NCBI GenBank assembly: GCA_033344875.1
Contig: JAWPMO010000001.1
Coordinates: 2,071,595-2,135,594 of the forward strand
Direction: 5' to 3'
Source of the DNA: Ilumatobacteraceae bacterium
Lineage (GTDB): Bacteria; Actinomycetota; Acidimicrobiia; Acidimicrobiales; Ilumatobacteraceae
Length of the DNA stretch: 64,000 bases
A program made the translations under genes and the position numbers. Under the pieces are notes generated by a model. That model was not told the DNA's origin and ran no database searches. It saw only the letters and a list, made by a program, of their open reading frames with translations. Every line of letters starts with the position of its first letter. The stretch's first letter is position 1. This document shows, one piece after another, positions 1 to 64,000 of the stretch.

Positions 1-96
1 TACGCGGACCGCGAGACGGTGCTGGACGAACGCGACCTGATCGTGGTGGCCGGGCACCGAGAGCACGTCGAACGGTTCGCCGACCCCGACCGCTGA
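1..96 (+). CDS. C-terminal fragment, possible TrkA-C (RCK-C) type domain
   Basis: An open frame runs from the window edge to a TGA at 94-96 and encodes 31 residues. The gene begins outside the window. The fragment has the pattern of a leading acidic turn, a hydrophobic strand (LIVVAG) and a short helix ending in ERF. This is how many RCK-C/TrkA-C ligand-binding domains of potassium transporters or antiporters end. The fragment is too short to prove the family. It converges with the VWA gene three bases away. Confidence 0.4.
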   Translation, partial: YADRETVLDERDLIVVAGHREHVERFADPDR

Positions 97-99
97 CGT

Positions 100-1248
100 T
101 CAGCCGTCGAGCGCGTCGGCGAGCACGGCCGGGAACTCGTCGGGAGTGCACGCCATGACCGTGGCGCCGAGTTGCACGAGGTCGTCGGCCGCCTGTCGGT
201 CGTGCACCGGTGCCCCCTCGTCGCTGAGCGCGAGCAGACACAGCACGGTCACACCCGAACGGGTCAGCTGCGCCACACGGGTCCGCATCAGCTCGGCGTT
301 GCCGCCCTCGAACAGATCACTGATCAGGACGAGCACCGTGTCGGTCGGCCGGGTGATCAGTTGGCGGCAGTAGCCGAGCGCCTCCGCGATGTCGGTGCCA
401 CCGCCGAGTTGGACCCCGAACAGCACGTCGACCGGATCGTGCAGCACCGGCGTGAGGTCGGTGATCGCCGTGTCGAACGCGACCAGTCGCGTCTGCAGCG
501 ACGGGAGTTGCGCCAGCACGGCGCCGAACAGCGATGCGTACACGACGCTGTCGGCCATCGAGCCGGACTGGTCGACGGCGATCACGACCTCCTTGGCGAG
601 GCTGCGTTGACGACGACCGAACCCGATCAGCCGTTCGGGGATCACCGTGCCGTACCGCGGTTGGAAGTGGCGCAGGTTGGCGTGGATGGTCCGCAGCCAG
701 TCGACGTCGCCGGGGCGGGGCCGGCGTGACCGGTTGGCCCGCGCCAACGCTCCCTGCACGGCGGTGCGGGTGCGGTCGGTCAGGCGGGCTTCGAGATCGG
801 CCAACACCCGGGCGACGACCATCCGAGCGGTCGCGCGGGTCTCGTCGGGCAGCAGGTGGTTCAGCTCGACCAGCAGCGTCACCAGGTGGATGTCGGGCTC
901 GATCGACTCGAGCAGTTCGGGCTCGAGCAGGAGTTGGCGGAGGTCGAGCCGTTCGATCGCGTCGCGCTGCATCACCTGCACGACCGGCTTCGGGAAGTAG
1001 GTGCGGATGTCGCCGAGCCATCGGGCCACACGCGGCGCGCTGCGGCCGAGTCCGCCCGAACGACCGGCGCCGCGGCCACCCGACCGCCGTCGACCATCGT
1101 GGTCGTAGACGGCGGCCATCGCCGCGTCGACACGGAGGTCGTCGCCGCCGAGTTCGCCGCCGGTGCCGTCGGCCTCTCCCCCACCGAGCACGAGCCGCCA
1201 CCTGCGCAACCGTTCGGTCTCGGAGACCCGGGCGAGGTCGCCGGTCAC
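100..1248 (-). CDS. VWA domain protein (CoxE/MoxR-associated type)
   Basis: 382 residues. The C-terminal half is a von Willebrand A domain with a complete metal-ion site: DQSGS at 226-230, the threonine of GGGTD at 285 and an aspartate at 311 (ISDLFEGG). A preceding segment with the pattern DVDWLRTIHANLRHF (about 181-195) and a PER motif is typical of VWA proteins that partner MoxR ATPases. The GTG start overlaps the stop of the DUF5682 gene by four bases (GTGA), so the two are probably translationally coupled. No signal peptide is visible, so it should be cytoplasmic. In known MoxR-VWA pairs the VWA protein acts as adaptor or substrate recogniser for the ATPase. That role here is inferred from context. 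Confidence 0.88.
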   Translation of the reverse strand: MTGDLARVSETERLRRWRLVLGGGEADGTGGELGGDDLRVDAAMAAVYDHDGRRRSGGRGAGRSGGLGRSAPRVARWLGDIRTYFPKPVVQVMQRDAIERLDLRQLLLEPELLESIEPDIHLVTLLVELNHLLPDETRATARMVVARVLADLEARLTDRTRTAVQGALARANRSRRPRPGDVDWLRTIHANLRHFQPRYGTVIPERLIGFGRRQRSLAKEVVIAVDQSGSMADSVVYASLFGAVLAQLPSLQTRLVAFDTAITDLTPVLHDPVDVLFGVQLGGGTDIAEALGYCRQLITRPTDTVLVLISDLFEGGNAELMRTRVAQLTRSGVTVLCLLALSDEGAPVHDRQAADDLVQLGATVMACTPDEFPAVLADALDG

Positions 1249-3446
1249 GACGCCTCCACCGGGAGGCCCAGCAGGTGGCGAACGGTGACGAGGGCTGCAG
1301 CGGCCCGAGCGTCGTCATGGCCGGGGCCGAACCCGACGAGCACCTCACGTTCTTCACCGGCGACCAGGCGCCCGAGCTGCCGACGCTCAGCCGACTCGAA
1401 CGCGCCGAACGTGCGCCGCAGCAGTGGGACGGTCTCGTCGAACGCGTCGGGGTCGAGCGACGAGAGCCACCGGTCGACGACCGAACGGAGTTCGGCGTCG
1501 TGCACGAGCACGGTGCCGCTGCCGGCGAGGAACCCCTCGACGAAGGCTGCGCCGACGGCGGGCGCGGTGCCGTACGACAGTGCTCGCCCCAGGCGCAGCT
1601 CGACCTGGCGGGCCGACCAGTGGCCGGTGTCATGGAGGATGCGCGTCGCCCGCCCGTGGACACGACCGTGACCGCGGCCGTGACCACGCTCCTCACTCAG
1701 TTGCTCGAGGACCTGCGGGAACGCCCGGTGACGGGCCGGGTGATCGACCAATGCCAGCGCCTGGTGGACTCCGCTGAGCCGCTCGACCATCAGCGCGGCT
1801 GCGTCGTCGTCGAGCGAAGCGCACGCGGGGACCACGCCGGCCAGGACGCGCACGACCAGCCCGTCGAAGACCGACGCGACCGCCTCGGCGTCGGTCGCTC
1901 GGACGTCGCCGTACCGACGCGCCTCGGCGAGCGGGCCGAGGGCCGCCATCAGCTGCGCGGTGTCGGGATCGTCGGCAGCACGGGTCGCCAACACGCCGAC
2001 GATCGGGTCGACGGCGTCGGGCAGTGCGGCGAGCAGCGCCTGGTCGAGCACGGTCGCGATCTCGACGAGGCCGGCAGCATCGTGGGCCCGCTCGACCAGG
2101 CGAGTCGTCGCCGCCTGCTCGACGGTGGTGCCGTAGGCGGCGTATTCGATGACACGGATCGACCACTCGGGCCGCCACGCCACCCGCCACGTCTCACGGA
2201 ACGTACCGCTGCTGCCGCGCCCGTCTTCGAGCGTGCCCCACGGGACCCCGATCGCGGCGAGTTGGTGGAGCAGGTGCGAGCGCCGGAGACCGTTCGGTGT
2301 GCGGAGATCGAGTTCGACCGTGTGCTCGTCGGGTTCGGGCTTCAGGCGTGCCGACCGTTGCCGGGCGGCCAGGTCGCGTGCGAGGGGCACCTGGGGAGCG
2401 TCGTCGGGCACCGACCCGATCGCGCTCCCGACCACCAGCCGTCGTCGCACGAGCGGCAGCCCGCCCATCACGGCGTCGGCGGCGTCGAGCACCTCGGACA
2501 ACCCGGGGCGCGGCCGGCCGCGGATCGTCGCCAGCGTGTCGGCCATGCGGGTCGCGGCGATCAGGTGATCGGGTGACGCCGACATGTCGGCGGCGCGGAG
2601 CACGCGCGCCGCGTCGACGAAGAAGCGAGCGACACCGTCGGACCCCGGATGTCGGAACACGTGGTCGTACCACCCGGGGCTCGCCACACCGGCGCCGTAC
2701 CCCGTCGCCGTCGCGAGCCGCTCGTGCGTCCAGGGCACCCAGCTGACCGCCACCTTGACCTTGGGCAATCCGCGCAACGTGGCTGCGTCGGTGGTGGCGG
2801 TGGGCGCACCGGACGCACCGGGGTCGAGCACCGGCACGTGCCAGGCCCCGCACACGACGACGATCGTGTCATGGCCGTCCTTGCGAGCGGCTCGGATGCG
2901 CTTGCGCATGTGGGCCTCGCGTCGCAGCTCGGAGGTCGACGGGACGGTGCCGGACCGGACCGCCGCCATCGCCTCGGCCACCGCCTCGAACGCGACCAGA
3001 CCGTCGCCGCGGTGCTCGATCACGTCGTCCCACCATCGCTCGGCGTCGGGTTCGCCGGCCGCCGCCGCCAGCGCTCCGAGCGGGTCGACCGGCGCACCGC
3101 CGGCGAGCAGCGCCTCGTCGTCGGAGGTCTGCGCCAGGCTGTTGGCCAGCGGCAGGTCGATCGCCTCGACGGGAACGTCCCGCTCGTTCGCCCATGCGAT
3201 CGCCTGCCACTCGGGACTGAACGACGCCAGCGGGGCGAAGACGGCCCGACGCGGCGTGTCGACGACGTGCCCGAGCAACGCCACCGGCGGCTCGAGGCCC
3301 GGGTCGCCGACCCACCGGAACGCCGACGTCGTCTCGAACGGCGACTCGACCAGCACGATCGACGGCCGGAGTTCGTCGAGCGCTCGGATCACCGAACGCG
3401 CCGAACCCGGGCCGTGGTGTCGGATCCCGAGCAGGTGGAGGCCCAT
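1245..3446 (-). CDS. DUF5682 family protein
   Basis: 733 residues beginning MGLHLLGIRHHGPGS, the hallmark N-terminus of DUF5682. No biochemical function is established. Visible conserved polar positions are H10/H11, E34 in a VES motif, H179 in REAHM and H203 in GAWHVP. This spacing recalls the ChaN/TraB/erythromycin-esterase type of fold, so a hydrolase-like active site in the first 210 residues is possible (inference). The rest is alpha-helical, Ala/Leu/Arg-rich and without a recognisable domain. It lies 11 bases downstream of the AAA ATPase gene and overlaps the VWA gene by four bases. The three-gene order AAA, DUF5682, VWA is a recurrent arrangement and argues for one complex. Confidence 0.85.
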   Translation of the reverse strand: MGLHLLGIRHHGPGSARSVIRALDELRPSIVLVESPFETTSAFRWVGDPGLEPPVALLGHVVDTPRRAVFAPLASFSPEWQAIAWANERDVPVEAIDLPLANSLAQTSDDEALLAGGAPVDPLGALAAAAGEPDAERWWDDVIEHRGDGLVAFEAVAEAMAAVRSGTVPSTSELRREAHMRKRIRAARKDGHDTIVVVCGAWHVPVLDPGASGAPTATTDAATLRGLPKVKVAVSWVPWTHERLATATGYGAGVASPGWYDHVFRHPGSDGVARFFVDAARVLRAADMSASPDHLIAATRMADTLATIRGRPRPGLSEVLDAADAVMGGLPLVRRRLVVGSAIGSVPDDAPQVPLARDLAARQRSARLKPEPDEHTVELDLRTPNGLRRSHLLHQLAAIGVPWGTLEDGRGSSGTFRETWRVAWRPEWSIRVIEYAAYGTTVEQAATTRLVERAHDAAGLVEIATVLDQALLAALPDAVDPIVGVLATRAADDPDTAQLMAALGPLAEARRYGDVRATDAEAVASVFDGLVVRVLAGVVPACASLDDDAAALMVERLSGVHQALALVDHPARHRAFPQVLEQLSEERGHGRGHGRVHGRATRILHDTGHWSARQVELRLGRALSYGTAPAVGAAFVEGFLAGSGTVLVHDAELRSVVDRWLSSLDPDAFDETVPLLRRTFGAFESAERRQLGRLVAGEEREVLVGFGPGHDDARAAAALVTVRHLLGLPVEAS

Positions 3447-3457
3447 CGTCGGCGCCG

Positions 3458-4546
3458 TCAGTCGAGCGCGCGGCAGGCGTCGTAGAAGTCGCCCCAGCCG
3501 TCGCGGTCGGCGACGACCGCCTCGAGGTATTCGCGCCAGGCGATGCCGTCGTGGACCGGGTCGCGCACGACCGTGCCCACGACACCGGCCGCGACGTCGT
3601 CGGCCGAGAGCTCGCCGTCGCCGAAGTGCGCAGCGAGCGAGAGACCGTTGGTGACGACCGAGATCGCCTCGGCGGTGGAGAGGGTGCCGCTGGGCACCTT
3701 GAGGCTGGTGCCGCCGTCACCGGTGACACCTGCTCGCAACTCGCGGAACACGGTGACGACGCGCCGGATCTCGTCGGCGGCCGGTGTGAGCGGTGGCAAC
3801 GACAGCGCGGCGCCCAGCTCGTTGACACGTTGCGACACGATCGCGATCTCTTCGTCGGCCGTCTCGGGCAACGGCAGGACCACGGTGTTGAACCGTCGAC
3901 GCAGGGCCGACGACAGATCGTTGACGCCGCGATCGCGGTCGTTGGCGGTGGCGATCACGTTGAAGCCCCGCGTGGCGGCGATCTCGGAGTTGAGCTCGGG
4001 GACCGGCATCGACTTCTCGGACAGGGCGGTCACCAGCGCGTCCTGCACGTCGGACGGCATCCGGGTGAGTTCTTCGACGCGGGCGATCGACCCGAGCTGC
4101 ATCGCCCGGTAGATCGGACTGGGCACGAGCGCCGCCTCCGACGGGCCCTCGGCCAGGAGCCGCGCATAGTTCCAGCCGTACCGGAGGGTCTCCTCGGTGG
4201 TGCCGGCCGTTCCCTGGACCAGCAGCGTCGAGTCGCCGCTGATCGCCGCCGCCAGGTGCTCGCTCACCCAGGTCTTGGCCGTGCCGGGCACACCGAGCAG
4301 GAGCAGCGCACGGTCGGTGGCGAGCGTGGCCACCGCGATCTCCATCAGGCGCCGCCGACCGACGTACTTGGGCACGATCACCGTCCCGTCGGCCAGTTCG
4401 CCGCCGACGAGGTAGGTGACGACCGCCCAGGGTGAGAGCCGCCAGTTGGGGGGCCGCTCCCGGTCGTCGGCCGCGTCGAGCGCCGCCAACTCGGCGGCGT
4501 ACTGTTCCTCGGCGTGCGGCCGGAGGATCTGGTCGGTGTCAGCCAT
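3458..4546 (-). CDS. MoxR-type AAA+ ATPase
   Basis: 362 residues from the ATG at 4546. An upstream in-frame ATG at 4615 would run into the divergent gene and is rejected. Walker A is GVPGTAKT at 85-92, sensor 1 is IATAND near 198-203 and an arginine finger lies in ALRRRF at 214-219. The Walker B region reads IARVEELTR (154-162): the usual Asp-Glu pair is Glu-Glu and an arginine sits in the normally hydrophobic strand. MoxR ATPases act as chaperone-like remodellers with VWA partners, here encoded two genes downstream. It is the first gene of its operon and has a leaderless-type promoter. Confidence 0.87.
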   Translation of the reverse strand: MADTDQILRPHAEEQYAAELAALDAADDRERPPNWRLSPWAVVTYLVGGELADGTVIVPKYVGRRRLMEIAVATLATDRALLLLGVPGTAKTWVSEHLAAAISGDSTLLVQGTAGTTEETLRYGWNYARLLAEGPSEAALVPSPIYRAMQLGSIARVEELTRMPSDVQDALVTALSEKSMPVPELNSEIAATRGFNVIATANDRDRGVNDLSSALRRRFNTVVLPLPETADEEIAIVSQRVNELGAALSLPPLTPAADEIRRVVTVFRELRAGVTGDGGTSLKVPSGTLSTAEAISVVTNGLSLAAHFGDGELSADDVAAGVVGTVVRDPVHDGIAWREYLEAVVADRDGWGDFYDACRALD

Positions 4547-4554
4547 CGGCCCCG

Positions 4555-4560
4555 ACGTTA
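4555..4560 (-). promoter_or_regulatory. -10 hexamer TAACGT of the AAA/DUF5682/VWA operon
   Basis: TAACGT on the minus strand ends eight bases before the ATG at 4546, with no ribosome binding site in between. This supports the shorter start. Confidence 0.5.
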
Positions 4561-4605
4561 GCGACGGGGTGTCACGCATCGGGTCGGGCACGCGAGACTT
4601 GCGCC

Positions 4606-4983
4606 ATGACGACACCGGCGCATCGGTCCTGCGAGTCGGTCGAGGAGTTCGCGCTGTCGCTCCCCGAGGCCTGGCCCGACACCCCGTGGGGCGACCGGGT
4701 GGTCAAGGTCGGCAAGAAGATCTTCCTGTTCGTCAGCGGTCCCGACGCCGAGCGTCCCGTCGTGACCGTCAAGTTGCCCGAGTCGAGAGATCACGCCCTG
4801 TCGTACCCCGAGGCCTTCCCCACGCGCTACGGGCTCGGCAAGCACGGTTGGGTCACGATCTTCGTCGACGCCGTCCCGGAGGAGGAGCACGAGGTGCTCA
4901 TCGACTTCACCGAGGAGAGCTACCGGGCGGTCGCGACCAAGACGCTCGTGAAACGCCTCGACGCCGAACTCGCCGACGACTGA
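4606..4983 (+). CDS. MmcQ/YjbR family protein
   Basis: 125 residues starting at the ATG at 4606. The MmcQ/YjbR (CyaY-like, double-wing) fold is indicated by the order LPEAWPDTPWGD, KIFLFV, VTVKLP, RYGLGKHGWVTI and the C-terminal helix with ESYRAVATKTLVKRL. Family members are small cytosolic proteins, some annotated as DNA-binding, without a settled role. The gene stands alone, divergent from the AAA operon with 59 bases between the starts. The longer frame from 4432 would overlap the AAA coding region and has no support. Confidence 0.85.
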   Translation: MTTPAHRSCESVEEFALSLPEAWPDTPWGDRVVKVGKKIFLFVSGPDAERPVVTVKLPESRDHALSYPEAFPTRYGLGKHGWVTIFVDAVPEEEHEVLIDFTEESYRAVATKTLVKRLDAELADD

Positions 4984-5036
4984 CGACGGACGGCCGACGG
5001 AGGGCCGACTGACGGCCGACGGCCGACTGACGACTG
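4981..5036 (+). repeat. Short interleaved repeats of GACGGCCGAC/GACTGAC type
   Basis: Right after the YjbR stop, about 55 bases are built from partially overlapping copies of GGCCGAC, GACGGCCGAC and CTGACGAC. It looks like slippage-derived sequence. I see no coding role and no clean hairpin. Confidence 0.5.
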
Positions 5037-5105
5037 ACCCAGCGGTCGAGGCCCACCGAGGCGAGCAACCGACAAACCTCCGGCGATCCGTCGGCGCTGC
5101 CGACC

Positions 5106-5111
5106 TACCGT
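5106..5111 (+). promoter_or_regulatory. -10 hexamer TACCGT of the GNAT gene
   Basis: TACCGT is followed by six bases and then the ATG at 5118. Confidence 0.5.
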
Positions 5112-5117
5112 TGGCGG

Positions 5118-6137
5118 ATGCACCTCGCCGACCGCATGCACCTGCCGGAGGGATACCGGGCCCGGCCGTACCGCGGACCCGCCGACCACGGCGACATGAC
5201 CGGCGTCCTCGTCGCGTACCGCGAACATCTCGGTGACCCCGAGTACCCGACCGTGGAACAGCTCGACGCGTCGTATGCCCATCTGATCGACTGCGACCCG
5301 AACCTCGACATCGTCGTGATCGAACACGCCGGCACCATCGTCGGGTACGTCCGTGTGAGCCGCACCGAGGACGAGGACGGCACGACCAACTGCATCCTGT
5401 TCGCTCCCATCCGACCCGACCATCTCGACCGCCGACTGTTCGACGTCGTCGCCGACGCGCAGGAAGCCCACATGCTCACGTGGCTCGCGTCCGGCACACC
5501 GGCCCGGTTCCGAGCGTTCGCGGCCCATCCGGGTCCCGGTCGTGCGCCGACAGATGAGGCCGAGTGGCTCGAGGCTCGCGGCTTCACGGCGGTCGAGTGG
5601 GGTGCGTCGCTGGTACGACCCCACCTCGACGAGATCCCCGATCTGGCGTTACCGAACGGCGTCGTCACCCGCCCGGTCCGGCCCGACGAGCGGCGAGCGA
5701 TCTGGGAGGCCCACCTGGAGGCATTCCGCGGCGAATGGGACTTCGAGGAACCGACGCCCGAGATGGTGGACGCCGAGCTGGCCGAGCCGTACATCGACCA
5801 CACCCTCTGGAAGGTCGCCTGGGTCGACGAGCCGGACGGTGAGGTCGTCGGTCAGGTGAAGTCGTTCATCAACACCGAGGAGAACGAGCAGCGGGGATAC
5901 CGGCGCGGGTACACCGAACAGATCTCGACGCACCCGGCCTGGCGGAACCGTGGCATCGCCGGGGCGCTGCTGGCGATGAGTCTTCGTGAGCTCCGCGACC
6001 GCGGCATGACCGAGGCGGCGCTCGGCGTCGACACCAACAACCCGGGCGGCGCGTTCCAGCTCTACACGAGGCTCGGGTTCGAACTCCGCGCCTACGAGGC
6101 CGTGTATTCGAAGGACGTCGTGCCGAGCGAGGTGTGA
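5118..6137 (+). CDS. Tandem GNAT-domain N-acetyltransferase
   Basis: 339 residues with two GNAT-like halves. The C-terminal half carries a canonical acetyl-CoA motif A (HPAWRNRGIAGALL, with RNRG at 276-279) and motif B (NNPGGAFQLYTRLGF). The N-terminal half lacks an equally good acetyl-CoA loop. This is the two-domain architecture of mycothiol synthase-like and other actinobacterial GNATs, but I see nothing that fixes the substrate. A second in-frame ATG occurs six codons in (MHLADRMHL). The leaderless-type promoter points to the first. The stop codon lies inside a 17-base tandem duplication. Confidence 0.85.
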   Translation: MHLADRMHLPEGYRARPYRGPADHGDMTGVLVAYREHLGDPEYPTVEQLDASYAHLIDCDPNLDIVVIEHAGTIVGYVRVSRTEDEDGTTNCILFAPIRPDHLDRRLFDVVADAQEAHMLTWLASGTPARFRAFAAHPGPGRAPTDEAEWLEARGFTAVEWGASLVRPHLDEIPDLALPNGVVTRPVRPDERRAIWEAHLEAFRGEWDFEEPTPEMVDAELAEPYIDHTLWKVAWVDEPDGEVVGQVKSFINTEENEQRGYRRGYTEQISTHPAWRNRGIAGALLAMSLRELRDRGMTEAALGVDTNNPGGAFQLYTRLGFELRAYEAVYSKDVVPSEV

Positions 6138-6157
6138 TGTCGAGCGAGGTGTGATGT
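6124..6157 (+). repeat. Exact 17-base tandem duplication spanning a stop codon
   Basis: The unit CGAGCGAGGTGTGATGT occurs at 6124-6140 and again at 6141-6157 without a mismatch. The first copy encodes the last residues and the TGA (6135-6137) of the GNAT gene. The second fills most of the short gap to the converging DsrE-like gene. Confidence 0.95.
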
Positions 6158-6161
6158 CGGG

Positions 6162-6772
6162 TCAGACGAAGACGATCTGAGCGCCTTCCGACAGCTCCAT
6201 GAACTCGCTGACGTTGATCACATCGAGCACCTCGTCGAACAGATCATCCTGCTCGAGACCCATCATGTCGACCGACATCTGACACGCCCAGAGTTGGGCG
6301 CCCATGTCGACGAGCATCTGGAGGAACTCGGGAACTTCCGGCACATCGAGGTCGGCGATCTGCTTCTTCAACATCTTGGTCGCGAAGCCGGCCTCCCCGG
6401 CAGGCCGGCGAGGCCCTGGGGCATGTGCTTGTCCGACAGCTTGCCCATGCCGGGGGGCATGTGCATCGCCGCGTTGCCGAGCGGCGTGAACTTCAGGTCG
6501 CCCATCGTCTTCTTGTTGATCATGTCGAGGCCCCAGAAGGTGAAGAAGATGTGGGTCTCGATCCCCTCCCCGAGCGCACCGTTGGCCATGATCAGCGCCG
6601 GGTACGCCATGTCGAGGTTGCCCTTCGAGCAGACGAAGCAGATCTTGCGATCGCTGTCGCCGTCGCCGAAGTCCGGCACCTTGGGCACGTCGTCGGGAAC
6701 GGTGTCGGGGTTGTTGGTGGCGGTCTGGGTGGTGGTGGTCTCGGTGGTGGTGGTCTCGGTGGTGGTCATCAT
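6162..6772 (-). CDS. DsrE/DsrF-like (DrsE_2) sulfur-relay protein with an apparent frameshift
   Basis: Two frames together give one DsrE_2-type protein of about 203 residues. The first frame (from the ATG at 6772, or the next ATG at 6769) encodes a Thr-rich leader, then KICFVCSKGNLDMAYPALIMAN and the FFTFWGLDM segment, and runs out of homologous sequence after GLAGLPG (residue 126). The second frame supplies GFATKMLKKQIADLD and the conserved cysteine motif LWACQMSVDMMG. They join if one G is restored or re-read in the GGGG run at 6395-6398. Without it, translation stops 21 bases further on. A GGAG ribosome binding site precedes the start. It is the last gene of the sulfide operon. The frameshift could be a sequencing error, a broken gene or programmed slippage. 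Confidence 0.75.
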
Positions 6773-6796
6773 GCGACTCCTTCGGTCGTGGCGTCC

Positions 6797-7114
6797 TCAG
6801 ACGCAACCCTTCGGCTTGGGCAGCCCGGCGATGTAGGCCATCTTCTTGGCGGGCTTCTTCGGGAACAGGACGAACAGCTGCTTGGTGGGGATGCCGCCGA
6901 CCTTCGTCACCCGCCGGATGGTCGCCGTCTCACCCTGCTCGGCGAAGTCGCTGCGCAGGAATCGGACGGCCGCCCAGTGATCGTCGGTCAGCTCGTCGAT
7001 GCCGATCATCGAGGCGAGCTCGCGCCCGATGTCCTCGTTCCACTCGTCGTACTCGGTCATGAAGCCTTCGTCGTTGACGCTGACCGTCTGACCGGCGATG
7101 GTTGCCGTGCTCAT
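6797..7114 (-). CDS. DsrC/TusE-like sulfur carrier protein
   Basis: 105 residues ending LPKPKGCV, the invariant DsrC/TusE C-terminus with the persulfide-carrying cysteine as penultimate residue (C104). At the position of the second DsrC cysteine, eleven residues upstream, this protein has alanine (MAYIAG). It should therefore carry sulfur as a persulfide but not form the DsrC trisulfide (family knowledge applied to the visible sequence). The ATG at 7114 overlaps the DUF1641 stop by four bases. The longer frame to 7282 lies inside the DUF1641 gene. It probably hands sulfane sulfur between SQR and the DsrE-like protein. Confidence 0.85.
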   Translation of the reverse strand: MSTATIAGQTVSVNDEGFMTEYDEWNEDIGRELASMIGIDELTDDHWAAVRFLRSDFAEQGETATIRRVTKVGGIPTKQLFVLFPKKPAKKMAYIAGLPKPKGCV

Positions 7115-7704
7115 GTCACGTCTCCTTTCACATCGTCGCCGGGTCTCGGCGTGGTCGTTGGGGTTCCGGGCCGCCGATCGGCGTGTGGGCCGGTCTCGAC
7201 GGCGACGGATCGCAGCGTGTGGAGGGCTCTGGCCATGCCGCGGCGGACATCGGGGTCGCGCAGTTGCCGGCCGAGCGCCCACAGACTCGGCGGCTCCTCC
7301 GTCTCCCAGCCGACCGCCTCCTGTTCGGCGTGGACCGCCTCGACCATGCGCGACACGAACGCGAGCATCTCGGGTCGTGTGACCTCGCGCAGCGCTTCGA
7401 GCATCGCCACGACGTTGTCGCCGAGTTGCTCGACGTCGTGTTCGTCGAAGTTCGTGACCACCCGGTCGGCGACACCGACCGCTGCGCCGGCGAATCCGAA
7501 GTAGCCCTTGCGGTCAGCCACGTCGAGACCGTCGACCACACGGGCCATGACGTCCGGCCCGAGCTCGGTGAGGTCGGCCACGAGGTCGGAGACCATGCGC
7601 AGGTTGGTCAGGCCCGACAGTTGATCGGTGAGGTGATCGATCTTGGCCTCGAGCACGTCGAGGCGCTCGGCGGGGATGTCGACACGGGTGTCGGTCGCGC
7701 TCAT
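7111..7704 (-). CDS. DUF1641 domain protein
   Basis: 197 residues. A predicted N-terminal coiled coil (LDVLEAKIDHLTDQLSGL, about 15-32) leads into the DUF1641 core with GPDVMARVVDGLDVADRKG and a glycine/alanine-rich hydrophobic turn (YFGFAGAAVGVADRV). DUF1641 proteins commonly sit beside pyridine nucleotide-disulfide oxidoreductases, including SQR and formate dehydrogenase modules. A membrane or quinone-linked scaffold role is suspected but unproven. The gene overlaps both neighbours with ATGA junctions, so it should be made in fixed ratio with SQR. Confidence 0.85.
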   Translation of the reverse strand: MSATDTRVDIPAERLDVLEAKIDHLTDQLSGLTNLRMVSDLVADLTELGPDVMARVVDGLDVADRKGYFGFAGAAVGVADRVVTNFDEHDVEQLGDNVVAMLEALREVTRPEMLAFVSRMVEAVHAEQEAVGWETEEPPSLWALGRQLRDPDVRRGMARALHTLRSVAVETGPHADRRPGTPTTTPRPGDDVKGDVT

Positions 7705-8951
7705 GACGTCACCTCGGCGAGGACACGCTGCTTGCCGGCCATCGACATCTGCGCCGGGATCGGCAGCTCACGCCCCGGCAGCAGCACGTTCCAGTACGTC
7801 CACTTGAACATCAGCTTCCCCCAGTGGTTCGCCGCGGTCTCCTCGAGGAGCGAGAACGGACCGATCCCCGGCAGCGGGTACTTCCCGGGCAGCGGCTCGA
7901 CGTCGTAGTTGAAGTCGATCAACAATCCCTTGCCGTTGCCCGACTCGATGAAACAGTTGGCATGACCGTCGAACTTGCCGGTCATCGGCTTGCCGGCGAT
8001 GTGCTGCACGAAGTTGTCGACGAAGACGTCGACGGCGAAGTGGGCGACCGACCCCGCCTTCGAGGTCGGGATGTTCGATGCATCACCGAGGGCGAAGATG
8101 TTGTCGTGGCCGTCGGCGAGGAACGTGAACTTGTCGACCTCGACGTGGTTCAACTCGTCGCCGAGCCCCGACCGTTCGACGAAGTCGGCGCCCATGTTGA
8201 CCGGCACGGTGACGAGGAGGTCGTAGGGGACCTCACGATCGTCGTAGCTGACGAGCGTGTTGCGGTCGCCGTCGACCTCCATCGTCATGAAGTCGGGTTC
8301 GACCGCGATGTCGCGGTGGTCGAGCATGTCGCCCAGGTGTTTGGCGGCGACCGGCTTCGTGAACGCCCCGTCGAGCGGGGTCACGTAGGTCAGCTCGACC
8401 CGGTCTCGCATCCCGCGCTCGGTGAAGAACGCGTCGGCCAGGAACATGAACTCGAGCGGGGCGACCGGGCACTTGATCGGCATCTCGACGATGTTGAGCA
8501 CGAGTCGTCCGCCCTCCCATCCGTCGAGCACCTCGGCGAGACGTGTCGCCCCCTCGAACGTGTAGAAGTCGTGGATCGTCACGCCGTAGTCGTCGCCGTC
8601 GAGTCCCGGCGTCTGGTCGCGGCGTGGGCTGGTTCCGGTCGCGATGATCAGCTGGTCGTAGCGGAGCTCGCGGCCGTCGGCGAGCATCACGACCGATTCG
8701 TCGGCCCGCACCAGGTCGACCTCGCCCAGCAGGACCTCGACGCCGTCGCAGATGAGCTGCGACGTCGGTCTGACGACCTCGTCGGGCCGGTAGGTCCCGA
8801 ACGGGATGAACAGGTAACCGGGCTGGTAGTGGTGCTCCGGCGTCGAGTCGACGATCGTGATCGACCACTCGTCGGTCGGGAGCAGGGGCCGCAACTTGTT
8901 CACGGCCATCGTCCCGGCGGTGCCGGCTCCGAGCACGAGCAGCTGACGCAT
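7701..8951 (-). CDS. sqr: Sulfide:quinone oxidoreductase
   Basis: 416 residues. FAD-binding GAGTAG at 8-13, second nucleotide motif ATGTSP near 104-109 and the FAD-pyrophosphate motif GDASN at 289-293. Redox cysteines are visible in IKCPVAP (C161) and ANCFIES (C333), the pair expected to shuttle sulfur in SQR. A further cysteine is C68. The C-terminus has an amphipathic stretch (NHWGKLMFKWTYWNVL) suited to peripheral membrane attachment. The reaction would be oxidation of sulfide to sulfane sulfur with quinone reduction. It is the first gene of a four-gene operon with DUF1641, a DsrC-like and a DsrE-like protein. A strong AAGGAGGG ribosome binding site precedes the ATG. Confidence 0.92.
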   Translation of the reverse strand: MRQLLVLGAGTAGTMAVNKLRPLLPTDEWSITIVDSTPEHHYQPGYLFIPFGTYRPDEVVRPTSQLICDGVEVLLGEVDLVRADESVVMLADGRELRYDQLIIATGTSPRRDQTPGLDGDDYGVTIHDFYTFEGATRLAEVLDGWEGGRLVLNIVEMPIKCPVAPLEFMFLADAFFTERGMRDRVELTYVTPLDGAFTKPVAAKHLGDMLDHRDIAVEPDFMTMEVDGDRNTLVSYDDREVPYDLLVTVPVNMGADFVERSGLGDELNHVEVDKFTFLADGHDNIFALGDASNIPTSKAGSVAHFAVDVFVDNFVQHIAGKPMTGKFDGHANCFIESGNGKGLLIDFNYDVEPLPGKYPLPGIGPFSLLEETAANHWGKLMFKWTYWNVLLPGRELPIPAQMSMAGKQRVLAEVTS

Positions 8952-8981
8952 GGTGCATCCCTCCTTGGGATTCGCCGAGAT

Positions 8982-9003
8982 CGGTCGGCGTCAACACCGA
9001 CCG
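8982..9003. promoter_or_regulatory. Inverted repeat upstream of the sulfide operon
   Basis: CGGTCGG at 8982-8988 and CCGACCG at 8997-9003 are perfect complements around an eight-base loop, 30 bases before the sqr start. It could be an operator for a sulfide-responsive repressor, a leader hairpin, or the terminator of the upstream DUF5691 gene. The otherwise empty 123-base gap holds nothing else I recognise. Confidence 0.35.
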
Positions 9004-9074
9004 GCCTCTCCCTCGCAGTGTGCGCCGCCGCACCGGCGCGGGTCAGGGGCGAAGGTCCCGAGCGGGCCAGCCGA

Positions 9075-9875
9075 TCAGACTTGAGCGCCGAGCGCCGTCA
9101 ACATGCGGTGCCGGAGGCGGGCGAGGTCGCCGAGCGCCAGGGCGAGGCCGACGCCGGTCCGGTCGAGTGCGGCGGCCGCGTCGAGCAACACCGCCGGCCG
9201 GCAGCGCGCCACCAGGTTGACGAGCACGGCCTGGTGTGCCGCACCGAAGCTCGCCGACGTGAAGCCCTGTGCGAGCCGCGTCGAGAAGGTGTGCGCGTCG
9301 GCGGACAGGAGTTCGGCGAGGTCGGGGGACACCGGGAGCTCGGGGAGCGATGTGACGCTCTCGGCCGATGCCGTGGCCGACGTGGCCGGTGCGAGCCGCT
9401 CGAGGTGGTCGGTCAGCCAGCGGGCGGCAGGTCCGGCGGCGAGCGCGACCCGCGCCCGTCGGACCGCATCGGCGCGGTGCCGGAAGAGCAGGTGGGCGAG
9501 CGCGTCGGGCGGGACCCGGAGCCCCTGTTCGACCACGGTGAGCACCCATTCGTCCTCGAGCACCGGCCATTCGCTCACGATGTCGTGCCACGCATCGACC
9601 GCGGCGGCGCTGCACCACGGCCGCTCGTCGTCGGCCGGTGGTTGCAGCGGTACCGCCGCGGGTCCGGGCACGAACGATGCCCGACGGGCCGCGGCGACCG
9701 CACCGACCGCCGCCAGCATCCGAGCGGCATCATCAGGGCGGACGGCGTCGTCGACGACCTCGGCGACGGGGAGACTCAGTTCGGGCGGCGGCCGCCGGTC
9801 GGTACCCAGCAGTGCCGCCGTCACCAGTTCGCGCCAGTCGGCGTCGAGGTCGGGGCGCGGCTCGGCGTCGGTCAT
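9075..9875 (-). CDS. DUF5691 family protein
   Basis: 266 residues from the ATG at 9875. It begins with an acidic leader followed by WRELVTAALLGTDRRPPP, typical for the family that pairs with SWIM-domain proteins. The rest is helical and Leu/Ala/Arg-rich with no catalytic motif visible. It overlaps the SWIM gene stop by four bases (ATGA). The longer frame to 10490 is antisense-like noise inside the SWIM gene. Function unknown. The constant pairing with SWIM and the usual proximity to MoxR-AAA, DUF5682 and VWA genes suggest one multi-protein system. Confidence 0.8.
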   Translation of the reverse strand: MTDAEPRPDLDADWRELVTAALLGTDRRPPPELSLPVAEVVDDAVRPDDAARMLAAVGAVAAARRASFVPGPAAVPLQPPADDERPWCSAAAVDAWHDIVSEWPVLEDEWVLTVVEQGLRVPPDALAHLLFRHRADAVRRARVALAAGPAARWLTDHLERLAPATSATASAESVTSLPELPVSPDLAELLSADAHTFSTRLAQGFTSASFGAAHQAVLVNLVARCRPAVLLDAAAALDRTGVGLALALGDLARLRHRMLTALGAQV

Positions 9876-11254
9876 GCGGCGCTCACGAAGGTCGGGTCGG
9901 CACGCGGTCCGACGTCGAGGGTGCGATCGGCGAGATGGAGGGTGAGCGGCTGGACGCCGCGGGGCGTCCATTCGACCGTGACGTCGACCGGCGAGCCGGC
10001 CGACGCGGCGAGCAGGGTGGCGAGGGCTCGGTCGTCGCCGAGCAGCGGGAGCGAGCCGTGCTGGTCGGTGATCACCCAGCGACCGTCGAGGACCGACGGC
10101 GTGCCGCGGATCGTGGCGGGATACCGCTCGAGCCATGGTTCGAGTGCGATCGCCGTGCCGATGGCGTCGCAGGCGGCCGCGACCCCCACGGCGGCCGGCG
10201 TGTGGAACGGCAACGGGTCGGCATACCGGTGGCCCGCCAGCGCGCGCAGCGATCCACCCGGGTACCGGTGCAGGTCGGCGTGCACCACGGTGCCCACCGA
10301 GAACGAGTCGTCGAGCCGCTGCTGGTACGCGGCGAACGACAGCAGCATCGCCCAGGCGCCGGATCGCTCGCCCCGGAGCCAGATCCGCCGGACCTCGATG
10401 CGGTCTTCGCGCACGTCGCTGCGTCCGGCCACGAACCAGTCGTCGGTCTCGGGCACCCCAGCGAGCACGTCGGCCTGGCGCACCTGCCACCCCGACGCGG
10501 TGGCAACGGCGTCGGCAAGCGGCCCGGGCAGCGTCGGCAGCCGACGGCCGGCCTGTGCGATCAGGTGCAGGAACCCGAGTTCGGCGAGCACCTCGGAGTG
10601 CCAGTCGGGCCCGGCACCGACCAGCCCGGCCAGGCGCCGCACGCGGTTGGCGAGGGCACCGGCCCGTGCGTCGACGAGCCGGGCAGCGAGCTCGTCCCAG
10701 GTCGCGTAGCGGGCGAGCGCCGGATCGGCGAGCCCGGTACGCATCCGGTCTTCGAGCCAGCGGTCGAGCTGCGTCAGCCCCTCGAGCATGCGGGCGACAC
10801 GCTCGTCGCGGGCGCGGTCGAGTTCGGCACGATCGGTGGGTTCGGAACCGCCGGGGTCGGCGTCGGGCTCGACCCCGGGCGCCGGCTCGGAAGGGTCGCC
10901 GGCGCCACGCTCACGCTCGTGGGCCGACCGTCGATCACGGGCGTCGAGCCACGACTGGACCGACTCGGGGCGGGTACCGGCGCCGACGCCGCGCACCCAC
11001 AGCAGCAGCAGCGCCAGGGCGTGCTTGCACGGCAGCTTGCGGCTCGGGCAGGTGCAGCGCCACGCGACCTCCGCGTGATCGACCGCGGTCTCGTACGGCT
11101 CGGCCCCCGAGCCCTGACACCGCCCCCAGAGAGCTCGGTCATCGGCCCCGACTGCGGTCCACCGCGTCGGCACCGCGAGCGGCTCGGCCGCGGCGACCGA
11201 ACGGGGCGACGGCGCCACCGCCGCCACCTGTTCGATCGTCCACGTGTCCTGCAC
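9872..11254 (-). CDS. SWIM zinc-finger protein
   Basis: 460 residues from a GTG at 11254. The SWIM signature is C67-x-C69-x6-C76-x-H78, within WRCTCPSRKLPCKH. SWIM fingers bind nucleic acid or protein in families as different as MuDR transposases and bacterial ATPase-linked proteins. After the finger come a charged linker and a large helical C-terminal region with an EDRIEVRRIWLRGE strand pair. The GTG is preferred because a TAACGT hexamer lies seven bases upstream. The longer frame would run over the divergent SRPBCC gene. It is co-transcribed with DUF5691. Confidence 0.85.
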   Translation of the reverse strand: MQDTWTIEQVAAVAPSPRSVAAAEPLAVPTRWTAVGADDRALWGRCQGSGAEPYETAVDHAEVAWRCTCPSRKLPCKHALALLLLWVRGVGAGTRPESVQSWLDARDRRSAHERERGAGDPSEPAPGVEPDADPGGSEPTDRAELDRARDERVARMLEGLTQLDRWLEDRMRTGLADPALARYATWDELAARLVDARAGALANRVRRLAGLVGAGPDWHSEVLAELGFLHLIAQAGRRLPTLPGPLADAVATASGWQVRQADVLAGVPETDDWFVAGRSDVREDRIEVRRIWLRGERSGAWAMLLSFAAYQQRLDDSFSVGTVVHADLHRYPGGSLRALAGHRYADPLPFHTPAAVGVAAACDAIGTAIALEPWLERYPATIRGTPSVLDGRWVITDQHGSLPLLGDDRALATLLAASAGSPVDVTVEWTPRGVQPLTLHLADRTLDVGPRADPTFVSAA

Positions 11255-11261
11255 CGAGCGA

Positions 11262-11267
11262 ACGTTA
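11262..11267 (-). promoter_or_regulatory. -10 hexamer TAACGT of the SWIM/DUF5691 operon
   Basis: Minus-strand TAACGT, seven-base spacer, then the GTG at 11254. This decides the start of the SWIM gene. Confidence 0.5.
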
Positions 11268-11317
11268 CCGAGCGCCTGTGACACGGCTGCGCGGGAGCGG
11301 CTCGCGCCGCGCGGCGA

Positions 11318-11323
11318 TACCTT
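11318..11323 (+). promoter_or_regulatory. -10 hexamer TACCTT of the SRPBCC gene
   Basis: TACCTT and a six-base spacer precede the ATG at 11330. Confidence 0.5.
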
Positions 11324-11329
11324 GAGCCC

Positions 11330-11782
11330 ATGAGCGATCGAGTCGTGTCCGTGTCCCGTGTGATCGAGGCGTCGCCGGAGGCGATCTTCGACGTGCTCGC
11401 CGACCCGGCCCGACACGCCGAGATCGACGGGTCCGGCATGGTCCAGAATCTCCGCGGGGAATCATCCCGCCTCGAACTCGGTTCCACGTTCGGCATGGAC
11501 ATGAAGATGGGGCCGCTGCCCTACAAGATCTCGAACACCGTGAAGGAGTTCGAAGAGAACCGTCTGATCTCGTGGGCCCACTTCGGTGGCCACCGCTGGC
11601 GGTACGAGCTGACACCGACCGAGGTCGACGGCACCCCCGCGACCGAGGTCACCGAGAGCTTCGACTGGTCCACCTGCAACCCGATCGTCGGCAAGGGCAT
11701 CGAACTCGCCGGCTACCCGAAGAAGCACCCGGCCGGCATGACGGCGACGCTCGAACGGCTCGCTGCGGCCGTCGAGGGCTGA
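11330..11782 (+). CDS. SRPBCC (polyketide cyclase/START-like) family protein
   Basis: 150 residues with the helix-grip pattern of the SRPBCC superfamily. It opens with the strand VVSVSRVIEASPEAIFDVLADPARHAEID, followed by LGSTFGMDMKMG, a RWRYELTP strand and a long C-terminal helix (MTATLERLAAAVEG). Family members bind hydrophobic ligands. No catalytic residue identifies this one. The next gene, a glutaredoxin, follows after 46 bases and has its own ribosome binding site. Confidence 0.85.
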   Translation: MSDRVVSVSRVIEASPEAIFDVLADPARHAEIDGSGMVQNLRGESSRLELGSTFGMDMKMGPLPYKISNTVKEFEENRLISWAHFGGHRWRYELTPTEVDGTPATEVTESFDWSTCNPIVGKGIELAGYPKKHPAGMTATLERLAAAVEG

Positions 11783-11828
11783 CGCCCCACCGGCTCACGG
11801 CCGGGCACTCACTACAAGGACCCCCACG

Positions 11829-11858
11829 ATGACGACCGACGCGATGACGACCGATGCG
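11829..11858 (+). repeat. Tandem duplication of the start-codon region
   Basis: Two 15-base copies (ATGACGACCGACGCG and the same with one T for C) follow each other and give the protein its MTTDA-MTTDA leader. Confidence 0.9.
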
Positions 11859-12158
11859 ATCCACCTGTACTGGCGACCCGGATGCGGATTCTGCTCGATG
11901 CTGCGACGCGGGCTCGACCAGGCCGGTATCGAGACGGTCGACCATGACATCTGGGAGAACCCGGCCGACGCGGCGATCGTGCGGCACTACGCCAACGGCA
12001 ACGAGACCGTGCCGACCGTCGTGGTCGGCGACGTCGGGCTCGTCAATCCCTCGGTCAAGCAGTTGACGGCGCACCTGCAGCAGCACGCACCTCACCTGCT
12101 GCCCGACGGTTTCGAGGCGCCCTCGGCGGGTCTCATCGGCCGGTTGTTCGGCGCCTGA
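11829..12158 (+). CDS. Glutaredoxin family protein (mycoredoxin-like)
   Basis: 109 residues. The thioredoxin-fold active site is C19-G-F-C22 after the strand HLYWRPG, and the cis-proline motif is VPT at 61-63. CGFC differs from the mycoredoxin CGYC by one conservative change. Actinobacteria use such proteins with mycothiol to reduce mixed disulfides. The gene has a proper ribosome binding site (ACAAGGA). The first 15 bases are duplicated, giving two in-frame ATG codons (11829 and 11844). The C-terminal 25 residues beyond the fold are alanine/glycine-rich. Confidence 0.88.
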   Translation: MTTDAMTTDAIHLYWRPGCGFCSMLRRGLDQAGIETVDHDIWENPADAAIVRHYANGNETVPTVVVGDVGLVNPSVKQLTAHLQQHAPHLLPDGFEAPSAGLIGRLFGA

Positions 12159-12192
12159 ACGGCGGAGTCGACACCGTTCACCCGATCGGGTG
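12156..12192 (+). terminator. Hairpins after the glutaredoxin gene
   Basis: TGAACGG (12156-12162, including the stop codon) pairs with CCGTTCA (12174-12180). Immediately after lies the palindrome CACCCGATCGGGTG (12179-12192), sharing two bases. Either can fold. There is no T-run, as expected at this GC content. Confidence 0.4.
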
Positions 12193-12289
12193 GTCGCCGT
12201 CGACGGCCGTTTACGGGCGATGGTGGTCGGGTACGCACGGTTCACGAGACGCCGATCCGGGCGTCGCACGAACCGAAAGGATCAACCCC

Positions 12290-12736
12290 ATGTCGACCGA
12301 TCGCCGAGTCACCAAGGACCTCATCCAGACGCTGGAGGACGGCAAGGACGGTTTCGCCCGCGCCGCCGACAAGCTGGCCGAGACCGATCGCCCCGATCTC
12401 AGCACCAAGATGCGGACGTTCTCCGATCAGCGCTCGCGATTCTCTGCCGAACTCGAACAGATGGCAGCGAACTACGGCGACGACGTCGACGAGGACGGCT
12501 CGGTCGCCGGCGCGATCCACCGCGGCTGGATGGCCGTCAAAGACGCCATCTCGGGCTCCGATCCCGAAGGTGTGCTCGACGCCGCCGAGCAGGGTGAGGA
12601 CCATGCCGTCGCCGAGTACCGCGATGCGCTGACGAAGGACATCTCACCGAATCTGCGGGTCGTGCTCGAGCGTCAGTTCGTCGAGATCAAGCAGGCGCAC
12701 GACGACGTGAGGGCGCTCCGCAACATCCACGCCTGA
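12290..12736 (+). CDS. PA2169-like four-helix-bundle protein (DUF2383 type)
   Basis: 148 residues, fully helical and charged. It begins VTKDLIQTLEDGKDGFARAADKL and ends with a QFVEIKQAHDDVRALRNI helix, the pattern of the ferritin-like PA2169/DUF2383 family. Such proteins are often induced under stress and have no assigned enzyme activity. The gene has a clear AAAGGA ribosome binding site and so differs from its leaderless neighbours. It stands alone and converges on zur, with a strong hairpin between. Confidence 0.8.
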   Translation: MSTDRRVTKDLIQTLEDGKDGFARAADKLAETDRPDLSTKMRTFSDQRSRFSAELEQMAANYGDDVDEDGSVAGAIHRGWMAVKDAISGSDPEGVLDAAEQGEDHAVAEYRDALTKDISPNLRVVLERQFVEIKQAHDDVRALRNIHA

Positions 12737-12775
12737 TCATGCTCCCGGCCACCGAATGGTGGTCGTTGCGTTCCG

Positions 12776-12804
12776 ACCGGCCGGTCCCATCGGGGCCGGC
12801 CGGT
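12776..12804. terminator. Bidirectional terminator hairpin
   Basis: ACCGGCCGG (12776-12784) pairs with CCGGCCGGT (12796-12804). The stem continues through a T-G pair and CCC/GGG to a three-base loop (ATC). It lies between two converging genes, 40 bases after the plus-strand stop and 12 bases after the zur stop. Confidence 0.75.
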
Positions 12805-12816
12805 TCGCGTGTTTGC

Positions 12817-13257
12817 TCAGCGGCATTCGGCGCAGGTGCCGTAGATGTCGACGGCGTGATGGCTCGCCGTGAATCCCGACGCCTCGGCGACGGCGTCGAA
12901 CGTGTGGTCCATCGCCGCCTCGACGTCGTCGGGCAACGTCACGTCGACGACGGTGCCGCACCCTTCGCAGATCAGGTGATGGTGGTGCTCGGTCAGGTCC
13001 TCGGCGAGTTCGAAGTGTGCGTGATCGCCGACGTGCACGAGTCGGCGCACGACGCCCGCATCGACCATCACCGACAGGCTCCGGTAGGCGGAACTCTGCG
13101 CAAGGCTCGCGTCGGCCTGCAACAGGTCCGGCAACGTGATCGGGGCTCCCGCCGTGACCAGGGCGTCGACGACGGCGCGCCGGTTGGTGGTGTACTGCTG
13201 GTCCTGGTCGGCGAGCCGGGCGGCGACCGAGCGGTGGAGGTCGGGGTCGGTGGGCAT
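12817..13257 (-). CDS. zur: Fur-family repressor, probable zinc regulator
   Basis: 146 residues. Winged-helix DNA-binding part (about 15-85, with TTNRRAVVDALVTAG and SAYRSLSVMVDAG) and a dimer domain with the structural zinc cysteines C97-x2-C100 and C142-x2-C145. HHHH at 91-94 forms part of a regulatory metal site. Assignment to Zur rather than Fur rests on its place one base downstream of the zinc ABC ATPase gene and on the 7-1-7 operators in the znuC-znuA gap. With zinc bound it should repress both znu transcripts and, as part of the znuC transcript, itself. Confidence 0.85.
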   Translation of the reverse strand: MPTDPDLHRSVAARLADQDQQYTTNRRAVVDALVTAGAPITLPDLLQADASLAQSSAYRSLSVMVDAGVVRRLVHVGDHAHFELAEDLTEHHHHLICEGCGTVVDVTLPDDVEAAMDHTFDAVAEASGFTASHHAVDIYGTCAECR

Positions 13258-13258
13258 G

Positions 13259-14092
13259 TCAGATCGGGTCGTGTTCGTGCTCGTGCGGATGCACGCTGTG
13301 GTGTGGGACGAGATCGGGGCCGTGCGGCTCGCCGTGATCGTGACCGTGGTCGTCGACCACGATCGTCGTGCCGTCGTCGCGGATGAGCCGCCCACCGAAC
13401 GCCTCGGCGAGCAGCGCCGGGACGAGGACGTCGTCGGGTCGGCCGTCGGCGAGCACACAACCCGCCATCAGCATCACCCGGTCGGCGCGCCGGGCCTCGG
13501 CGAGGTGGTGCGTGGAGAACACGACGATGCCGCCGTCGGCCGCATGCCGTTCGATCACGTGCAGGATCCGGAGCTGACTCGGCAGATCGAGCCCCGTGAT
13601 CGGTTCGTCGAGCAGGAGCAGGTCGGGACCTGACGCGATCGCCTGCGCCACCAGTACCCGCTGTTGCTGTCCGCCGGACAGGTCGCCGAACGAGCGTCGC
13701 CGCAGGTGACCGACTTCGAGGAGTTCGGCGGCGGCGTCGATGCTCGCCCGGTCGTCGGCGCGCAGTCGGCCGAGCAGCCCGCGGTTCGGGAACCGCCCCA
13801 TCCGCAGCACCTCCTCGACGGACAGCGGCATCCATCGGTGGTGGTCGTGGTGCTGCGTCACCATCGACACGGTGCCGTCGACGGCGAGGCGACCGTCGTC
13901 GGGCCGCACGAGTCCGGCGAGCAGCGACAGCAGCGTCGTCTTGCCACTGCCGTTGGAACCGACGAGCGCGACCGACGTGCCGGCCTCGAGCTCGAACGAC
14001 GTCGGGGCGAGCGCCACGGTCGTCCCGTAGTGCACGCAGACGTCGACCGCCGAGGCGGCACCGAGGGGGTGGGAAACCAGCGTGGTTGTCAT
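13259..14092 (-). CDS. znuC: Zinc ABC transporter ATPase with a His-rich tail
   Basis: 277 residues. Walker A GSNGSGKT at 45-52, signature LSGGQQ at 138-143, Walker B LLLLDEP at 158-164 and the switch histidine in STHH (195-196). The enzyme powers ZnuB-mediated metal import at the inner face of the membrane. Unusually, residues 247-275 form a Asp/His-rich extension containing ten histidines, and there is an HHDHH patch at 81-85 beside the Q-loop. Such a tail is normal for substrate-binding proteins but not for the ATPase. It may bind zinc in the cytoplasm. The gene is divergent from znuA with only 30 bases between the start codons. Confidence 0.9.
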   Translation of the reverse strand: MTTTLVSHPLGAASAVDVCVHYGTTVALAPTSFELEAGTSVALVGSNGSGKTTLLSLLAGLVRPDDGRLAVDGTVSMVTQHHDHHRWMPLSVEEVLRMGRFPNRGLLGRLRADDRASIDAAAELLEVGHLRRRSFGDLSGGQQQRVLVAQAIASGPDLLLLDEPITGLDLPSQLRILHVIERHAADGGIVVFSTHHLAEARRADRVMLMAGCVLADGRPDDVLVPALLAEAFGGRLIRDDGTTIVVDDHGHDHGEPHGPDLVPHHSVHPHEHEHDPI

Positions 14093-14106
14093 GAGAACAG
14101 TTCTCA
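14092..14106. promoter_or_regulatory. Zur-type operator 1
   Basis: TGAGAACAGTTCTCA is a perfect 7-1-7 inverted repeat, the geometry of actinobacterial Zur/Fur boxes. It lies exactly between the -35 and -10 of znuA and touches the znuC start codon, so a bound repressor would block both genes. Confidence 0.75.
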
Positions 14107-14111
14107 CTCTA
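14106..14111 (-). promoter_or_regulatory. Possible znuC -10 hexamer TAGAGT
   Basis: Minus-strand TAGAGT lies 13 bases before the znuC ATG, overlaps the znuA -10 by two bases and would give a leader of about six bases. No good -35 is visible. Confidence 0.35.
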
Positions 14112-14117
14112 GCATCA

Positions 14118-14132
14118 CGAGAATGGTTCTCA
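14118..14132. promoter_or_regulatory. Zur-type operator 2, imperfect
   Basis: CGAGAATGGTTCTCA keeps five of seven paired positions of operator 1, centred 26 bases away. It covers the znuA start codon and the region upstream of the znuC -10. Confidence 0.55.
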
Positions 14133-15106
14133 CTCGCACCGCCGTCGCCGTCGCCGCGACGATCTCCACGCTCGCCGCCTGCTCCGGTTCCTCCGACAGC
14201 ACCGCCGTCGACCCAACCGACGACGGCGTCTCGGTCATGGCGACGACGAGCATCTGGGCCGACATCGCTTCGAACGTGCTCTGCGGCGAACCGGTCGACG
14301 CGCTCATCCCGGTGGGCGCCGATCCGCACACGTTCGAGCCGTCGTTGCGCGACCGTGAGTCGCTCGGCGACGCGGATCTCGTCGTCGCCAACGGCAGCGG
14401 CCTGGAAGGCAGCCTGATCGAACTGCTCGACACGGTGGTCACCGAAGGGGTCAACGTGGTCGAGATGACCAGCCACATCGACGTGATCACCGCCGACGAC
14501 GAGGATCACGACGAGGATCACGACGAGGATCACGACGAGGATCACGACGAGAACGAGGATCACGACGAGACCGACGACGGGCACGGGCACGCCCACGTCG
14601 GGGACGCCGACCCGCACGTGTGGCAGGACCCGACCCGGGTCGCCGGTGCACTCGACGTGATCGCATCGGCCGGCGGCGCGATCGGCCTGGACGACTGCGG
14701 CGCCGCGTACGCAACCGAGCTGACCGACCTCGACGCCGAGATCACCGACCTGCTCGCCGACATCCCCCCGGCGCAGCGGATCATCGTGACCAGCCACGAC
14801 GCGCTCGCCTACTTCGCGGACCGGTACGACCTCGAGGTCGTCGGCACGGTGATCCCGTCCACCAGCACGCTGGCGCAGACGAACGCGGCCGACCTCGCGG
14901 CACTCGCCGAACTGATCGAGCAACGCGGCGTGTCGGCGATCTTCACCGAGGAACTCGGAGCGACGGCCGACGCCGATGCACTCGCCGACCGACTCGGCGT
15001 CGCGGTGGTGCCGCTCGTCACCGACGCGCTCACCGGCGACGACGACACCTACATCGGCATGATGCGTTCGAACGCGACGAAGATCGCCGAGGCGCTCACA
15101 CCGTGA
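14123..15106 (+). CDS. znuA: Zinc ABC transporter substrate-binding lipoprotein
   Basis: 327 residues. A lipoprotein signal ends in TLAAC (C20). The cluster A-I metal-binding fold shows DPHTFEPS, ADPHVWQDP and the SHDALAYFADRY motif, whose histidines and a late Glu/Asp should bind the metal. A loop of about 30 residues from residue 127 is made of EDHD repeats ending in HGHAH, the typical zinc-collecting loop of ZnuA. It captures zinc outside the membrane for ZnuB/ZnuC. The ATG at 14123 sits within operator 2. The longer frame from 13664 lies antisense to znuC. Confidence 0.92.
   Translation: MVLTRTAVAVAATISTLAACSGSSDSTAVDPTDDGVSVMATTSIWADIASNVLCGEPVDALIPVGADPHTFEPSLRDRESLGDADLVVANGSGLEGSLIELLDTVVTEGVNVVEMTSHIDVITADDEDHDEDHDEDHDEDHDENEDHDETDDGHGHAHVGDADPHVWQDPTRVAGALDVIASAGGAIGLDDCGAAYATELTDLDAEITDLLADIPPAQRIIVTSHDALAYFADRYDLEVVGTVIPSTSTLAQTNAADLAALAELIEQRGVSAIFTEELGATADADALADRLGVAVVPLVTDALTGDDDTYIGMMRSNATKIAEALTP
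14501..14566 (+). repeat. 12-base repeats in the znuA metal loop
   Basis: Four adjacent exact copies of GAGGATCACGAC (14501-14548), a six-base break and a fifth copy (14555-14566) encode the EDHD units. The array is prone to length change by slippage. Confidence 0.95.
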
Positions 15107-15141
15107 GTCGGCCGTGACACATCGGGCATGATGGGCACACG

Positions 15142-15990
15142 ATGAACTGGTTGTCCGACCCGATCGACTGGTGGATCACGCCGTTCACCGACAACCCGTT
15201 CCTGCGCGACGCGCTCTGGGCTGCGCTCCTGACCGTCCTGTGCACGAGCGTCATCGGCACCTGGGTCGTCCTGCGCGGCTTGAGCTTCCTCGGCGACGCC
15301 CTCGCCCACGGCGTGCTGCCCGGCATCGCGATCGCGTTCGTGATGGGCTCCAACACCACGATCGGTGCCCTGATCGCGGCGCTCGCGATGGTCGGCGGCG
15401 TCCAGTTGATCCGCAGTGCGTCACCGCTGCCGGACGACGCGTCGATCGGGGTGCTGTTCGTCGGGTTCCTCGCGCTCGCCGTCGTCATCACGTCGGCACA
15501 GACCGGTCGGGGCGCCGGCGACCTGACCCGGTTCCTCTTCGGATCGATCAACGCCGTCGACGGCACCGACCTCCGCACGCTGATCGTCGTGGCCGGGCTC
15601 ACCGTCGGTGGCGTCGTCGTGCTCCACCGCGCACTGCTGGTCAGTACGTTCGATCTCACGCAAGCCCGTCTGATCGGGTTCCGCCCGCAGCTCACCCACT
15701 TCGTGCTGCTCGTGCTGCTCGCCCTGTCGATCGTGGCGTCGTTCGAGACCGTCGGCAGCCTCCTCGTGTTCGCGTTCCTGATCGCACCGCCCGCCACCGC
15801 GTCGCTGATGGTGTCGCGCGTCCCGCTGATGATGGTGGTCGCGGTCGCGATCGGCAGCGCCTCGGCCGTGATCGGGCTGTTGATCAGCTACCACCACGCC
15901 ACGGCGACCGGAGCGACCATGGCGCTGATGACCGTGATCGCGTTCGTCGTCGGACTCGCGGGACGCCGACTCGCCGACCTGCGCGGCTGA
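15142..15990 (+). CDS. znuB: Zinc ABC transporter permease
   Basis: 282 residues, mostly hydrophobic, with about eight membrane segments of the ABC-3 family. The coupling region GLSFLGDALAHGVLPGIA (about 49-66) is the conserved cytoplasmic contact for the ATPase. It follows znuA after 35 bases in the same direction. The final transporter combines ZnuA, ZnuB and the divergently encoded ZnuC. Confidence 0.9.
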   Translation: MNWLSDPIDWWITPFTDNPFLRDALWAALLTVLCTSVIGTWVVLRGLSFLGDALAHGVLPGIAIAFVMGSNTTIGALIAALAMVGGVQLIRSASPLPDDASIGVLFVGFLALAVVITSAQTGRGAGDLTRFLFGSINAVDGTDLRTLIVVAGLTVGGVVVLHRALLVSTFDLTQARLIGFRPQLTHFVLLVLLALSIVASFETVGSLLVFAFLIAPPATASLMVSRVPLMMVVAVAIGSASAVIGLLISYHHATATGATMALMTVIAFVVGLAGRRLADLRG

Positions 15991-16004
15991 TCAGCGCGCG
16001 CCGA

Positions 16005-16457
16005 TCAGATCGTTCGCAGCACGAGCAGGTACTGGCCACCACCTGGTTCCACGTCGGCGGCCACTGCGAGATCGGGTTCGAGCCGCGACAGCCGGTCGAC
16101 GAGCCAGTCGGCTGCCTGGCGGGCGTCGTGTTCGTCGGGGCAACGGGCCATGACCTCGCGACCGCCCTTGCGCGACAGGCGTTCGACGCTGGTGAGGATC
16201 ACGGCGGGGTCGACGACGAACAGGTGCTCGGCCCACGGCACGACGGGTTTGACCTTGCCCTTGCCGGTGTTGCAGCCACGGTGGGCCAGACGTTCGACCG
16301 GCGGACCCGACGCCTTCTTCTTCGCCCGCCGCTCGGTGATCAGGCTGTCGATGCTCGGGCCACGACCGTCGTTGACCGACATGTCGGGATCGACCGCCTC
16401 GTCGCACAGCCAGCAGCGCCAACCGTCCCGCTCCCCGATCACGTCCATTCGCGCCAT
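16005..16457 (-). CDS. HNH-endonuclease-like small protein
   Basis: 150 residues. C15-x2-C18 (RCWLCDE) and AHRGC-N (59-63) followed by TGKGKVKP resemble the zinc-ribbon and C-terminal part of HNH domains. The middle histidine/aspartate dyad normally reading DHxxP is not obvious (PSIDSLIT), so nuclease activity is uncertain. The second half has no recognised domain. The start at 16457 is favoured over the next ATG (16448) by a TACGGT hexamer six bases upstream. It is divergent from the cystathionine beta-synthase gene and ends 14 bases from znuB. Confidence 0.65.
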   Translation of the reverse strand: MARMDVIGERDGWRCWLCDEAVDPDMSVNDGRGPSIDSLITERRAKKKASGPPVERLAHRGCNTGKGKVKPVVPWAEHLFVVDPAVILTSVERLSRKGGREVMARCPDEHDARQAADWLVDRLSRLEPDLAVAADVEPGGGQYLLVLRTI

Positions 16458-16463
16458 CGCGGC

Positions 16464-16469
16464 ACCGTA
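16464..16469 (-). promoter_or_regulatory. -10 hexamer TACGGT of the HNH-like gene
   Basis: Six-base spacer to the ATG at 16457 on the minus strand. Confidence 0.45.
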
Positions 16470-16507
16470 GCCGCAGGGCCGAGGATTCAATCGTGCGACG
16501 GCGGCGT

Positions 16508-16513
16508 TACTCT
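16508..16513 (+). promoter_or_regulatory. -10 hexamer TACTCT of the cbs operon
   Basis: Seven-base spacer to the ATG at 16521. Confidence 0.5.
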
Positions 16514-16520
16514 CGGGCCC

Positions 16521-17918
16521 ATGGCTGACTCCCGGCTCGCCGGCACCCAGATCGCCGATTCGGTGATCGATCTGTTCGGGGGCACGCCCCTCGTGCGGAT
16601 GAAGCGCATGATGGAGGTCGAGCAGCTCCCCGCCGTGCTCGCGATGAAGATGGAGACCACCAATCCCGGCGGTTCGTCCAAGGACCGGCCGGCGTTGGAG
16701 ATGATCCTCGCGGCCGAGGCGAGCGGCGAACTGCAACCCGGCGGCACCATCGTCGAACCGACCTCCGGCAACACCGGCGTCGGGCTCGCGATCGTCGCCG
16801 CGCAACGTGGTTACAACTGTGTGTTCGTCATGACCGACAAGGTCGCACCCGAGAAGATCTCGCTCCTGCAGGCGTACGGCGCCGAGGTCGTCGTGTGTCC
16901 GGTGGCCGTGGCGCCCGACGACCCGCGCAGCTACTACAGCGTCGCCGAGCGGCTCACCGTCGAGCGCAACGCGTTCCGACCCAACCAGTACGCGAACCCG
17001 AACAACCCGCTCTCCCACTACAAGACCACCGGGCCCGAGATCTGGGAACAGACCGCCGGACGGATCACCCACTTCGTCGCCGGCGCCGGCACCTGCGGGT
17101 CGATCACGGGGACCGCCCGCTATCTGAAAGAGCAGAACCCCGACATCAAGATCATCGCCGCCGACCCGGAGGGTTCGGTGTTCTCCGGCGGCTCGGGCCG
17201 GCCGTACCTGGTCGAAGGCGTCGGCGAGGACTTCTTCCCGGCCGCGTGGCAGCCGGAGTTGTACGACGAGACGATCGCGATCTCCGACGCCGACAGCTTC
17301 CACATGGCCCGTCGGGTCAGTGAGACCGAAGGCATCCTGATCGGCGGCTCGGGCGGCATGGCCGTCGCCGCCGCGATCCAGGTCGCCAAGCAGGCAGGGC
17401 CCGACGACATCGTCGTCGTGTTCAACCCCGACTCCGGCCGCGGCTACCTGTCGCGCCTGTTCGACGACGAGTGGATGGCCACGTACGGGTTCACCACCGA
17501 GTGCGAACAATGCGTCGGCGCCGTACTCGAAGCCCGCAACCCGTCGCTCGAGAGCCTGCTCTACGTGAACCCGGACGAGACGGTGCGGGTCGCGATCGAA
17601 CGCATGCGCGCCAACGGGGTCAGCCAACTCCCGGTGTGCAAGAACACACCGCCGTTCGCAGCCGCCGAGGTCTCGGGCTCGGTCGACGAACTCGAGTTGA
17701 TGGAGGCGATCGCCGGCGACTCCGGTGTCATGGACGTGCCCGTCGAGGACGTGATGGGCCCGCACCTGCCGACCATCGGCGCCGGCCAGAAGCTCGAACG
17801 AGCGCTCGAGATGCTCCACACCGCGCCGGCCCTGCTGGTGCTGTCCGACGGTCGACCGCTCAGCGTGCTGACCCGCACCGACATCCTGTCCTACTTCGAC
17901 GCACGCGCCGACTACTGA
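16521..17918 (+). CDS. cbs: Cystathionine beta-synthase
   Basis: 465 residues. Fold-type II PLP enzyme with the Schiff-base lysine K54 in SSKDRPA and the phosphate loop TSGNTG at 81-86. A tandem pair of CBS (Bateman) domains occupies about 335-465 (NPDETVRVAIERM, VEDVMGPHLPTI). It condenses serine with homocysteine to cystathionine, the first step of reverse transsulfuration. There is no N-terminal haem motif. The longer frame from 15171 is noise antisense to the HNH-like gene. The cystathionine gamma-synthase/lyase gene follows after 20 bases, so the two form a sulfur amino-acid operon. Confidence 0.92.
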   Translation: MADSRLAGTQIADSVIDLFGGTPLVRMKRMMEVEQLPAVLAMKMETTNPGGSSKDRPALEMILAAEASGELQPGGTIVEPTSGNTGVGLAIVAAQRGYNCVFVMTDKVAPEKISLLQAYGAEVVVCPVAVAPDDPRSYYSVAERLTVERNAFRPNQYANPNNPLSHYKTTGPEIWEQTAGRITHFVAGAGTCGSITGTARYLKEQNPDIKIIAADPEGSVFSGGSGRPYLVEGVGEDFFPAAWQPELYDETIAISDADSFHMARRVSETEGILIGGSGGMAVAAAIQVAKQAGPDDIVVVFNPDSGRGYLSRLFDDEWMATYGFTTECEQCVGAVLEARNPSLESLLYVNPDETVRVAIERMRANGVSQLPVCKNTPPFAAAEVSGSVDELELMEAIAGDSGVMDVPVEDVMGPHLPTIGAGQKLERALEMLHTAPALLVLSDGRPLSVLTRTDILSYFDARADY

Positions 17919-17938
17919 ACCACCACTGGGAGGTCCTC

Positions 17939-19099
17939 ATGGGTGAAGAAGAACAGCAACAGGGCTGGGCGTTCGAGACGCTCGCCATCCACGCCGGCCA
18001 GGAGCCCGACCCGTCGACCGGGGCGGTCGTCACACCGATCTCGCTGTCGACCACGTTCGCCCAGAGCGAGGTCGGCGTGCACCAGGGCTACGAGTACTCG
18101 CGATCGGGCAACCCGACGCGCACCGCGGTCGAAACCCAGGTCGCGGCGCTGGAGGCCGCACGACACGGCCTGGCGTTCGCCAGCGGACTGGCCGCCGAGG
18201 ACAACATCATGCGTCTGCTGACGCAGGGCCGGCGCACGCTGCTCGGCAACGACGCGTACGGCGGCACCTTCCGGCTGATCAACAACGTGTGGTCGCCGCT
18301 CGGGTTCCCCTGGACAGCGGTCGACCTCAGCGATCTCGATGCGCTCGTCGCGAACTGGCCGGACGACACGGGCCTCGTGTGGCTCGAGACGCCGACCAAT
18401 CCGCTGCTCACGTGTTTCGACATCGAGGCGATCGCCGAGATCGCCCACGCACGCGGAGCCCTCGTCGTGGTCGACAACACGTTTGCCACGCCGTACCTGC
18501 AGCAGCCGATCACGCTCGGCGCCGACATCGTCCTCCACTCGGCCACCAAGTACCTCGGCGGCCACAGCGACGTGGTCGGCGGGTTCCTGGCGGTCGACGA
18601 CGACGAGATCGCCGACCGGCTGCGCTACACCCAGAACGCCGCCGGAGCCGTCCCCTCGCCGTTCGACAGCTATCTCGTGCTGCGCGGCGTCAAGACGCTC
18701 GGCGTGCGGATGGACCGCCACTGCGAGAACGCGAGGGCGGTCGTCGACCTGCTCGCGTCCCACCCCGCGGTCGAGCGTGTGCTCTACCCCCAACTGCCCG
18801 ACCACCCCGGCCACGAGGCCGCCGCCAAGCAGATGCGCGACTACGGCGGCATGGTCAGCTTCCTGGTCAAGGCCGGCGAAGACGCCGCCAAGCGGATCGC
18901 GGCGGGCACCGAGCTGTTCACCCTGGCCGAATCGCTCGGTGCGGTCGAGAGTCTGATCGAACACCCGGGCGCGATGACGCACGCCTCGGCGGCCGGCAGC
19001 CCACTCGAGGTTCCCGACAACCTCGTCCGGTTGAGCGTCGGTATCGAGCATGCGAGCGACCTCGTCGCCGACCTCGCCCAGGCGCTCGAACGCGCCTGA
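17939..19099 (+). CDS. metB: Cystathionine gamma-synthase / gamma-lyase
   Basis: 386 residues of the Cys/Met-metabolism PLP family. YSRSGNPTR at 53-61, the PLP lysine in SATKY (K204) and DNTFATPY near 179-186. With cystathionine beta-synthase immediately upstream, gamma-lyase activity (cystathionine to cysteine) is as likely as gamma-synthase. Sequence alone does not decide. A GGGAGG ribosome binding site precedes the ATG at 17939, as expected for an internal operon gene. Confidence 0.88.
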   Translation: MGEEEQQQGWAFETLAIHAGQEPDPSTGAVVTPISLSTTFAQSEVGVHQGYEYSRSGNPTRTAVETQVAALEAARHGLAFASGLAAEDNIMRLLTQGRRTLLGNDAYGGTFRLINNVWSPLGFPWTAVDLSDLDALVANWPDDTGLVWLETPTNPLLTCFDIEAIAEIAHARGALVVVDNTFATPYLQQPITLGADIVLHSATKYLGGHSDVVGGFLAVDDDEIADRLRYTQNAAGAVPSPFDSYLVLRGVKTLGVRMDRHCENARAVVDLLASHPAVERVLYPQLPDHPGHEAAAKQMRDYGGMVSFLVKAGEDAAKRIAAGTELFTLAESLGAVESLIEHPGAMTHASAAGSPLEVPDNLVRLSVGIEHASDLVADLAQALERA

Positions 19100-19127
19100 A
19101 CCGCCCCGACCCGACGAGCTGATCCCG

Positions 19128-20597
19128 ATGACCTCCGAGCGACCGAACATCCTGTTCGTCCTCACCGACCAGCAACGGCTCGACTCGATGGCCGCCTACG
19201 GCAACCGGTGGATCGAGACGCCGAACATGGATGCCCTGGCCGCCCGCAGCGTCGTCTTCGAGAACACCTACTGCACACAACCGGTGTGCACCCCGGCGCG
19301 GGGCTCGATCATGACCGGGCTGTACCCGCACGCGACCGGCGTGACCCGCAACGGCATCAGGTTGCCCGACGACACGCCGTCGCTCGGCGAGCTGATGCCC
19401 GACGAGTACCACAACGCCTACATGGGCAAGTGGCACCTCGGCGACGACGTGGTCGCCCAACGCGGCTTCGACACCTGGGTCGCGATCGAAGACTTCCACC
19501 GTGCCTCCTACTCCCGCGACGAGTACCGCGAGATCGAGCCCGCCTACAACGACTGGTTGCGCAGCCACGGCATCACTCCGCCACCGTGGACCGAGAGCTA
19601 CGAGGAGTGGGCGCCCGGAGCCGCGTTGTCCGAGGAGCAGACCCAGGCCGGTTTCCTCGGACACGTCGCGACCGAGTTCATCAACGACCGTCCACGTGGG
19701 CAACACGCCGATCAGCCCTGGTTGTTGATGGTGAACTTCTTCGAGCCCCACCCGCCCTACACCGGCCCCCTCGACGACCTGTACGACCCCGACACCATCG
19801 AGGTGGGCGAGGCGTTCATGCGTCCACCCGAGTCGGGGGCGCTCGTCAATCGACTCCGATCCGAGTTCTACCTCGGCGGCGGCAACAACCCGTTGGGTCG
19901 AGCGGGCGGCGACGTCCACGACACCACCACCGAGGCGGGGTGGCGGAGGCTCCGAGCCCAGTACTTCGCGAACGTCACGCTCGTCGACCGCCAACTCGGC
20001 CGGATCCTCGACGCGCTCGAGACCTCCGGCCAGGCCGAGCGGACCGTCGTGGTGTTCTCCAGCGACCACGGCGAGATGGCCGGCGACCACGGCATGTGTG
20101 AGAAGCGCACCCTCTACGAGGGAGCGACGCGGGTACCACTGCTGATCCACATTCCGGGTCGTCCGGCACGGCAACGACGAGTGCCGGGCTCGCTCAGCCA
20201 CGTCGATCTCGTACCGACGCTCCTCGAACTCGCCGGTGCCCAGCCACCACCCGGGCTACACGGAGCGAGCCGCGTCGACGTACTCCGTGGCGAGGCCGAC
20301 CTCCGCGACCACGACGTCTTCATCGAATGGACCGGTCTCGGCGATCGCGACCTCGGGTCGGACGAGATCAACCGCATGGTCGCCGTCCCGTGGCGCAGCG
20401 TGGTGTCGAGCGACCGGTTCAAGCTGAACCTCTGCCGGGGCGACCAGTGCGAGTTGTACGACCTGACGAACGATCCCGAGGAGTTGCGGAACCTGTTCGA
20501 CGCCCCGGCGCACCGAGACCGGGTCCGAGAGTTGACCGAACGGGTTCGCGCCTGGCAGATCGCCACCGGCGACTCGATGCCCCTGCCGACGGTCTGA
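19128..20597 (+). CDS. Type I sulfatase
   Basis: 489 residues. The formylglycine-forming cysteine is C54 in CTPARGS, the full C-x-P-x-R signature. The metal site starts with TDQQR near 14-18 and a second set is SSDHGEM in the last third. YMGKWHLGD supplies the conserved lysine and histidine. No signal peptide is visible, so the enzyme should act in the cytoplasm. It hydrolyses sulfate esters of unknown identity. It starts 28 bases after the CGS gene, so it may share its transcript and supply sulfate. Confidence 0.9.
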   Translation: MTSERPNILFVLTDQQRLDSMAAYGNRWIETPNMDALAARSVVFENTYCTQPVCTPARGSIMTGLYPHATGVTRNGIRLPDDTPSLGELMPDEYHNAYMGKWHLGDDVVAQRGFDTWVAIEDFHRASYSRDEYREIEPAYNDWLRSHGITPPPWTESYEEWAPGAALSEEQTQAGFLGHVATEFINDRPRGQHADQPWLLMVNFFEPHPPYTGPLDDLYDPDTIEVGEAFMRPPESGALVNRLRSEFYLGGGNNPLGRAGGDVHDTTTEAGWRRLRAQYFANVTLVDRQLGRILDALETSGQAERTVVVFSSDHGEMAGDHGMCEKRTLYEGATRVPLLIHIPGRPARQRRVPGSLSHVDLVPTLLELAGAQPPPGLHGASRVDVLRGEADLRDHDVFIEWTGLGDRDLGSDEINRMVAVPWRSVVSSDRFKLNLCRGDQCELYDLTNDPEELRNLFDAPAHRDRVRELTERVRAWQIATGDSMPLPTV

Positions 20598-20640
20598 CAT
20601 CACGTCGCAGGATGCATGACGCCATGGCCGGTTGGGTACC

Positions 20641-22044
20641 GTGAGCGACATCGAAGCGAAACCGACACCCACCCCGAATCGGCCGCTCGTGATCGCGGCG
20701 AACCGGCTGCCCGTCGCGCTCAACGGCGATGGCGAATGGGAAACCAGCCCGGGCGGCCTCGTGCGCGCGCTCCTGCCGATCGTGCAGGCGAGCAGGGGCG
20801 CCTGGGTCGGCTGGACCGGCCAGGCCGACAGCTCGTCCGACGTCATCCACACCGACGGTGTCGAGATGCACCCGCTGCCGATCACGGCCGACGAGATGGA
20901 GCGGTACTACGAGGGCTTCGCCAACGACACGCTCTGGCCGCTCTATCACGACGCCATCAAGGAGTCGAACTTCGACGGCGACGACTGGAACGCGTACGTC
21001 GCGGTCAACGAGCGGTTCGCGATCCGCCTCGCGAACATCGCACCGCAGAACGCGCTCGTCTGGATCCACGACTACCACCTCCAGCTGGTCCCGGCGATGC
21101 TGCGGGCCCAGCGGTCCGACCTCCGGATCGGGTGGTTCAACCACATCCCGTTCCCGCCGCTCGAGCTGTTCCAACGTCTGCCGTGGCGCACCGAGATCAT
21201 CAAGGGCCTCCTCGGCGCCGACGTGCTCGGGTTCCAGCGTGAGCGCGGCGCCCGCAACTTCATCGCCGCCGCCCATCAGTTGGTCGAGGCGACCGAGGTC
21301 GACGACGACCTGGTGAACTTCGATGGTCGCAACGTGCTCGTCAGCAACTTCCCGATCTCGATCGACGTCGACGACTTCGAGCTGCTGGCGAGCGGACGTG
21401 CGACCCGCCAGCGGACGGCGCAGATCCGTACCCGACTCGGCGACCCCGAAGTGATCCTGCTCGGCGTCGACCGACTCGACTACACCAAGGGCATCGGCGC
21501 CCGACTCCGTACATTCGGACGGCTGCTCGACAGCGGTCGTCTCGACCCCGAGCGTCACGTCCTGGTCCAGATCGCCACGCCGACCCGACAGGGGGTCGAG
21601 CTCTATCAGGAGGAACGCCGCGAGATCGAGCAGATCGTCGGCGAGATCAACGGCGTGCACTCGCGGCTCGGCTTCCCGGTCATCCACTATCTCCACCAGA
21701 TGCTGCCGCTCGACGAGCTGATCCCGCTCTACCGTGCCGGCGACGTCATGCTCGTCACGCCGTTCCGCGACGGCATGAACCTCGTCGCCAAGGAGTACGT
21801 CGCCGCCCACGTCGACGGCGACGGCGTGCTCGTCCTCTCCGAGTTCACGGGAGCCGCCGACGAACTCAACGACGCGTTGCTCGTCAACCCACACGACGAG
21901 CACGCCTTCGAAGACGTGATCGTCCGCGCGGTCGAGATGCACCGCCACGAACGCCGGCCACGCATGGAAGCGATGCGCAAGGCGATCGAATCGGCCAACG
22001 TGGGAATGTGGGCCCACTCCTTCATGGAGGTCCTCGACACGTGA
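20641..22044 (+). CDS. otsA: Trehalose-6-phosphate synthase
   Basis: 467 residues from the GTG at 20641. A TTG three codons earlier is possible, and neither start has a good ribosome binding site. GT20 family: VIAANRLPVAL at the N-terminus, SPGGLV (about 35-40), WIHDYHLQLVP and GVDRLDYTKGI, which hold the UDP-glucose and glucose-6-phosphate sites, and GMNLVAKEYVAA near the C-terminus. Product: trehalose-6-phosphate. The stop overlaps the otsB GTG by four bases. The pathway provides a compatible solute and stress protectant. Confidence 0.93.
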   Translation: MSDIEAKPTPTPNRPLVIAANRLPVALNGDGEWETSPGGLVRALLPIVQASRGAWVGWTGQADSSSDVIHTDGVEMHPLPITADEMERYYEGFANDTLWPLYHDAIKESNFDGDDWNAYVAVNERFAIRLANIAPQNALVWIHDYHLQLVPAMLRAQRSDLRIGWFNHIPFPPLELFQRLPWRTEIIKGLLGADVLGFQRERGARNFIAAAHQLVEATEVDDDLVNFDGRNVLVSNFPISIDVDDFELLASGRATRQRTAQIRTRLGDPEVILLGVDRLDYTKGIGARLRTFGRLLDSGRLDPERHVLVQIATPTRQGVELYQEERREIEQIVGEINGVHSRLGFPVIHYLHQMLPLDELIPLYRAGDVMLVTPFRDGMNLVAKEYVAAHVDGDGVLVLSEFTGAADELNDALLVNPHDEHAFEDVIVRAVEMHRHERRPRMEAMRKAIESANVGMWAHSFMEVLDT

Positions 22045-22793
22045 GCGCACCGGACGACCTCACACCCACCGAGCTCGCCGAGCTGATCCGGCCTCATCTC
22101 ACCACCGGTCTGATCGCATTCGACGTCGACGGGGTGCTGGCACCGCTCGTCGCACACGCCGACGCCGCACGACTCTCGCCCGACGTGCACGAACTGCTGT
22201 CACGGCTGGCGACACTCGCCACGGTCGGCATCGTGTCCGGCCGGGCGGTCGAGAGCCTCGAGCGGCTGTTCGCGTTCCCGGCCGAACTGCACGTGTTCGG
22301 CAGCCATGGGCTCGAAGAGCGGGGTGCGCCGGCGGCACCGCTCGACGACGACGAGCGGTACACGTTCGACCAACTCGAGATCATCGCAACACGCGGCGCC
22401 GACGCAGCGGGCGATGGTGCCTGGCTCGAGTACAAGCCGGCCAGCGTGGTGTTGCACACCCGCGAAGCCGACGACGCACGAGCCGCACCCGCCGTCCAGG
22501 CGGTCACGAACCTCGGGCGCATGATCGACGGAGCCCAGGTCACGCCGGGCAGCGGCGTGGTCGAGCTGCTCGCGCGCAGCGCCAGCAAGGGCGACGCGCT
22601 GCGTGCGCTCGCACAGCGCGAGGGCTGCGACCCGATCGTGTTCCTCGGCGACGACGTGACCGACGAAGACGCGTTCGCCGTCATGGGCGACGACGACGTC
22701 TCGGTGCGCGTCGGCCCGGGCGATTCACGAGCCCGCTACCGGTTGGCCGACCCGACGGCAGTCGTCGAACTGCTCGGCGCGCTGGTCGGCTGA
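22041..22793 (+). CDS. otsB: Trehalose-6-phosphate phosphatase
   Basis: 250 residues from the GTG at 22041, with a GGAGG ribosome binding site inside the otsA end. HAD phosphatase: nucleophile motif DVDGVLAP (D28, D30), SGR near 74 and the acidic motif FLGDDVTDEDAF. It dephosphorylates the OtsA product to trehalose. The last base is two bases from the end of the converging LLM oxidoreductase gene. Confidence 0.92.
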   Translation: MSAPDDLTPTELAELIRPHLTTGLIAFDVDGVLAPLVAHADAARLSPDVHELLSRLATLATVGIVSGRAVESLERLFAFPAELHVFGSHGLEERGAPAAPLDDDERYTFDQLEIIATRGADAAGDGAWLEYKPASVVLHTREADDARAAPAVQAVTNLGRMIDGAQVTPGSGVVELLARSASKGDALRALAQREGCDPIVFLGDDVTDEDAFAVMGDDDVSVRVGPGDSRARYRLADPTAVVELLGALVG

Positions 22794-22794
22794 G

Positions 22795-23742
22795 TCACGC
22801 CACCCCGGCGGCGAGCGCATCGACCACCGGAGCGAACCCCTCGGGGTCGCGGACCACGTAGTGCGTGATCCCCAGCGACGCCCGATACCGCTCGATCTGG
22901 TCGACGATCCGGTCGACGGTGCCGAGCAACACGAATGGTGTGTCGGCGACGACCTCCTCCGGCAGTCCGAACCGGTCGGCGAGTTCGCCGGTCGACGGCG
23001 CATCGGAGCCGACGTGGGTGAACTGCACGAGGGCCGACCGTTCGATGTCGTCGTGGCGGTCGCCGGCGGCGGCTTCGAGCCATCGGCTCCGCTCGACCAG
23101 CCGATCGAGCGCGAACCCGGCGCCGGAGGGCGCCCCGTCGTCACCGTGGGTGAGACCGGTGAACTGGAAGATGTCGGCGTGGCGCCCGGCGAGCGCCACC
23201 ACCCGTCGGCCGTGGCCACCGATCAGGAACGGGACGTGTGGCTGCAGTGGGCTGATGCCGAGCGACTCGATGTGCACCTGTTCGTGCTCCCCGTCGGCGG
23301 TGGCCGAGCCATCGTCGAGCAACGATCGGAGGATCGTGAGCGACTCGCCGAATCGGGAGACCCGCGGCCCCGGCGGGCGGATCGGGGATCCGATCCCGTC
23401 GTGTTCGGCCTCGGCGTACCCGGTGCCGAGGCCGAGCACCAACCGTCCGCGGGTCATGCGGTCGACCGTGGCCGCCGTTCGGGCGAGCAGCGCCGGATGG
23501 TGGAACTCGTTGTTGAGGACGAGCGGTCCGACCCGGAGCCGCTCGGTGGAGTGGGCCGCGATGACGAGCGGGACGAACGGGTCGACCAGCTTGGTCGCTC
23601 CCGGCGAGTCGGCACTCCCGATGTGGTCGTAGCTGAACAGCTCGTCGTACCCGAGCGACTCGACGAGCCGAGCGTGGTCGACCAGTGCGTCGACGTCGTC
23701 GAACGGGCCACCCTGGACGGCGAAGCGGTACGGACGGTCCAT
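22795..23742 (-). CDS. LLM-class, probably F420-dependent oxidoreductase
   Basis: 315 residues with a luciferase-like TIM barrel: YDELFSYDHIG near 33-43, PLVLNNEFHHPALLARTAATVDRMTRGR and GLGTGYAEAEHDGIG. The family (TIGR03621 type) uses coenzyme F420. The cofC gene at 28753 shows that F420 is made. Substrate unknown. It is divergent from a small two-domain regulator with a 66-base, AT-rich, repeat-bearing gap, so that regulator may control it. Confidence 0.88.
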   Translation of the reverse strand: MDRPYRFAVQGGPFDDVDALVDHARLVESLGYDELFSYDHIGSADSPGATKLVDPFVPLVIAAHSTERLRVGPLVLNNEFHHPALLARTAATVDRMTRGRLVLGLGTGYAEAEHDGIGSPIRPPGPRVSRFGESLTILRSLLDDGSATADGEHEQVHIESLGISPLQPHVPFLIGGHGRRVVALAGRHADIFQFTGLTHGDDGAPSGAGFALDRLVERSRWLEAAAGDRHDDIERSALVQFTHVGSDAPSTGELADRFGLPEEVVADTPFVLLGTVDRIVDQIERYRASLGITHYVVRDPEGFAPVVDALAAGVA

Positions 23743-23748
23743 GACGAG

Positions 23749-23754
23749 ATGCTA
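23749..23754 (-). promoter_or_regulatory. -10 hexamer TAGCAT of the LLM oxidoreductase gene
   Basis: Six-base spacer to the ATG at 23742. TTGATA lies 19 bases upstream as a possible -35. Confidence 0.5.
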
Positions 23755-23801
23755 TCAGTAGATATCAACTGGCTATCAAACGGTGATCCGGGTCGCTATC
23801 A
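23751..23801. promoter_or_regulatory. Helically phased direct repeats, probable operator
   Basis: GCTATCA occurs at 23751-23757, 23772-23778 and 23795-23801, with GATATCA at 23761-23767. Offsets are 10, 11 and 23 bases, so all copies face the same side of the helix. They cover both divergent -10 hexamers. MerR-fold regulators of the BldC kind bind such head-to-tail repeats (family knowledge), and the adjacent gene encodes a related domain. Confidence 0.6.
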
Positions 23802-23802
23802 T
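23797..23802 (+). promoter_or_regulatory. -10 hexamer TATCAT of the RHH/HTH regulator
   Basis: Six-base spacer to the ATG at 23809. It overlaps the last GCTATCA repeat, which suggests autoregulation. Confidence 0.55.
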
Positions 23803-23808
23803 CCAAGC

Positions 23809-24156
23809 ATGCCGCCGGCACGAGCGCCCCTCTTCGTCCGACTCTCCGCGCCGCTGCTCGACCAACTCGACGCCCGCATCGAGATCGACGGGCGCACGAA
23901 ACAGGCCGTCGTCGAGGACCTGCTCGCTCGGCAACTCGACGCCCCGGAAGCTCCCGACGACGACATCGTCGACCTCGACGGTGTCGCGGCGATCCTGCGG
24001 GTGGCGCCTGCCGACGTGCTCGACCGGATCGCCGACGGCGACTTCCCCGCCCGACGTTTCGGCACCGAGTGGCGTTTCAGCCGCTCGGCGGTCGGCGCCT
24101 GGCTCCACGGGACCGACACCGTCACCGATCGCCGCACCGGCTTCGCCGCCGACTGA
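23809..24156 (+). CDS. Two-domain DNA-binding protein: ribbon-helix-helix plus MerR-type HTH
   Basis: 115 residues. The first 43 (PLFVRLSAPLLDQLDARIEIDGRT and a VVEDLLARQL helix) fit a CopG/Arc ribbon-helix-helix. Residues 53-100 (DLDGVAAILRV, DRIADGDFPARRFG, EWRFSRSAVGAWL) fit the excisionase/BldC-type winged HTH. The combination in one small protein is unusual. The start at 23809 is set by the TATCAT hexamer. The much longer frame from 22861 is antisense to the LLM gene. It is a plausible regulator of itself and of the divergent oxidoreductase. Confidence 0.75.
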   Translation: MPPARAPLFVRLSAPLLDQLDARIEIDGRTKQAVVEDLLARQLDAPEAPDDDIVDLDGVAAILRVAPADVLDRIADGDFPARRFGTEWRFSRSAVGAWLHGTDTVTDRRTGFAAD

Positions 24157-24168
24157 ACCGCCGACGTC

Positions 24169-24843
24169 TCAGAACAGTGTCGGCTGTTCCGGTCGGTACA
24201 CGCGAGGGCATGCCGTCCACGGCACGTAGTTGTCCATGAAGACCCACGTGCGCCGGTGGATCGCCGACGGGCCGTACCCCTGCAGCGCCGACTTGTGGAG
24301 CGGACACGGGTACCCCTTGTTCGTATCGAACGACCAGTTCGGGTAGCTCTCCGACAGCTCGCGCATCTCACGATCACGGACGACCTTGGCGAGGATGCTC
24401 GCCGCTGCGACGCTCAGGCAGTGCCGGTCGGCCTTGACCCGCATCTCGACGTTGGCCACCGACGGAGACACGAAGTTCCACTTGCCGTCGCTGACGGCCA
24501 CGTCGGGGGTGACGCCGAGACCCTCGACGGCGCGCCGACACGCCAGCTTCTGGGCGTCGGCCATGCCGAGTTCGTCGCATTCCTCCTGCGAGGCCGCCCC
24601 GGTCGACCATGCATCGCACCAGCTCGCGATCCGCTCGAACAGCCGCTCACGCTCTCGTTCGGAGAGCACTTTCGAGTCACGGACGCCGAGCACCCGTCGC
24701 TCGCGTGGCAGGATCGCCGCGCCGACCACGAGCGGACCGGCCCAGGCACCACGCCCGACCTCGTCGATCCCGACCACGGTCTCGAACCCCTTGGCCCACA
24801 TCTCCTGCTCGATCTTGCGGGTGGGTGCCCGGCCGGGTGCCAT
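24169..24843 (-). CDS. rnhB: Ribonuclease HII
   Basis: 224 residues. Catalytic carboxylates are visible: D27 and E28 in GIDEVGRG, D119 in VSDGKW and D139 in KADRHC, followed by the helix VAAASILAKVVRD. The C-terminus has NKGYPCPLHKSALQGYGPSAIHRRTW. It removes the RNA strand and single ribonucleotides from DNA hybrids. It is a single gene converging on the regulator. A TAGCGT hexamer supports the ATG at 24843. Confidence 0.93.
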   Translation of the reverse strand: MAPGRAPTRKIEQEMWAKGFETVVGIDEVGRGAWAGPLVVGAAILPRERRVLGVRDSKVLSERERERLFERIASWCDAWSTGAASQEECDELGMADAQKLACRRAVEGLGVTPDVAVSDGKWNFVSPSVANVEMRVKADRHCLSVAAASILAKVVRDREMRELSESYPNWSFDTNKGYPCPLHKSALQGYGPSAIHRRTWVFMDNYVPWTACPRVYRPEQPTLF

Positions 24844-24851
24844 CGAAACCG

Positions 24852-24857
24852 ACGCTA
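24852..24857 (-). promoter_or_regulatory. -10 hexamer TAGCGT of rnhB
   Basis: Eight-base spacer to the ATG at 24843. Confidence 0.45.
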
Positions 24858-24902
24858 CCGCTTCCGGTCGGGTTCGCCGGAGCGAGCTGCCATGATGAGC
24901 CG

Positions 24903-25514
24903 ATGGAACTGCGAGTCGTCGGGGCCGGTCTCGGGCGAACGGGCACCAAGTCGCTGCAGGAGGCGCTCCAACTGCTGCTCGGGGCGCCGTGCTACCACAT
25001 GGCCGAGGTGTCCCGACAGCCCGATCACGTCGACACGTGGCGTCGCGCCGCCGAGGGCGACCCGCCCGACTGGCGCGAGTTCTTCGACGGCTACGCCGCT
25101 GCGGTCGACTGGCCGGCGGCTTCGTTCTGGGAGGGCATCGCCGACGCGTTCCCCGACGCGATCATCCTCCACTCGACGCGCCGCGACGCCGACACGTGGT
25201 TCCGCAGCGCGTCGCAGACGATCCTCCGGGAACGCGAACGCGACCCCGACGACCCGTTCACCCCCATGCGCACCGCCATGATGGCGCGCACGTTCGACGG
25301 CCCCGAGACCGACCGCGCCGTGGCCGTCGCCGGCTACGAGCGCCACAACCGGCACGTGCTCGCGACCGCGCCGCCCGAACGGCTGCTCGGCTATCAGCCG
25401 GGCGACGGGTGGGAGCCGCTGTGTCGCGCCCTCGGCGTGCCCGTGCCGGACCTCCCGTTCCCACACACCAACACCACCGCCGAGTTCCGTCGGCGCGCCG
25501 GACTCGGGGACTGA
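24903..25514 (+). CDS. Sulfotransferase-like P-loop protein
   Basis: 203 residues starting MELRVVGAGLGRTGTKSLQ. The loop GLGRTGTKSL (9-18) is the 5'-phosphosulfate-binding motif of the short sulfotransferase/P-loop NTPase family found in fungi and actinobacteria. HSTRRDADTWFRS supplies the 3'-phosphate-binding arginine and serine. The acceptor is unknown. The homocysteine methyltransferase gene follows after three bases, so the two are co-transcribed. A link to sulfur metabolism is possible but not shown. Confidence 0.8.
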   Translation: MELRVVGAGLGRTGTKSLQEALQLLLGAPCYHMAEVSRQPDHVDTWRRAAEGDPPDWREFFDGYAAAVDWPAASFWEGIADAFPDAIILHSTRRDADTWFRSASQTILRERERDPDDPFTPMRTAMMARTFDGPETDRAVAVAGYERHNRHVLATAPPERLLGYQPGDGWEPLCRALGVPVPDLPFPHTNTTAEFRRRAGLGD

Positions 25515-25517
25515 CCC

Positions 25518-26402
25518 GTGCACCACGACATCACCCTGCTCGACGGCGGCATGGGGCAGGAGCTGCTCCTGCGCGCCGATGCCGAACCCGCACCGCTGTG
25601 GTCCAGCCAGGTCATGATCGATCAGCCCGAACTGGTTCGTGACGTCCACGCCGACTTCATCGCTGCCGGCGCCGACGTGATCACGGTCAACGCATACTCG
25701 GCGACCCGCTGCCGCCTCGGTCCCGCCGGGTTCGGCGACGACTACGAGCGGCTGCAGCAACTCGCGTGCCGGCTCGCCGTCGAGGCCCGCGGCGACCGCT
25801 CCGACGTACGGATCGCCGGCTGCCTCTCGCCGTACGGATGGACCTACCGACCGGAGATGGCACCGCCGTTCGACGAACTGTGGCCGCTGTACGCCGAGAC
25901 TGCGGCGTTGCAGGCACCGCACGTCGATCTGATCATCTGCGAGACCATGGGGTCGATCGACGAGGCTCGCGCCGCGGTCACCGGCGCCGCTGCGACCGGC
26001 CTCCCGGTGTGGGTCAGCTGGACGCTCATCGACGACGACACGGCCCGACTCCGCAGCGGCGAACCGCTCGTCGACGCGGTCGCGGCACTCGCCGAACTCG
26101 ACCCTGCTGCGACCCTCGTGAACTGTTCGGTGCCCGAGGCGTTCACGGCGGCGATGCCGGCGCTCGCCACGAGCCCGGTGCCGTTCGGCGCGTATGCGAA
26201 CGGCTTCAGTCACATCGTCGACGACTACGCACCCGGTCAGGTCACGACGCTGCTCGGCCACCGCCACGACCTGGGGCCGGACGCGTACGCCGATGTCGCT
26301 CTCGGGTGGGTCGGCCAGGGAGCCACGATCGTGGGCGGGTGCTGCGAGATCGGACCGGGCCACATCGCCGAACTCGACCGACGACTCGCCGGGCTCAGCT
26401 GA
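25518..26402 (+). CDS. Homocysteine S-methyltransferase family protein
   Basis: 294 residues from a GTG. TIM-barrel enzyme with LLDGGMGQEL at 7-16 and the three zinc cysteines C203 (NCS) and C275/C276 (GGCCEIGPGHI). The family methylates homocysteine from S-methylmethionine, betaine or S-adenosylmethionine. Some members demethylate other thioethers. The 3' end overlaps the converging hypothetical gene by eight bases. Confidence 0.88.
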   Translation: MHHDITLLDGGMGQELLLRADAEPAPLWSSQVMIDQPELVRDVHADFIAAGADVITVNAYSATRCRLGPAGFGDDYERLQQLACRLAVEARGDRSDVRIAGCLSPYGWTYRPEMAPPFDELWPLYAETAALQAPHVDLIICETMGSIDEARAAVTGAAATGLPVWVSWTLIDDDTARLRSGEPLVDAVAALAELDPAATLVNCSVPEAFTAAMPALATSPVPFGAYANGFSHIVDDYAPGQVTTLLGHRHDLGPDAYADVALGWVGQGATIVGGCCEIGPGHIAELDRRLAGLS

Positions 26403-27657
26403 ACGAGCCGGGTTCGCCGTCGAGGTCGATCTCGACGTCAGGTTCCGACGGTTCGACGACCGGTGCGGGTGTCGCATCCCCGGCCACATCCGAGACGATC
26501 GGCTGGGCACCGGGGGGCGGCGGCCACAGCGTCTCACCCTTCGTCTCCGACGAGCTCCACTCGGGAGCGGCGATCGGCGCCGACAGCTCGATGGCATCAC
26601 CGGTCTGCTCCCACAGCAGCGCCGGTCGCTCGCCGTGCCAGCGGATCGCGAACGAGACCGCCGAACCCGCGACGGTCGGCACGCCGTACACGTCGACCGA
26701 CCGTCCCAGCCAGTCGCCCGGCATCCCGACCGGCAGCAGTGCGCCCGCCCGGGCGAGATGGGATTCGAGCCACGCGATCGACCGAACGCCACCGGGCGGG
26801 TCGGCCGGTGGCGCTGACGGGGATCGACGAGCGACGATGCGCTCGAGGTCGCGCCGAGCACGCCGCTCCCCCGCCACCGTCAGGACACGGCCGGCGGCAG
26901 CCAGCGCCGCGTCGGCGTCCCATCCTGCGACCGGACCCAGCGCCTGGACGGCGTCGACGAGTTCGGGCATCCACGGATCGGGCGGTTCGCCCATCCGGAC
27001 CAGTTCGCCGAGCGCGAGCACGAAGCCGGCCGCGTCGTCGGCGGCCCGCGGAATCGACCCGAGCGCGATCTCGCACCGTTGCGCCGTGATCTCCTCGGCG
27101 AGCAGCGAGCCACGATCGCCATCGGGGAGGACGAACCTGCTGGCCCGCTCGGTCAACGACAACCAGCCCCGGACCACCTGCGTCATCGTGGACACACCCG
27201 CCGGGATCGGACCCGATCGCTGCCCGCCGTGGGCGAGTGCGATGCGGGCGGTCGCCTGGTGACCGAGGGGGATGACGAAGGCGCCCTCGGGGAGTTCGAT
27301 CCCTTCGATCGGCACATCGACGATGGGCCGCTCGGTCAGGACATCGCTGCGGTCGAACGCCACGGCGACGGCCATCGGTGACTCGTTCTCGAACTCGACG
27401 ACCGTCAGGCCGCCGGCGTCGGCGACGGAGTAGATGCGCTGCACCACGTCGCCGCTCGGCACGCGCACCCTGGTCTCGGTGACCGCCGTACCCTCGACCC
27501 GCCGCTGACGGACCGAGGTCTCCTCGGCGGGGACGTGCCATCGGTCGTCGGCCGCGACGAACCAGTCGAGGGTGGGGACGTCATCCCACGGCTCGATCGT
27601 GCCCCATTCGGTGATCGAGGCGCGCCAGGGTCGTCCGGTCACTCCGGTCGTGATCAC
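26395..27657 (-). CDS. Conserved hypothetical protein, function unknown
   Basis: 420 residues from a GTG at 27657. I do not recognise a family. The first 150 residues look beta-rich (RVRVPSGDVVQRIYSVA, LTVVEFENESPMAVAVAF, GAFVIPLG) and the middle is helical (EITAQRCEIALG). The end is an acidic, proline-rich tail finishing in EIDLDGEP. There is no signal peptide or membrane segment. It starts six bases downstream of gpsA and so is its operon partner. A carbohydrate-related beta-sandwich plus helical barrel is one possibility, stated as a guess. Confidence 0.75.
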   Translation of the reverse strand: MITTGVTGRPWRASITEWGTIEPWDDVPTLDWFVAADDRWHVPAEETSVRQRRVEGTAVTETRVRVPSGDVVQRIYSVADAGGLTVVEFENESPMAVAVAFDRSDVLTERPIVDVPIEGIELPEGAFVIPLGHQATARIALAHGGQRSGPIPAGVSTMTQVVRGWLSLTERASRFVLPDGDRGSLLAEEITAQRCEIALGSIPRAADDAAGFVLALGELVRMGEPPDPWMPELVDAVQALGPVAGWDADAALAAAGRVLTVAGERRARRDLERIVARRSPSAPPADPPGGVRSIAWLESHLARAGALLPVGMPGDWLGRSVDVYGVPTVAGSAVSFAIRWHGERPALLWEQTGDAIELSAPIAAPEWSSSETKGETLWPPPPGAQPIVSDVAGDATPAPVVEPSEPDVEIDLDGEPGSFS

Positions 27658-27663
27658 GGGGCG

Positions 27664-28671
27664 CTACTCGAGTTCGCTCTTGGACGTTCGCGACATCAGC
27701 GCCGTGAGTGCTTCGCGGGCGTTCCGGCCCTCGTGGCACACGGCGACGACCTGCTCGGTGATCGGCATCTCGACACCGTACCGACGGGCGAGGTCGAGCA
27801 CACTCGGAGAGCTCTTGACGCCCTCGGCCACCATGTTCATCGATGCCAGGATGTCGTCGATCGTCTGTCCGCGGCCGAGCGCGAGTCCGACCGAGTTGTT
27901 GCGGCTCTGTTTGGACGAGCACGTGGCGATCAAGTCACCCATGCCGGCCAAACCGGCGAACGTGGCCGGATCGCCGCCCATCGCCACCCCCAGCCGCGAC
28001 ATCTCGGCCAGCCCGCGGGTGATCAGCGTGGCGCGGGTGTTGTCACCGAACTCCATTCCCTCGGCCATGCCCGACGCGATCGCGATGACATTCTTGACCA
28101 CACCGGCGACCTCGCATCCGACGACGTCGGGGTTCGTGTACACGCGGAGGCTCGGCCTGGTCAGGATCCGCTGGAGCTCGCGGGCGATCGTCTCGTCGGG
28201 GATCGCCACGACGCTCGCCGCCGGCTGACCGGCCATGATCTCCTTGGCCAGGTTGGGGCCGGTCATCACGCCGATCGGACGGCCCGGCATCTCCTCGGCC
28301 GCGACCTCCGTCATGCGCATCAACGTTTCGCGCTCGATGCCCTTGGTGAGGCTCACCACCGGCACCCAGGGCCGGAGATACTTGGCCGCTTCGACGGCGA
28401 CGGCACGGAATCCGTGTGACGGCGCAGCGAGGATCACGACGTCGGCGCTCTCGACGGCCTCGGCCATCGACGCCGTCGCCTGCAGCCGGTCGGGCAGGGT
28501 GAACGCCGGCAGATAGTCCGGGTTGACTCGGGCAGAGTTGATCTGGTCGACGAGCTCGGCACGCCGGGCCCAGAGCATGGTCGGGGTGTTGGCACTGGCG
28601 AGCGCGGCGACGGTGGTTCCCCACGAACCGGCACCGACGACCGCGACACGAATCTCGGGAGTGGGCGCCAT
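27664..28671 (-). CDS. gpsA: Glycerol-3-phosphate dehydrogenase (NAD(P)+)
   Basis: 335 residues. N-terminal GAGSWGTT (13-20) binds the nucleotide. SLTKGIE and GPNLAKEI are the conserved GpsA boxes, followed by KNVIAIASGMAEG and a C-terminal PITEQV. It reduces dihydroxyacetone phosphate to sn-glycerol-3-phosphate for phospholipid synthesis. A TACGCT hexamer six bases upstream supports the ATG at 28671 over the much longer frame. Confidence 0.94.
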   Translation of the reverse strand: MAPTPEIRVAVVGAGSWGTTVAALASANTPTMLWARRAELVDQINSARVNPDYLPAFTLPDRLQATASMAEAVESADVVILAAPSHGFRAVAVEAAKYLRPWVPVVSLTKGIERETLMRMTEVAAEEMPGRPIGVMTGPNLAKEIMAGQPAASVVAIPDETIARELQRILTRPSLRVYTNPDVVGCEVAGVVKNVIAIASGMAEGMEFGDNTRATLITRGLAEMSRLGVAMGGDPATFAGLAGMGDLIATCSSKQSRNNSVGLALGRGQTIDDILASMNMVAEGVKSSPSVLDLARRYGVEMPITEQVVAVCHEGRNAREALTALMSRTSKSELE

Positions 28672-28677
28672 GGCCGC

Positions 28678-28683
28678 AGCGTA
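28678..28683 (-). promoter_or_regulatory. -10 hexamer TACGCT of gpsA
   Basis: Six-base spacer to the ATG at 28671. Confidence 0.5.
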
Positions 28684-28739
28684 GGCGCTGGGCATTCGTC
28701 GCGGTGGAGCCTGGCTCCACGATCCGTCCGAGCAGCACG

Positions 28740-28745
28740 TAACCT
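28740..28745 (+). promoter_or_regulatory. -10 hexamer TAACCT of cofC
   Basis: Seven-base spacer to the GTG at 28753. Confidence 0.5.
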
Positions 28746-28752
28746 CGGCGGG

Positions 28753-29352
28753 GTGGAGACGGCCGCGCTCATTCCGATCAAGGGCTTCCACGCCGCCAAG
28801 GCCCGACTCGCACCGGTCCTCGGCGAGGCCGACCGAGAACGACTCGCCCGTTGGATGGCGACCCGGGTGGTGCAGGCATTCGGTCCGATCCCGACCTTCG
28901 TGGCCTGCGACGACGACGGGGTCGCCGCCTGGGCCGAGACGCTGGGCGCGAGCGTGCTGTGGGGACCCGGGCTCGGCCTGAACGGTGCGATCGACGTGGG
29001 GGTCGAGACGCTCGCCGGCAAAGGCGTCGATCACGTCGTCATCGCCCACGGCGATCTCCCTCGCCCCGAGGCGCTCGCCGGCGTCGCGGTGACCGGGACG
29101 ATCGTCCTCGTCCCCGATCGCCGGCGCGACGGCTCCAACGTCATCGCCCGCCCGACATCCGTCTCGCTGCCGGCCGAGTACGGCGCCGGCAGCTTCGAAC
29201 GTCACCTCGCGTCGGCGCTCGCCGCGAACGTACCGGTCCAGGTTCGCTCCGATCCGCACCTGTCGATCGATGTCGACACGATCGACGACTGCCGACACCC
29301 GATCGCCGCCGCAGTGCTCCGTCCCTTCCTGGGCGACAGGATGCCGACGTGA
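28753..29352 (+). CDS. cofC: 2-phospho-L-lactate/PEP guanylyltransferase of F420 synthesis
   Basis: 199 residues from a GTG. The CofC/FbiD nucleotidyltransferase pattern is clear: ALIPIKGFHAAKARLAPVL at the N-terminus, GPGLGLNGAIDVG, HGDLPRPE (metal-binding Asp) and PDRRRDGSNVIARP, then SIDVDTIDD near the end. It activates phospholactate or phosphoenolpyruvate with GTP for coenzyme F420. The stop overlaps the PIG-L gene start (GTGA). Confidence 0.9.
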   Translation: METAALIPIKGFHAAKARLAPVLGEADRERLARWMATRVVQAFGPIPTFVACDDDGVAAWAETLGASVLWGPGLGLNGAIDVGVETLAGKGVDHVVIAHGDLPRPEALAGVAVTGTIVLVPDRRRDGSNVIARPTSVSLPAEYGAGSFERHLASALAANVPVQVRSDPHLSIDVDTIDDCRHPIAAAVLRPFLGDRMPT

Positions 29353-30116
29353 ACGCCAACGAGCCGGGACAGCCCGCCAACCCGGTCGCTGCGCACAGCC
29401 GAGACCTGCCGACCCCGCGTGTCGCGCTCGCGATCGGCGCCCACCCCGACGACATCGAGTTCGGCTGCGGCGCCACGCTCGCCAAGTGGGCCGCCGACGG
29501 ATGCGTCGTCCACCACCTGGTGTGCACCGACGGCTCCAAGGGCACCTGGGACGCCGACGCCGACAAGGTGGCGCTCGCCGAACGGCGGCAGGTCGAGCAG
29601 CGCGAGGCCGCCCGCCGCTTGGCCGGCGACCACGCCGGCGAGTGCCGGTTCCTCGAGTACGTCGACGGCGAACTCGACAGCGATCTGGTCGCGCGTGGCC
29701 GGGTGGCACGGGTGATCCGCGAGCTCCGACCCGATGTCGTACTCGGACACGACCCGTGGAAGCGGTACCGGCTGCACCCCGACCATCGCCACGCCGGACT
29801 CCTGGCGTGTGACGGGGTGGTGGCTGCTCGCGACCCGCACTTCTACCCCGAGCACGGCATTCCGCAGCACCGCCCCGAACGGCTCCTCCTGTTCGAAGCC
29901 GACGTGCCGAACCACCTCGAGGACGTCACGACATGGGTCGCGACCAAGCTGCATGCGCTCGAGGCCCACGAGAGCCAGTTCGAATCGACGATGCACGCCG
30001 TCGACGACGACCAACTCGCAGCCTTCCGCCGGCGGATCAGCGAGCGACTCGAAGATCTCGGACGGCCGGACGGCGTCGGCGCCGCCGAGGTGTTCGCACT
30101 CATCGACGATCTCTGA
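29349..30116 (+). CDS. PIG-L family deacetylase
   Basis: 255 residues from the GTG at 29349. Zinc motif AHPDD at 31-35 and HPDH at 143-146 define the LmbE/PIG-L family, which includes MshB and Mca of mycothiol metabolism. The N-terminal 20 residues are a disordered leader. The substrate cannot be told from sequence. Coupling to cofC is structural (four-base overlap) and may be incidental. The transcript ends at the perfect hairpin at 30149-30176. Confidence 0.85.
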
Positions 30117-30148
30117 TCGGCGTCTGCCGACTGCGCCCCGGACGCGAC

Positions 30149-30176
30149 GAGGGGCGGGCCGATCGGCCCGCCCCTC
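30149..30176. terminator. Perfect 28-base palindrome, bidirectional terminator
   Basis: Arms GAGGGGCGGGCC and GGCCCGCCCCTC flank GATC. It sits between the stops of two converging operons (30116 and 30198). Confidence 0.85.
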
Positions 30177-30197
30177 GCATCGCTCGATCGAGCAGCG

Positions 30198-30614
30198 TCA
30201 GGACTTCTTGCGCGCTGCCGTCTTCTTGGCCGGAGCCTTCTTCGCCGCAGCCTTCTTCTTGGCGGGCGCCTTCTTGGCCGGAGCCTTCTTCGCGGGCGCC
30301 TTCTTCGCTGCGGCCTTCTTCTTGGCCGGAGCCTTCTTGGCGGGCGCCTTCTTCGCTGCGGCCTTCTTCTTGGCCGGAGCCTTCTTGGCGGGCGCCTTCT
30401 TGGCCGGAGCCTTCTTCGCGGGCGCCTTCTTCGCTGCGGCCTTCTTGGCCGGAGCCTTCTTGGCAGGCGCCTTCTTCGCTGCGGCCTTCTTCTTGGCCGG
30501 AGCCTTCTTCGCGGGCGCCTTCTTCGCTGCGGCCTTCTTCTTGGCCGGAGCCTTCTTGGCAGGCGCCTTCTTCGCCGCGGCCTTCTTGGCCGGAGCCTTC
30601 TTCTTCGCAGCCAT
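30198..30614 (-). CDS. Lysine/alanine/proline repeat protein, histone H1-like tail
   Basis: 138 residues built almost only from AAKKAPAKK-type units with KKAAAKK spacers, ending TAARKKS. This is the composition of the C-terminal tail of mycobacterial HupB and of eukaryotic H1, which binds DNA by charge. It starts seven bases after the stop of the HU gene but in another frame, so here tail and HU body are separate polypeptides. It lacks a folded domain. The hydrophobic frame on the opposite strand is an artefact of the repeat. Confidence 0.85.
30206..30614 (-). repeat. Tandem repeat array encoding PAKKA units
   Basis: Blocks of 15 to 18 bases such as GCCTTCTTGGCCGGA and GCCTTCTTCGCTGCG alternate over about 400 bases. 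Copy number is likely to vary between strains. Confidence 0.9.
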
Positions 30615-30621
30615 CAGCTGC

Positions 30622-30903
30622 TCAGCGCCCCGGGTTGAGGGCGGACTTGAGGGTCGAGCTCGCGGTGAACTTCATCGCGGTCGAGGCCTTGATCGGCACC
30701 GGCTCACCGGTCTGCGGGTTGCGGCCGGTACGCGCCGGGCGCTCGGTGGTGCTGAACGAGCCGAAGCCCGGCCATGCGACCTTGTCGCCACCCTTGGTGG
30801 ACGAAACGACGATGTCGAAGAACGCACCAACGGTGCGCTCGGCGTCAGCCTTCGACACACCAGCGGCGTCGGCAACGGCTTCGAGCAATTCTGCCTTGGT
30901 CAT
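30622..30903 (-). CDS. hup: HU-family nucleoid protein
   Basis: 93 residues: [37 protein letters not shown] and the DNA-intercalating arm [12 protein letters not shown], ending KSALNPGR. It is a complete HU body without the lysine-rich extension found on mycobacterial and streptomycete HupB/HupS. That extension is encoded separately just downstream. The ATG at 30903 is chosen because of its AAAGGAAA ribosome binding site. The longer frame to 31002 has none. The upstream region contains nested inverted repeats. Confidence 0.93.
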
Positions 30904-30995
30904 GAGATTTCCTTTGTGATTCGCAGATGGACGAGTCACGCGAGCGTGTCTCGGTGCCCGTCGGGCTGTCTTCATCAAAGGCGTCAAACTACATC

Positions 30996-31026
30996 GATGC
31001 AACTACCAATGTGTTTGCATCTGCAA
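30996..31026. promoter_or_regulatory. Nested inverted repeats upstream of hup
   Basis: GATGCAA (30996-31002) and TTGCATC (31015-31021) are perfect complements 12 bases apart. TTGCA/TGCAA (31015-31026) forms a second, overlapping pair. They lie 90-125 bases before the hup ATG in an AT-richer region. Probable operator or promoter element, protein unknown. Confidence 0.4.
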
Positions 31027-31052
31027 TCAGACTCTCGTCCGGCCCTTTCGGA

Positions 31053-31508
31053 TCAACGGTCTGCGAGGTAGCTCTCGGTGTCGAACGATGCGAGGCCGAC
31101 CCTTAAGCGCGCCGCGAAGTCGGCCGAACGAACCTCGCCGTACTTCTGCCGCGGCCAGAAGAATCCGCGCAGGCCGTCACCCTTGGTTCGCGGCGCAACG
31201 TGCACGTGCAGATGGGCGACGCTCTGGCTGACGATGTTGTTCATCGCCACGAACGTGCCGCCCGCCCCGAGCGCGTCGGGCATCACCGCCGCGATCATCT
31301 GGACCCGACGGAAGAACGGACCGGTCGCGGTGCCGGGCAGATCGGTCAGCTGGACCACGTGGCGAGCAGGAACCACCAGCGTATGGCCCCAGAACAGTGG
31401 CGTTCGGTCGAGGAACGCGACGGCGACGTCGTCGGCCCACACGATGTCGGCGGGAGCGGATCCGGCGACGATGTCGCAGAAGATGCACGGCACGGCGGGA
31501 TCGTCCAT
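31053..31508 (-). CDS. HIT family nucleotide-binding protein
   Basis: 151 residues. The histidine triad is H99-L-H101-V-H103 ([12 protein letters not shown]), and C8/C11 in PCIFCDI are typical zinc ligands of HIT hydrolases. It should hydrolyse nucleoside phosphoramidates or related nucleotides. It is a single gene with a leaderless-type TAACGT hexamer six bases before the ATG. Confidence 0.9.
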
Positions 31509-31514
31509 CGGCCC

Positions 31515-31520
31515 ACGTTA
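31515..31520 (-). promoter_or_regulatory. -10 hexamer TAACGT of the HIT gene
   Basis: Six-base spacer to the ATG at 31508. Confidence 0.5.
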
Positions 31521-31651
31521 GGTCGCTGTTCGCACACCGTTCCCCCAGGCAGCGGCGACCATCCCCCACCGGTTCACCACCGTCGGATACAACTGCGATC
31601 GTTAAACCGCCATCAACGATCCGAGTCCACTCGACCCCACACGAGGTGCCT

Positions 31652-33046
31652 GTGACCGACCTTCAGACGAACGCCCGCCAGCGGGCAATCGCAACCGCCC
31701 AGCGCGAAGGAGGTGATCACGAATCGTCAGCGGAGACCACGACCCGGATCGTCGTCGACACGTCCGTACTGATCGCCGATCCGCACTGTTTCGACACGTT
31801 CGGCGACGCCGCACTCATCGTGCCGCTGACCGTCGTCGAAGAACTCGACTCGCTCAAGACCCGGCCCGACGACGTCGGTCGCGCCGCCCGGACGGCGCTC
31901 CGGACGATCGAGGAGTACCGGGTGCAGCACGGCGGATCGTTGGCCGAACCGGTCGCGGTCGGCGACGGCACCCTGCAGATCGAGATCAACGGCATCCAGA
32001 AGCATCTGCTCGTCGAGCACGGGCTCGACGTCAGCGTGCCCGACAACCGCATCATCGGTGCCGCGCTCGGCCAGGCCGGCAAGGGCCCCACGGTCATGCT
32101 CTCCAACGACGCTGCGCTCCGCATCAAGGCCGCCCACCTCGGCCTGACCGCCGCCGCCCACGAACCGACCAAGGCCGGTCGGGGTGACCGCCCGGTCGGC
32201 TGGGTCGTGATCGAAGCGGGCCACGACGTCGTCGATTGCCTGTACGCCGCCGGCGGCGTCGACGTCGGAGCGGTCGAGGACGCGACGACCCTCCACGACA
32301 ACGAGTTCGCCGTGCTGCGGTCGGGTTCGCAATCGGCGCTGACCCGCCGGATCGGCGACGAGCTGGTGTTGCTCCCTCACTCCTTGCCCGAACCGTGGGG
32401 TCTGCGACCACGCAACAAGGAGCAGCGTTTCGCCGTCGAACTGCTCCTCGACCCCGACATCGCCGTGGTCACGCTCGACGGTCGCGCCGGAACCGGCAAG
32501 ACCATCCTCGCGATCGCCGCCGCACTCGAGCAGGTCGTCGAGCAGCAGCGGTACGAGCGGGTCGCGGTGTACCGACCCCTCGTGCCGGTCGGCCGCGCCG
32601 ACGTCGGGTTCCTGCCCGGCGGCCTCGAGGAGAAGCTCGATCCCTGGATGTCGGCCATCCACGACGCGATCGTGGCGCTCACCGACCGGAACAGCAGCCA
32701 CGACGCGCGCCGGCTGATCGAGGAGCTCACCGCCCGCGGCCAGCTCTCGCTCGAGTCGGTCACCTTCCTCCGTGGCCGCTCGCTCCAGCGTCAGATCGTC
32801 GTGATCGACGAGGCACAGAACCTCGAACCGACGACGTTGCGGACGATCCTCACCCGCATCGGTGACGGCACCAAGGTGATCTTCACCGGCGACACGAGCC
32901 AGATCGATGCTCCGTACCTCGGCGAGTCGAACAATGCCCTCGCCGTGCTCACCAACGCCTTCGGCGGCCAGCGCTGCTTCGGCCACGTCACGCTGACGGC
33001 GTGCGAGCGCAGCGACGTCGCCAGCCTCGCGGCCGAGCTCCTCTGA
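31652..33046 (+). CDS. PIN domain-PhoH ATPase fusion (PhoH2)
   Basis: 464 residues from the GTG at 31652. The N-terminal PIN nuclease domain (about 31-170) has its acidic residues at D36, E64, D131 and D153. The C-terminal PhoH ATPase has Walker A GRAGTGKT at 277-284 and Walker B VVIDEAQN at 383-390. PhoH2 proteins are RNA helicase-ribonucleases and are often linked to a small antitoxin-like gene upstream. No such gene is visible in the 143-base gap here. The DnaQ-like exonuclease follows after 68 bases with its own promoter. Confidence 0.9.
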   Translation: MTDLQTNARQRAIATAQREGGDHESSAETTTRIVVDTSVLIADPHCFDTFGDAALIVPLTVVEELDSLKTRPDDVGRAARTALRTIEEYRVQHGGSLAEPVAVGDGTLQIEINGIQKHLLVEHGLDVSVPDNRIIGAALGQAGKGPTVMLSNDAALRIKAAHLGLTAAAHEPTKAGRGDRPVGWVVIEAGHDVVDCLYAAGGVDVGAVEDATTLHDNEFAVLRSGSQSALTRRIGDELVLLPHSLPEPWGLRPRNKEQRFAVELLLDPDIAVVTLDGRAGTGKTILAIAAALEQVVEQQRYERVAVYRPLVPVGRADVGFLPGGLEEKLDPWMSAIHDAIVALTDRNSSHDARRLIEELTARGQLSLESVTFLRGRSLQRQIVVIDEAQNLEPTTLRTILTRIGDGTKVIFTGDTSQIDAPYLGESNNALAVLTNAFGGQRCFGHVTLTACERSDVASLAAELL

Positions 33047-33101
33047 GCGGTCGGCCGGCCTCCCGGCCGACGACCGATCGAAGGTTGCGACACCTGCGGT
33101 C

Positions 33102-33107
33102 TAAGTT
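33102..33107 (+). promoter_or_regulatory. -10 hexamer TAAGTT of the exonuclease gene
   Basis: Seven-base spacer to the GTG at 33115. It rules out starts further upstream. Confidence 0.5.
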
Positions 33108-33114
33108 GCTGGTC

Positions 33115-33732
33115 GTGGAGGCAGCCGACACGTCCGAACACACGGCTCCGGCTCAGACCGGGGCGGCACGGGCCGATCTCCCCCGCTTCGCGGTCGTCGA
33201 TGTCGAGACGTCGGGTCTGTCCACGCGACGCCATCGACTGCTGCAGATCGCCGTAATCACGGTCGTGGGCGGCACCGTCGTCGACGAATGGTCGACCCTG
33301 ATCAAGCTCCGCTGGCCGCTCTCGCGAGTGGGTCCGCGCCGTGTGCACGGCATCACCCGGGCATCGCTGCGCGGCGCGCCGCGCCAGCGAGAGGCGCTCG
33401 GCGAACTCGCGCGACGCCTCGACGGAGCGGTCTTCACCGCCCACAACGTGCGCTTCGACTGGTCGTTCATCGAGCGGGCCGCCAAGCGTTCCAAGGTGCC
33501 GATCAGACCGACACACCGGCTGTGCACGCTGGGCCTGTCGCGATCGCTCGATCCCGACCGGGCGCTGTCACATCGACTCGGCGACGTGTGCGAGCGGTAC
33601 GGCATCAGCAACGACCGACCGCACGATGCGCTCCACGACGCTCGCGCGACCGCGGCGGCACTGGGGTTCCTGCTCGACGCTCACGGCGTCGCCGTGGCCG
33701 ACGACCTCGATCCGCTCTACGAGCGCCGGTAG
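33115..33732 (+). CDS. DnaQ-like 3'-5' exonuclease
   Basis: 205 residues from the GTG at 33115. DEDDh exonuclease: ExoI motif VVDVETSG (D29, E31), ExoII HNVRFDWSF and ExoIII HDALHDARA. It resembles the proofreading epsilon subunit in size but could be a general repair exonuclease. The final 16 bases overlap the end of the converging pafC gene. Its neighbours (PhoH2, PafBC) suggest a nucleic-acid or damage context. Confidence 0.85.
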   Translation: MEAADTSEHTAPAQTGAARADLPRFAVVDVETSGLSTRRHRLLQIAVITVVGGTVVDEWSTLIKLRWPLSRVGPRRVHGITRASLRGAPRQREALGELARRLDGAVFTAHNVRFDWSFIERAAKRSKVPIRPTHRLCTLGLSRSLDPDRALSHRLGDVCERYGISNDRPHDALHDARATAAALGFLLDAHGVAVADDLDPLYERR

Positions 33733-34673
33733 CGGTCGAGCACCCGTTCGGTCGCGGCCCGAGCGGTGGCCCGCCATTCGCTCGGCTCGATGACCTCGGC
33801 GTCCGGGCCGAGCCGAACGAGCAACCGGGTGAACCACGGCTCGCTCACCACGGCCAGGGTCGCGGTCACCCATCCGTCGGCGTCGGGCTCGCTCCGGTGA
33901 TCGACCGGGTAACGCTCGACCGCCCAGCGCGCCGACGGCGCCAACCGAACGGTCACCCGCGGGATCGAGCCGTCGGTGAACCAGTCGCCCGGTACCGGCA
34001 AGGGTTCCGACGACGGGGTCGGGGTGGCGCCGGTCGACTCGATCTCCTCGATCCGGTCGATGCGGAAGGTGCGAACCTCACCGGACCGATCGTCGTCCGC
34101 GGTCACGTACCACTCGCCGCGGTCGGTGAACACCTGGCGTGGGAGCACCAACCGTTCGGTCACGTCGTCGCGTGACGGCCTGCGGTACCGGATCCGTACC
34201 TGCTCGCCTCGTTCGGCGGCGGCGGCGAGGCTGCTCGCCGCCTCGGGCCGGTCGAGGTCGATCCGCACACCCGAGGTGTCGTCGTCGCCCAGGGCTGCGG
34301 CGAGCTTGGCGAGGCCACGTCCGAGCGGACCGTCGGCATCGGCTCCCGGGAGTTCCATCGCGGCACGGCCGGCCGCGAGCAGTTCCCACGCCTCGAGTGC
34401 GTTGAGACGGAGCGGTCGGGTGAACAGACGCGGCACGCCGACCCAGATCATGCCCTCGTCGATGAACACGTCGATCAGTTCGTCGACGAACGGCGGCAAC
34501 CCGCACATCGCCACGAGCTCGAGATCCTTGGCGATCTCGGCTTCGGTCAGGTCGAACCGTTCGGCCGTCTCCGCGACCGACACCTCGCCCCGCTCCATCA
34601 GCCAGGGCAGCATGACCAGCAGCCGCCGGAGTCGATCCTCGGCCCCGCGAGGCCCGCGGCGAACCGAGCTCAT
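33717..34673 (-). CDS. pafC: WYL-domain regulator PafC
   Basis: 318 residues from the ATG at 34673, overlapping the pafB stop by four bases. N-terminal winged helix (DRLRRLLVMLPWLMERGEVSV, then AKDLELVAMCGLPPF) and a WYL domain (VRIRYRRPSRDDVTERLVLPRQV, EWYVTADDDRSGEVRTFRIDRI), then a C-terminal WCX extension. PafC partners PafB in the RecA-independent DNA-damage response of actinobacteria. WYL domains sense single-stranded DNA or nucleotides. The longer frame to 34790 lies in pafB. Confidence 0.9.
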   Translation of the reverse strand: MSSVRRGPRGAEDRLRRLLVMLPWLMERGEVSVAETAERFDLTEAEIAKDLELVAMCGLPPFVDELIDVFIDEGMIWVGVPRLFTRPLRLNALEAWELLAAGRAAMELPGADADGPLGRGLAKLAAALGDDDTSGVRIDLDRPEAASSLAAAAERGEQVRIRYRRPSRDDVTERLVLPRQVFTDRGEWYVTADDDRSGEVRTFRIDRIEEIESTGATPTPSSEPLPVPGDWFTDGSIPRVTVRLAPSARWAVERYPVDHRSEPDADGWVTATLAVVSEPWFTRLLVRLGPDAEVIEPSEWRATARAATERVLDRYRRS

Positions 34674-35602
34674 GCGACCGCCGCCTCGAGGAAGGCGACC
34701 ACGTCGTTGCGCAGGGCGACCGGCTCGAGCACCTCGGCGTGTTCGAGGTGGCCGAGCAACCACGACCGGAACGCCGGCACGTTGGCGCACGGCACCGCCA
34801 CCTCGACGGCGCCGTCGTCCAATGTGCGCCGCACCCGTTCGCGGCCCAGGTCGCGGACGACCGCTGCGGCACGGGGGGCGTCGATCCGCACCAGCGCGTC
34901 GGGCGCGGTCGCGTCGGCCCCGATCATCTTCGGATCGTCGGGGAACGCGGTACGGGGGTCGAAGTCGGCGGGGCGCTCGAACGGCGCCCGTTCGTGGTCG
35001 ATCTCCACAGCGCCCTGGACACGATCGATGCGATAGGTGCGGCGTTCGCCGCGGGCATGGTCGAAGCCGATCAGGTACCAGTAGCCGTCGCGCAGGAGGA
35101 GCCCCCAGGGATCGACGGCACGTTCGAGGTCGTGATAGCGGAACCCGACCGTGCGTCGTGCCGACACCGCCTCGCGCAGCGTGGGGAGTTCGGCAACGTC
35201 GGGCAGGTTGGCCACGACGGTGGCGCCACGGTCGATGACCCCGCCACCGAGCTTCCAGAGTGCATCCTGCGCCGGCGACGACCCCGGCCGCGTCGCTGCG
35301 AGCGCGACCTGGAGCGCTCGCATCTCATCGGCGTCGAGATCGAGACCGTCGAGCTCGTACCGCTCACGATCGATCCAGTACCGCGTCTGCCCGGCCTCGG
35401 CGCCACCGATGATCTCCTGTTCGATCGGCACACCGATCTCGCGCAACGCCGCCTTGTCGCGTTCGAATGCCGCTCGGCGAGCGGTCTTCGACTCGGGATA
35501 CTGACCGGTGAGCTCGCCGGCGATCTGCACGAGGCTGAGCGGCTCGGGCGTCTCGAGCAGCAATGCCAGCAGGTTCGTGAGGCGTTCGACGCGGTCGGTC
35601 AT
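34670..35602 (-). CDS. pafB: WYL-domain regulator PafB
   Basis: 310 residues. The N-terminal HTH with ERLTNLLALLLETPEPLSL, the ARRAAFERDKAALREIGVPIE signature of PafB and a WYL domain (RTVGFRYHDLERAVDPWGLLLRDG, YWYLIGFDHARGERRTYRIDRV). With PafC it forms a transcriptional activator of DNA-repair genes. It starts three bases after the stop of the hydroxyacyl-CoA dehydrogenase gene, an unusual partner for pafBC. Confidence 0.9.
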   Translation of the reverse strand: MTDRVERLTNLLALLLETPEPLSLVQIAGELTGQYPESKTARRAAFERDKAALREIGVPIEQEIIGGAEAGQTRYWIDRERYELDGLDLDADEMRALQVALAATRPGSSPAQDALWKLGGGVIDRGATVVANLPDVAELPTLREAVSARRTVGFRYHDLERAVDPWGLLLRDGYWYLIGFDHARGERRTYRIDRVQGAVEIDHERAPFERPADFDPRTAFPDDPKMIGADATAPDALVRIDAPRAAAVVRDLGRERVRRTLDDGAVEVAVPCANVPAFRSWLLGHLEHAEVLEPVALRNDVVAFLEAAVA

Positions 35603-35605
35603 GCG

Positions 35606-36481
35606 TCAGCGGTGGTAGTCGTAGAAACCCCGACCGGCCTTGCGGCCGAGGAGCCCCGCATCGACCATGCGCGAGAGCAGCGGCGGCGGGGCGTAGAGCG
35701 GCTCCTTGAACTCGGTGTAGAGACTCTCGGCGACGGCGAGGGTGGTGTCGAGCCCGATCAGGTCGGTGAGGTGCAGCGGTCCCATCGGGTGGCTGCACCC
35801 CTCGACCATGCCGGTGTCGATGTCCTCCGCCGACGCGAAGCCCGACTCCATCATCCGGATCGCCGACAGCAGATACGGGATCAGCAGCGCGTTCACCACG
35901 AACCCGGCGCGGTCCTGGCTCTTGATGACCCGCTTGTGCAGCACGTCGGTGGCCAGGGACTCGCTCCGCTGCGTCGTCTCGTCGCTCGTCATCAGGCTCG
36001 TGACGAGTTCGACCAGCTTGAGCACCGGGACCGGGTTGAAGAAGTGGATGCCGATGACCTGCTCGGGGCGCCCGGTGGCGGTGCCGAGTTTCATGATCGG
36101 GATCGAGCTGGTGTTGCTCGCCAGGATCGCGTCGTCGGCGGTCAGCGCCTGGTCGAGCTGCTTGAAGATGTCGACCTTCATCGCCTCGTCCTCGACGACC
36201 GCCTCGACGACGAGTTGCCGGTCGGCGAGATCGGCGACGTCGGTGGTGAAGCTCAGGCGAGCGAGCGCGTCGTCGCGTTCCTGCTCGGTCATCTTCCCCG
36301 AGCTCAGGCCGCGGTCGAGCGACTTCACCAGCCGGGCTCGGCCCGCCTCGGCCGCTGCCTCGTCGATCTCCCTGACCATCACGTCGAGGCCGGCCCGGGC
36401 CGAGACCTCGGCGATACCGGAGCCCATCAGGCCGCAGCCCACCACGCCGATTCGTTCGATTGCCGGTGCAGAGTCAGTCAT
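35606..36481 (-). CDS. 3-hydroxybutyryl-CoA dehydrogenase
   Basis: 291 residues from the ATG at 36481 with a GGAG ribosome binding site. NAD-binding GCGLMGSG at 15-22, SNTSSIPI, the catalytic HFFNPVPVLKLVE box and the C-terminal GRKAGRGFYDY. It oxidises 3-hydroxyacyl-CoA in fatty-acid or polyhydroxybutyrate metabolism. It is probably co-transcribed with pafB-pafC because only three bases separate them. Confidence 0.92.
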   Translation of the reverse strand: MTDSAPAIERIGVVGCGLMGSGIAEVSARAGLDVMVREIDEAAAEAGRARLVKSLDRGLSSGKMTEQERDDALARLSFTTDVADLADRQLVVEAVVEDEAMKVDIFKQLDQALTADDAILASNTSSIPIMKLGTATGRPEQVIGIHFFNPVPVLKLVELVTSLMTSDETTQRSESLATDVLHKRVIKSQDRAGFVVNALLIPYLLSAIRMMESGFASAEDIDTGMVEGCSHPMGPLHLTDLIGLDTTLAVAESLYTEFKEPLYAPPPLLSRMVDAGLLGRKAGRGFYDYHR

Positions 36482-36557
36482 AGGTCTCCGATTCTGCCGC
36501 AACCGACGTCCGACGCCATCACTTCCGCGCGGATTGCCCGGCGGACCGGGGCACCGC

Positions 36558-38102
36558 TCAGTCGCTGCGACGCTCGCGGTACCAGGCGATGGCGGCGTTG
36601 GTGCTCGAGTCGTGAACCGACGGATCCGGTTCGTCGGTCAGCTCGGGGGTGATCTGGTTCGCGAGTTCCTTGCCGAGCTCGACACCCCACTGATCGAAGC
36701 TGTTGATCCCCCAGATCGTTCCCTGCACGAACACGATGTGCTCGTAGAGCGCGATCAACTGGCCGAGCACCGACGGGGTGAGCCGATCGGCGAGGATCAT
36801 CGTGCTCGGACGGTCGCCCGGGAAGTGACGATGTGGCTCCTCGGTGTTGATGCGACCGAACGCGAGCGCCTCGGCCTGCGCGAACAGGTTGGCCATCAGC
36901 AGGTCGTGGTGGTGCTGGTACGGGTGGTTCGGCTGTGCGAACCCGATGAAGTCGGCCGGCACCACCCGGGTGCCCTGGTGGAGCAACTGGTAGAAGGCGT
37001 GTTGGCCGTTGGTCCCCGGCTCGCCCCAGACGATCGGGCCCGTGTCGCCCTGGACCGGCTGTCCGTCGACATCGACGCGCTTGCCGTTGGATTCCATGTC
37101 GAGCTGCTGGAGGTACGCCGGGAACCGGGCGAGTTCCTGCGCGTACGGCAGCACCGCCTTCGTGTCGCGTCCGAGGACGTCGGCGTTCAGCACGCCGATC
37201 ATGCCCATCAACACCGGCGCGTTCTCGGCGAGCGACGCCGTGCGGAAGTGCTCGTCGATCGTGTGGAAGCCGGCGAGGAACTCACGGAACGCGTCGGGCC
37301 CGATCATGATCATCACCGACAGCCCGATCGCCGAATCGACCGAGTAGCGGCCGCCGACCCAGTCCCAGAACCCGAACATGTTGTCGGTGTCGATCCCGAA
37401 GGCTGCGACCCGTTCGGCATTGGTGGACACGGCCACGAAGTGCTCGGCCACCGCCTCCTCGCCGAGCTCGTCGACCAGCCACGTCCGGGCGGTGCCGGCG
37501 TTGGTCAGTGTCTCGATCGTGCCGAACGTCTTCGACGCGACGATGAACAGCGTCGACTCCGGCCGCACCCGGTCGAGCACCGCGTGCACGTCGGCACCGT
37601 CGACGTTCGAGACGAAGTGGGCGCGCAGCCGGGGGTGGGAGAACGACGCCAGGGCTTCGGCCACCATCGCCGGGCCGAGATCGCTGCCACCGATACCGAT
37701 GTTGACGATGTCGGTGATGTGTTCGTCGTCGCGAATCCGCTCGGCGAACTCGGACATCGAGTCGAGCACCTCGTGGACACCCGGCACGACGTTCTCGCCA
37801 TCGGCCGTGATCACCGCGTCGGCAGGGGCCCGGAGCGCGGTGTGCAGCACGGCCCGGTCCTCGGTGACGTTGATGTGTTCGCCGGCGAACATCGCGTCGC
37901 GGCGGGCGGGAACGCCTGCTTCGGCAGCCCATCCGACGAGCGCGGTCACCAGCTCGTCGTCGATCGGCTGCTTCGAGTAGTCGATGCGCAACGAACCCGC
38001 CTCGACCACGTAGCGCGCGCTCCGGTCGGGGTCGCTCCCGAACAGCTCGGCCAACGTTCGATCGACGACGGCATCGGACACGGACGTGGGGATCGTGCTC
38101 AC
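36558..38102 (-). CDS. pgi: Glucose-6-phosphate isomerase
   Basis: 514 residues from the GTG at 38102, which overlaps the pgl stop by four bases. Pgi signatures are [23 protein letters not shown] and a [14 protein letters not shown] box near the C-terminus. It interconverts glucose-6-phosphate and fructose-6-phosphate. The coupling to 6-phosphogluconolactonase places it at the branch to the oxidative pentose phosphate pathway. Confidence 0.95.
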
Positions 38103-38755
38103 GACACCGACGCTACCGACCCCCGCGGCGCGGCCGCGTCGTCGAGGAACGCCCACGTCGAGGACGACCGCACGGCCGTGATCGGCAGATCCGGGTCACG
38201 GAGCAACCAGCGCTCGACCATCTCCTGCTTGGAGCCGCCGACCGTCAGCACCGCTCGCGATCGGGCGCCGTTCACGACCCGACGGGTGAGGGTCATCCGG
38301 CGGACCCCGTGGAACTCGGGCACCAGCTCGACGGAACGTTCCGAGTCGATCGGAACGGCGTCGCCCGGTGGCCACGACGCGGTGTGACCGTCCTCACCGA
38401 GGCCGAGGTGCACCACATCGAGACGTTCGGGAAGACTCATGGCGTACTGGCGTGCACCTCGTCGCAGGTCCGACACCGTGACGGGCATCAACCTGACTCG
38501 GCACGGCAGGACGGCGAGCTGAACGGCGTTGCGCCGGTCGTCGCCGTCGGGTGCGACCCGTTCGTCGACCTGCCACACCGTGGTCGTCTCCCACGGCACG
38601 TCCTGGTCGAGCAACGCGGCGATCATCGGCGGCGCGGTGCTGCCACCGCTCATGGCGAGGAACGCCTCGCCTCGCCGCCGGTGTGCATCGCGCAACCGGC
38701 GTGCGATCCAGACCGCCGCTCGCTCTGATGGATCGGGACCCACTCGGATGTCCAT
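38099..38755 (-). CDS. pgl: 6-phosphogluconolactonase
   Basis: 218 residues. [10 protein letters not shown] near 35-44, the DER motif in WQVDERVAP and [13 protein letters not shown] are the family's phosphate-binding and catalytic segments. It hydrolyses 6-phosphogluconolactone. It is the first gene of a two-gene unit with pgi. AACACT six bases before the ATG at 38755 is a weaker version of the leaderless hexamer. Confidence 0.9.
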
Positions 38756-38800
38756 GGGCCGAGTGTTGCATCTTCCACGACGATCGTGGGGCGCGAGCCC

Positions 38801-38806
38801 TAGCGT
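38801..38806 (+). promoter_or_regulatory. -10 hexamer TAGCGT of the rarD-like gene
   Basis: Six-base spacer to the GTG at 38813. Confidence 0.5.
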
Positions 38807-38812
38807 TGCGGC

Positions 38813-39721
38813 GTGGATCGTCGAGAACTCCGAGGGCTCCAGGCAGCGATCGTCGCCTACACCCTGTGGGGTCTGCTCACCGTCTACTGGAAGCAGCTCT
38901 CCGGCCTCGATGCCGTCGAGTTGATCGGGTGGCGGGTGGCGACGGCAGCCGCGGTCATGGCCGTCGTCGTCACCGGGCTGCGACGCTGGTCGAAGGTGAT
39001 CGGAGCCCTCCGCGACGCTCACCTGCTCCGTCGCATCGCGCTCGCCTCGATCCTGCTGACGGCCAACTGGACCACCTACGTGTGGGCGGTCGTGAACGAC
39101 CGGGTGATCGAAACCGCGCTCGGGTACTTCCTGGCGCCGCTCGGGACGATGGCGCTCGGCGTGACGCTGTTGGGCGAGACCCTGACCCCGCTCAAGCGCG
39201 TGTCGATCGGCTTCGCCGGGGTCGCCGTGGCCGTGCTGACCGTCTCGTACGGACGCATGCCCTGGGTGGCGCTCCTCCTCGCCGGATCGTGGTCGTGGTA
39301 CGGGCTCACCAAACGACGTGTACCGCTCGACCCGATCGAGAGCCTGGCGAGCGAACTGTTCGTGCTCGCGCTCCCGGCGCTCGGGCTCGTCGCGGTCGGC
39401 TGGTTCCGGACCGACGGCATCCCGTCACAGGCGACTGGCGCCGACTGGGTGTTCCTGTTCGGCACCGGCGCCATCACGGCGATCCCGCTGCTCATGTTCG
39501 CGTTCGCGGCCCAGCGGGTCCCGTTCACCGTGCTCGGTCCGGCGAACTATCTCGTGCCGCTGATCAACTTCCTGCTCGGCTGGCTCGCGTTCGGCGAAGA
39601 TCTCCCCCGGTCGCGCGTCGTCGGCTTCGCCCTCGTGTGGGTCGCGCTCGTTCTCGTGACCGCCGACATGGTTCGGAACCGTTCGTCGACCGAGCATCGC
39701 GTCCCCGTTCCCATCCGTTGA
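38813..39721 (+). CDS. rarD: RarD-like EamA-family transporter
   Basis: 302 residues with about ten membrane segments in two EamA repeats. The N-terminal RELRGLQAAIVAYTLWGLLTVYWKQL and TANWTTYVWAVVNDRVIETALGYFLAPL match the RarD (chloramphenicol-sensitive protein) subgroup. Transport substrate unknown. It is divergent from pgl with 57 bases between the starts. Confidence 0.88.
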   Translation: MDRRELRGLQAAIVAYTLWGLLTVYWKQLSGLDAVELIGWRVATAAAVMAVVVTGLRRWSKVIGALRDAHLLRRIALASILLTANWTTYVWAVVNDRVIETALGYFLAPLGTMALGVTLLGETLTPLKRVSIGFAGVAVAVLTVSYGRMPWVALLLAGSWSWYGLTKRRVPLDPIESLASELFVLALPALGLVAVGWFRTDGIPSQATGADWVFLFGTGAITAIPLLMFAFAAQRVPFTVLGPANYLVPLINFLLGWLAFGEDLPRSRVVGFALVWVALVLVTADMVRNRSSTEHRVPVPIR

Positions 39722-39766
39722 GAAATCCCCGATCCGGCGGGCGGCCCTGTGCCAGAGTGGCCCCGT

Positions 39767-39783
39767 CGGCAGCAGATCTGCCG
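39767..39783 (+). promoter_or_regulatory. Small hairpin before the lipoprotein gene
   Basis: CGGCAG and CTGCCG pair around a five-base loop, 23 bases before the ATG at 39807. It may end the rarD transcript or lie in the lipoprotein leader. Confidence 0.3.
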
Positions 39784-39806
39784 TGATCGGAAGGAACCCC
39801 ATACAC

Positions 39807-40229
39807 ATGCGAAAGAAACTGTTCAGCACCCTCGCCGCGACGGCGGTCGTGGTCTCCGCCTGCGGTGGCGGCGGAGGCAAGCAAGGCGAGGTCGCCGACA
39901 TGTTCATCGACCTGGCGTCGGACGAAGGACTCGAGCTCGATCGGGGCTGCGTCGAAGACGCCGCCGATCGGCTCTCCGACGATGATGCCGCGGCGATCGT
40001 CGAGGCCGGCACCGAGGGCACCCCGGATGTGAGCCCCGAGGCGGACGAGATCGGCGAATCGATCTTCAACTGCGTCGACGCCAGCTCGTTCGTCGACAGC
40101 ATCGTCGCCGGATACGAAGGCGACGATTCGATCGATGTCGATTGCCTGCGCGACGAGCTCGAGGGCCTCAGCACGCCCGACGAGATCCAGGACAAGGCGT
40201 TCGACATCGCGCTCGCTTGCAGCGGCTGA
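39807..40229 (+). CDS. Small cysteine-containing lipoprotein, function unknown
   Basis: 140 residues. Lipoprotein signal MRKKLFSTLAATAVVVSAC with the lipidated C19, then an acidic domain with four further cysteines (GCVED, FNCVD, DCLRD, LACSG) that could form two disulfides outside the membrane. The pattern resembles small actinobacterial DUF-type lipoproteins. No function is assigned. It has a GGAAGGAA ribosome binding site, unlike most neighbours. Confidence 0.75.
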   Translation: MRKKLFSTLAATAVVVSACGGGGGKQGEVADMFIDLASDEGLELDRGCVEDAADRLSDDDAAAIVEAGTEGTPDVSPEADEIGESIFNCVDASSFVDSIVAGYEGDDSIDVDCLRDELEGLSTPDEIQDKAFDIALACSG

Positions 40230-40243
40230 CCGCCTGACACCAC

Positions 40244-40870
40244 TCAGCGGGGCGCGACCAGCGTGCCGTCGAAGAAGCGCTCGAGCGCATCGACGGCGGC
40301 CGTGTAGCGACTCGGATCACCGGCCACGTTCGTCATGCGGGCCAAGCCGGTGAGCACGGCACCCAAGAGGTCGGCGAGTCCGGTCTGATCGACATCGGGC
40401 TGGAGTTCGCCGGCCTCGGCCGCGTCTGCGACCAAACCGGTGAAGAATCGTTGATGCCGTGCGCGTTGCGGTGTCAGCAGTTCGAGCAGGTCGGGATGTC
40501 GTTGCGTCTCCTGGGCGACGGCGACGATGAATCCGGCGATCGAGGCGTCCTCCAACTGGAGTTCGTTCGCCCGCCGGAGCACGGCACTGAACCGGGCCAG
40601 CAGGTTCGATTCGCGGGCCGCCGCCTGCTCGAACTCGGTGTAGACCAGGTCGATCACGTCGCAGTACACCGCCGCATACATCGCCGCCTTGGAGTCGACG
40701 TAGTGGTAGATCGCGGTGGTCGTGATGCCGACGTCGGCCGCGATCAGCTTGTTGGTGGTGGCCCGATAGCCGTCGCGAGCGAACCGCTCACGGGCCGCTC
40801 GCAGGATCGAGCGACGTGTCTCGTCGGAGTTGCCCGCAGGTGGTCGACCGACTCGGCCGCTGCTCCCCAT
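40244..40870 (-). CDS. TetR-family transcriptional regulator
   Basis: 208 residues from the ATG at 40870. HTH at about 16-62 (RRSILRAARERFARDGYRATTNKL, GITTTAIYHYVDSKAAM) and a helical ligand-binding domain. TACCGT six bases upstream supports this start over the longer frame. The targets are not evident. The divergent DUF305 gene is one candidate. Confidence 0.88.
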   Translation of the reverse strand: MGSSGRVGRPPAGNSDETRRSILRAARERFARDGYRATTNKLIAADVGITTTAIYHYVDSKAAMYAAVYCDVIDLVYTEFEQAAARESNLLARFSAVLRRANELQLEDASIAGFIVAVAQETQRHPDLLELLTPQRARHQRFFTGLVADAAEAGELQPDVDQTGLADLLGAVLTGLARMTNVAGDPSRYTAAVDALERFFDGTLVAPR

Positions 40871-40876
40871 GGGGGC

Positions 40877-40882
40877 ACGGTA
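40877..40882 (-). promoter_or_regulatory. -10 hexamer TACCGT of the TetR gene
   Basis: Six-base spacer to the ATG at 40870. Confidence 0.5.
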
Positions 40883-40952
40883 GCGGTCCACCCCACTGCG
40901 ACGCCGCACCGAACGACGTCCGGCAGGCACGCAACGCTGGCAGACTGTTCAC

Positions 40953-41663
40953 ATGAACGCGGACGCAGATCTGTCGCTCGATCAGCTGGTCGAACTCGAA
41001 CGGATGCAGACCGAAGCCGCCGACGCCGACGCGGCGGCCGTCGCCGCAGCGGCCGACGACGACGGTTCGGTGGTGCTGCCGTGGTGGCAGCACCCGGTCA
41101 ACATCGTCACGCTCGTCGTGACGGCCGCCATCCTCGCGGGGATGATCGGCTGGATGGTCGGCGACAACGGATCGCGCATCGAGCACAACGACGTCGACAC
41201 CGGCTTCCTCCAGGACATGCGGGTGCATCACGAGCAGGCCGTGCTGATGGGCATCATCTATCGCAACCTGCCCGACACCGATCCCGGACTGCGCACGGTC
41301 GCACGTTCGATCGTGACCGGTCAGAGCCTCGAGGTCGGCCGGATGATCCAACTCCTGCGCATGTTCGGCGAGAGCGAGGTCAACGAGACCGACACCGCGA
41401 TGGTGTGGATGGGCATGGCGAGCGGCGTCGAGAGCATGCCCGGCATGGCGACCGACGACGAACTCGATCGACTCGGCCGACTCGACGGTGAAGCGGCCGA
41501 CGAACTGTTCGTCGACCTGATGACCCAGCACCATCTCGGCGGCATCGACATGGCGGAGTACGCCGTCGCCAACGGCGCCAACGACGAGGTCGCGCAGATG
41601 GCCGCATCGATGGCCTCGGCCCAACGGGGCGAGATCGCGGAGATGCTCGGCCTGCTCGAGTGA
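40953..41663 (+). CDS. Membrane-anchored DUF305 protein
   Basis: 236 residues. A cytoplasmic Asp/Ala-rich leader, one membrane segment (NIVTLVVTAAILAGMIGWMV, about 50-69) and an external DUF305 ferritin-like domain with two His-rich helix motifs: FLQDMRVHHEQAVLM and DLMTQHHLGGIDMA. DUF305 proteins are often linked to copper or other metal handling, without proven activity. CAGACT six bases before the ATG is a weak leaderless hexamer. Confidence 0.88.
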   Translation: MNADADLSLDQLVELERMQTEAADADAAAVAAAADDDGSVVLPWWQHPVNIVTLVVTAAILAGMIGWMVGDNGSRIEHNDVDTGFLQDMRVHHEQAVLMGIIYRNLPDTDPGLRTVARSIVTGQSLEVGRMIQLLRMFGESEVNETDTAMVWMGMASGVESMPGMATDDELDRLGRLDGEAADELFVDLMTQHHLGGIDMAEYAVANGANDEVAQMAASMASAQRGEIAEMLGLLE

Positions 41664-41712
41664 CCGACTGAGCCGCACCTGAAGGCGACCGACCGAGGCG
41701 CGGGGCACTCCG

Positions 41713-41718
41713 TACACT
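41713..41718 (+). promoter_or_regulatory. -10 hexamer TACACT of the metallopeptidase gene
   Basis: Seven-base spacer to the ATG at 41726. Confidence 0.5.
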
Positions 41719-41725
41719 CGAACTC

Positions 41726-43381
41726 ATGTCCGCAGGTACGCGAGGGACACGTCGAACACTGGGCGCCTGCGCCGTCGTCGCTGCGGTGCTGCTCTCCGCC
41801 TGCGCTCCCGACCCCGGCGTGGTGAGCATCTCGGTGGCACCCGCACCGGTCGCTCCGGCGAGCGACCGGCCGACGGCGACGACGGCCCCCGAATCGCCGA
41901 CGACCACCACCGTCACCACCACGGACGATTCCACGTCGACCTCGGCGGCACCGACCACGGCACCCCCGCCGACGCTCCCCCCGATCGTCGAACCCGAACT
42001 CAACACCGAGATCCCGCTCGAGAACGTCGTCGACGTCGACGCATCGAAGCCCGTCCGCGACTACGACGCCTTCCTCGCCGTGGCGCTGACCGACATCGAC
42101 CAGTGGTGGTCACGGGTCTTCCCCGAGGTGTACGGGGAGCCCTACGTGCCGCTCGAGGGTGGGGTCTACGCCGGCTACCCCGAACGGGAGACCGCACTCC
42201 CCGGTTGCGGCGAACCGACGACCGAGTACGAGGATCTGGCACTCTTCGTCGCGTTCTACTGCGAGTTCGGCGACTTCATGGTCTACGACGACGACAACCA
42301 GGACGTGCTCGCGCCGCTCGCCGACGAGTTCGGCGCCGCGGTGATGGGCATCGTGCTCGCCCACGAGTACGGCCACGCGATCCAGGCCCGGATCGGCGCC
42401 CTCGACCGTCGCCTCGCGACGATCCTCACCGAACAGCAGGCCGACTGTTTCGCCGGCGCATGGACCGGCCAGGCGTACGACGGCGAGTCGGAGCTGTTGC
42501 GCCTCGGCGACGCCGACGTGCGAGCCGGGTTGATCGCCATGCTCAGCGTGCGCGACCCGGTGGGGACCAGCCAGTTCGTGCCGGGCGGTCACGGTTCTGC
42601 GTTCGATCGGGTCGGAGCGTTCCAGGTGGGGTTCCTCGAGGGCCCCGGTCGATGTGCCGAACTGCTCGACGAGCCGCTCAGCCTCGTTCCGAACCAGTTC
42701 CAGGGCGGCGCCGACGCGATCCTCGAGGGCAACGCCCCCTACGTGTGTGAGGACCTCCGCGATCTCGGCTTCAGCGAGGAGCAGATCGCGAACTGCACCC
42801 CGGCGCCCGAGTTCCTCGCCGATGACCTCAACGACTTCTGGGTCACCGCGTCGGGCGACACGTTCCCCCAGCTCCAGGTCGTGCCGACCGACGACCTCGA
42901 TGCGGTCGTGTGCGACCGCCCGGTCCGGCTGGCCGACGAGGTGCTCGTGTGCGCGGAGACCGACACGATCGCGTACGACGAGCCGGCCGTGGTCGACCTC
43001 TACCGCGAGTTCGGCGACTTCACGCTCGGCTACTTCTACGGGATCGCATGGGCCGAGGTGGCCCAACTCAACCTCGGGAGCACGCTGACCGGCGAGGACC
43101 GATCGCTGCTCAACGACTGCTTCACCGGCGCCTGGGTGCGCGACATCACGCCCGATGCCAACGGCCGCACCGCACGCGGGCAGGACACCGACGGGGACGG
43201 TTTCCAGGACACCGGCATCAGCAGCTCGGCCGGCGACCTCGACGAGGCGATCCGGATGGCGATCCTCGAGGGCGACGACGGTGCCAACGTCGACGAGTTC
43301 GGGACGGCGTTCGAGAAGATCGCTGCGCTGCGGATCGGTGCACTGGGCGGGCTGGCCGCCTGCCAGGCCGAACTCGGCTGA
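41726..43381 (+). CDS. Lipoprotein neutral zinc metallopeptidase
   Basis: 551 residues. Lipobox ending LLSAC (C26), a Thr/Ser/Pro-rich linker (about 45-95), then a zinc peptidase domain of the YpfJ type with HEYGH at 213-217 and the third-ligand motif TEQQAD (E236) in LTEQQADCF. Many cysteines suggest disulfides, consistent with an external location. A second segment (about 400-551) repeats features of the first (FGDFTLGYFYGIAWAE, LLNDCFTGAWV) as a degenerate copy without the HExxH. That suggests an internal duplication with one dead half. Substrate unknown. Confidence 0.85.
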   Translation: MSAGTRGTRRTLGACAVVAAVLLSACAPDPGVVSISVAPAPVAPASDRPTATTAPESPTTTTVTTTDDSTSTSAAPTTAPPPTLPPIVEPELNTEIPLENVVDVDASKPVRDYDAFLAVALTDIDQWWSRVFPEVYGEPYVPLEGGVYAGYPERETALPGCGEPTTEYEDLALFVAFYCEFGDFMVYDDDNQDVLAPLADEFGAAVMGIVLAHEYGHAIQARIGALDRRLATILTEQQADCFAGAWTGQAYDGESELLRLGDADVRAGLIAMLSVRDPVGTSQFVPGGHGSAFDRVGAFQVGFLEGPGRCAELLDEPLSLVPNQFQGGADAILEGNAPYVCEDLRDLGFSEEQIANCTPAPEFLADDLNDFWVTASGDTFPQLQVVPTDDLDAVVCDRPVRLADEVLVCAETDTIAYDEPAVVDLYREFGDFTLGYFYGIAWAEVAQLNLGSTLTGEDRSLLNDCFTGAWVRDITPDANGRTARGQDTDGDGFQDTGISSSAGDLDEAIRMAILEGDDGANVDEFGTAFEKIAALRIGALGGLAACQAELG

Positions 43382-43423
43382 GCCGCTCCGATCAGACGGC
43401 GGGTTCGTCGCCGGCCGGAGGAA

Positions 43424-44638
43424 TCAGAGGTCGTCGACCGGTTCGACCGTGGTGGCCGGTGCCGGCTCGGTCGTGGTGGTGGTCGTCGTCGCCGGGGCGC
43501 TGGTCGACGTCGTCGTCGGTGCCGACGTGGCGGGCGGAACGGTCGTCGGGGCCACCGTCGTGGTCGTGGTGGTCGTCGTGGTGGTGGTCGTCGTCGTGGT
43601 CGCGTCCGGGTCGGGCTGGTCCCAGCGCATCTTCATCGCCTCGGCCGACTGATCTTCCGGTTCGGTGATGCCGTCCCAGATCAGCACCTTGTCGCCGAGC
43701 TCGAGGATCGACTGCATCTTGCCGCCGAGGTACTGCGACACCCGGATGCAGCCGTGCGACGCCGGTTGCAACGGGACGTTGTCGGCGCCGTGGATGGCGA
43801 TGCCCTGATTGATGTAGATCGGGTTCATCATGCCGCCGAGCGGCCCGTTGCGATTGCCCTCGATCTTGCGGTACGCCGTGAACACACCAGGCGGGGTGTA
43901 CGAGTGGCCGATGACCGCCTTCACCTCCGGCTCCGGCAGCGGGTTGCCGTTGATGTCGGTATCGATCGTGATCGTCTCGCGGTACTGCGCCGCATTCTCG
44001 TACCACGGCGTGAACGCCGTGGCGTTCGGCGCCAACTCGCCGGTGGCGACGTGGGCCACCAGTGCGGGTTCGTCGCCGTGGAACACGACCATCACCTGTT
44101 CGGGCAGGTAGACCTCGGTGTGATCGGCGAGACCACCCGTCGGACGACGCGGCTTGACCTTGATCGGGTCCTGCATGCGGTCCCACACCTCGGCGGTCAC
44201 CCTGCCGGTCGCTTCGGCGCGCGGCACGCCCATCACCAGCTTCTCGAAGGCCCACACGGCCTGCGTGGTGAGGCTGCCGAAGTGGCCGTCGATCGGGCCC
44301 GGGTCGAAGGCGAGTTCTGCCAGACGGGCCTGCACGCGCTCGACGTCGTCACCGAACGACCCGTTGGAGAGCGTTCCGGACAGCGGCACCTTGACGACCG
44401 TGTCGGGCGTCTGCTCGGTCGCGGTGTACGACTCGGGCGGCGTGGTGCCGACGACCGAGACCGGCACCGACGACCCATCGCCGAGCGTGACGGCGGGCAC
44501 CGTGGTGTCGCCGGCGTCGTCGCCGCCCCATCCGCTGATCACGCTCGCCACGACCACGGCCGCGAGGAGACCACCTGCGGCGCCGATGGGCAGCCAACGA
44601 GCGACGGTGTTGGAGGAGGGGGACTTCTGAGCGTTCAC
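43424..44638 (-). CDS. L,D-transpeptidase with peptidoglycan-binding domain
   Basis: 404 residues from a GTG. One N-terminal membrane segment (about 15-36), a peptidoglycan-binding domain (about 92-155, with GDDVERVQARLAELAFD) and a YkuD catalytic domain (about 172-325) with H283 and the HGCIR motif (H295, C297, R299). Residues 347-399 are a low-complexity Thr/Pro/Ala tail with an unbroken Thr run, probably extended in the envelope. It would form 3-3 cross-links or attach proteins to peptidoglycan. Confidence 0.9.
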   Translation of the reverse strand: MNAQKSPSSNTVARWLPIGAAGGLLAAVVVASVISGWGGDDAGDTTVPAVTLGDGSSVPVSVVGTTPPESYTATEQTPDTVVKVPLSGTLSNGSFGDDVERVQARLAELAFDPGPIDGHFGSLTTQAVWAFEKLVMGVPRAEATGRVTAEVWDRMQDPIKVKPRRPTGGLADHTEVYLPEQVMVVFHGDEPALVAHVATGELAPNATAFTPWYENAAQYRETITIDTDINGNPLPEPEVKAVIGHSYTPPGVFTAYRKIEGNRNGPLGGMMNPIYINQGIAIHGADNVPLQPASHGCIRVSQYLGGKMQSILELGDKVLIWDGITEPEDQSAEAMKMRWDQPDPDATTTTTTTTTTTTTTTVAPTTVPPATSAPTTTSTSAPATTTTTTTEPAPATTVEPVDDL

Positions 44639-44722
44639 GAGATACGGGATCCAGAGCGGGCGGCGTGGACGGGTTCACGCTACCAATGCGACAACACATC
44701 GTGACCCGCGGATGTTCCACGG

Positions 44723-44744
44723 CGGGCCCGATATCTTCGGCCCG
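44723..44744 (-). terminator. Hairpin downstream of the glycosyltransferase gene
   Basis: CGGGCC (44723-44728) pairs with GGCCCG (44739-44744) around a ten-base loop, 15 bases beyond the stop at 44760. The rest of the 121-base gap shows nothing else. Confidence 0.4.
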
Positions 44745-44759
44745 ATGGTCGGACCGGGG

Positions 44760-45512
44760 TTACCGCTCGACGCGCTCGATGTCGTGGAGGTCGGCCCGCA
44801 GTGACCACATCTCACGCAGGATCGTGCCGATCACTCCCGGCGAGCTCAGCGTGGACTCCCCGCGGGTCCGGGGAAAGTAGTCGACGCCCATCTGCATGAT
44901 CTCGTAGCCGAGGCGTGTGGCCCGGATGACCAGCTCGGCGTCGATGAACGACCCCTCGCTCTTCAGTTCGACGTGGTCGAAGATCCGCGTGCGCACGAGC
45001 TTGAACGCAAAATTGATGTCGCGCACCTTCACACCGAAGAATGCCTTGATCAGCCCGTTGTAGACCCACGTGTACACGGCGCGCAGCGAGCCCTCGCCCG
45101 TGCGGTCGAACCGGTAGGCGCTGATGATGTCGACCTCGTAGTCACGCAGCAGGCGGACGGCCCGCGACACCTCCGCCATGTCGAACGGCAGATCAGCGTC
45201 GGTGTACAGCACGAGATCGCCCGTGGCGGCGGCGAAGCCGGTCTTCATCGATCCGCCGAGCTTGCGGTTGCGCTCGTGGTGGATCACCCGGATGTGGGGG
45301 TCGGCGGCCGCCATCCGGTCGGCGATCGCTCCGGTGGCATCGGTCGACTTGTCGTCGATGACGATCAGTTCGTAGTCGCGGATGTCACCGGCGGCGATGA
45401 GGTCTTCGCAGGCGCGACGACCGAACGTCAGTGCCCGTTCGATGTAGTCCTCCTCGTTCCACATCGGATAGAACACCGACAGCTTCTCGAAGACCTCCCG
45501 CGGCGCATCCAT
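44760..45512 (-). CDS. Family 2 glycosyltransferase (DPM1/polyprenyl-phosphate type)
   Basis: 250 residues. GT-A fold with FYPMWNEEDYIERAL at the N-terminus, DDKSTDAT near 53-60 and the metal-binding LYTDADLPFDMAE (DxD-like). The C-terminal part resembles polyprenyl-phosphate mannosyl/glucosyl transferases but no C-terminal membrane helices are present. It probably adds a sugar from a nucleotide donor to a lipid carrier. A TACCCT hexamer precedes the ATG. Confidence 0.85.
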   Translation of the reverse strand: MDAPREVFEKLSVFYPMWNEEDYIERALTFGRRACEDLIAAGDIRDYELIVIDDKSTDATGAIADRMAAADPHIRVIHHERNRKLGGSMKTGFAAATGDLVLYTDADLPFDMAEVSRAVRLLRDYEVDIISAYRFDRTGEGSLRAVYTWVYNGLIKAFFGVKVRDINFAFKLVRTRIFDHVELKSEGSFIDAELVIRATRLGYEIMQMGVDYFPRTRGESTLSSPGVIGTILREMWSLRADLHDIERVER

Positions 45513-45520
45513 GAGGGGCG

Positions 45521-45526
45521 AGGGTA
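45521..45526 (-). promoter_or_regulatory. -10 hexamer TACCCT of the glycosyltransferase gene
   Basis: Eight-base spacer to the ATG at 45512. Confidence 0.4.
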
Positions 45527-45567
45527 GTCGGGCAGGCCCGCGCCGCCCTGATATGACCCGCTGCTCC

Positions 45568-45573
45568 TAGAGT
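45568..45573 (+). promoter_or_regulatory. -10 hexamer TAGAGT of the small membrane-protein gene
   Basis: Six-base spacer to the GTG at 45580. Confidence 0.5.
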
Positions 45574-45579
45574 CGTGGC

Positions 45580-46113
45580 GTGTCCGAGCCCACCGCAGCT
45601 CCCGACGGGACCCCGTCCCCGACCATCGATCGACCGGCCGAGTCCGAACGGCGCACGACGGCGCACCCCCGCCCCCCGCGCGCCGGTGATCTGTCCCTCG
45701 GGTGGCGGGCGATCACGGCCGGCACCTGGATCGGCGTCGTCGTCGGATTCGCCGCCGTCTGGAACGCGAGCGTGCAGCTCGGCCTGTCGACGTGGTGGCT
45801 CGGCCCGCGCGCCGATCCACAGCCGACCGTCGTGCAGTTCACGCCGTTCGTCGCCCCGGTGCTGATGCTGTTGGCGACGATCAACCAGGTCCGATGGCTC
45901 GCCTGGTGGGGGCTGGCCGCCGCGACCGTGGTCGCCGGCTTCGCCGTCGGCGACGTCGACCGTGTCACGTCGTTGGCCCTCGTCGAGTTCACGATCGCCG
46001 CCGCCGCTGCAGTCGTCTCGATCGCATCGTTCACCGGGACGTACCGGATCGCGGAGGCCGAGCCGGACGCGGTCGAGGCGAGCGAGGCGACCGACACGAC
46101 CGTCACGAGCTAG
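45580..46113 (+). CDS. Small four-helix membrane protein, function unknown
   Basis: 177 residues from a GTG. A disordered, Pro/Arg-rich N-terminal 40 residues is followed by four hydrophobic segments (about 45-62, 88-101, 104-120, 126-146) and a short acidic tail. No family recognised. It lies 36 bases upstream of argG, which has its own promoter. Confidence 0.75.
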   Translation: MSEPTAAPDGTPSPTIDRPAESERRTTAHPRPPRAGDLSLGWRAITAGTWIGVVVGFAAVWNASVQLGLSTWWLGPRADPQPTVVQFTPFVAPVLMLLATINQVRWLAWWGLAAATVVAGFAVGDVDRVTSLALVEFTIAAAAAVVSIASFTGTYRIAEAEPDAVEASEATDTTVTS

Positions 46114-47484
<1,371 letters not shown>

Positions 47485-47532
47485 CACTGCGGCCACGCCG
47501 GGCCGACCCGGTCCGAACGCGCCTTCGCCGTC

Positions 47533-47538
47533 TACTGT
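47533..47538 (+). promoter_or_regulatory. -10 hexamer TACTGT of the quinone oxidoreductase-like gene
   Basis: Seven-base spacer to the ATG at 47546. Confidence 0.5.
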
Positions 47539-47545
47539 CGCTCGC

Positions 47546-48520
47546 ATGAGAGCAGTCGTGTGCAAGGAATTCGGAGCACCGGAGGCGCTGGTCGTCGAGG
47601 AGATGGACGACCCCACCGCCGGCGAGGGTCAGCTGCTGATCGAGGTGAAGGCGTCGGCGGTCACGTTCCCCGACACCTTGATGATCGAGGACAAGTACCA
47701 GTTCCACCCGACCCCGCCGTACATCCCCGGCGGCGAGGCGGCCGGTGTGGTCGCCGGCGTCGGAGACGGTGTCGAGGGTTGGTCGGTCGGCGATCGTGTG
47801 GTCGGTGGCCTCGGCACAACCGGGGGCTACGCCGAACTCCTGGCGATCCCCGCCGCAACTGCACGTCGGCTGCCCGAGTCGGTCGATTTCGCCGTCGCCA
47901 CCGGCCTCAACTACGCGTACGGCACGACGCTGTACGCGCTCAAGCACCGGGCCCACATCCGACCGGGCGAGACGATGCTGGTGCTCGGCGCCGGCGGTGC
48001 GCTCGGCGTGTCGGCGGTCGAGCTCGGCAAGCTGCTCGGCGCCCGCGTCATCGCCGCAGCCTCCACCGAGGAGAAGCTCGACCTGTGCCGCGAGCGCGGT
48101 GCCGACGAGACGATCAACTACGCGACCGAGAACCTGAAGGAGCGCGCCAAGGAGCTGACGGGGGGCAAGGGCGTCGACGTCGTGTACGACGGTGTCGGTG
48201 GCGACAAGGCCGAGCAGGCCCTGCGCGCGATCGGCTGGGAGGGCCGGTTCCTGGTGATCGGCTTCACGGGCGGTATCCCGTCGATCCCGCTGAACCTCAC
48301 CCTGCTGAAGGGCTGCCAGATCGTCGGCGTGTTCTACGGCGCGATGGCCGCCCGCCAGCCCGAACTCAACGCCGAGATCAGCGACGAGTTGATCCAGCTG
48401 GTCGCATCGGGCGACCTGCGGCCACACGTGTCGGCCTCGTTCCCGCTCGAGGGTGCCGGTGAGGCGATGCGTTCGCTGATGGATCGCACCGCGGTCGGCA
48501 AGGTCGTCATCACGCCCTGA
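47546..48520 (+). CDS. NADPH:quinone oxidoreductase-like MDR protein
   Basis: 324 residues. Medium-chain reductase of the zeta-crystallin type: N-terminal GroES-like fold (LIEVKASAVTFPDTLMIEDKY, PYIPGGEAAGVV) and Rossmann motif LGAGGALGVSAVELGKLL. Catalytic and structural zinc cysteines are missing, as usual for quinone oxidoreductases. It reduces quinones or enones with NADPH. It is a single gene, converging on the M20 peptidase. Confidence 0.9.
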   Translation: MRAVVCKEFGAPEALVVEEMDDPTAGEGQLLIEVKASAVTFPDTLMIEDKYQFHPTPPYIPGGEAAGVVAGVGDGVEGWSVGDRVVGGLGTTGGYAELLAIPAATARRLPESVDFAVATGLNYAYGTTLYALKHRAHIRPGETMLVLGAGGALGVSAVELGKLLGARVIAAASTEEKLDLCRERGADETINYATENLKERAKELTGGKGVDVVYDGVGGDKAEQALRAIGWEGRFLVIGFTGGIPSIPLNLTLLKGCQIVGVFYGAMAARQPELNAEISDELIQLVASGDLRPHVSASFPLEGAGEAMRSLMDRTAVGKVVITP

Positions 48521-48536
48521 AGGTCGGGAGCGCCGG

Positions 48537-49610
48537 TCACACCAACCGGCGCAGGATGCCCTCGATGAGGTCGACGCGGCCGGGCATCGTGTCGACGATG
48601 ACGTGCTCGTGGTCGGCGTGTGCCCCGCCGCCGACCGCGCCGAGACCGTCGAGCGTCGGCACGCCGATCGCCGCGGTGAAGTTGCCGTCACTACCGCCGC
48701 CGACGGACACGCCGCCCACACCGGGCATCGCCGCCTCGGCGAGCGGGAACAGCGTGGCCGACGCCGATTCGGGCATCGGCGGCCGGCCGATCTCGCCGAG
48801 CACGGTGATCGTGGCCTCGGGATCGACCGGGGCGAGCGCTGCCATCAGCGCCTCGACCCGCTCCTTCTCGGCGGCATTCGTGACGCGGCAGTCGACCTTG
48901 ATGCGGGTCTCGGCCGGCACCACGTTGTCGGCGGTGCCCGCGTGGGCGACCGTGGGCGTCACCGTGGTGCCGGCGGCGGCGTCGCCGAACCCGGCGATCG
49001 CCAGCACCTGGTGTGACGCCTCGATCAGCGAGTTGACCCCGGCCTCGGGTTCGAGCCCGGCGTGCGATGCGCGACCGTGGATCACGACCTCGAACGTGCC
49101 GCAGCCCTTGCGACCGGTCTTCACGGCGCCGCCGTCGGCGCTCGGCTCCAACACGAGCACGTTGCCGCACGCTTTCGCGCGCTCCTCGAGCAACGCCCGC
49201 GACGTGCCCGAGGCGACCTCTTCGTCGGCGGTGAACAGCATCTCGATGCCGGTCGTGTCGTCGAGCGCGGCGACCGCGTGGATCGCCTGCACGATGCCGG
49301 CCTTCATGTCGAACACGCCGGGTCCGGTGGCCTTCCCGTCGGCGACGGTGAACGGCCGCTGTGCCAGGGCACCGAGCGGGAAGACGGTGTCGTGATGCCC
49401 GAGGATCAGTACCTTCGGCCCGCCGCCACCGTGCCAGTGGACGTGCGGCCCGGCCGGTCCGTCGACGAGTTCCGGACGGATCCCGGTGCGCCGTTCGATC
49501 AGGTCGGCCAGCGTCGCCGCCGACTCGGCGAGCGCAGCGAGTTCGAGCGAAGGGGACTCCACCTCGACGAGCGTTCGGAGGTCGGTGATGAGCATGTCGA
49601 GATCGGCCAC
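48537..49610 (-). CDS. M20-family metallopeptidase (carboxypeptidase G2-like)
   Basis: 357 residues from the GTG at 49610. Di-zinc site pieces are GHHDTVFPLG, GPGVFDMKAGI (bridging Asp), TADEEVASG (catalytic Glu and ligand) and the late HADHEHV. The dimerisation domain sits between. M20 enzymes of this group release C-terminal glutamate or cleave small peptides. The start is chosen because TACGGT lies seven bases upstream. Alternatives are the GTG at 49619 and the ATG at 49595. Confidence 0.88.
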   Translation of the reverse strand: MADLDMLITDLRTLVEVESPSLELAALAESAATLADLIERRTGIRPELVDGPAGPHVHWHGGGGPKVLILGHHDTVFPLGALAQRPFTVADGKATGPGVFDMKAGIVQAIHAVAALDDTTGIEMLFTADEEVASGTSRALLEERAKACGNVLVLEPSADGGAVKTGRKGCGTFEVVIHGRASHAGLEPEAGVNSLIEASHQVLAIAGFGDAAAGTTVTPTVAHAGTADNVVPAETRIKVDCRVTNAAEKERVEALMAALAPVDPEATITVLGEIGRPPMPESASATLFPLAEAAMPGVGGVSVGGGSDGNFTAAIGVPTLDGLGAVGGGAHADHEHVIVDTMPGRVDLIEGILRRLV

Positions 49611-49617
49611 GGCCGCC

Positions 49618-49623
49618 ACCGTA
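49618..49623 (-). promoter_or_regulatory. -10 hexamer TACGGT of the M20 peptidase gene
   Basis: Seven-base spacer to the GTG at 49610. It separates this start from two nearby alternatives. Confidence 0.45.
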
Positions 49624-49704
49624 CAAGCCCGACCGAGCGCTCCGCCGAGCGGTCGCTGCGCGTCGACACCCGATTCGCACCGCGCGGATGCCACGATGCT
49701 CCCC

Positions 49705-51999
49705 ATGGCTCGACGCACCATCGGCATCACCTCGATCGCCGCCCTGCTCCTCGCGGCGTGCTCAGGGGGCGACGACGCCGCACCGTCGGCGACCAGCACC
49801 ACGACCACGATGACCGCACCGGACACGACGGCACCGACCGACGCACCGGAGACGACCGAGCCGCCAGAGCCCGAGACAGCGGTCTTCGCTGCCGCCGACT
49901 TCGTTGTCCGGCCTGGCACCGAACAACTCACGATCACCGGCGCCGACGCCGGCCGGACACTCACGGTGTACGACGCCGACGGCACCGACGTCGCGTCGGG
50001 GACGGTCGACACGGAGGGGGCGCTGATCTTCCGTCACCTCGATGGCGGCGCGACCTACACGGTCGGCGACGATGCCATCCACAGCGAGCCGACGACCACG
50101 CTCGATCGCGACGAGCACCCGGCGCGGGCGTTCTACGCGGAACAACGGCTCCCGACCGACGGGCTCGGCTACGTCACCACGCGTGACGGCACGACGCTGT
50201 CGGCGAGCGTGTGGCTCCCCGGACCGGTCGAGGACGGCCCCTACCCCACGGTCGTGGAGTACTCGGGCTACTCGCCGAGCGATCCGGACGCCGCCGGGTT
50301 CCCCGACGTCTTCACAGCACTCGGCTACGCCTACGTCGGCGTCAACATCCGAGGCACCGGGTGCAGCGGCGGTTCGTTCCGGTACTTCGAGTACGCGCAG
50401 AGCCTCGACGGCTACGACGCGATCGAGACCGTCGCCGCCCAGCCGTGGGTCCAGGGCAACCGGGTCGGCATGGTCGGCGTCTCGTACCCGGGCATCAGCC
50501 AGTTGTTCGTCGGTCAGACGCAGCCGCCCGGCCTCGCGGCGATCACCCCGTTCAGCGTGCTCGCCGACAGTGCGATTTCGACCCTCTATCCCGGCGGGAT
50601 CCTCAATACCGGCTTCGCCGTCCCGTGGACCGAGGAGCGACTGCGCGAAGCCGAGGCCGAGGGCCAGCAGTGGGCCGCCGACCGGATCGCCGCCGGCGAC
50701 GACGTGTGCGACGCCAACCAGGACCTGCGACTGCAGAATCCCGATCTGCTCGCCGAGATCACGGCGAATCAGTACTGGACCGACGAGGTCGCCGGCGAGA
50801 TCTCGCCGCGTCTGTTCGTCGATCGGATCACCGTGCCGACGTTCGTCGCCGGGGCATGGCAGGACGAGCAGACCGGCGGACACTTCGCCACGATGCTCGA
50901 CCGGTTCACGGGCACCGAGCATCTGTACGCGACCATGATGAACGGACTCCACACCGAGTCGATCGGACCGGCCGTGTTCCCGCGACTCGTCGAGTTCCTC
51001 GACCTGTACGTCGCCGAGCGCACACCCTCGCTGGCGGTGGCGCGCAGCGTGGCCCCACTGCTCGCGCAGCAGATCTTCGAGACCACCGATGTCGACCTGC
51101 CACCCGACGACCGGTTCGCCGGCATGAATCACGCCGAGGCACTCGCTGCGTTCGAGGCCGAGCCGCCGATCCGGGTCCTGTTCGAGCAGGGTGCCGCGGA
51201 AGGTCGCGGTCCTCGCACGCCCCTCCCACGGTTCGAAGCGGCATTCGACGCCTGGCCGGTGCCGGACGCCGCGGTGCGGGCCTGGTACCTCACCGAGGAC
51301 GGGTCGCTCGACGACAACGCCGAGCCGGACGACGGAGAGTCGTCGTACCTCGCGCTCCCCGACGCGACACCCGCGACCTGGTTCGACGAGGCGTCGGGCA
51401 ACATCTGGTCGGTCGACGTGACCTACGACTGGCCGGAGGGCGGCCCCGGCACGTTCGCCGACTGGTTGACCCCACCGCTCACCGACGACACGGTCGTCGT
51501 CGGGTCCGGTTCGGTCGACCTCTGGATGGGGTCCGACTTCCTCTCCGGACCGGCCGGCGACACCGACGTCGAGGTCACGATCACCGAGGTCCGCCCCGAC
51601 GGCCAGGAGGTGTACATCCAGAGTGGCTGGCAGCGTGCCTCCCAGCGAGCGCTCGACGAGTCGGCATCGACCGATCTGCGCCCGGTCCACACCCACCGTG
51701 AGGTAGACGCCGAACCGATGCCCGACGGCGAATTCGCGCTCGTGCGCGTCGAACTGTTCCCCTTCGCTCACGCTTTCCGCGCCGGCAGTCGCATCCGGCT
51801 GATCGTCGACGCTCCCGGTGGTCAGCGGCCGATCTGGGAGTTCAACACACTCAGCGGCGGCGAGGAGATCACGATCGCGCACGGAGGCGAGTTCCCGTCG
51901 AGGGTCGTCCTGCCGGTCGTCGACGGGGTCGACGTGCCTGCCGCGTACCCGCCCTGCGACGTGCTGCGCGGCCAGCCCTGCCGTCCGTTCGCCGGCTGA
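49705..51999 (+). CDS. CocE/NonD family (S15-like) hydrolase, lipoprotein
   Basis: 764 residues from the ATG at 49705 (an ATG at 49696 is also possible). Lipobox ALLLAAC (C19), a Thr/Pro linker, a short beta domain (about 50-115), then the alpha/beta hydrolase of the CocE/X-Pro dipeptidyl-peptidase family with nucleophile S260 in GVSYPG, and a C-terminal jelly-roll domain (about 560-750). It would act on acyl or peptide substrates outside the cell. Substrate unknown. A hairpin follows the stop. Confidence 0.88.
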   Translation: MARRTIGITSIAALLLAACSGGDDAAPSATSTTTTMTAPDTTAPTDAPETTEPPEPETAVFAAADFVVRPGTEQLTITGADAGRTLTVYDADGTDVASGTVDTEGALIFRHLDGGATYTVGDDAIHSEPTTTLDRDEHPARAFYAEQRLPTDGLGYVTTRDGTTLSASVWLPGPVEDGPYPTVVEYSGYSPSDPDAAGFPDVFTALGYAYVGVNIRGTGCSGGSFRYFEYAQSLDGYDAIETVAAQPWVQGNRVGMVGVSYPGISQLFVGQTQPPGLAAITPFSVLADSAISTLYPGGILNTGFAVPWTEERLREAEAEGQQWAADRIAAGDDVCDANQDLRLQNPDLLAEITANQYWTDEVAGEISPRLFVDRITVPTFVAGAWQDEQTGGHFATMLDRFTGTEHLYATMMNGLHTESIGPAVFPRLVEFLDLYVAERTPSLAVARSVAPLLAQQIFETTDVDLPPDDRFAGMNHAEALAAFEAEPPIRVLFEQGAAEGRGPRTPLPRFEAAFDAWPVPDAAVRAWYLTEDGSLDDNAEPDDGESSYLALPDATPATWFDEASGNIWSVDVTYDWPEGGPGTFADWLTPPLTDDTVVVGSGSVDLWMGSDFLSGPAGDTDVEVTITEVRPDGQEVYIQSGWQRASQRALDESASTDLRPVHTHREVDAEPMPDGEFALVRVELFPFAHAFRAGSRIRLIVDAPGGQRPIWEFNTLSGGEEITIAHGGEFPSRVVLPVVDGVDVPAAYPPCDVLRGQPCRPFAG

Positions 52000-52011
52000 G
52001 GCTCGCGGTGG

Positions 52012-52028
52012 AGGTGGCGACGCCACCT
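52012..52028 (+). terminator. Short stem-loop after the CocE-like gene
   Basis: AGGTGGC and GCCACCT pair around a three-base loop (GAC), 12 bases after the stop. Confidence 0.5.
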
Positions 52029-52064
52029 GGCTGCCGGCACCCCGACTGCGCTTGACTGGTCGGG

Positions 52065-52886
52065 ATGGACCATCGAGCCGAGCTCGCCGAGTTCCTGCGG
52101 GCGCGCCGCGACGCGGTGACGCCAGGGCAGGTCGGACTGCCGATCGGCACGTCGCGCCGGCGCACGCCCGGTCTCCGACGCGAGGAGGTGGCGATGCTCG
52201 CCGGGGTCTCGCTCACCTGGTACACGTGGCTCGAACAGGGGCGGCGCATCAACGCGTCGCCCGACGTCCTGAGCGCGATCGGCCGAGCGCTGCGTCTCGA
52301 CGAGGCCGGCGTCGAGCACCTCCTGGCGCTCGCCCAGCCGTCGGCCACACCCGTCGAGGGACCGCAGGAGGCGCCCTCCGCGCTCGTCCGGCTGATCCAG
52401 TCGATGGAACCGGCACCCGCCTACGTGCTCGGCCCGCGGTGGGAGTTCCTCGCCTGGAACTCAGCCCAGGCCCGCCTGTACCCGCGGATCGAGGAGCTGG
52501 AAGGGCTCGAGCGCAACCTGCTGTGGGTCCTGTTCGCCGATCCGGCGACCCGCGACCTGATCGTCGACTGGGACATCCACGCCCGCCAGGCATTGGCCGA
52601 GTTCCGGGCCGGCACCACCTCGCTGCGTGGCGACGACCGGTTCGGTGAACTGCTCGACCGCCTCGGCGCGACGTCGCAGGAGTTCTCGACCTGGTGGTCG
52701 GAGCACGACGTGTCCCAGTTCGAGACGCGGATCCGCCGCTTCCGTCATCCGGCCGCCGGCACGCTCACGTTCGAGTACCAGCAGCTCGCCCCGGTCGAGT
52801 GGCCGGGCCTGCGCGTCACGTGCCAGTTACCCGTCCCGGGCGACGACAGCGCCGAGCGGCTGGCGGTTCGTCACTACCTGGTCTGA
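52065..52886 (+). CDS. XRE-family regulator with MmyB-like ligand domain
   Basis: 273 residues. HTH in the first 75 residues (TPGLRREEVAMLAGVSLTWYTWLEQGRRINAS, the typical MmyB-type HTH) and an MmyB-like PAS-related ligand domain (LGPRWEFLAWNSAQARLYP, then QEFSTWWSEHDV). Members are often repressors of neighbouring transport or oxidoreductase genes. Here the cyclopropane synthase gene follows after 21 bases and may share regulation. That is an inference from position. Confidence 0.88.
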   Translation: MDHRAELAEFLRARRDAVTPGQVGLPIGTSRRRTPGLRREEVAMLAGVSLTWYTWLEQGRRINASPDVLSAIGRALRLDEAGVEHLLALAQPSATPVEGPQEAPSALVRLIQSMEPAPAYVLGPRWEFLAWNSAQARLYPRIEELEGLERNLLWVLFADPATRDLIVDWDIHARQALAEFRAGTTSLRGDDRFGELLDRLGATSQEFSTWWSEHDVSQFETRIRRFRHPAAGTLTFEYQQLAPVEWPGLRVTCQLPVPGDDSAERLAVRHYLV

Positions 52887-52894
52887 CGACCGGC

Positions 52895-52900
52895 TAATTT
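52895..52900 (+). promoter_or_regulatory. -10 hexamer TAATTT of the cyclopropane synthase gene
   Basis: Seven-base spacer to the ATG at 52908. It is the most AT-rich hexamer in the set. Confidence 0.5.
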
Positions 52901-52907
52901 CTCGCGG

Positions 52908-54026
52908 ATGTCACGCCTTCGGCGTCACTTCGAGCAGTTGGTTCGGCCAGCGGACATCCGCATCGACGGCGATCGTCCGTGGGACGTCCGCGTCCACGAC
53001 GACCGGCTCTACCAGCGGGTCCTCGCCCACGGCACGCTCGGTCTCGGCGAGGCATACATGGACGGCTGGTGGGACTGCGATGCGCTCGATCAGATGATCG
53101 AGCGGGCACACCACGGTGAGATCGCTCGGCGCCTCGTGTCGCCCACGACGCTGCTGCGCGTCGCCGAGGCGAAGATCCGCAACCTGCAGCGCGGCGATCG
53201 CGCCTACGAGGTCGGACGCCGCCACTACGACATCGGCAACGACCTGTACCGGCGCATGCTCGATCCGCGGATGATCTACAGCTGCGCGTACTGGCGCAGC
53301 GCCGACGATCTGGCCGCCGCACAGGAGGCCAAGCTCCAGCTGATCGCGAACAAACTCGACCTCGAACCCGGGATGCGGGTCCTCGACATCGGCTGCGGAT
53401 GGGGCGGCGCCGCCCGATTCCTCGCCGAGCGGGCGGGTGTCACGGTGGTCGGCATCACGGTGTCGCAGGAACAGGCCGCGCTGGCGCGGGAGACGACCGT
53501 CGACCTGCCGGTCGACATTCGCGTCCAGGACTATCGCGAGGTCACCGAGCGATTCGATCGCGTGTACTCGATCGGCATGTTCGAACACGTCGGTGTGAAG
53601 AACCACGCCACCTACATGCAGACGGTCCGGCGCTGCCTCGACGACCCGACCGGGTTGACGCTCCTCCACACGATCGGCGGCAACCGGTCGGGCTCCCGCA
53701 CCGAACCGTGGATGGACCGGTACATCTTCCCCAACTCGGTCCTGCCGTCGGCGGCGCAGGTCGCCGCCGCCGCCGAGGGTGTGCTCACCATCGAGGACTG
53801 GCACAACTTCGGCCCCGACTACGACCGCACGCTGATGGCATGGCACGCGAACATCAGCGCGGCCTGGGACGACCTCCCCGCCTACGACGAACGGTTCCGC
53901 CGCATGTGGGACTTCTACCTGCTCGTCTCGGCCGGCGGGTTCCGAGCCCGGTACCTCCAGCTGTGGCAGGTGGTCCTCAGCCGCGACGGTCTCCCCCTGC
54001 CGTATGCACCCGCCGGCATCCGCTGA
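52908..54026 (+). CDS. cfa: Cyclopropane-fatty-acyl-phospholipid synthase
   Basis: 372 residues. The N-terminal lipid-binding part (GEAYMDGWWDCDALDQMI) is followed by HYDIGNDLYRRMLD, MIYSCAYW, the SAM motif VLDIGCGWGG (about 158-167) and SIGMFEHVGVKNH. It transfers a methylene group from SAM to unsaturated phospholipid acyl chains. The C-terminal tyrosine/arginine box (RMWDFYLLVSAGGFRAR) is intact. Confidence 0.93.
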   Translation: MSRLRRHFEQLVRPADIRIDGDRPWDVRVHDDRLYQRVLAHGTLGLGEAYMDGWWDCDALDQMIERAHHGEIARRLVSPTTLLRVAEAKIRNLQRGDRAYEVGRRHYDIGNDLYRRMLDPRMIYSCAYWRSADDLAAAQEAKLQLIANKLDLEPGMRVLDIGCGWGGAARFLAERAGVTVVGITVSQEQAALARETTVDLPVDIRVQDYREVTERFDRVYSIGMFEHVGVKNHATYMQTVRRCLDDPTGLTLLHTIGGNRSGSRTEPWMDRYIFPNSVLPSAAQVAAAAEGVLTIEDWHNFGPDYDRTLMAWHANISAAWDDLPAYDERFRRMWDFYLLVSAGGFRARYLQLWQVVLSRDGLPLPYAPAGIR

Positions 54027-54089
54027 CCCGAAACACAGCCGTCATGCGCCCGTCGCCCACCGGGAACATCCGCCGCCCACGATGTCCCC

Positions 54090-54125
54090 ATGACCGACAC
54101 CATCGTCATGACCGACGCCATCGTC
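54090..54125 (+). repeat. Tandem duplication of the start region of the GNAT gene
   Basis: Two 18-base copies, ATGACCGACACCATCGTC and the same with G for A at position 10. Confidence 0.9.
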
Positions 54126-54575
54126 GTCGCCGCCGATCACCCGTCGCTGGACGACCAGGTCGGCACCTTCGTGGCGACGCTGCGGGAGGAGCCGCGCTAC
54201 TTCGGGCCGGCGGCACGACGGAACCCGAAGCCGTTTCCGTCGCTGCTCGCCGAACTGCAGCAGCACGGTGGCTTCCGCCTCGCATCGATGGAACACGGGC
54301 GCATCACCGGACTCGTCCGCGTCGACGAACTGGGTGTCGTCCACATCGCCGTCGCCGCCGAACATCGCGGCCACGGGACCGGGAGCTTGCTGCTCCAGGC
54401 CGCGATCTCACGTGCCGCACAGCTCTGCTTCGGCCGACTGGTACTGCACGCGACGCACCGCAGCCGGGCCGTCCGTCGCCTCGGCGATCGGCTCGGTTGC
54501 ACGACGGTCGACCTCGGCCGCGGCCGCCTCGACCTCATCCTCCCGGTCCCCACCCCGGCCGCACTCCCGGCCTGA
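54090..54575 (+). CDS. GNAT-family acetyltransferase
   Basis: 161 residues. Motif A AAEHRGHGTGSLLLQAAI (about 89-106) is a good acetyl-CoA loop, and strands before it fit the fold. Target unknown. The first 18 bases are tandemly duplicated with one difference, giving MTDTIV-MTDAIV and two possible start codons (54090, 54108). Confidence 0.82.
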   Translation: MTDTIVMTDAIVVAADHPSLDDQVGTFVATLREEPRYFGPAARRNPKPFPSLLAELQQHGGFRLASMEHGRITGLVRVDELGVVHIAVAAEHRGHGTGSLLLQAAISRAAQLCFGRLVLHATHRSRAVRRLGDRLGCTTVDLGRGRLDLILPVPTPAALPA

Positions 54576-54598
54576 CAGGGCCACCGGCCGGGGTCAGG
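54571..54598. terminator. Hairpin over two converging stop codons
   Basis: CCTGAC (54571-54576) and GTCAGG (54593-54598) enclose GGCC-ACC-GGCC. The outer arms contain the TGA stops of both converging genes. The stem has unequal bulges, so strength is moderate. Confidence 0.4.
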
Positions 54599-55508
54599 GT
54601 GACCAATCGGCCGGCAGTTCGCTGCGCCAGGGTGGATCAGCCCCGCGACGGGTGACGACGACGCCCGCCACGTGGTTCGCGGCTCGAACCGCTGCGACGA
54701 GACGATCGACGTCGGCGGTGTCGTCGCGGCCGGATCCCGACGCGACCCACCACGACAGAAAGCCGGCACCGAACGAGTCGCCGGCACCGATCGTGTCGAT
54801 GACCTCGACCGAACCCACCTCGACGACCGTGTCGCCGGCCGCGGTCAGCACGTGCACCCCGTCACCGCCACGGGTGACGAGCGCGGCGGACGGTCCGGTC
54901 TCGAGCAGCGCCCGAGCGGTCACGAGCGGGTCGACGCCCGGCGACAGATAGTCGAGGTCCTCGTCGCTGACCTTGACGACGTCGGCGCGCCCGATCACGC
55001 GGGCGACCCGTTCGACGTACGACGTGCGATCCGCGATCACCTTCGGTCGGCAGTTGACGTCGACCATCACGAGCTGATCGGCCCGGCTCGAGCCGATCGC
55101 CGCTTCGACGGCGGCGGCCATCGGTTCGAGTACCAGGCCGAGTCCTCCGGTGAAGATGACCGGACCGTCGACCGATTCGGGAGCGATCGACGACAGCGCC
55201 GGTGCCGAGGTCCCGTCGATGTAGAACCGGTACGTGGCGGTGCCGCCGGCGTCGAGCTCGGCCGCTGCGAGGGTGGTCGGCAGCCCGACCCGGACGAGCG
55301 ACGACGTGTCGACGCGATCGTCGATGAGCTGGGCCGTGAGCATCGAACCGAAGCGGTCGTCGGACACCGCCCCGACGAAGCGGACATCGGCACCGAGTCG
55401 TCCGCAGGCGCTGGCGGTGTTGAAGGGGGCGCCTCCGAGTTTCGCGTCGACCTGGCCGGCGGGCGTGATCACCAGGTCGATCAGTGCTTCGCCGATGACG
55501 GAGATCAT
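54594..55508 (-). CDS. PfkB-family carbohydrate kinase
   Basis: 304 residues. GGAPFNTASACGRLGADVRFVG is the PfkB N-terminal sugar site and DTIGAGDSFGAGF near 241-253, with the catalytic Asp at about 244, the C-terminal ATP site. Fructokinase or a related sugar kinase is most likely. The substrate is not fixed by sequence. The start overlaps the LysR stop (ATGA), so a LysR-type regulator and this kinase share a transcript. Confidence 0.9.
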   Translation of the reverse strand: MISVIGEALIDLVITPAGQVDAKLGGAPFNTASACGRLGADVRFVGAVSDDRFGSMLTAQLIDDRVDTSSLVRVGLPTTLAAAELDAGGTATYRFYIDGTSAPALSSIAPESVDGPVIFTGGLGLVLEPMAAAVEAAIGSSRADQLVMVDVNCRPKVIADRTSYVERVARVIGRADVVKVSDEDLDYLSPGVDPLVTARALLETGPSAALVTRGGDGVHVLTAAGDTVVEVGSVEVIDTIGAGDSFGAGFLSWWVASGSGRDDTADVDRLVAAVRAANHVAGVVVTRRGADPPWRSELPADWSP

Positions 55509-56410
55509 CCCTGCATCTTGCCAGGGCCCGACACCCGGGCGCGAAGCTCCTCGATCACCAGCGCCACCGTGTCGCTGCGCACCGGATCGCGATGCACGAT
55601 CGAGATCATCCGGTGCAGACCCCGGTCGCCGGTGACCGTGACCTCACGCACCCCCGCCGGCGCGCTGCCCACGATCAGCCGCGGCACGAACGCCGGTCCG
55701 AGGCCGTTGGCGACCAGGGTCATCGTGACGGCGTAGTCGGTCGTCTCGAACGCCACGTCGGGGACGAACCCCGCGGCGCGGGCGGCCCACTCGAGCGCCA
55801 CCTGGTTCTGGGCGTCTGGCGGGCCGGACACCCAACGTTCACCGGCGAGCGCCGACAGCGCGACACCGTCGGCGGCCCAATGGGCGGTCGGTACCAGCAG
55901 CACGAGATCGTCGCGGAGCAACGGTTCGGCGGCGAGCGGTGGCGGCACGCTGACGTCACTGCCCGAGTAGGCGTGCGTCACCATCACGTCGAGTCGGCCG
56001 GCCACGACGTCGGCGAACCCGTCGGGTGGTTCGCGGTCGATCAACACCAACTCGAGCCCCGGCCGAGCGGTGAGGACCGACGTGAGCACCGGTGGCAGGA
56101 GGAACTGGGCCGCCGTCGAGAACGCACCGATCCGCACGGTCGACGGCGCACGGGCGGTGAGCCGGACCTCGTGGGCGACGCCGTCGGCGAGGTCGAGCAG
56201 GTGGCGTGCCCGGTCGTGGAGCACCTCGCCCGCGACCGTCGGGGTCACCCCGCGGGGATGCCGGGTCAGGAGCTCGACCCCGAGTTCGCGTTCGAGCGCC
56301 GCGACGTGTTGTGCGATCGCGGGCCCGGTGTAGCTCAGCTGGTGCGCCGCGGCGTTGAACGAGCCGAGGCGGGCGGTGGCGACGAACGACCGCAGGTGGT
56401 GCAACTCCAC
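55505..56410 (-). CDS. LysR-family transcriptional regulator
   Basis: 301 residues from a GTG. Winged HTH (ELHHLRSFVATARLGSFNAAAHQL, then SYTGPAIAQHVAALERELGVELLTRHPRGV) and a periplasmic-binding-like effector domain. It is divergent from a PLP dehydratase gene with 76 bases between the starts, containing a clear inverted repeat. The usual arrangement would have it control that gene and the IOR gene beyond. Confidence 0.9.
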   Translation of the reverse strand: MELHHLRSFVATARLGSFNAAAHQLSYTGPAIAQHVAALERELGVELLTRHPRGVTPTVAGEVLHDRARHLLDLADGVAHEVRLTARAPSTVRIGAFSTAAQFLLPPVLTSVLTARPGLELVLIDREPPDGFADVVAGRLDVMVTHAYSGSDVSVPPPLAAEPLLRDDLVLLVPTAHWAADGVALSALAGERWVSGPPDAQNQVALEWAARAAGFVPDVAFETTDYAVTMTLVANGLGPAFVPRLIVGSAPAGVREVTVTGDRGLHRMISIVHRDPVRSDTVALVIEELRARVSGPGKMQG

Positions 56411-56418
56411 GACTGCAA

Positions 56419-56424
56419 ACCTTA
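56419..56424 (-). promoter_or_regulatory. -10 hexamer TAAGGT of the LysR gene
   Basis: Eight-base spacer to the GTG at 56410. It touches the inverted repeat, compatible with autorepression. Confidence 0.4.
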
Positions 56425-56443
56425 GCTATGCAGTCACATAGCT
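56424..56443. promoter_or_regulatory. LysR-type operator
   Basis: AGCTATG (56424-56430) and CATAGCT (56437-56443) are perfect complements six bases apart, in the only AT-rich part of the LysR-dehydratase gap. Size and symmetry fit a LysR recognition site. Confidence 0.6.
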
Positions 56444-56486
56444 TTGATGACTGGCACTTTCCACCCAGTTCTCCGAGAATGGGTCG

Positions 56487-57494
56487 GTGCCCGAGACCGA
56501 CCACCGCCCGATCGCCACCGTGTCCCCCGACGACGTCGAACGGGCGGCCGAGTCGATCTCGGCACACGTCCGCACGACGCCGATCGTCGAAGTGCCCGGC
56601 CAGGAGATCGGGGTCGACGCGACGCTGGTGCTGAAGCTCGAGTTCCTCCAGCACAGCGGGTCGTTCAAGGCCAGGGGCGCCGCACACTTCGTCGCCACCC
56701 AGCCGATCGCAACCGACGGCATCGTCGCCGCGTCCGGCGGCAACCACGGCGCCGCCGTCGCCTGGGCCGCACGCCGCTCGGGCCACCCCGCTCACATCTT
56801 CGTGCCCACCACCGCCGATCCCGCCAAGGTCGCCCGACTGCGGGGCTACGGCGCCACGGTGCACGAGGTGGGCGAGGTCTACGGCGAGGCGTTCGCCGCC
56901 AGCCGCCGGTACCTCGACACCCACGACGCCACCTCGATCCACGCGTACGACGACCCGGTCGTCGTCGCCGGCGCCGGCACGTGCGCCCGCGAACTCGATC
57001 AGGCCGCGCCCGATCTCGACGCCGTCGTGCTGGCCTGCGGTGGCGGCGGACTCGCCGGCAGCACCGCCGCCTGGTACGGCGAGCGAACCGAGGTGGTGGC
57101 GGTCGAGACGACCGGCACCGCGTCGTACGCCGCCGCCGTCGCCGCCGGCGAACCGGTCGACGTCGACGTGTCGGGCCTCGCGGCCGATGCACTCGGCGCC
57201 CCTCGCATCGGGTCCACCCCGTTCCGGGCGCTCCGAGCGGTCGATGCGACCAGCGTGGTCGTGTCCGACGACGCGGTGGCCGCCGCCAGGACCCATCTCT
57301 GGAGCTGGCTCCGGATCGTCGTCGAGCCGGCCGCAGCGGCTCCACTCGCCGCGCTGATGTCGGGCGCGTGGTCGCCCCGGTCGCCCCACGGCCGGGTGGG
57401 CATCGTGCTCTGCGGCGCCAACACCACCCTCGATCTCGCCCCGCCGTCGACCGAGACACGTACCGGGGCGGGCCCGACCGATGAGGCAGACTGA
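56487..57494 (+). CDS. PLP-dependent serine/threonine dehydratase-like enzyme
   Basis: 335 residues from a GTG. PLP lysine K61 in SGSFKARGA, SGGNHG at 83-88 and the glycine loop CGGGGLAGS near 181-189. Family members deaminate serine or threonine to 2-oxo acids or act as racemases. The stop overlaps the fused 2-oxoacid:ferredoxin oxidoreductase gene by 14 bases, which makes a joint catabolic route plausible. GAGAAT six bases before the GTG is a weak leaderless hexamer. Confidence 0.88.
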   Translation: MPETDHRPIATVSPDDVERAAESISAHVRTTPIVEVPGQEIGVDATLVLKLEFLQHSGSFKARGAAHFVATQPIATDGIVAASGGNHGAAVAWAARRSGHPAHIFVPTTADPAKVARLRGYGATVHEVGEVYGEAFAASRRYLDTHDATSIHAYDDPVVVAGAGTCARELDQAAPDLDAVVLACGGGGLAGSTAAWYGERTEVVAVETTGTASYAAAVAAGEPVDVDVSGLAADALGAPRIGSTPFRALRAVDATSVVVSDDAVAAARTHLWSWLRIVVEPAAAAPLAALMSGAWSPRSPHGRVGIVLCGANTTLDLAPPSTETRTGAGPTDEAD

Positions 57495-60400
57495 ACCCGT
57501 GACCGACACCGCCAAACCGTCCGTCGACGCCAGCAACTACGAGTTGGCCGACCGATATCGAGCCGAAGTGGGACGTGTGTTCCTGTCGGGGGTGCAGGCG
57601 ATCGCCCGCCTCCCGATCGACCAGATCCGGATCGACCGCCGCAACGGTCTCGACACGGCCGCCTTCGTCAGCGGCTACCAGGGATCGCCGGTCGGCATGT
57701 TCGGCGAGGAGGTCGAGCGGGCGAGACGCACCCTCCCCGACCTGCCGGTCGTCAACCGGCCCGGCGTCAACGAGGAACTCGCCGCCACCGCCGTGATGGG
57801 CAGCCAGCTGGCGGTCACACTCGACGACTGCACGTACGACGGCGTCCTGGGCATGTGGTACGGCAAGGGTCCGGGCATCGACCGGGCCGGCGACGCGATC
57901 CGGCACGCGGTCTTCGCCAGCACCGCACCGCACGGTGGTGTCGTCGCCGTGGTCGGTGACGACCCGAGCGCCAAGTCGTCGACCCTGCCGTCGTCGAGCG
58001 ACGCCACGATGGTCGACCTGCACATGCCGCTGCTGTTCCCCGGTGATCCGCAGGAGGCGCTCGACCTCGCCCGACATGCGGTCGCCCTCTCGCGGGCCTG
58101 CGGCATCTGGTCGGGACTGAAGCTGGTCACCCCCGTCGCCGACGGGACCGGGACGATCGACGTGAGCCCCGACCGGGTGCAACCGGTCATCCCGACGATC
58201 GACATCGACGGTCGGCGCTTCGAGCCGCACCCCAACGGCATGCTGATCACGCCGCACACGCTCGACATGGAACGCGAGTTCTTCGAGGTTCGCAACGAAC
58301 TCGCTCGCGAGTACGGGGCCGTCAACCGGCTCAACCGTGTCACGGTGCGCAGCGGCGACGACTGGATCGGCCTCGCCGCGTGCGGCCACACGTACCACGA
58401 GCTGCGCGAGGCGCTCCAGGTGCTGGGTTTCGCGTCCGATGACGATCTGCGCTCGGCCGGCATCCGCCTGTGGCAACTCCAGATGCCGATCCCGCTCGAT
58501 CGTCACGACGTCCGGGCGTTCGCCGACGGGCTGACCGACGTCCTCGTGATCGAGGAGAAGAACCCGACGCTCGAGATGCTCGTCCGCGACGCGCTCTACG
58601 ACCTCGCCGAGCGGCCCCGCGTCTGGGGCAAACGCGACGACGACCGACGGATCCTGGTGCCGTTCGACTCGCTGCTCGACGCCGAGCGGATCCTCCCGGC
58701 GCTCCGCCATCATCTCGGCAAGCGACTCGGTGACCGCCTCGCGCCACCCCAGGCGAAGCCCGACCGCAACCTGATCCCGCTCAGCGTGAACCGAGCGCCG
58801 TTCTTCTGCTCCGGATGTCCGCACAACACGAGCACCCGCGTCGAACCGGGCACCCTCGTCGGGGGCGGAATCGGGTGCCACGCCATGGTCGCGTTCATGG
58901 AGCCCGAACGCACCGGCGACATCGTCGGCCTGACGTGCATGGGCAACGAGGGCGCCCAGTGGATCGGCATGGCACCGTTCGTCGAGCGCAAGCACCTCGT
59001 GCAGAATCTCGGCGATGGCACGTTCTTCCACTCGGGTTCGCTCGCGATCCGCGCCGCGATCGCGGCCGAGATCGACATCACCTACAAGCTGCTGCTCAAC
59101 GGCACGGTGGCGATGACCGGCGGCCAGGACGCACAGGGAGCCGTCGACGCCGACGCGATCGCCTCGATGCTGCTCGCCGAAGGGGCCAAGCGGATCATCA
59201 TCACGAGCGACGATCCCGATCGGGTCAAGGGGCTCGACGTGCCGGCCGGTGTCGACGTCTGGGACCGCTCACGGCTCGACGAGGCACAGCGGGTGCTCGC
59301 CGAGATCCCCGGCACCACGGTGCTGATCCACGACCAGGCATGCGCCGCCGAGAAGCGCCGGGCCCGCAGCCGCGGCACGATCGAGACCCCCGGCTTCCGC
59401 GTGGTGATCAACGAGCGCATCTGCGAGGGGTGCGGTGACTGTGGCGACAAGTCGAACTGTCTGTCGGTCCAGCCGATCGACACGCCCTACGGCCGCAAGA
59501 CCGGCATCCACCAGACGAGCTGCAACTTCGACTTCTCCTGCATGCAGGGCGACTGCCCCGCGTTCGCGACCGTCACCGTCGACCCCGACGCCAAGAGCGC
59601 CGACCGTCGGATGCCCACACCTCCGGCGCCCGACGACCTGCCGGCGCCGGTCAGCGTGGTCGACGCCGACAACTTCACCGTTCGCCTCTCGGGCATCGGC
59701 GGTACGGGCGTGGTCACCGTCAGCCAGATCATCGGCACCGCGGCGATGCTCGACGATCTCCACGTCCGCGGTCTCGATCAGACCGGCCTGTCCCAGAAGG
59801 CCGGCCCGGTCACCAGCGACGTCCGGATCAGCCGGCACGCGCCCGCCGAGTCGAACCACGCGAACGAGGCCGGCGTCGACTGCTATCTCGCGTTCGACAT
59901 GCTCGCCGGATCGAGCAATGCGCACCGCGAGGGCGCACGCGCCGGCACGACCGTGGTGATCGGTTCCGTCGATGTGGTCCCGACCGGCCAGATGGTCGCG
60001 AAGCCGGGCGCGACGGCGTACCCGGAACAGTCGCTGCTGCGGCAACGGCTCGACGACGTCTCACGGCCCGACCTCAACCGGTACCTCGACGCCGCGGCAC
60101 TCACCCGCGGCCTGTTCGGAGCCACGACCACCGCCAACATCCTCATGATGGGCGTCGCCGTGCAGATCGGGGCGTTGCCGGTCGATCCGGCGGCCATCGA
60201 GCGGGCGATCGAGCTCAACGGGGTCGCCGTCCAGGCCAATGTCGCCGCCTTCCGATTCGGACGCCAATGGGCGGTCAGCCCGGCGGTGGTCGAAGCGGCC
60301 GCGGGCGTGACCGCCCCTCGCGTCGAGACGCTCGACCAGCTGATCGACCGGCTCGCCGCCGATCTCGCCGACTACCAGGACGAGTCCTACGCCGAGCGAT

Positions 60401-60951
60401 TCACCGAACGGGTACGAACCGCCCGGCGGGCCGAAGTCGGCCTCGACGCCGATTCGACCCGATTCACCGAGGCGGTCGCCCGGCACCTCCACAAGCTCAT
60501 GGCCTACAAGGACGAGTACGAGGTCGCCCGGTTGGCGCTGCTCGACGAGTCCCGGCGCCGCTACGAGGCCGTCGGCGGTGCCGACACGACCGTCACCTAT
60601 CATCTCCACCCGCCGGTCCTCCGTTCGCTGGGCATGGACCGCAAGCTCGAGTTCAAGCGCACGGCCACCCCGTCGTTCACCGCGCTGCGGGCGATGAAGC
60701 GTGTGCGCGGGACGCTCGCCGATCCGTTCAGGTGGGCCGAGGTCCGAAAGATCGAGCGCGCCATGATCCCCGAGTACGAACAGGCGGTCGACGCGCTGTG
60801 CGCCGGGCTGACCCGCTCGAACATCGACGAGGCCACCGAGATCGCCACCCTCCCCGATCGGGTGCGTGGCTACGAAGACCTCAAGCTGCGTCGCGCCGCC
60901 GCCTACCGGGACGAGCTCTCCCAGCGGCTCCAACGTTTCACTTCGCGCTGA
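57481..60951 (+). CDS. Fused indolepyruvate:ferredoxin oxidoreductase
   Basis: 1156 residues from the ATG at 57481 (a GTG at 57499 is an alternative that avoids the overlap). Order: pyrimidine-like domain with SGYQGSPVGMFGEE, TPP-binding domain with SGCPHNTST, GGGIGCHAM and GNEGAQWIGM, a ferredoxin-like cluster with C648, C651, C654 and C660, and the gamma domain from GIGGTGVVTVSQI (about 738). It oxidatively decarboxylates aryl- or branched-chain 2-oxo acids to acyl-CoA with reduction of ferredoxin. Alpha/beta and gamma subunits are one chain. Probably co-transcribed with the dehydratase. Confidence 0.92.
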   Translation: MRQTEPVTDTAKPSVDASNYELADRYRAEVGRVFLSGVQAIARLPIDQIRIDRRNGLDTAAFVSGYQGSPVGMFGEEVERARRTLPDLPVVNRPGVNEELAATAVMGSQLAVTLDDCTYDGVLGMWYGKGPGIDRAGDAIRHAVFASTAPHGGVVAVVGDDPSAKSSTLPSSSDATMVDLHMPLLFPGDPQEALDLARHAVALSRACGIWSGLKLVTPVADGTGTIDVSPDRVQPVIPTIDIDGRRFEPHPNGMLITPHTLDMEREFFEVRNELAREYGAVNRLNRVTVRSGDDWIGLAACGHTYHELREALQVLGFASDDDLRSAGIRLWQLQMPIPLDRHDVRAFADGLTDVLVIEEKNPTLEMLVRDALYDLAERPRVWGKRDDDRRILVPFDSLLDAERILPALRHHLGKRLGDRLAPPQAKPDRNLIPLSVNRAPFFCSGCPHNTSTRVEPGTLVGGGIGCHAMVAFMEPERTGDIVGLTCMGNEGAQWIGMAPFVERKHLVQNLGDGTFFHSGSLAIRAAIAAEIDITYKLLLNGTVAMTGGQDAQGAVDADAIASMLLAEGAKRIIITSDDPDRVKGLDVPAGVDVWDRSRLDEAQRVLAEIPGTTVLIHDQACAAEKRRARSRGTIETPGFRVVINERICEGCGDCGDKSNCLSVQPIDTPYGRKTGIHQTSCNFDFSCMQGDCPAFATVTVDPDAKSADRRMPTPPAPDDLPAPVSVVDADNFTVRLSGIGGTGVVTVSQIIGTAAMLDDLHVRGLDQTGLSQKAGPVTSDVRISRHAPAESNHANEAGVDCYLAFDMLAGSSNAHREGARAGTTVVIGSVDVVPTGQMVAKPGATAYPEQSLLRQRLDDVSRPDLNRYLDAAALTRGLFGATTTANILMMGVAVQIGALPVDPAAIERAIELNGVAVQANVAAFRFGRQWAVSPAVVEAAAGVTAPRVETLDQLIDRLAADLADYQDESYAERFTERVRTARRAEVGLDADSTRFTEAVARHLHKLMAYKDEYEVARLALLDESRRRYEAVGGADTTVTYHLHPPVLRSLGMDRKLEFKRTATPSFTALRAMKRVRGTLADPFRWAEVRKIERAMIPEYEQAVDALCAGLTRSNIDEATEIATLPDRVRGYEDLKLRRAAAYRDELSQRLQRFTSR

Positions 60952-60972
60952 CCGCCGCCAGACTGGCGACCC

Positions 60973-62070
60973 ATGTCGATCTGGACCGTCGTCTTCTTCA
61001 TCGTCGGCATCGCCGCCCTGGTGATCGGCGCCGAGGCGCTCGTCCGCGGCGCCGCCCGACTCGCCGCCCGCACCGGTCTGTCGCCCGTGGTGATCGGTCT
61101 GACGGTCGTCGCGTTCGGCACGAGCGCACCCGAACTCGCCGTGAGCGTCGGCGCATCCTGGCGGGGTGAGACCGACCTCGCCGTCGGCAACGTCGTGGGA
61201 TCGAACATCGCGAACATCCTGCTGGTGCTCGGCGTCGCGGCAGCGGTCGGCGGCGGCCTCGTGGTCGCCCAGCGGATCGTACGAATCGACGTACCCATCA
61301 TGCTGGGGCTGTCGGTTCTCGTCTACCTGCTGGGCCTCGACAACCGCCTGAGTCGGTGGGAGGGCATCCTGTTCGTCTGTCTCCTGGTCGGCTACATCAC
61401 CTGGACGGTCGTCAGCTCCCGTCGGTCCACCAAGGCGGCGGTCGCGACCGAGTACGACGAGGCACTCAGCGAGGAGAAGCTGCGCGAGAGTTCGGCCCTC
61501 GCCGACATCGGGTTCGTGCTGTTGGGCCTCGCGCTCCTCGTCGTCGGCTCGCAGGCGCTCGTCGAGGCGGCCACCGACATCGCGCGTGCGCTCGACGTCA
61601 GCGAACTCGTCATCGGGCTGACGGTCGTGGCGATCGGAACGTCGCTCCCCGAGGTCGCCACCTCCGTCATGGCGGCGATGCGCGGCCAGCGCGATCTTGC
61701 CGTCGGCAATGCGATCGGTTCCAACCTCTTCAACATCCTCGCCGTGCTCGGTCTGACGGCAGCGATCTCACCGAACGCGATCGTGGTCCCCGACGGTGCG
61801 CTGTCGCTCGACCTGCCCGTGATGATCGCCGTCGCGATCGCCTGCCTGCCGATGTTCGCAAACGGCTACGCGCTGCTGCGGTGGGAGGGCGTGCTGTTCC
61901 TGACGTTCTACGCCGCGTACCTGGGCTGGCTCGTCGTCGACGCCGCCGACCATCAGATCAAGGACGGCTACGCGATCGGCATCCTCGGCTTCATGCTGCC
62001 GCTGAGCGTGATCACCCTGGTGGTCATCGGCGTGCGCGCACGGCGGTCGGGCACGTCACTCGCGAGTTGA
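60973..62070 (+). CDS. Calcium/sodium antiporter (CaCA family)
   Basis: 365 residues with about ten membrane segments. The two alpha repeats are present: VVAFGTSAPELAVSV, followed by GNVVGSNIANILLVLG, and VVAIGTSLPEVATSV, followed by GNAIGSNLFNILAVLG. A cytosolic loop (about 150-175) separates them. It exchanges Ca2+ for Na+ or H+ across the membrane. The final 15 bases overlap the converging glucokinase gene. Confidence 0.93.
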   Translation: MSIWTVVFFIVGIAALVIGAEALVRGAARLAARTGLSPVVIGLTVVAFGTSAPELAVSVGASWRGETDLAVGNVVGSNIANILLVLGVAAAVGGGLVVAQRIVRIDVPIMLGLSVLVYLLGLDNRLSRWEGILFVCLLVGYITWTVVSSRRSTKAAVATEYDEALSEEKLRESSALADIGFVLLGLALLVVGSQALVEAATDIARALDVSELVIGLTVVAIGTSLPEVATSVMAAMRGQRDLAVGNAIGSNLFNILAVLGLTAAISPNAIVVPDGALSLDLPVMIAVAIACLPMFANGYALLRWEGVLFLTFYAAYLGWLVVDAADHQIKDGYAIGILGFMLPLSVITLVVIGVRARRSGTSLAS

Positions 62071-62826
62071 CTCGGCGGCGTCGAGCGCCGGCGAGAGCAA
62101 CGCCGCACCGGCGATGCCGGCGTTGTTCGCCATCGACGCCACCACGACCTCGCAGCCCGGGTCGACCCGGTGCATCCACTTCTCCGGCTTCTTGCTCGCC
62201 CCGCCGCCGACGATGATCAGCTCCGGCGAGAACAGCATCACCACGTGCCGGAGGTAGTGATCGACCCGGTCGCCCCACTGCTCCCAGCTCAGCCCGTCCC
62301 GCTCCCGTGCGCTCGCGGCTGCTCGCTTCTCGATGTCGGGACCGTCGAGTTCGAGATGACCGAGTTCGGTGTTGGGGACGAGGACCCCGTCGTTGAACAG
62401 TCCGGAGCCGATACCGGTCCCGAATGTCAGACAGAGCACGACCCCGCCACGATCGCGTCCGCTCCCCCACGTCATCTCGGCGACGCCGGCCGCGTCGGCA
62501 TCGTTGAGCACCGACACCGGGGCGCCGACGGCTTCGGTGAAGAGCTCGTCGGCATCGATGTCGATCCAGCTGTCGTCGATGTTCGCAGCACTCCTGACGA
62601 TGCCGCGGGTGACCACCGACGGCATGCACACACCGACCGGGCCCTCCCAGGCGTGACGCTCGACGAGCTTGCGGACGACCTTGGCGAGCGCCTTCGGCGT
62701 CGCCGGCTGGGGTGTGTCGATGCGCACCCGGTCGGCGGCGAGCTCACCCGTCGCCAGGTCGACCGGTGCCGCTTTCATGCCCGTCCCGCCGATGTCGATC
62801 CCGAAGCCGTACTCGCGTGTGCTCAC
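62056..62826 (-). CDS. ppgK: Polyphosphate glucokinase
   Basis: 256 residues from the GTG at 62826. ROK fold with the phosphate loop [12 protein letters not shown] (8-19), DADAAG with the catalytic Asp and [14 protein letters not shown], then PNTELGH. This is the PPGK subgroup, which lacks the ROK zinc motif. It phosphorylates glucose using polyphosphate or ATP. TACCGT eight bases upstream supports the GTG over the longer frame. Confidence 0.9.
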
Positions 62827-62834
62827 GGTCGAAC

Positions 62835-62840
62835 ACGGTA
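62835..62840 (-). promoter_or_regulatory. -10 hexamer TACCGT of ppgK
   Basis: Eight-base spacer to the GTG at 62826. Confidence 0.4.
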
Positions 62841-62889
62841 GCGACACCACCGCCACCGCCGCCGCTTTCCGCCGAGTTGGGACGGATCG

Positions 62890-64000
62890 TCAGGCGCGGG
62901 CGCGGGTCTTGCGCAGGATCGGATCGGCCGCTGCGAGTGTTCGATCGGCGAGTCTCATCGTGAAGCCGGCCGCCCCCGGCGTCTGCGAGTCGACGAGATT
63001 GCCCATCACCTGCAACGTGATGTCGGCGATCTTGTGGGTACCGACGGCGAACCGGAGCCCGGTCCGCATCAGGCCCGGATGCCCGATCAGGAAGGCGAAC
63101 CGCCGGCCGGTGCGCAGGAACCCGTCGAATCGCTCGCCGATCTGCTCGTCGTAGCGATCGGGAGCGGTGGCGGGATCGGCGAGGAACAGGTCGGCGGCGA
63201 GCATCCCCGACTCGAGGCCGTAGTCGATGCCCTCACCGTTCATCGGATTGACGAGTCCGGCGGCGTCGCCGATCGCGACCCAGCCCGGTCCGTGGCGCTT
63301 GACCGCGCTCATCGGGAGGCGCCACGCCCGTGGTCGTTCGAGGTTCGGGCCGATCTCCCACGAGTCGGCGACGAGACCGCGGTAGCTGTCGAGCAGGTGG
63401 TTCAGATTCAGCCCTTTGAACCCCTTCATCGTCGACAGCGCGCCGACGCCGATGTTCACCGTGCCGTCGCCGCACGGGAACATCCATCCGTATCCCGGCA
63501 CCCAGGTACCCCGACCGTCGCGGATCGTCAGGCACGCCTCGAGGTGTTCGTCGGCATGTCGGGGACTCTCCACGTAGGCACGGATCGCGAGCCCGAACGG
63601 CTCGTTGGGGTCACGCTCGGCGCCGAGCGCCCGGGCGACCGCCCCCGGGGCACCGGTGGCCGCGACGACGAGGTCGGCACCGATGGGGCCGTTCGGCGTC
63701 GTGATGCCGGTCACCCGGCCGGTCCGGTCGTCGAGCACCGGCTCGCCGGTCGTCTCGAACCGGACGTCGGCGCCCGCTCGGATCGCGGCGTCGATCAGCG
63801 CCGCGTCGAGCCGTCGCCGCGGCCAGACGGCACCGTGGGCGGGGAACCGACCCGTGTCGGGCCACGGCAGCTCGCGGACCTGCTTGCCGGCGATCATCCG
63901 GAGTCCGGCGATGCGATGTGCACCGTCGAGCGGTATCTCGAGTTCGTTGAGCGCCGCGACCGCACGGGGGGTCAGGCCGTCACCGCAGATCTTGTCTCGG
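62890..64000 (-). CDS. Geranylgeranyl reductase family FAD enzyme, N-terminus outside the window
   Basis: The frame stays open to the window edge (about 370 residues visible). It includes [17 protein letters not shown], the early signature of the geranylgeranyl reductase family. An ATG at 63897 is therefore internal. The FAD-pyrophosphate motif is [19 protein letters not shown], and [18 protein letters not shown] lines the substrate site. Family members reduce isoprenoid chains of quinones or lipids. The N-terminal GxGxxG is missing only because it lies beyond the window. Confidence 0.9.

Follow-up and report, generated by a model that had tools for sequence, protein, structure and literature searches.

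A small regulator with a probable ribbon-helix-helix part and a BldC-type winged helix-turn-helix, and the conserved boxes in the gap before its gene

In the stretch of DNA analysed here (64 kb, called the window throughout; its genome is a single contig of 4.97 Mb), a small regulator gene and a gene for an F420-dependent oxidoreductase point away from each other across a short gap that holds four repeats. The locus raises the question of which of the two genes these repeats belong to, and which part of a regulator that appears to carry two DNA-binding folds would read them.

Both the intergenic gap of 66 bases (23743-23808) and the open reading frame of 115 amino acids behind it (23809-24156) were verified as the preliminary description had them, together with its four repeats: GCTATCA at 23751, 23772 and 23795 and GATATCA at 23761, at offsets of 10, 11 and 23 bases. 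The heptad GMTATCA occurs six times in the window, four of them in this gap. The hexamer GMTAKC occurs 13 times, and the gap is the sole place in the 64 kb with at least three within 66 bp; among 5,000 dinucleotide shuffles of the gap none reached four boxes (mean 0.29, maximum 3). The product of the divergent gene scores 243.7 bits against the NCBIfam model TIGR03621 (cut-off 213.15), which names no substrate, and 136.9 bits against Bac_luciferase of Pfam. On the other side of the regulator, the gene at 24169-24843, which we take to be ribonuclease-HII-like, is convergent with it both in the window and at locus L010 of genome G007, which belongs to the same genus, so that the two congeneric genomes are syntenic on this flank.

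Table 1. Features of the locus, with positions counted in the window
Feature	Coordinates	Strand	Basis
TIGR03621-family F420-dependent LLM (luciferase-like) oxidoreductase, divergent, 315 aa	22795..23742	-	NCBIfam and Pfam
Putative -10 TAGCAT of the oxidoreductase promoter, 6 nt from ATG	23749..23754	-	sequence, TANNNT; inferred
Box 1, GCTATC (GMTAKC)	23751..23756	.	
Box 2, GATATC (GMTAKC)	23761..23766	.	
Box 3, GCTATC (GMTAKC)	23772..23777	.	
Box 4, GCTATC (GMTAKC)	23795..23800	.	
Putative -10 TATCAT of the regulator promoter, 6 nt from ATG	23797..23802	+	sequence, TANNNT; inferred
Regulator, 115 aa: N-terminal RHH-like domain, short linker, C-terminal BldC/excisionase-type winged HTH	23809..24156	+	
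RHH-like domain, residues 8-44: extended LFVRL, helices 14-27 and 31-44, GRTKQ turn	23830..23940	+	
Winged HTH of BldC/excisionase type, residues 51-104	23959..24120	+	HTH_17 score, fold, profile

The two domains of the regulator

The C-terminal half is a winged helix-turn-helix (HTH). Against the Pfam model HTH_17 the window regulator scores 29.3 bits (cut-off 27), and all 11 orthologues scanned, the window's included, lie above the cut-off with 29.0-42.4 bits. In the AlphaFold model, residues 51-104 align with BldC (6ama) by VIA-align with a Z of 8.2 and an rmsd of 1.7 over 54 residues. BldC is the best PDB match of this domain both by fold and by sequence profile (E 0.0017 for the same residues), with RdfS and Pukovnik Xis coming next among the excisionases in VIA-align. 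The MerR-like winged HTH fold of the BldC family, as defined in the excerpts of PMC5859096, is present in the 6ama alignment. No effector domain was seen in the regulator.

The N-terminal half resembles a ribbon-helix-helix (RHH) domain. The Pfam model RHH_1 (cut-off 20.5 bits) gives 13.2 bits for the whole window protein and 15.4 bits (E 0.018) for its isolated N-terminal domain. It was found below the cut-off in six of 11 whole proteins, the five besides the window's scoring 12.5-18.2 bits, and was unreported in the remaining five; none of the 11 orthologues scanned reached the cut-off. As isolated N-termini, six of 11 match RHH_1 at E ≤ 10, the best, from L010, with 20.2 bits. A profile built from the 11 N-termini matches, in a search among the collected loci, the ordinary RHH protein L013 at E 2.8e-5, and L013 itself is above the RHH_1 cut-off (24.4 bits). 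With RHH_1 below its cut-off, sequence alone gives no proof of the RHH part; the predicted monomer supports it. This second AlphaFold model, computed with 11 sequences (mean pLDDT 74, pTM 0.44), consists of an extended stretch, helices 14-27 and 31-44 and then the winged HTH, with no strand and no ribbon; according to the excerpts of PMC3325190, the ribbon that RHH proteins place in the major groove is made of two strands, one from each monomer. Residues 4-47 align with the RHH domain of PutA (2ay0) at Z 6.6 and rmsd 1.6 over 44 of 44 residues, and the RHH folds of NikR, CopG, AmrZ and Arc give Z 5.6-6.4, the whole range of 5.6-6.6 being middling by VIA-align's own grading. For the first model, Foldseek returned no recognisable RHH entry among the best 50 matches listed and no match at E ≤ 0.001. 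A sequence search of the PDB with the N-terminal profile yielded one unrelated match and no RHH protein, and the N-termini gave weak matches only in PHROGs.

Residues F9 and R11 and the motif GR.KQ are invariant in the 11 orthologues. In the usual RHH pattern the residues at the positions of F9 and R11 face the DNA, and read by this pattern the two would do so here. The N-terminal domain is a probable, not a proved, RHH fold. Of the two DNA-binding folds proposed for the 115 residues in the preliminary description, the HTH stands above its cut-off and the RHH half is probable only, on a sub-threshold RHH_1 score and the model alignment; the structure prediction suggested there as a check for an RHH also came out as probable (PutA at Z 6.6, in a monomer of pTM 0.44).

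Boxes in orthologous gaps

Regulators with both domains were searched for in 149 relatives, 395 genomes of the class, 396 of the phylum and 397 of the order, in overlapping sets with about 11 candidates per genome scored by alignment; this is a partial sampling in which other phyla are barely covered. A profile search for fusions of RHH and HTH_17 had been proposed; besides the window, both parts were matched in 12 further loci of 11 genomes (L010, L011, L026, L027, L028, L036, L053, L054, L056, L057, L058 and L059), all of them, among the genomes sampled, from the same order as the window. The remaining matches had the HTH part only, some with part of the linker, or the RHH part in L013. Two copies of the regulator are broken: two internal stops interrupt L036, and L058 combines two stops with a short open frame. 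The linker between the domains, counted between fixed alignment columns, has 9 residues in the window and 12 in L010; in the remaining nine intact orthologues it ranges from 18 to 46, the longest being that of L059.

No relative emerged when IMG/VR contigs were scanned with the pattern. Seven plasmid records and one phage record matched with 37-60% of the query covered, none with 80%, and two of these eight that were inspected carry the HTH without the RHH-like part; a phage or plasmid origin is therefore not favoured. An open-access literature search for RHH and winged HTH in a single chain gave no lead. The label of a novel regulator class fits less well than that of a new combination of known domains, RHH and BldC-type HTH, seen in one order only among the genomes sampled.

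Twelve gaps are comparable, that of the window and those of 11 further loci. Left out were L058, in which the open frame begins near position 17 of the profile and the preceding 300 bases are free of boxes, and the duplicates of counted loci (L015, L051, L052, L055, L061, L062, L069-L071 and L073-L076). The expected conservation upstream of orthologues was found: every one of the 12 gaps holds at least two GMTAKC boxes, in total 35 against a mean of 4.2 and a maximum of 13 in 5,000 shuffles, which take no account of descent, the 12 gaps being fewer than 12 independent cases (L011 and L026, like L056 and L057, are close relatives). When bases two and five are left free (G.TA.C), 35 of 36 occurrences are GMTAKC, and all four combinations are present (GCTATC 13, GATATC 9, GATAGC 9, GCTAGC 4), the outcome that two half-sites varying independently between GAT and GCT would give. 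The flanks are asymmetric, with T preceding GCTATC in 16 of 22 asymmetric boxes.

The arrangement of the boxes differs between loci. In eight of the 12 gaps (L011, L026, L027, L036, L053, L054, L056 and L057) the central boxes form an inverted pair 8 bp apart, GMTATC-N2-GATAKC, whose first box starts 34-36 bases before the start codon of the regulator; L059 has the 8-bp pair in the opposite facing, together with overlapping boxes 4 apart. The inner boxes are intact in all nine of these gaps, and an additional box, either perfect or with a single change, lies 11-12 bp away on both sides in five, on one side only in L011, L026 and L036, and on neither side in L027. In gaps other than the window's the regulator-proximal box is often one change off (GCTATG, GCTAGG, GCTAGA). 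In the window the steps are 10, 11 and 23, in L010 10, 10 and 11; compared with L010, the distance in the window is longer by 12 bases from box 3 to box 4 and by one base from box 2 to box 3. L028 has two boxes 11 bp apart. Spacing thus varies (8, 10, 11, 12 and 23 bp), with no 9-bp step between boxes. The helically phased direct repeats of the preliminary description are a fair account of the window and its congener L010, with their 10-11 bp arrays, but not of the family, where the core is inverted in eight of the 12 gaps.

Orthologues of the window oxidoreductase (59-72% identity) are held by 13 related genomes, of which 12 gave no regulator match in the search of 149 relatives and G007 has its regulator on another contig. 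Upstream of 12 such unlinked orthologues, 1,440 bp in all, a single box was found (L091, which has no upstream sequence, was left out), and the idea that the repeats are a property of the oxidoreductase promoter was rejected on this ground. Beside the regulator, an LLM oxidoreductase is full-length in nine of the 12 gaps. It is interrupted after about residue 68 in L054, with boxes present; it is a relic in L027 (57.7% identity over 97 residues), where regulator and core are intact; and the divergent position in L010 is taken by a gene, truncated at the end of the contig, for a metallo-beta-lactamase fold, with four boxes present. Since the unlinked orthologues are almost without boxes and L027, L054 and L010 have kept them, the boxes go with the regulator: they are tied to it and not to the oxidoreductase. 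Genome G458 has two copies of the locus, L027, with the intact regulator and the relic, and L036, with a full-length oxidoreductase and the regulator with two stops.

Both regulator-linked enzymes run on NCBIfam, the window's and that of L026, were assigned to TIGR03621. The identity of the window enzyme to the eight full-length regulator-linked ones elsewhere is only 35-40%, which indicates either an old, diverged pair or an exchange of the partner within the same family. A full-length alpha/beta hydrolase gene directly follows the regulator in L011 (656-1456), L026 (1908-2708; Abhydrolase_1, 49.6 bits), L056 and L057. The gene is partial or broken in L036, L054 and L058 and was not found in L010, L027, L028 and L053, while the sequence of L059 ends too early; the hydrolase is a possible hint to the pathway.

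Within the 4.97-Mb genome of the window, the exact pair GMTATCA-N4-GMTATCA occurs once, in this gap. With up to two mismatches there are 16 matches against 8 for a backward control, and four of the 16 lie in one other cluster. This cluster (G000:C1:4801296-4801336, in the window's own genome but outside the window) is a run of GACATCA/GATGTCA heptads at 11-bp steps, perhaps the operator of a different regulator. The inverted core is present in nine of 12 genomes, in seven of them (8 loci) in the regulator's own gap. Elsewhere it was found at eight sites over the 12 genomes, at most two per genome, and the target therefore looks local. All eight of these sites lie within some open reading frame of at least 80 codons, a finding of little weight in DNA so rich in GC; two of them, L065 and L068, are near gene starts. 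At L068 (G000:C1:1288120) the site GATATCTGGATATC is just upstream of a gene whose product starts MKLSEGVEW and is presumably Rrf2-like. With the exact pair unique in the genome and few inverted cores elsewhere, a regulon is not favoured.

Proposed mechanism and alternative explanations

According to the excerpts of PMC3898074, TANNNT is the common -10 element of M. tuberculosis promoters and occurs without a conserved -35. If the -10 is taken to be TANNNT, the earlier statement that the repeats overlap both -10 hexamers is borne out by boxes 1 and 4; a sigma-70 scan of the gap, which also requires a TTGACA-like -35, found 0 promoters against 0.1 in shuffles. Because the putative -10 hexamers lie so close to both start codons, the two divergent promoters are apparently leaderless, and since these hexamers also lie over boxes 1 and 4, both promoters would have to open within the array.

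With moderate confidence, the regulator is considered a local autorepressor, whose RHH dimers on the symmetric GMTAKC boxes would shut off the regulator gene and the divergent gene. Two protomers would dimerise through the N-terminal RHH, and the two-stranded ribbon of the dimer would enter the major groove at the six-base, two-fold symmetric GMTAKC (half-site GMT). The small distances between boxes, mostly 8, 10 or 11 bp, would permit cooperative binding of dimers, which would then cover the stretch where both leaderless promoters must be recognised. As the outer boxes of the window overlap the putative -10s, both genes would be turned off together. The C-terminal BldC-like winged HTH may add affinity, a contact between protomers or a second contact with DNA. 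The RHH is proposed as the reader of the boxes because the box is two-fold symmetric, because the RHH protein Omega offers a precedent, its short boxes forming arrays of mixed orientation across promoters, and because two residues that should face the DNA by the RHH pattern, F9 and R11, are invariant in 11 orthologues. The T preceding GCTATC in most asymmetric boxes makes a one-sided reading, perhaps by the wing, possible as well. The joint control of regulator and oxidoreductase that had been suggested is likely under this proposal, though the oxidoreductase is not an obligatory partner, as the metallo-beta-lactamase fold of L010 demonstrates.

The preliminary description had instead pointed to the polymerisation of BldC-type proteins on head-to-tail repeats, with an RHH that could dimerise or add sequence specificity; in a rival explanation of this kind, the winged HTH would read the boxes head-to-tail and polymerise along direct repeats, with the RHH serving for dimerisation only. 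Such a mode is unlikely. By both structure and sequence, residues 51-104 match BldC best, the 10-11 bp arrays of the window and L010 can be read as direct repeats, and the T-rich flank lies on one side of the asymmetric boxes; however, a one-directional filament leaves unexplained the central pair inverted at 8 bp in eight of the 12 gaps, the box variants fit a symmetric six-mer, and the regulator has an additional N-terminal domain. In the excerpts of PMC5859096, BldC binds direct repeats of 9 bp, AATTXXXX(C), head-to-tail in one direction; such a repeat was not found here, GMTAKC recurring instead at 8, 10, 11 and 12 bp. A BldC-style filament was accordingly rejected as the general explanation, and symmetric boxes read by RHH dimers fit better. 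A related scheme, in which both domains read DNA, the RHH dimers on GMTAKC and the BldC-like heads bridging the dimers, would make the operator grammar follow the length of the linker, this grammar being either the 10-11 bp array or the inverted pair at 8 bp flanked by outer boxes at 11-12 bp. The 10-11 bp arrays do go with the linkers of 9 and 12 residues, yet both short-linker genomes belong to one genus, so that the pattern may be a single event, and L028 has a linker of 23 together with an 11-bp pair; the scheme is judged doubtful.

It is also improbable that the repeats are mainly the TANNNT elements of two divergent leaderless promoters, resembling one another by chance, with the regulator acting elsewhere. 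Such an explanation would suit boxes 1 and 4, each overlapping a TANNNT 6 nt before a start codon, and the frequent single changes in the regulator-proximal box, as if the promoter element alone were kept; for the outer boxes, a role as promoter elements may suffice to explain their conservation. It does not account for the inner boxes, which lie between the outer ones and are intact in nine of nine gaps with the 8-bp pair, for the near absence of boxes upstream of the 12 unlinked oxidoreductase orthologues, or for an exact pair that is unique in 4.97 Mb. Equally improbable is a regulator that activates the divergent gene, with the array as a site of cooperative activation. The boxes of the window overlap both putative -10s, a repressing position, and activation from a position over -10 elements would be unusual. 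The RHH proteins AmrZ and NikR are both able to activate and to repress, according to the excerpts of PMC3325190, which is the point in favour of an activator. With these readings weighed, the most likely picture is an autoregulator that is rare and acts locally, in which two known domains are paired in an unusual way and whose operator is conserved.

Comparison with known systems

A chain that appears to combine two DNA-binding folds, and whose compact operator is common to families of one order, offers a case for how two such folds share one site, and for how operator spacing evolves with linker length. The regulator also offers a route to a possible inducer of a TIGR03621 F420-dependent oxidoreductase.

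Among known RHH proteins, the RHH domain of PutA, NikR, CopG and AmrZ share with the regulator the fold alignment over about residues 4-48 (Z about 6 to 6.6). PutA and NikR combine the RHH with a catalytic or a metal-binding part and are not known to carry a further DNA-binding domain. MetJ is another RHH protein acting on arrays of boxes, and neither Omega nor MetJ is known to have a winged HTH. The Omega/ParB protein of pSM19035 resembles the present case in its short boxes, placed in tandem and mixed orientation and overlapping promoters; in the excerpts of PMC9499535, one Omega dimer binds each 7-bp WATCACW box, in arrays of mixed orientation over promoters. In contrast to the boxes described here, the heptads of Omega are directly end to end and have another sequence.

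BldC of Streptomyces (6AMA/6AMK) has the same type of winged HTH and likewise binds repeated short boxes over promoters. As described in the excerpts of PMC5859096, it has 68 residues, nothing beyond the winged HTH, and many targets, whereas the present regulator carries an RHH-like domain in addition, its boxes are mostly inverted, and its target is apparently local.

A regulator is usually either of the RHH kind or of the MerR/BldC type, and the chain described here appears to hold both. The type V-K CAST systems illustrate the separate use of the two kinds: CvkR, a MerR-type winged HTH repressor translated from a leaderless mRNA, is encoded divergently from its target cas12k and binds a palindrome over promoter elements, other CAST systems have predicted RHH (Arc-like) repressors at the same place, and the RHH and winged HTH kinds are separate proteins there (PMC9938897, in the excerpts cited). 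CvkR differs from the present regulator in dimerising through a C-terminal domain of its own, which is not an RHH, whereas here both kinds appear to be combined in one chain.
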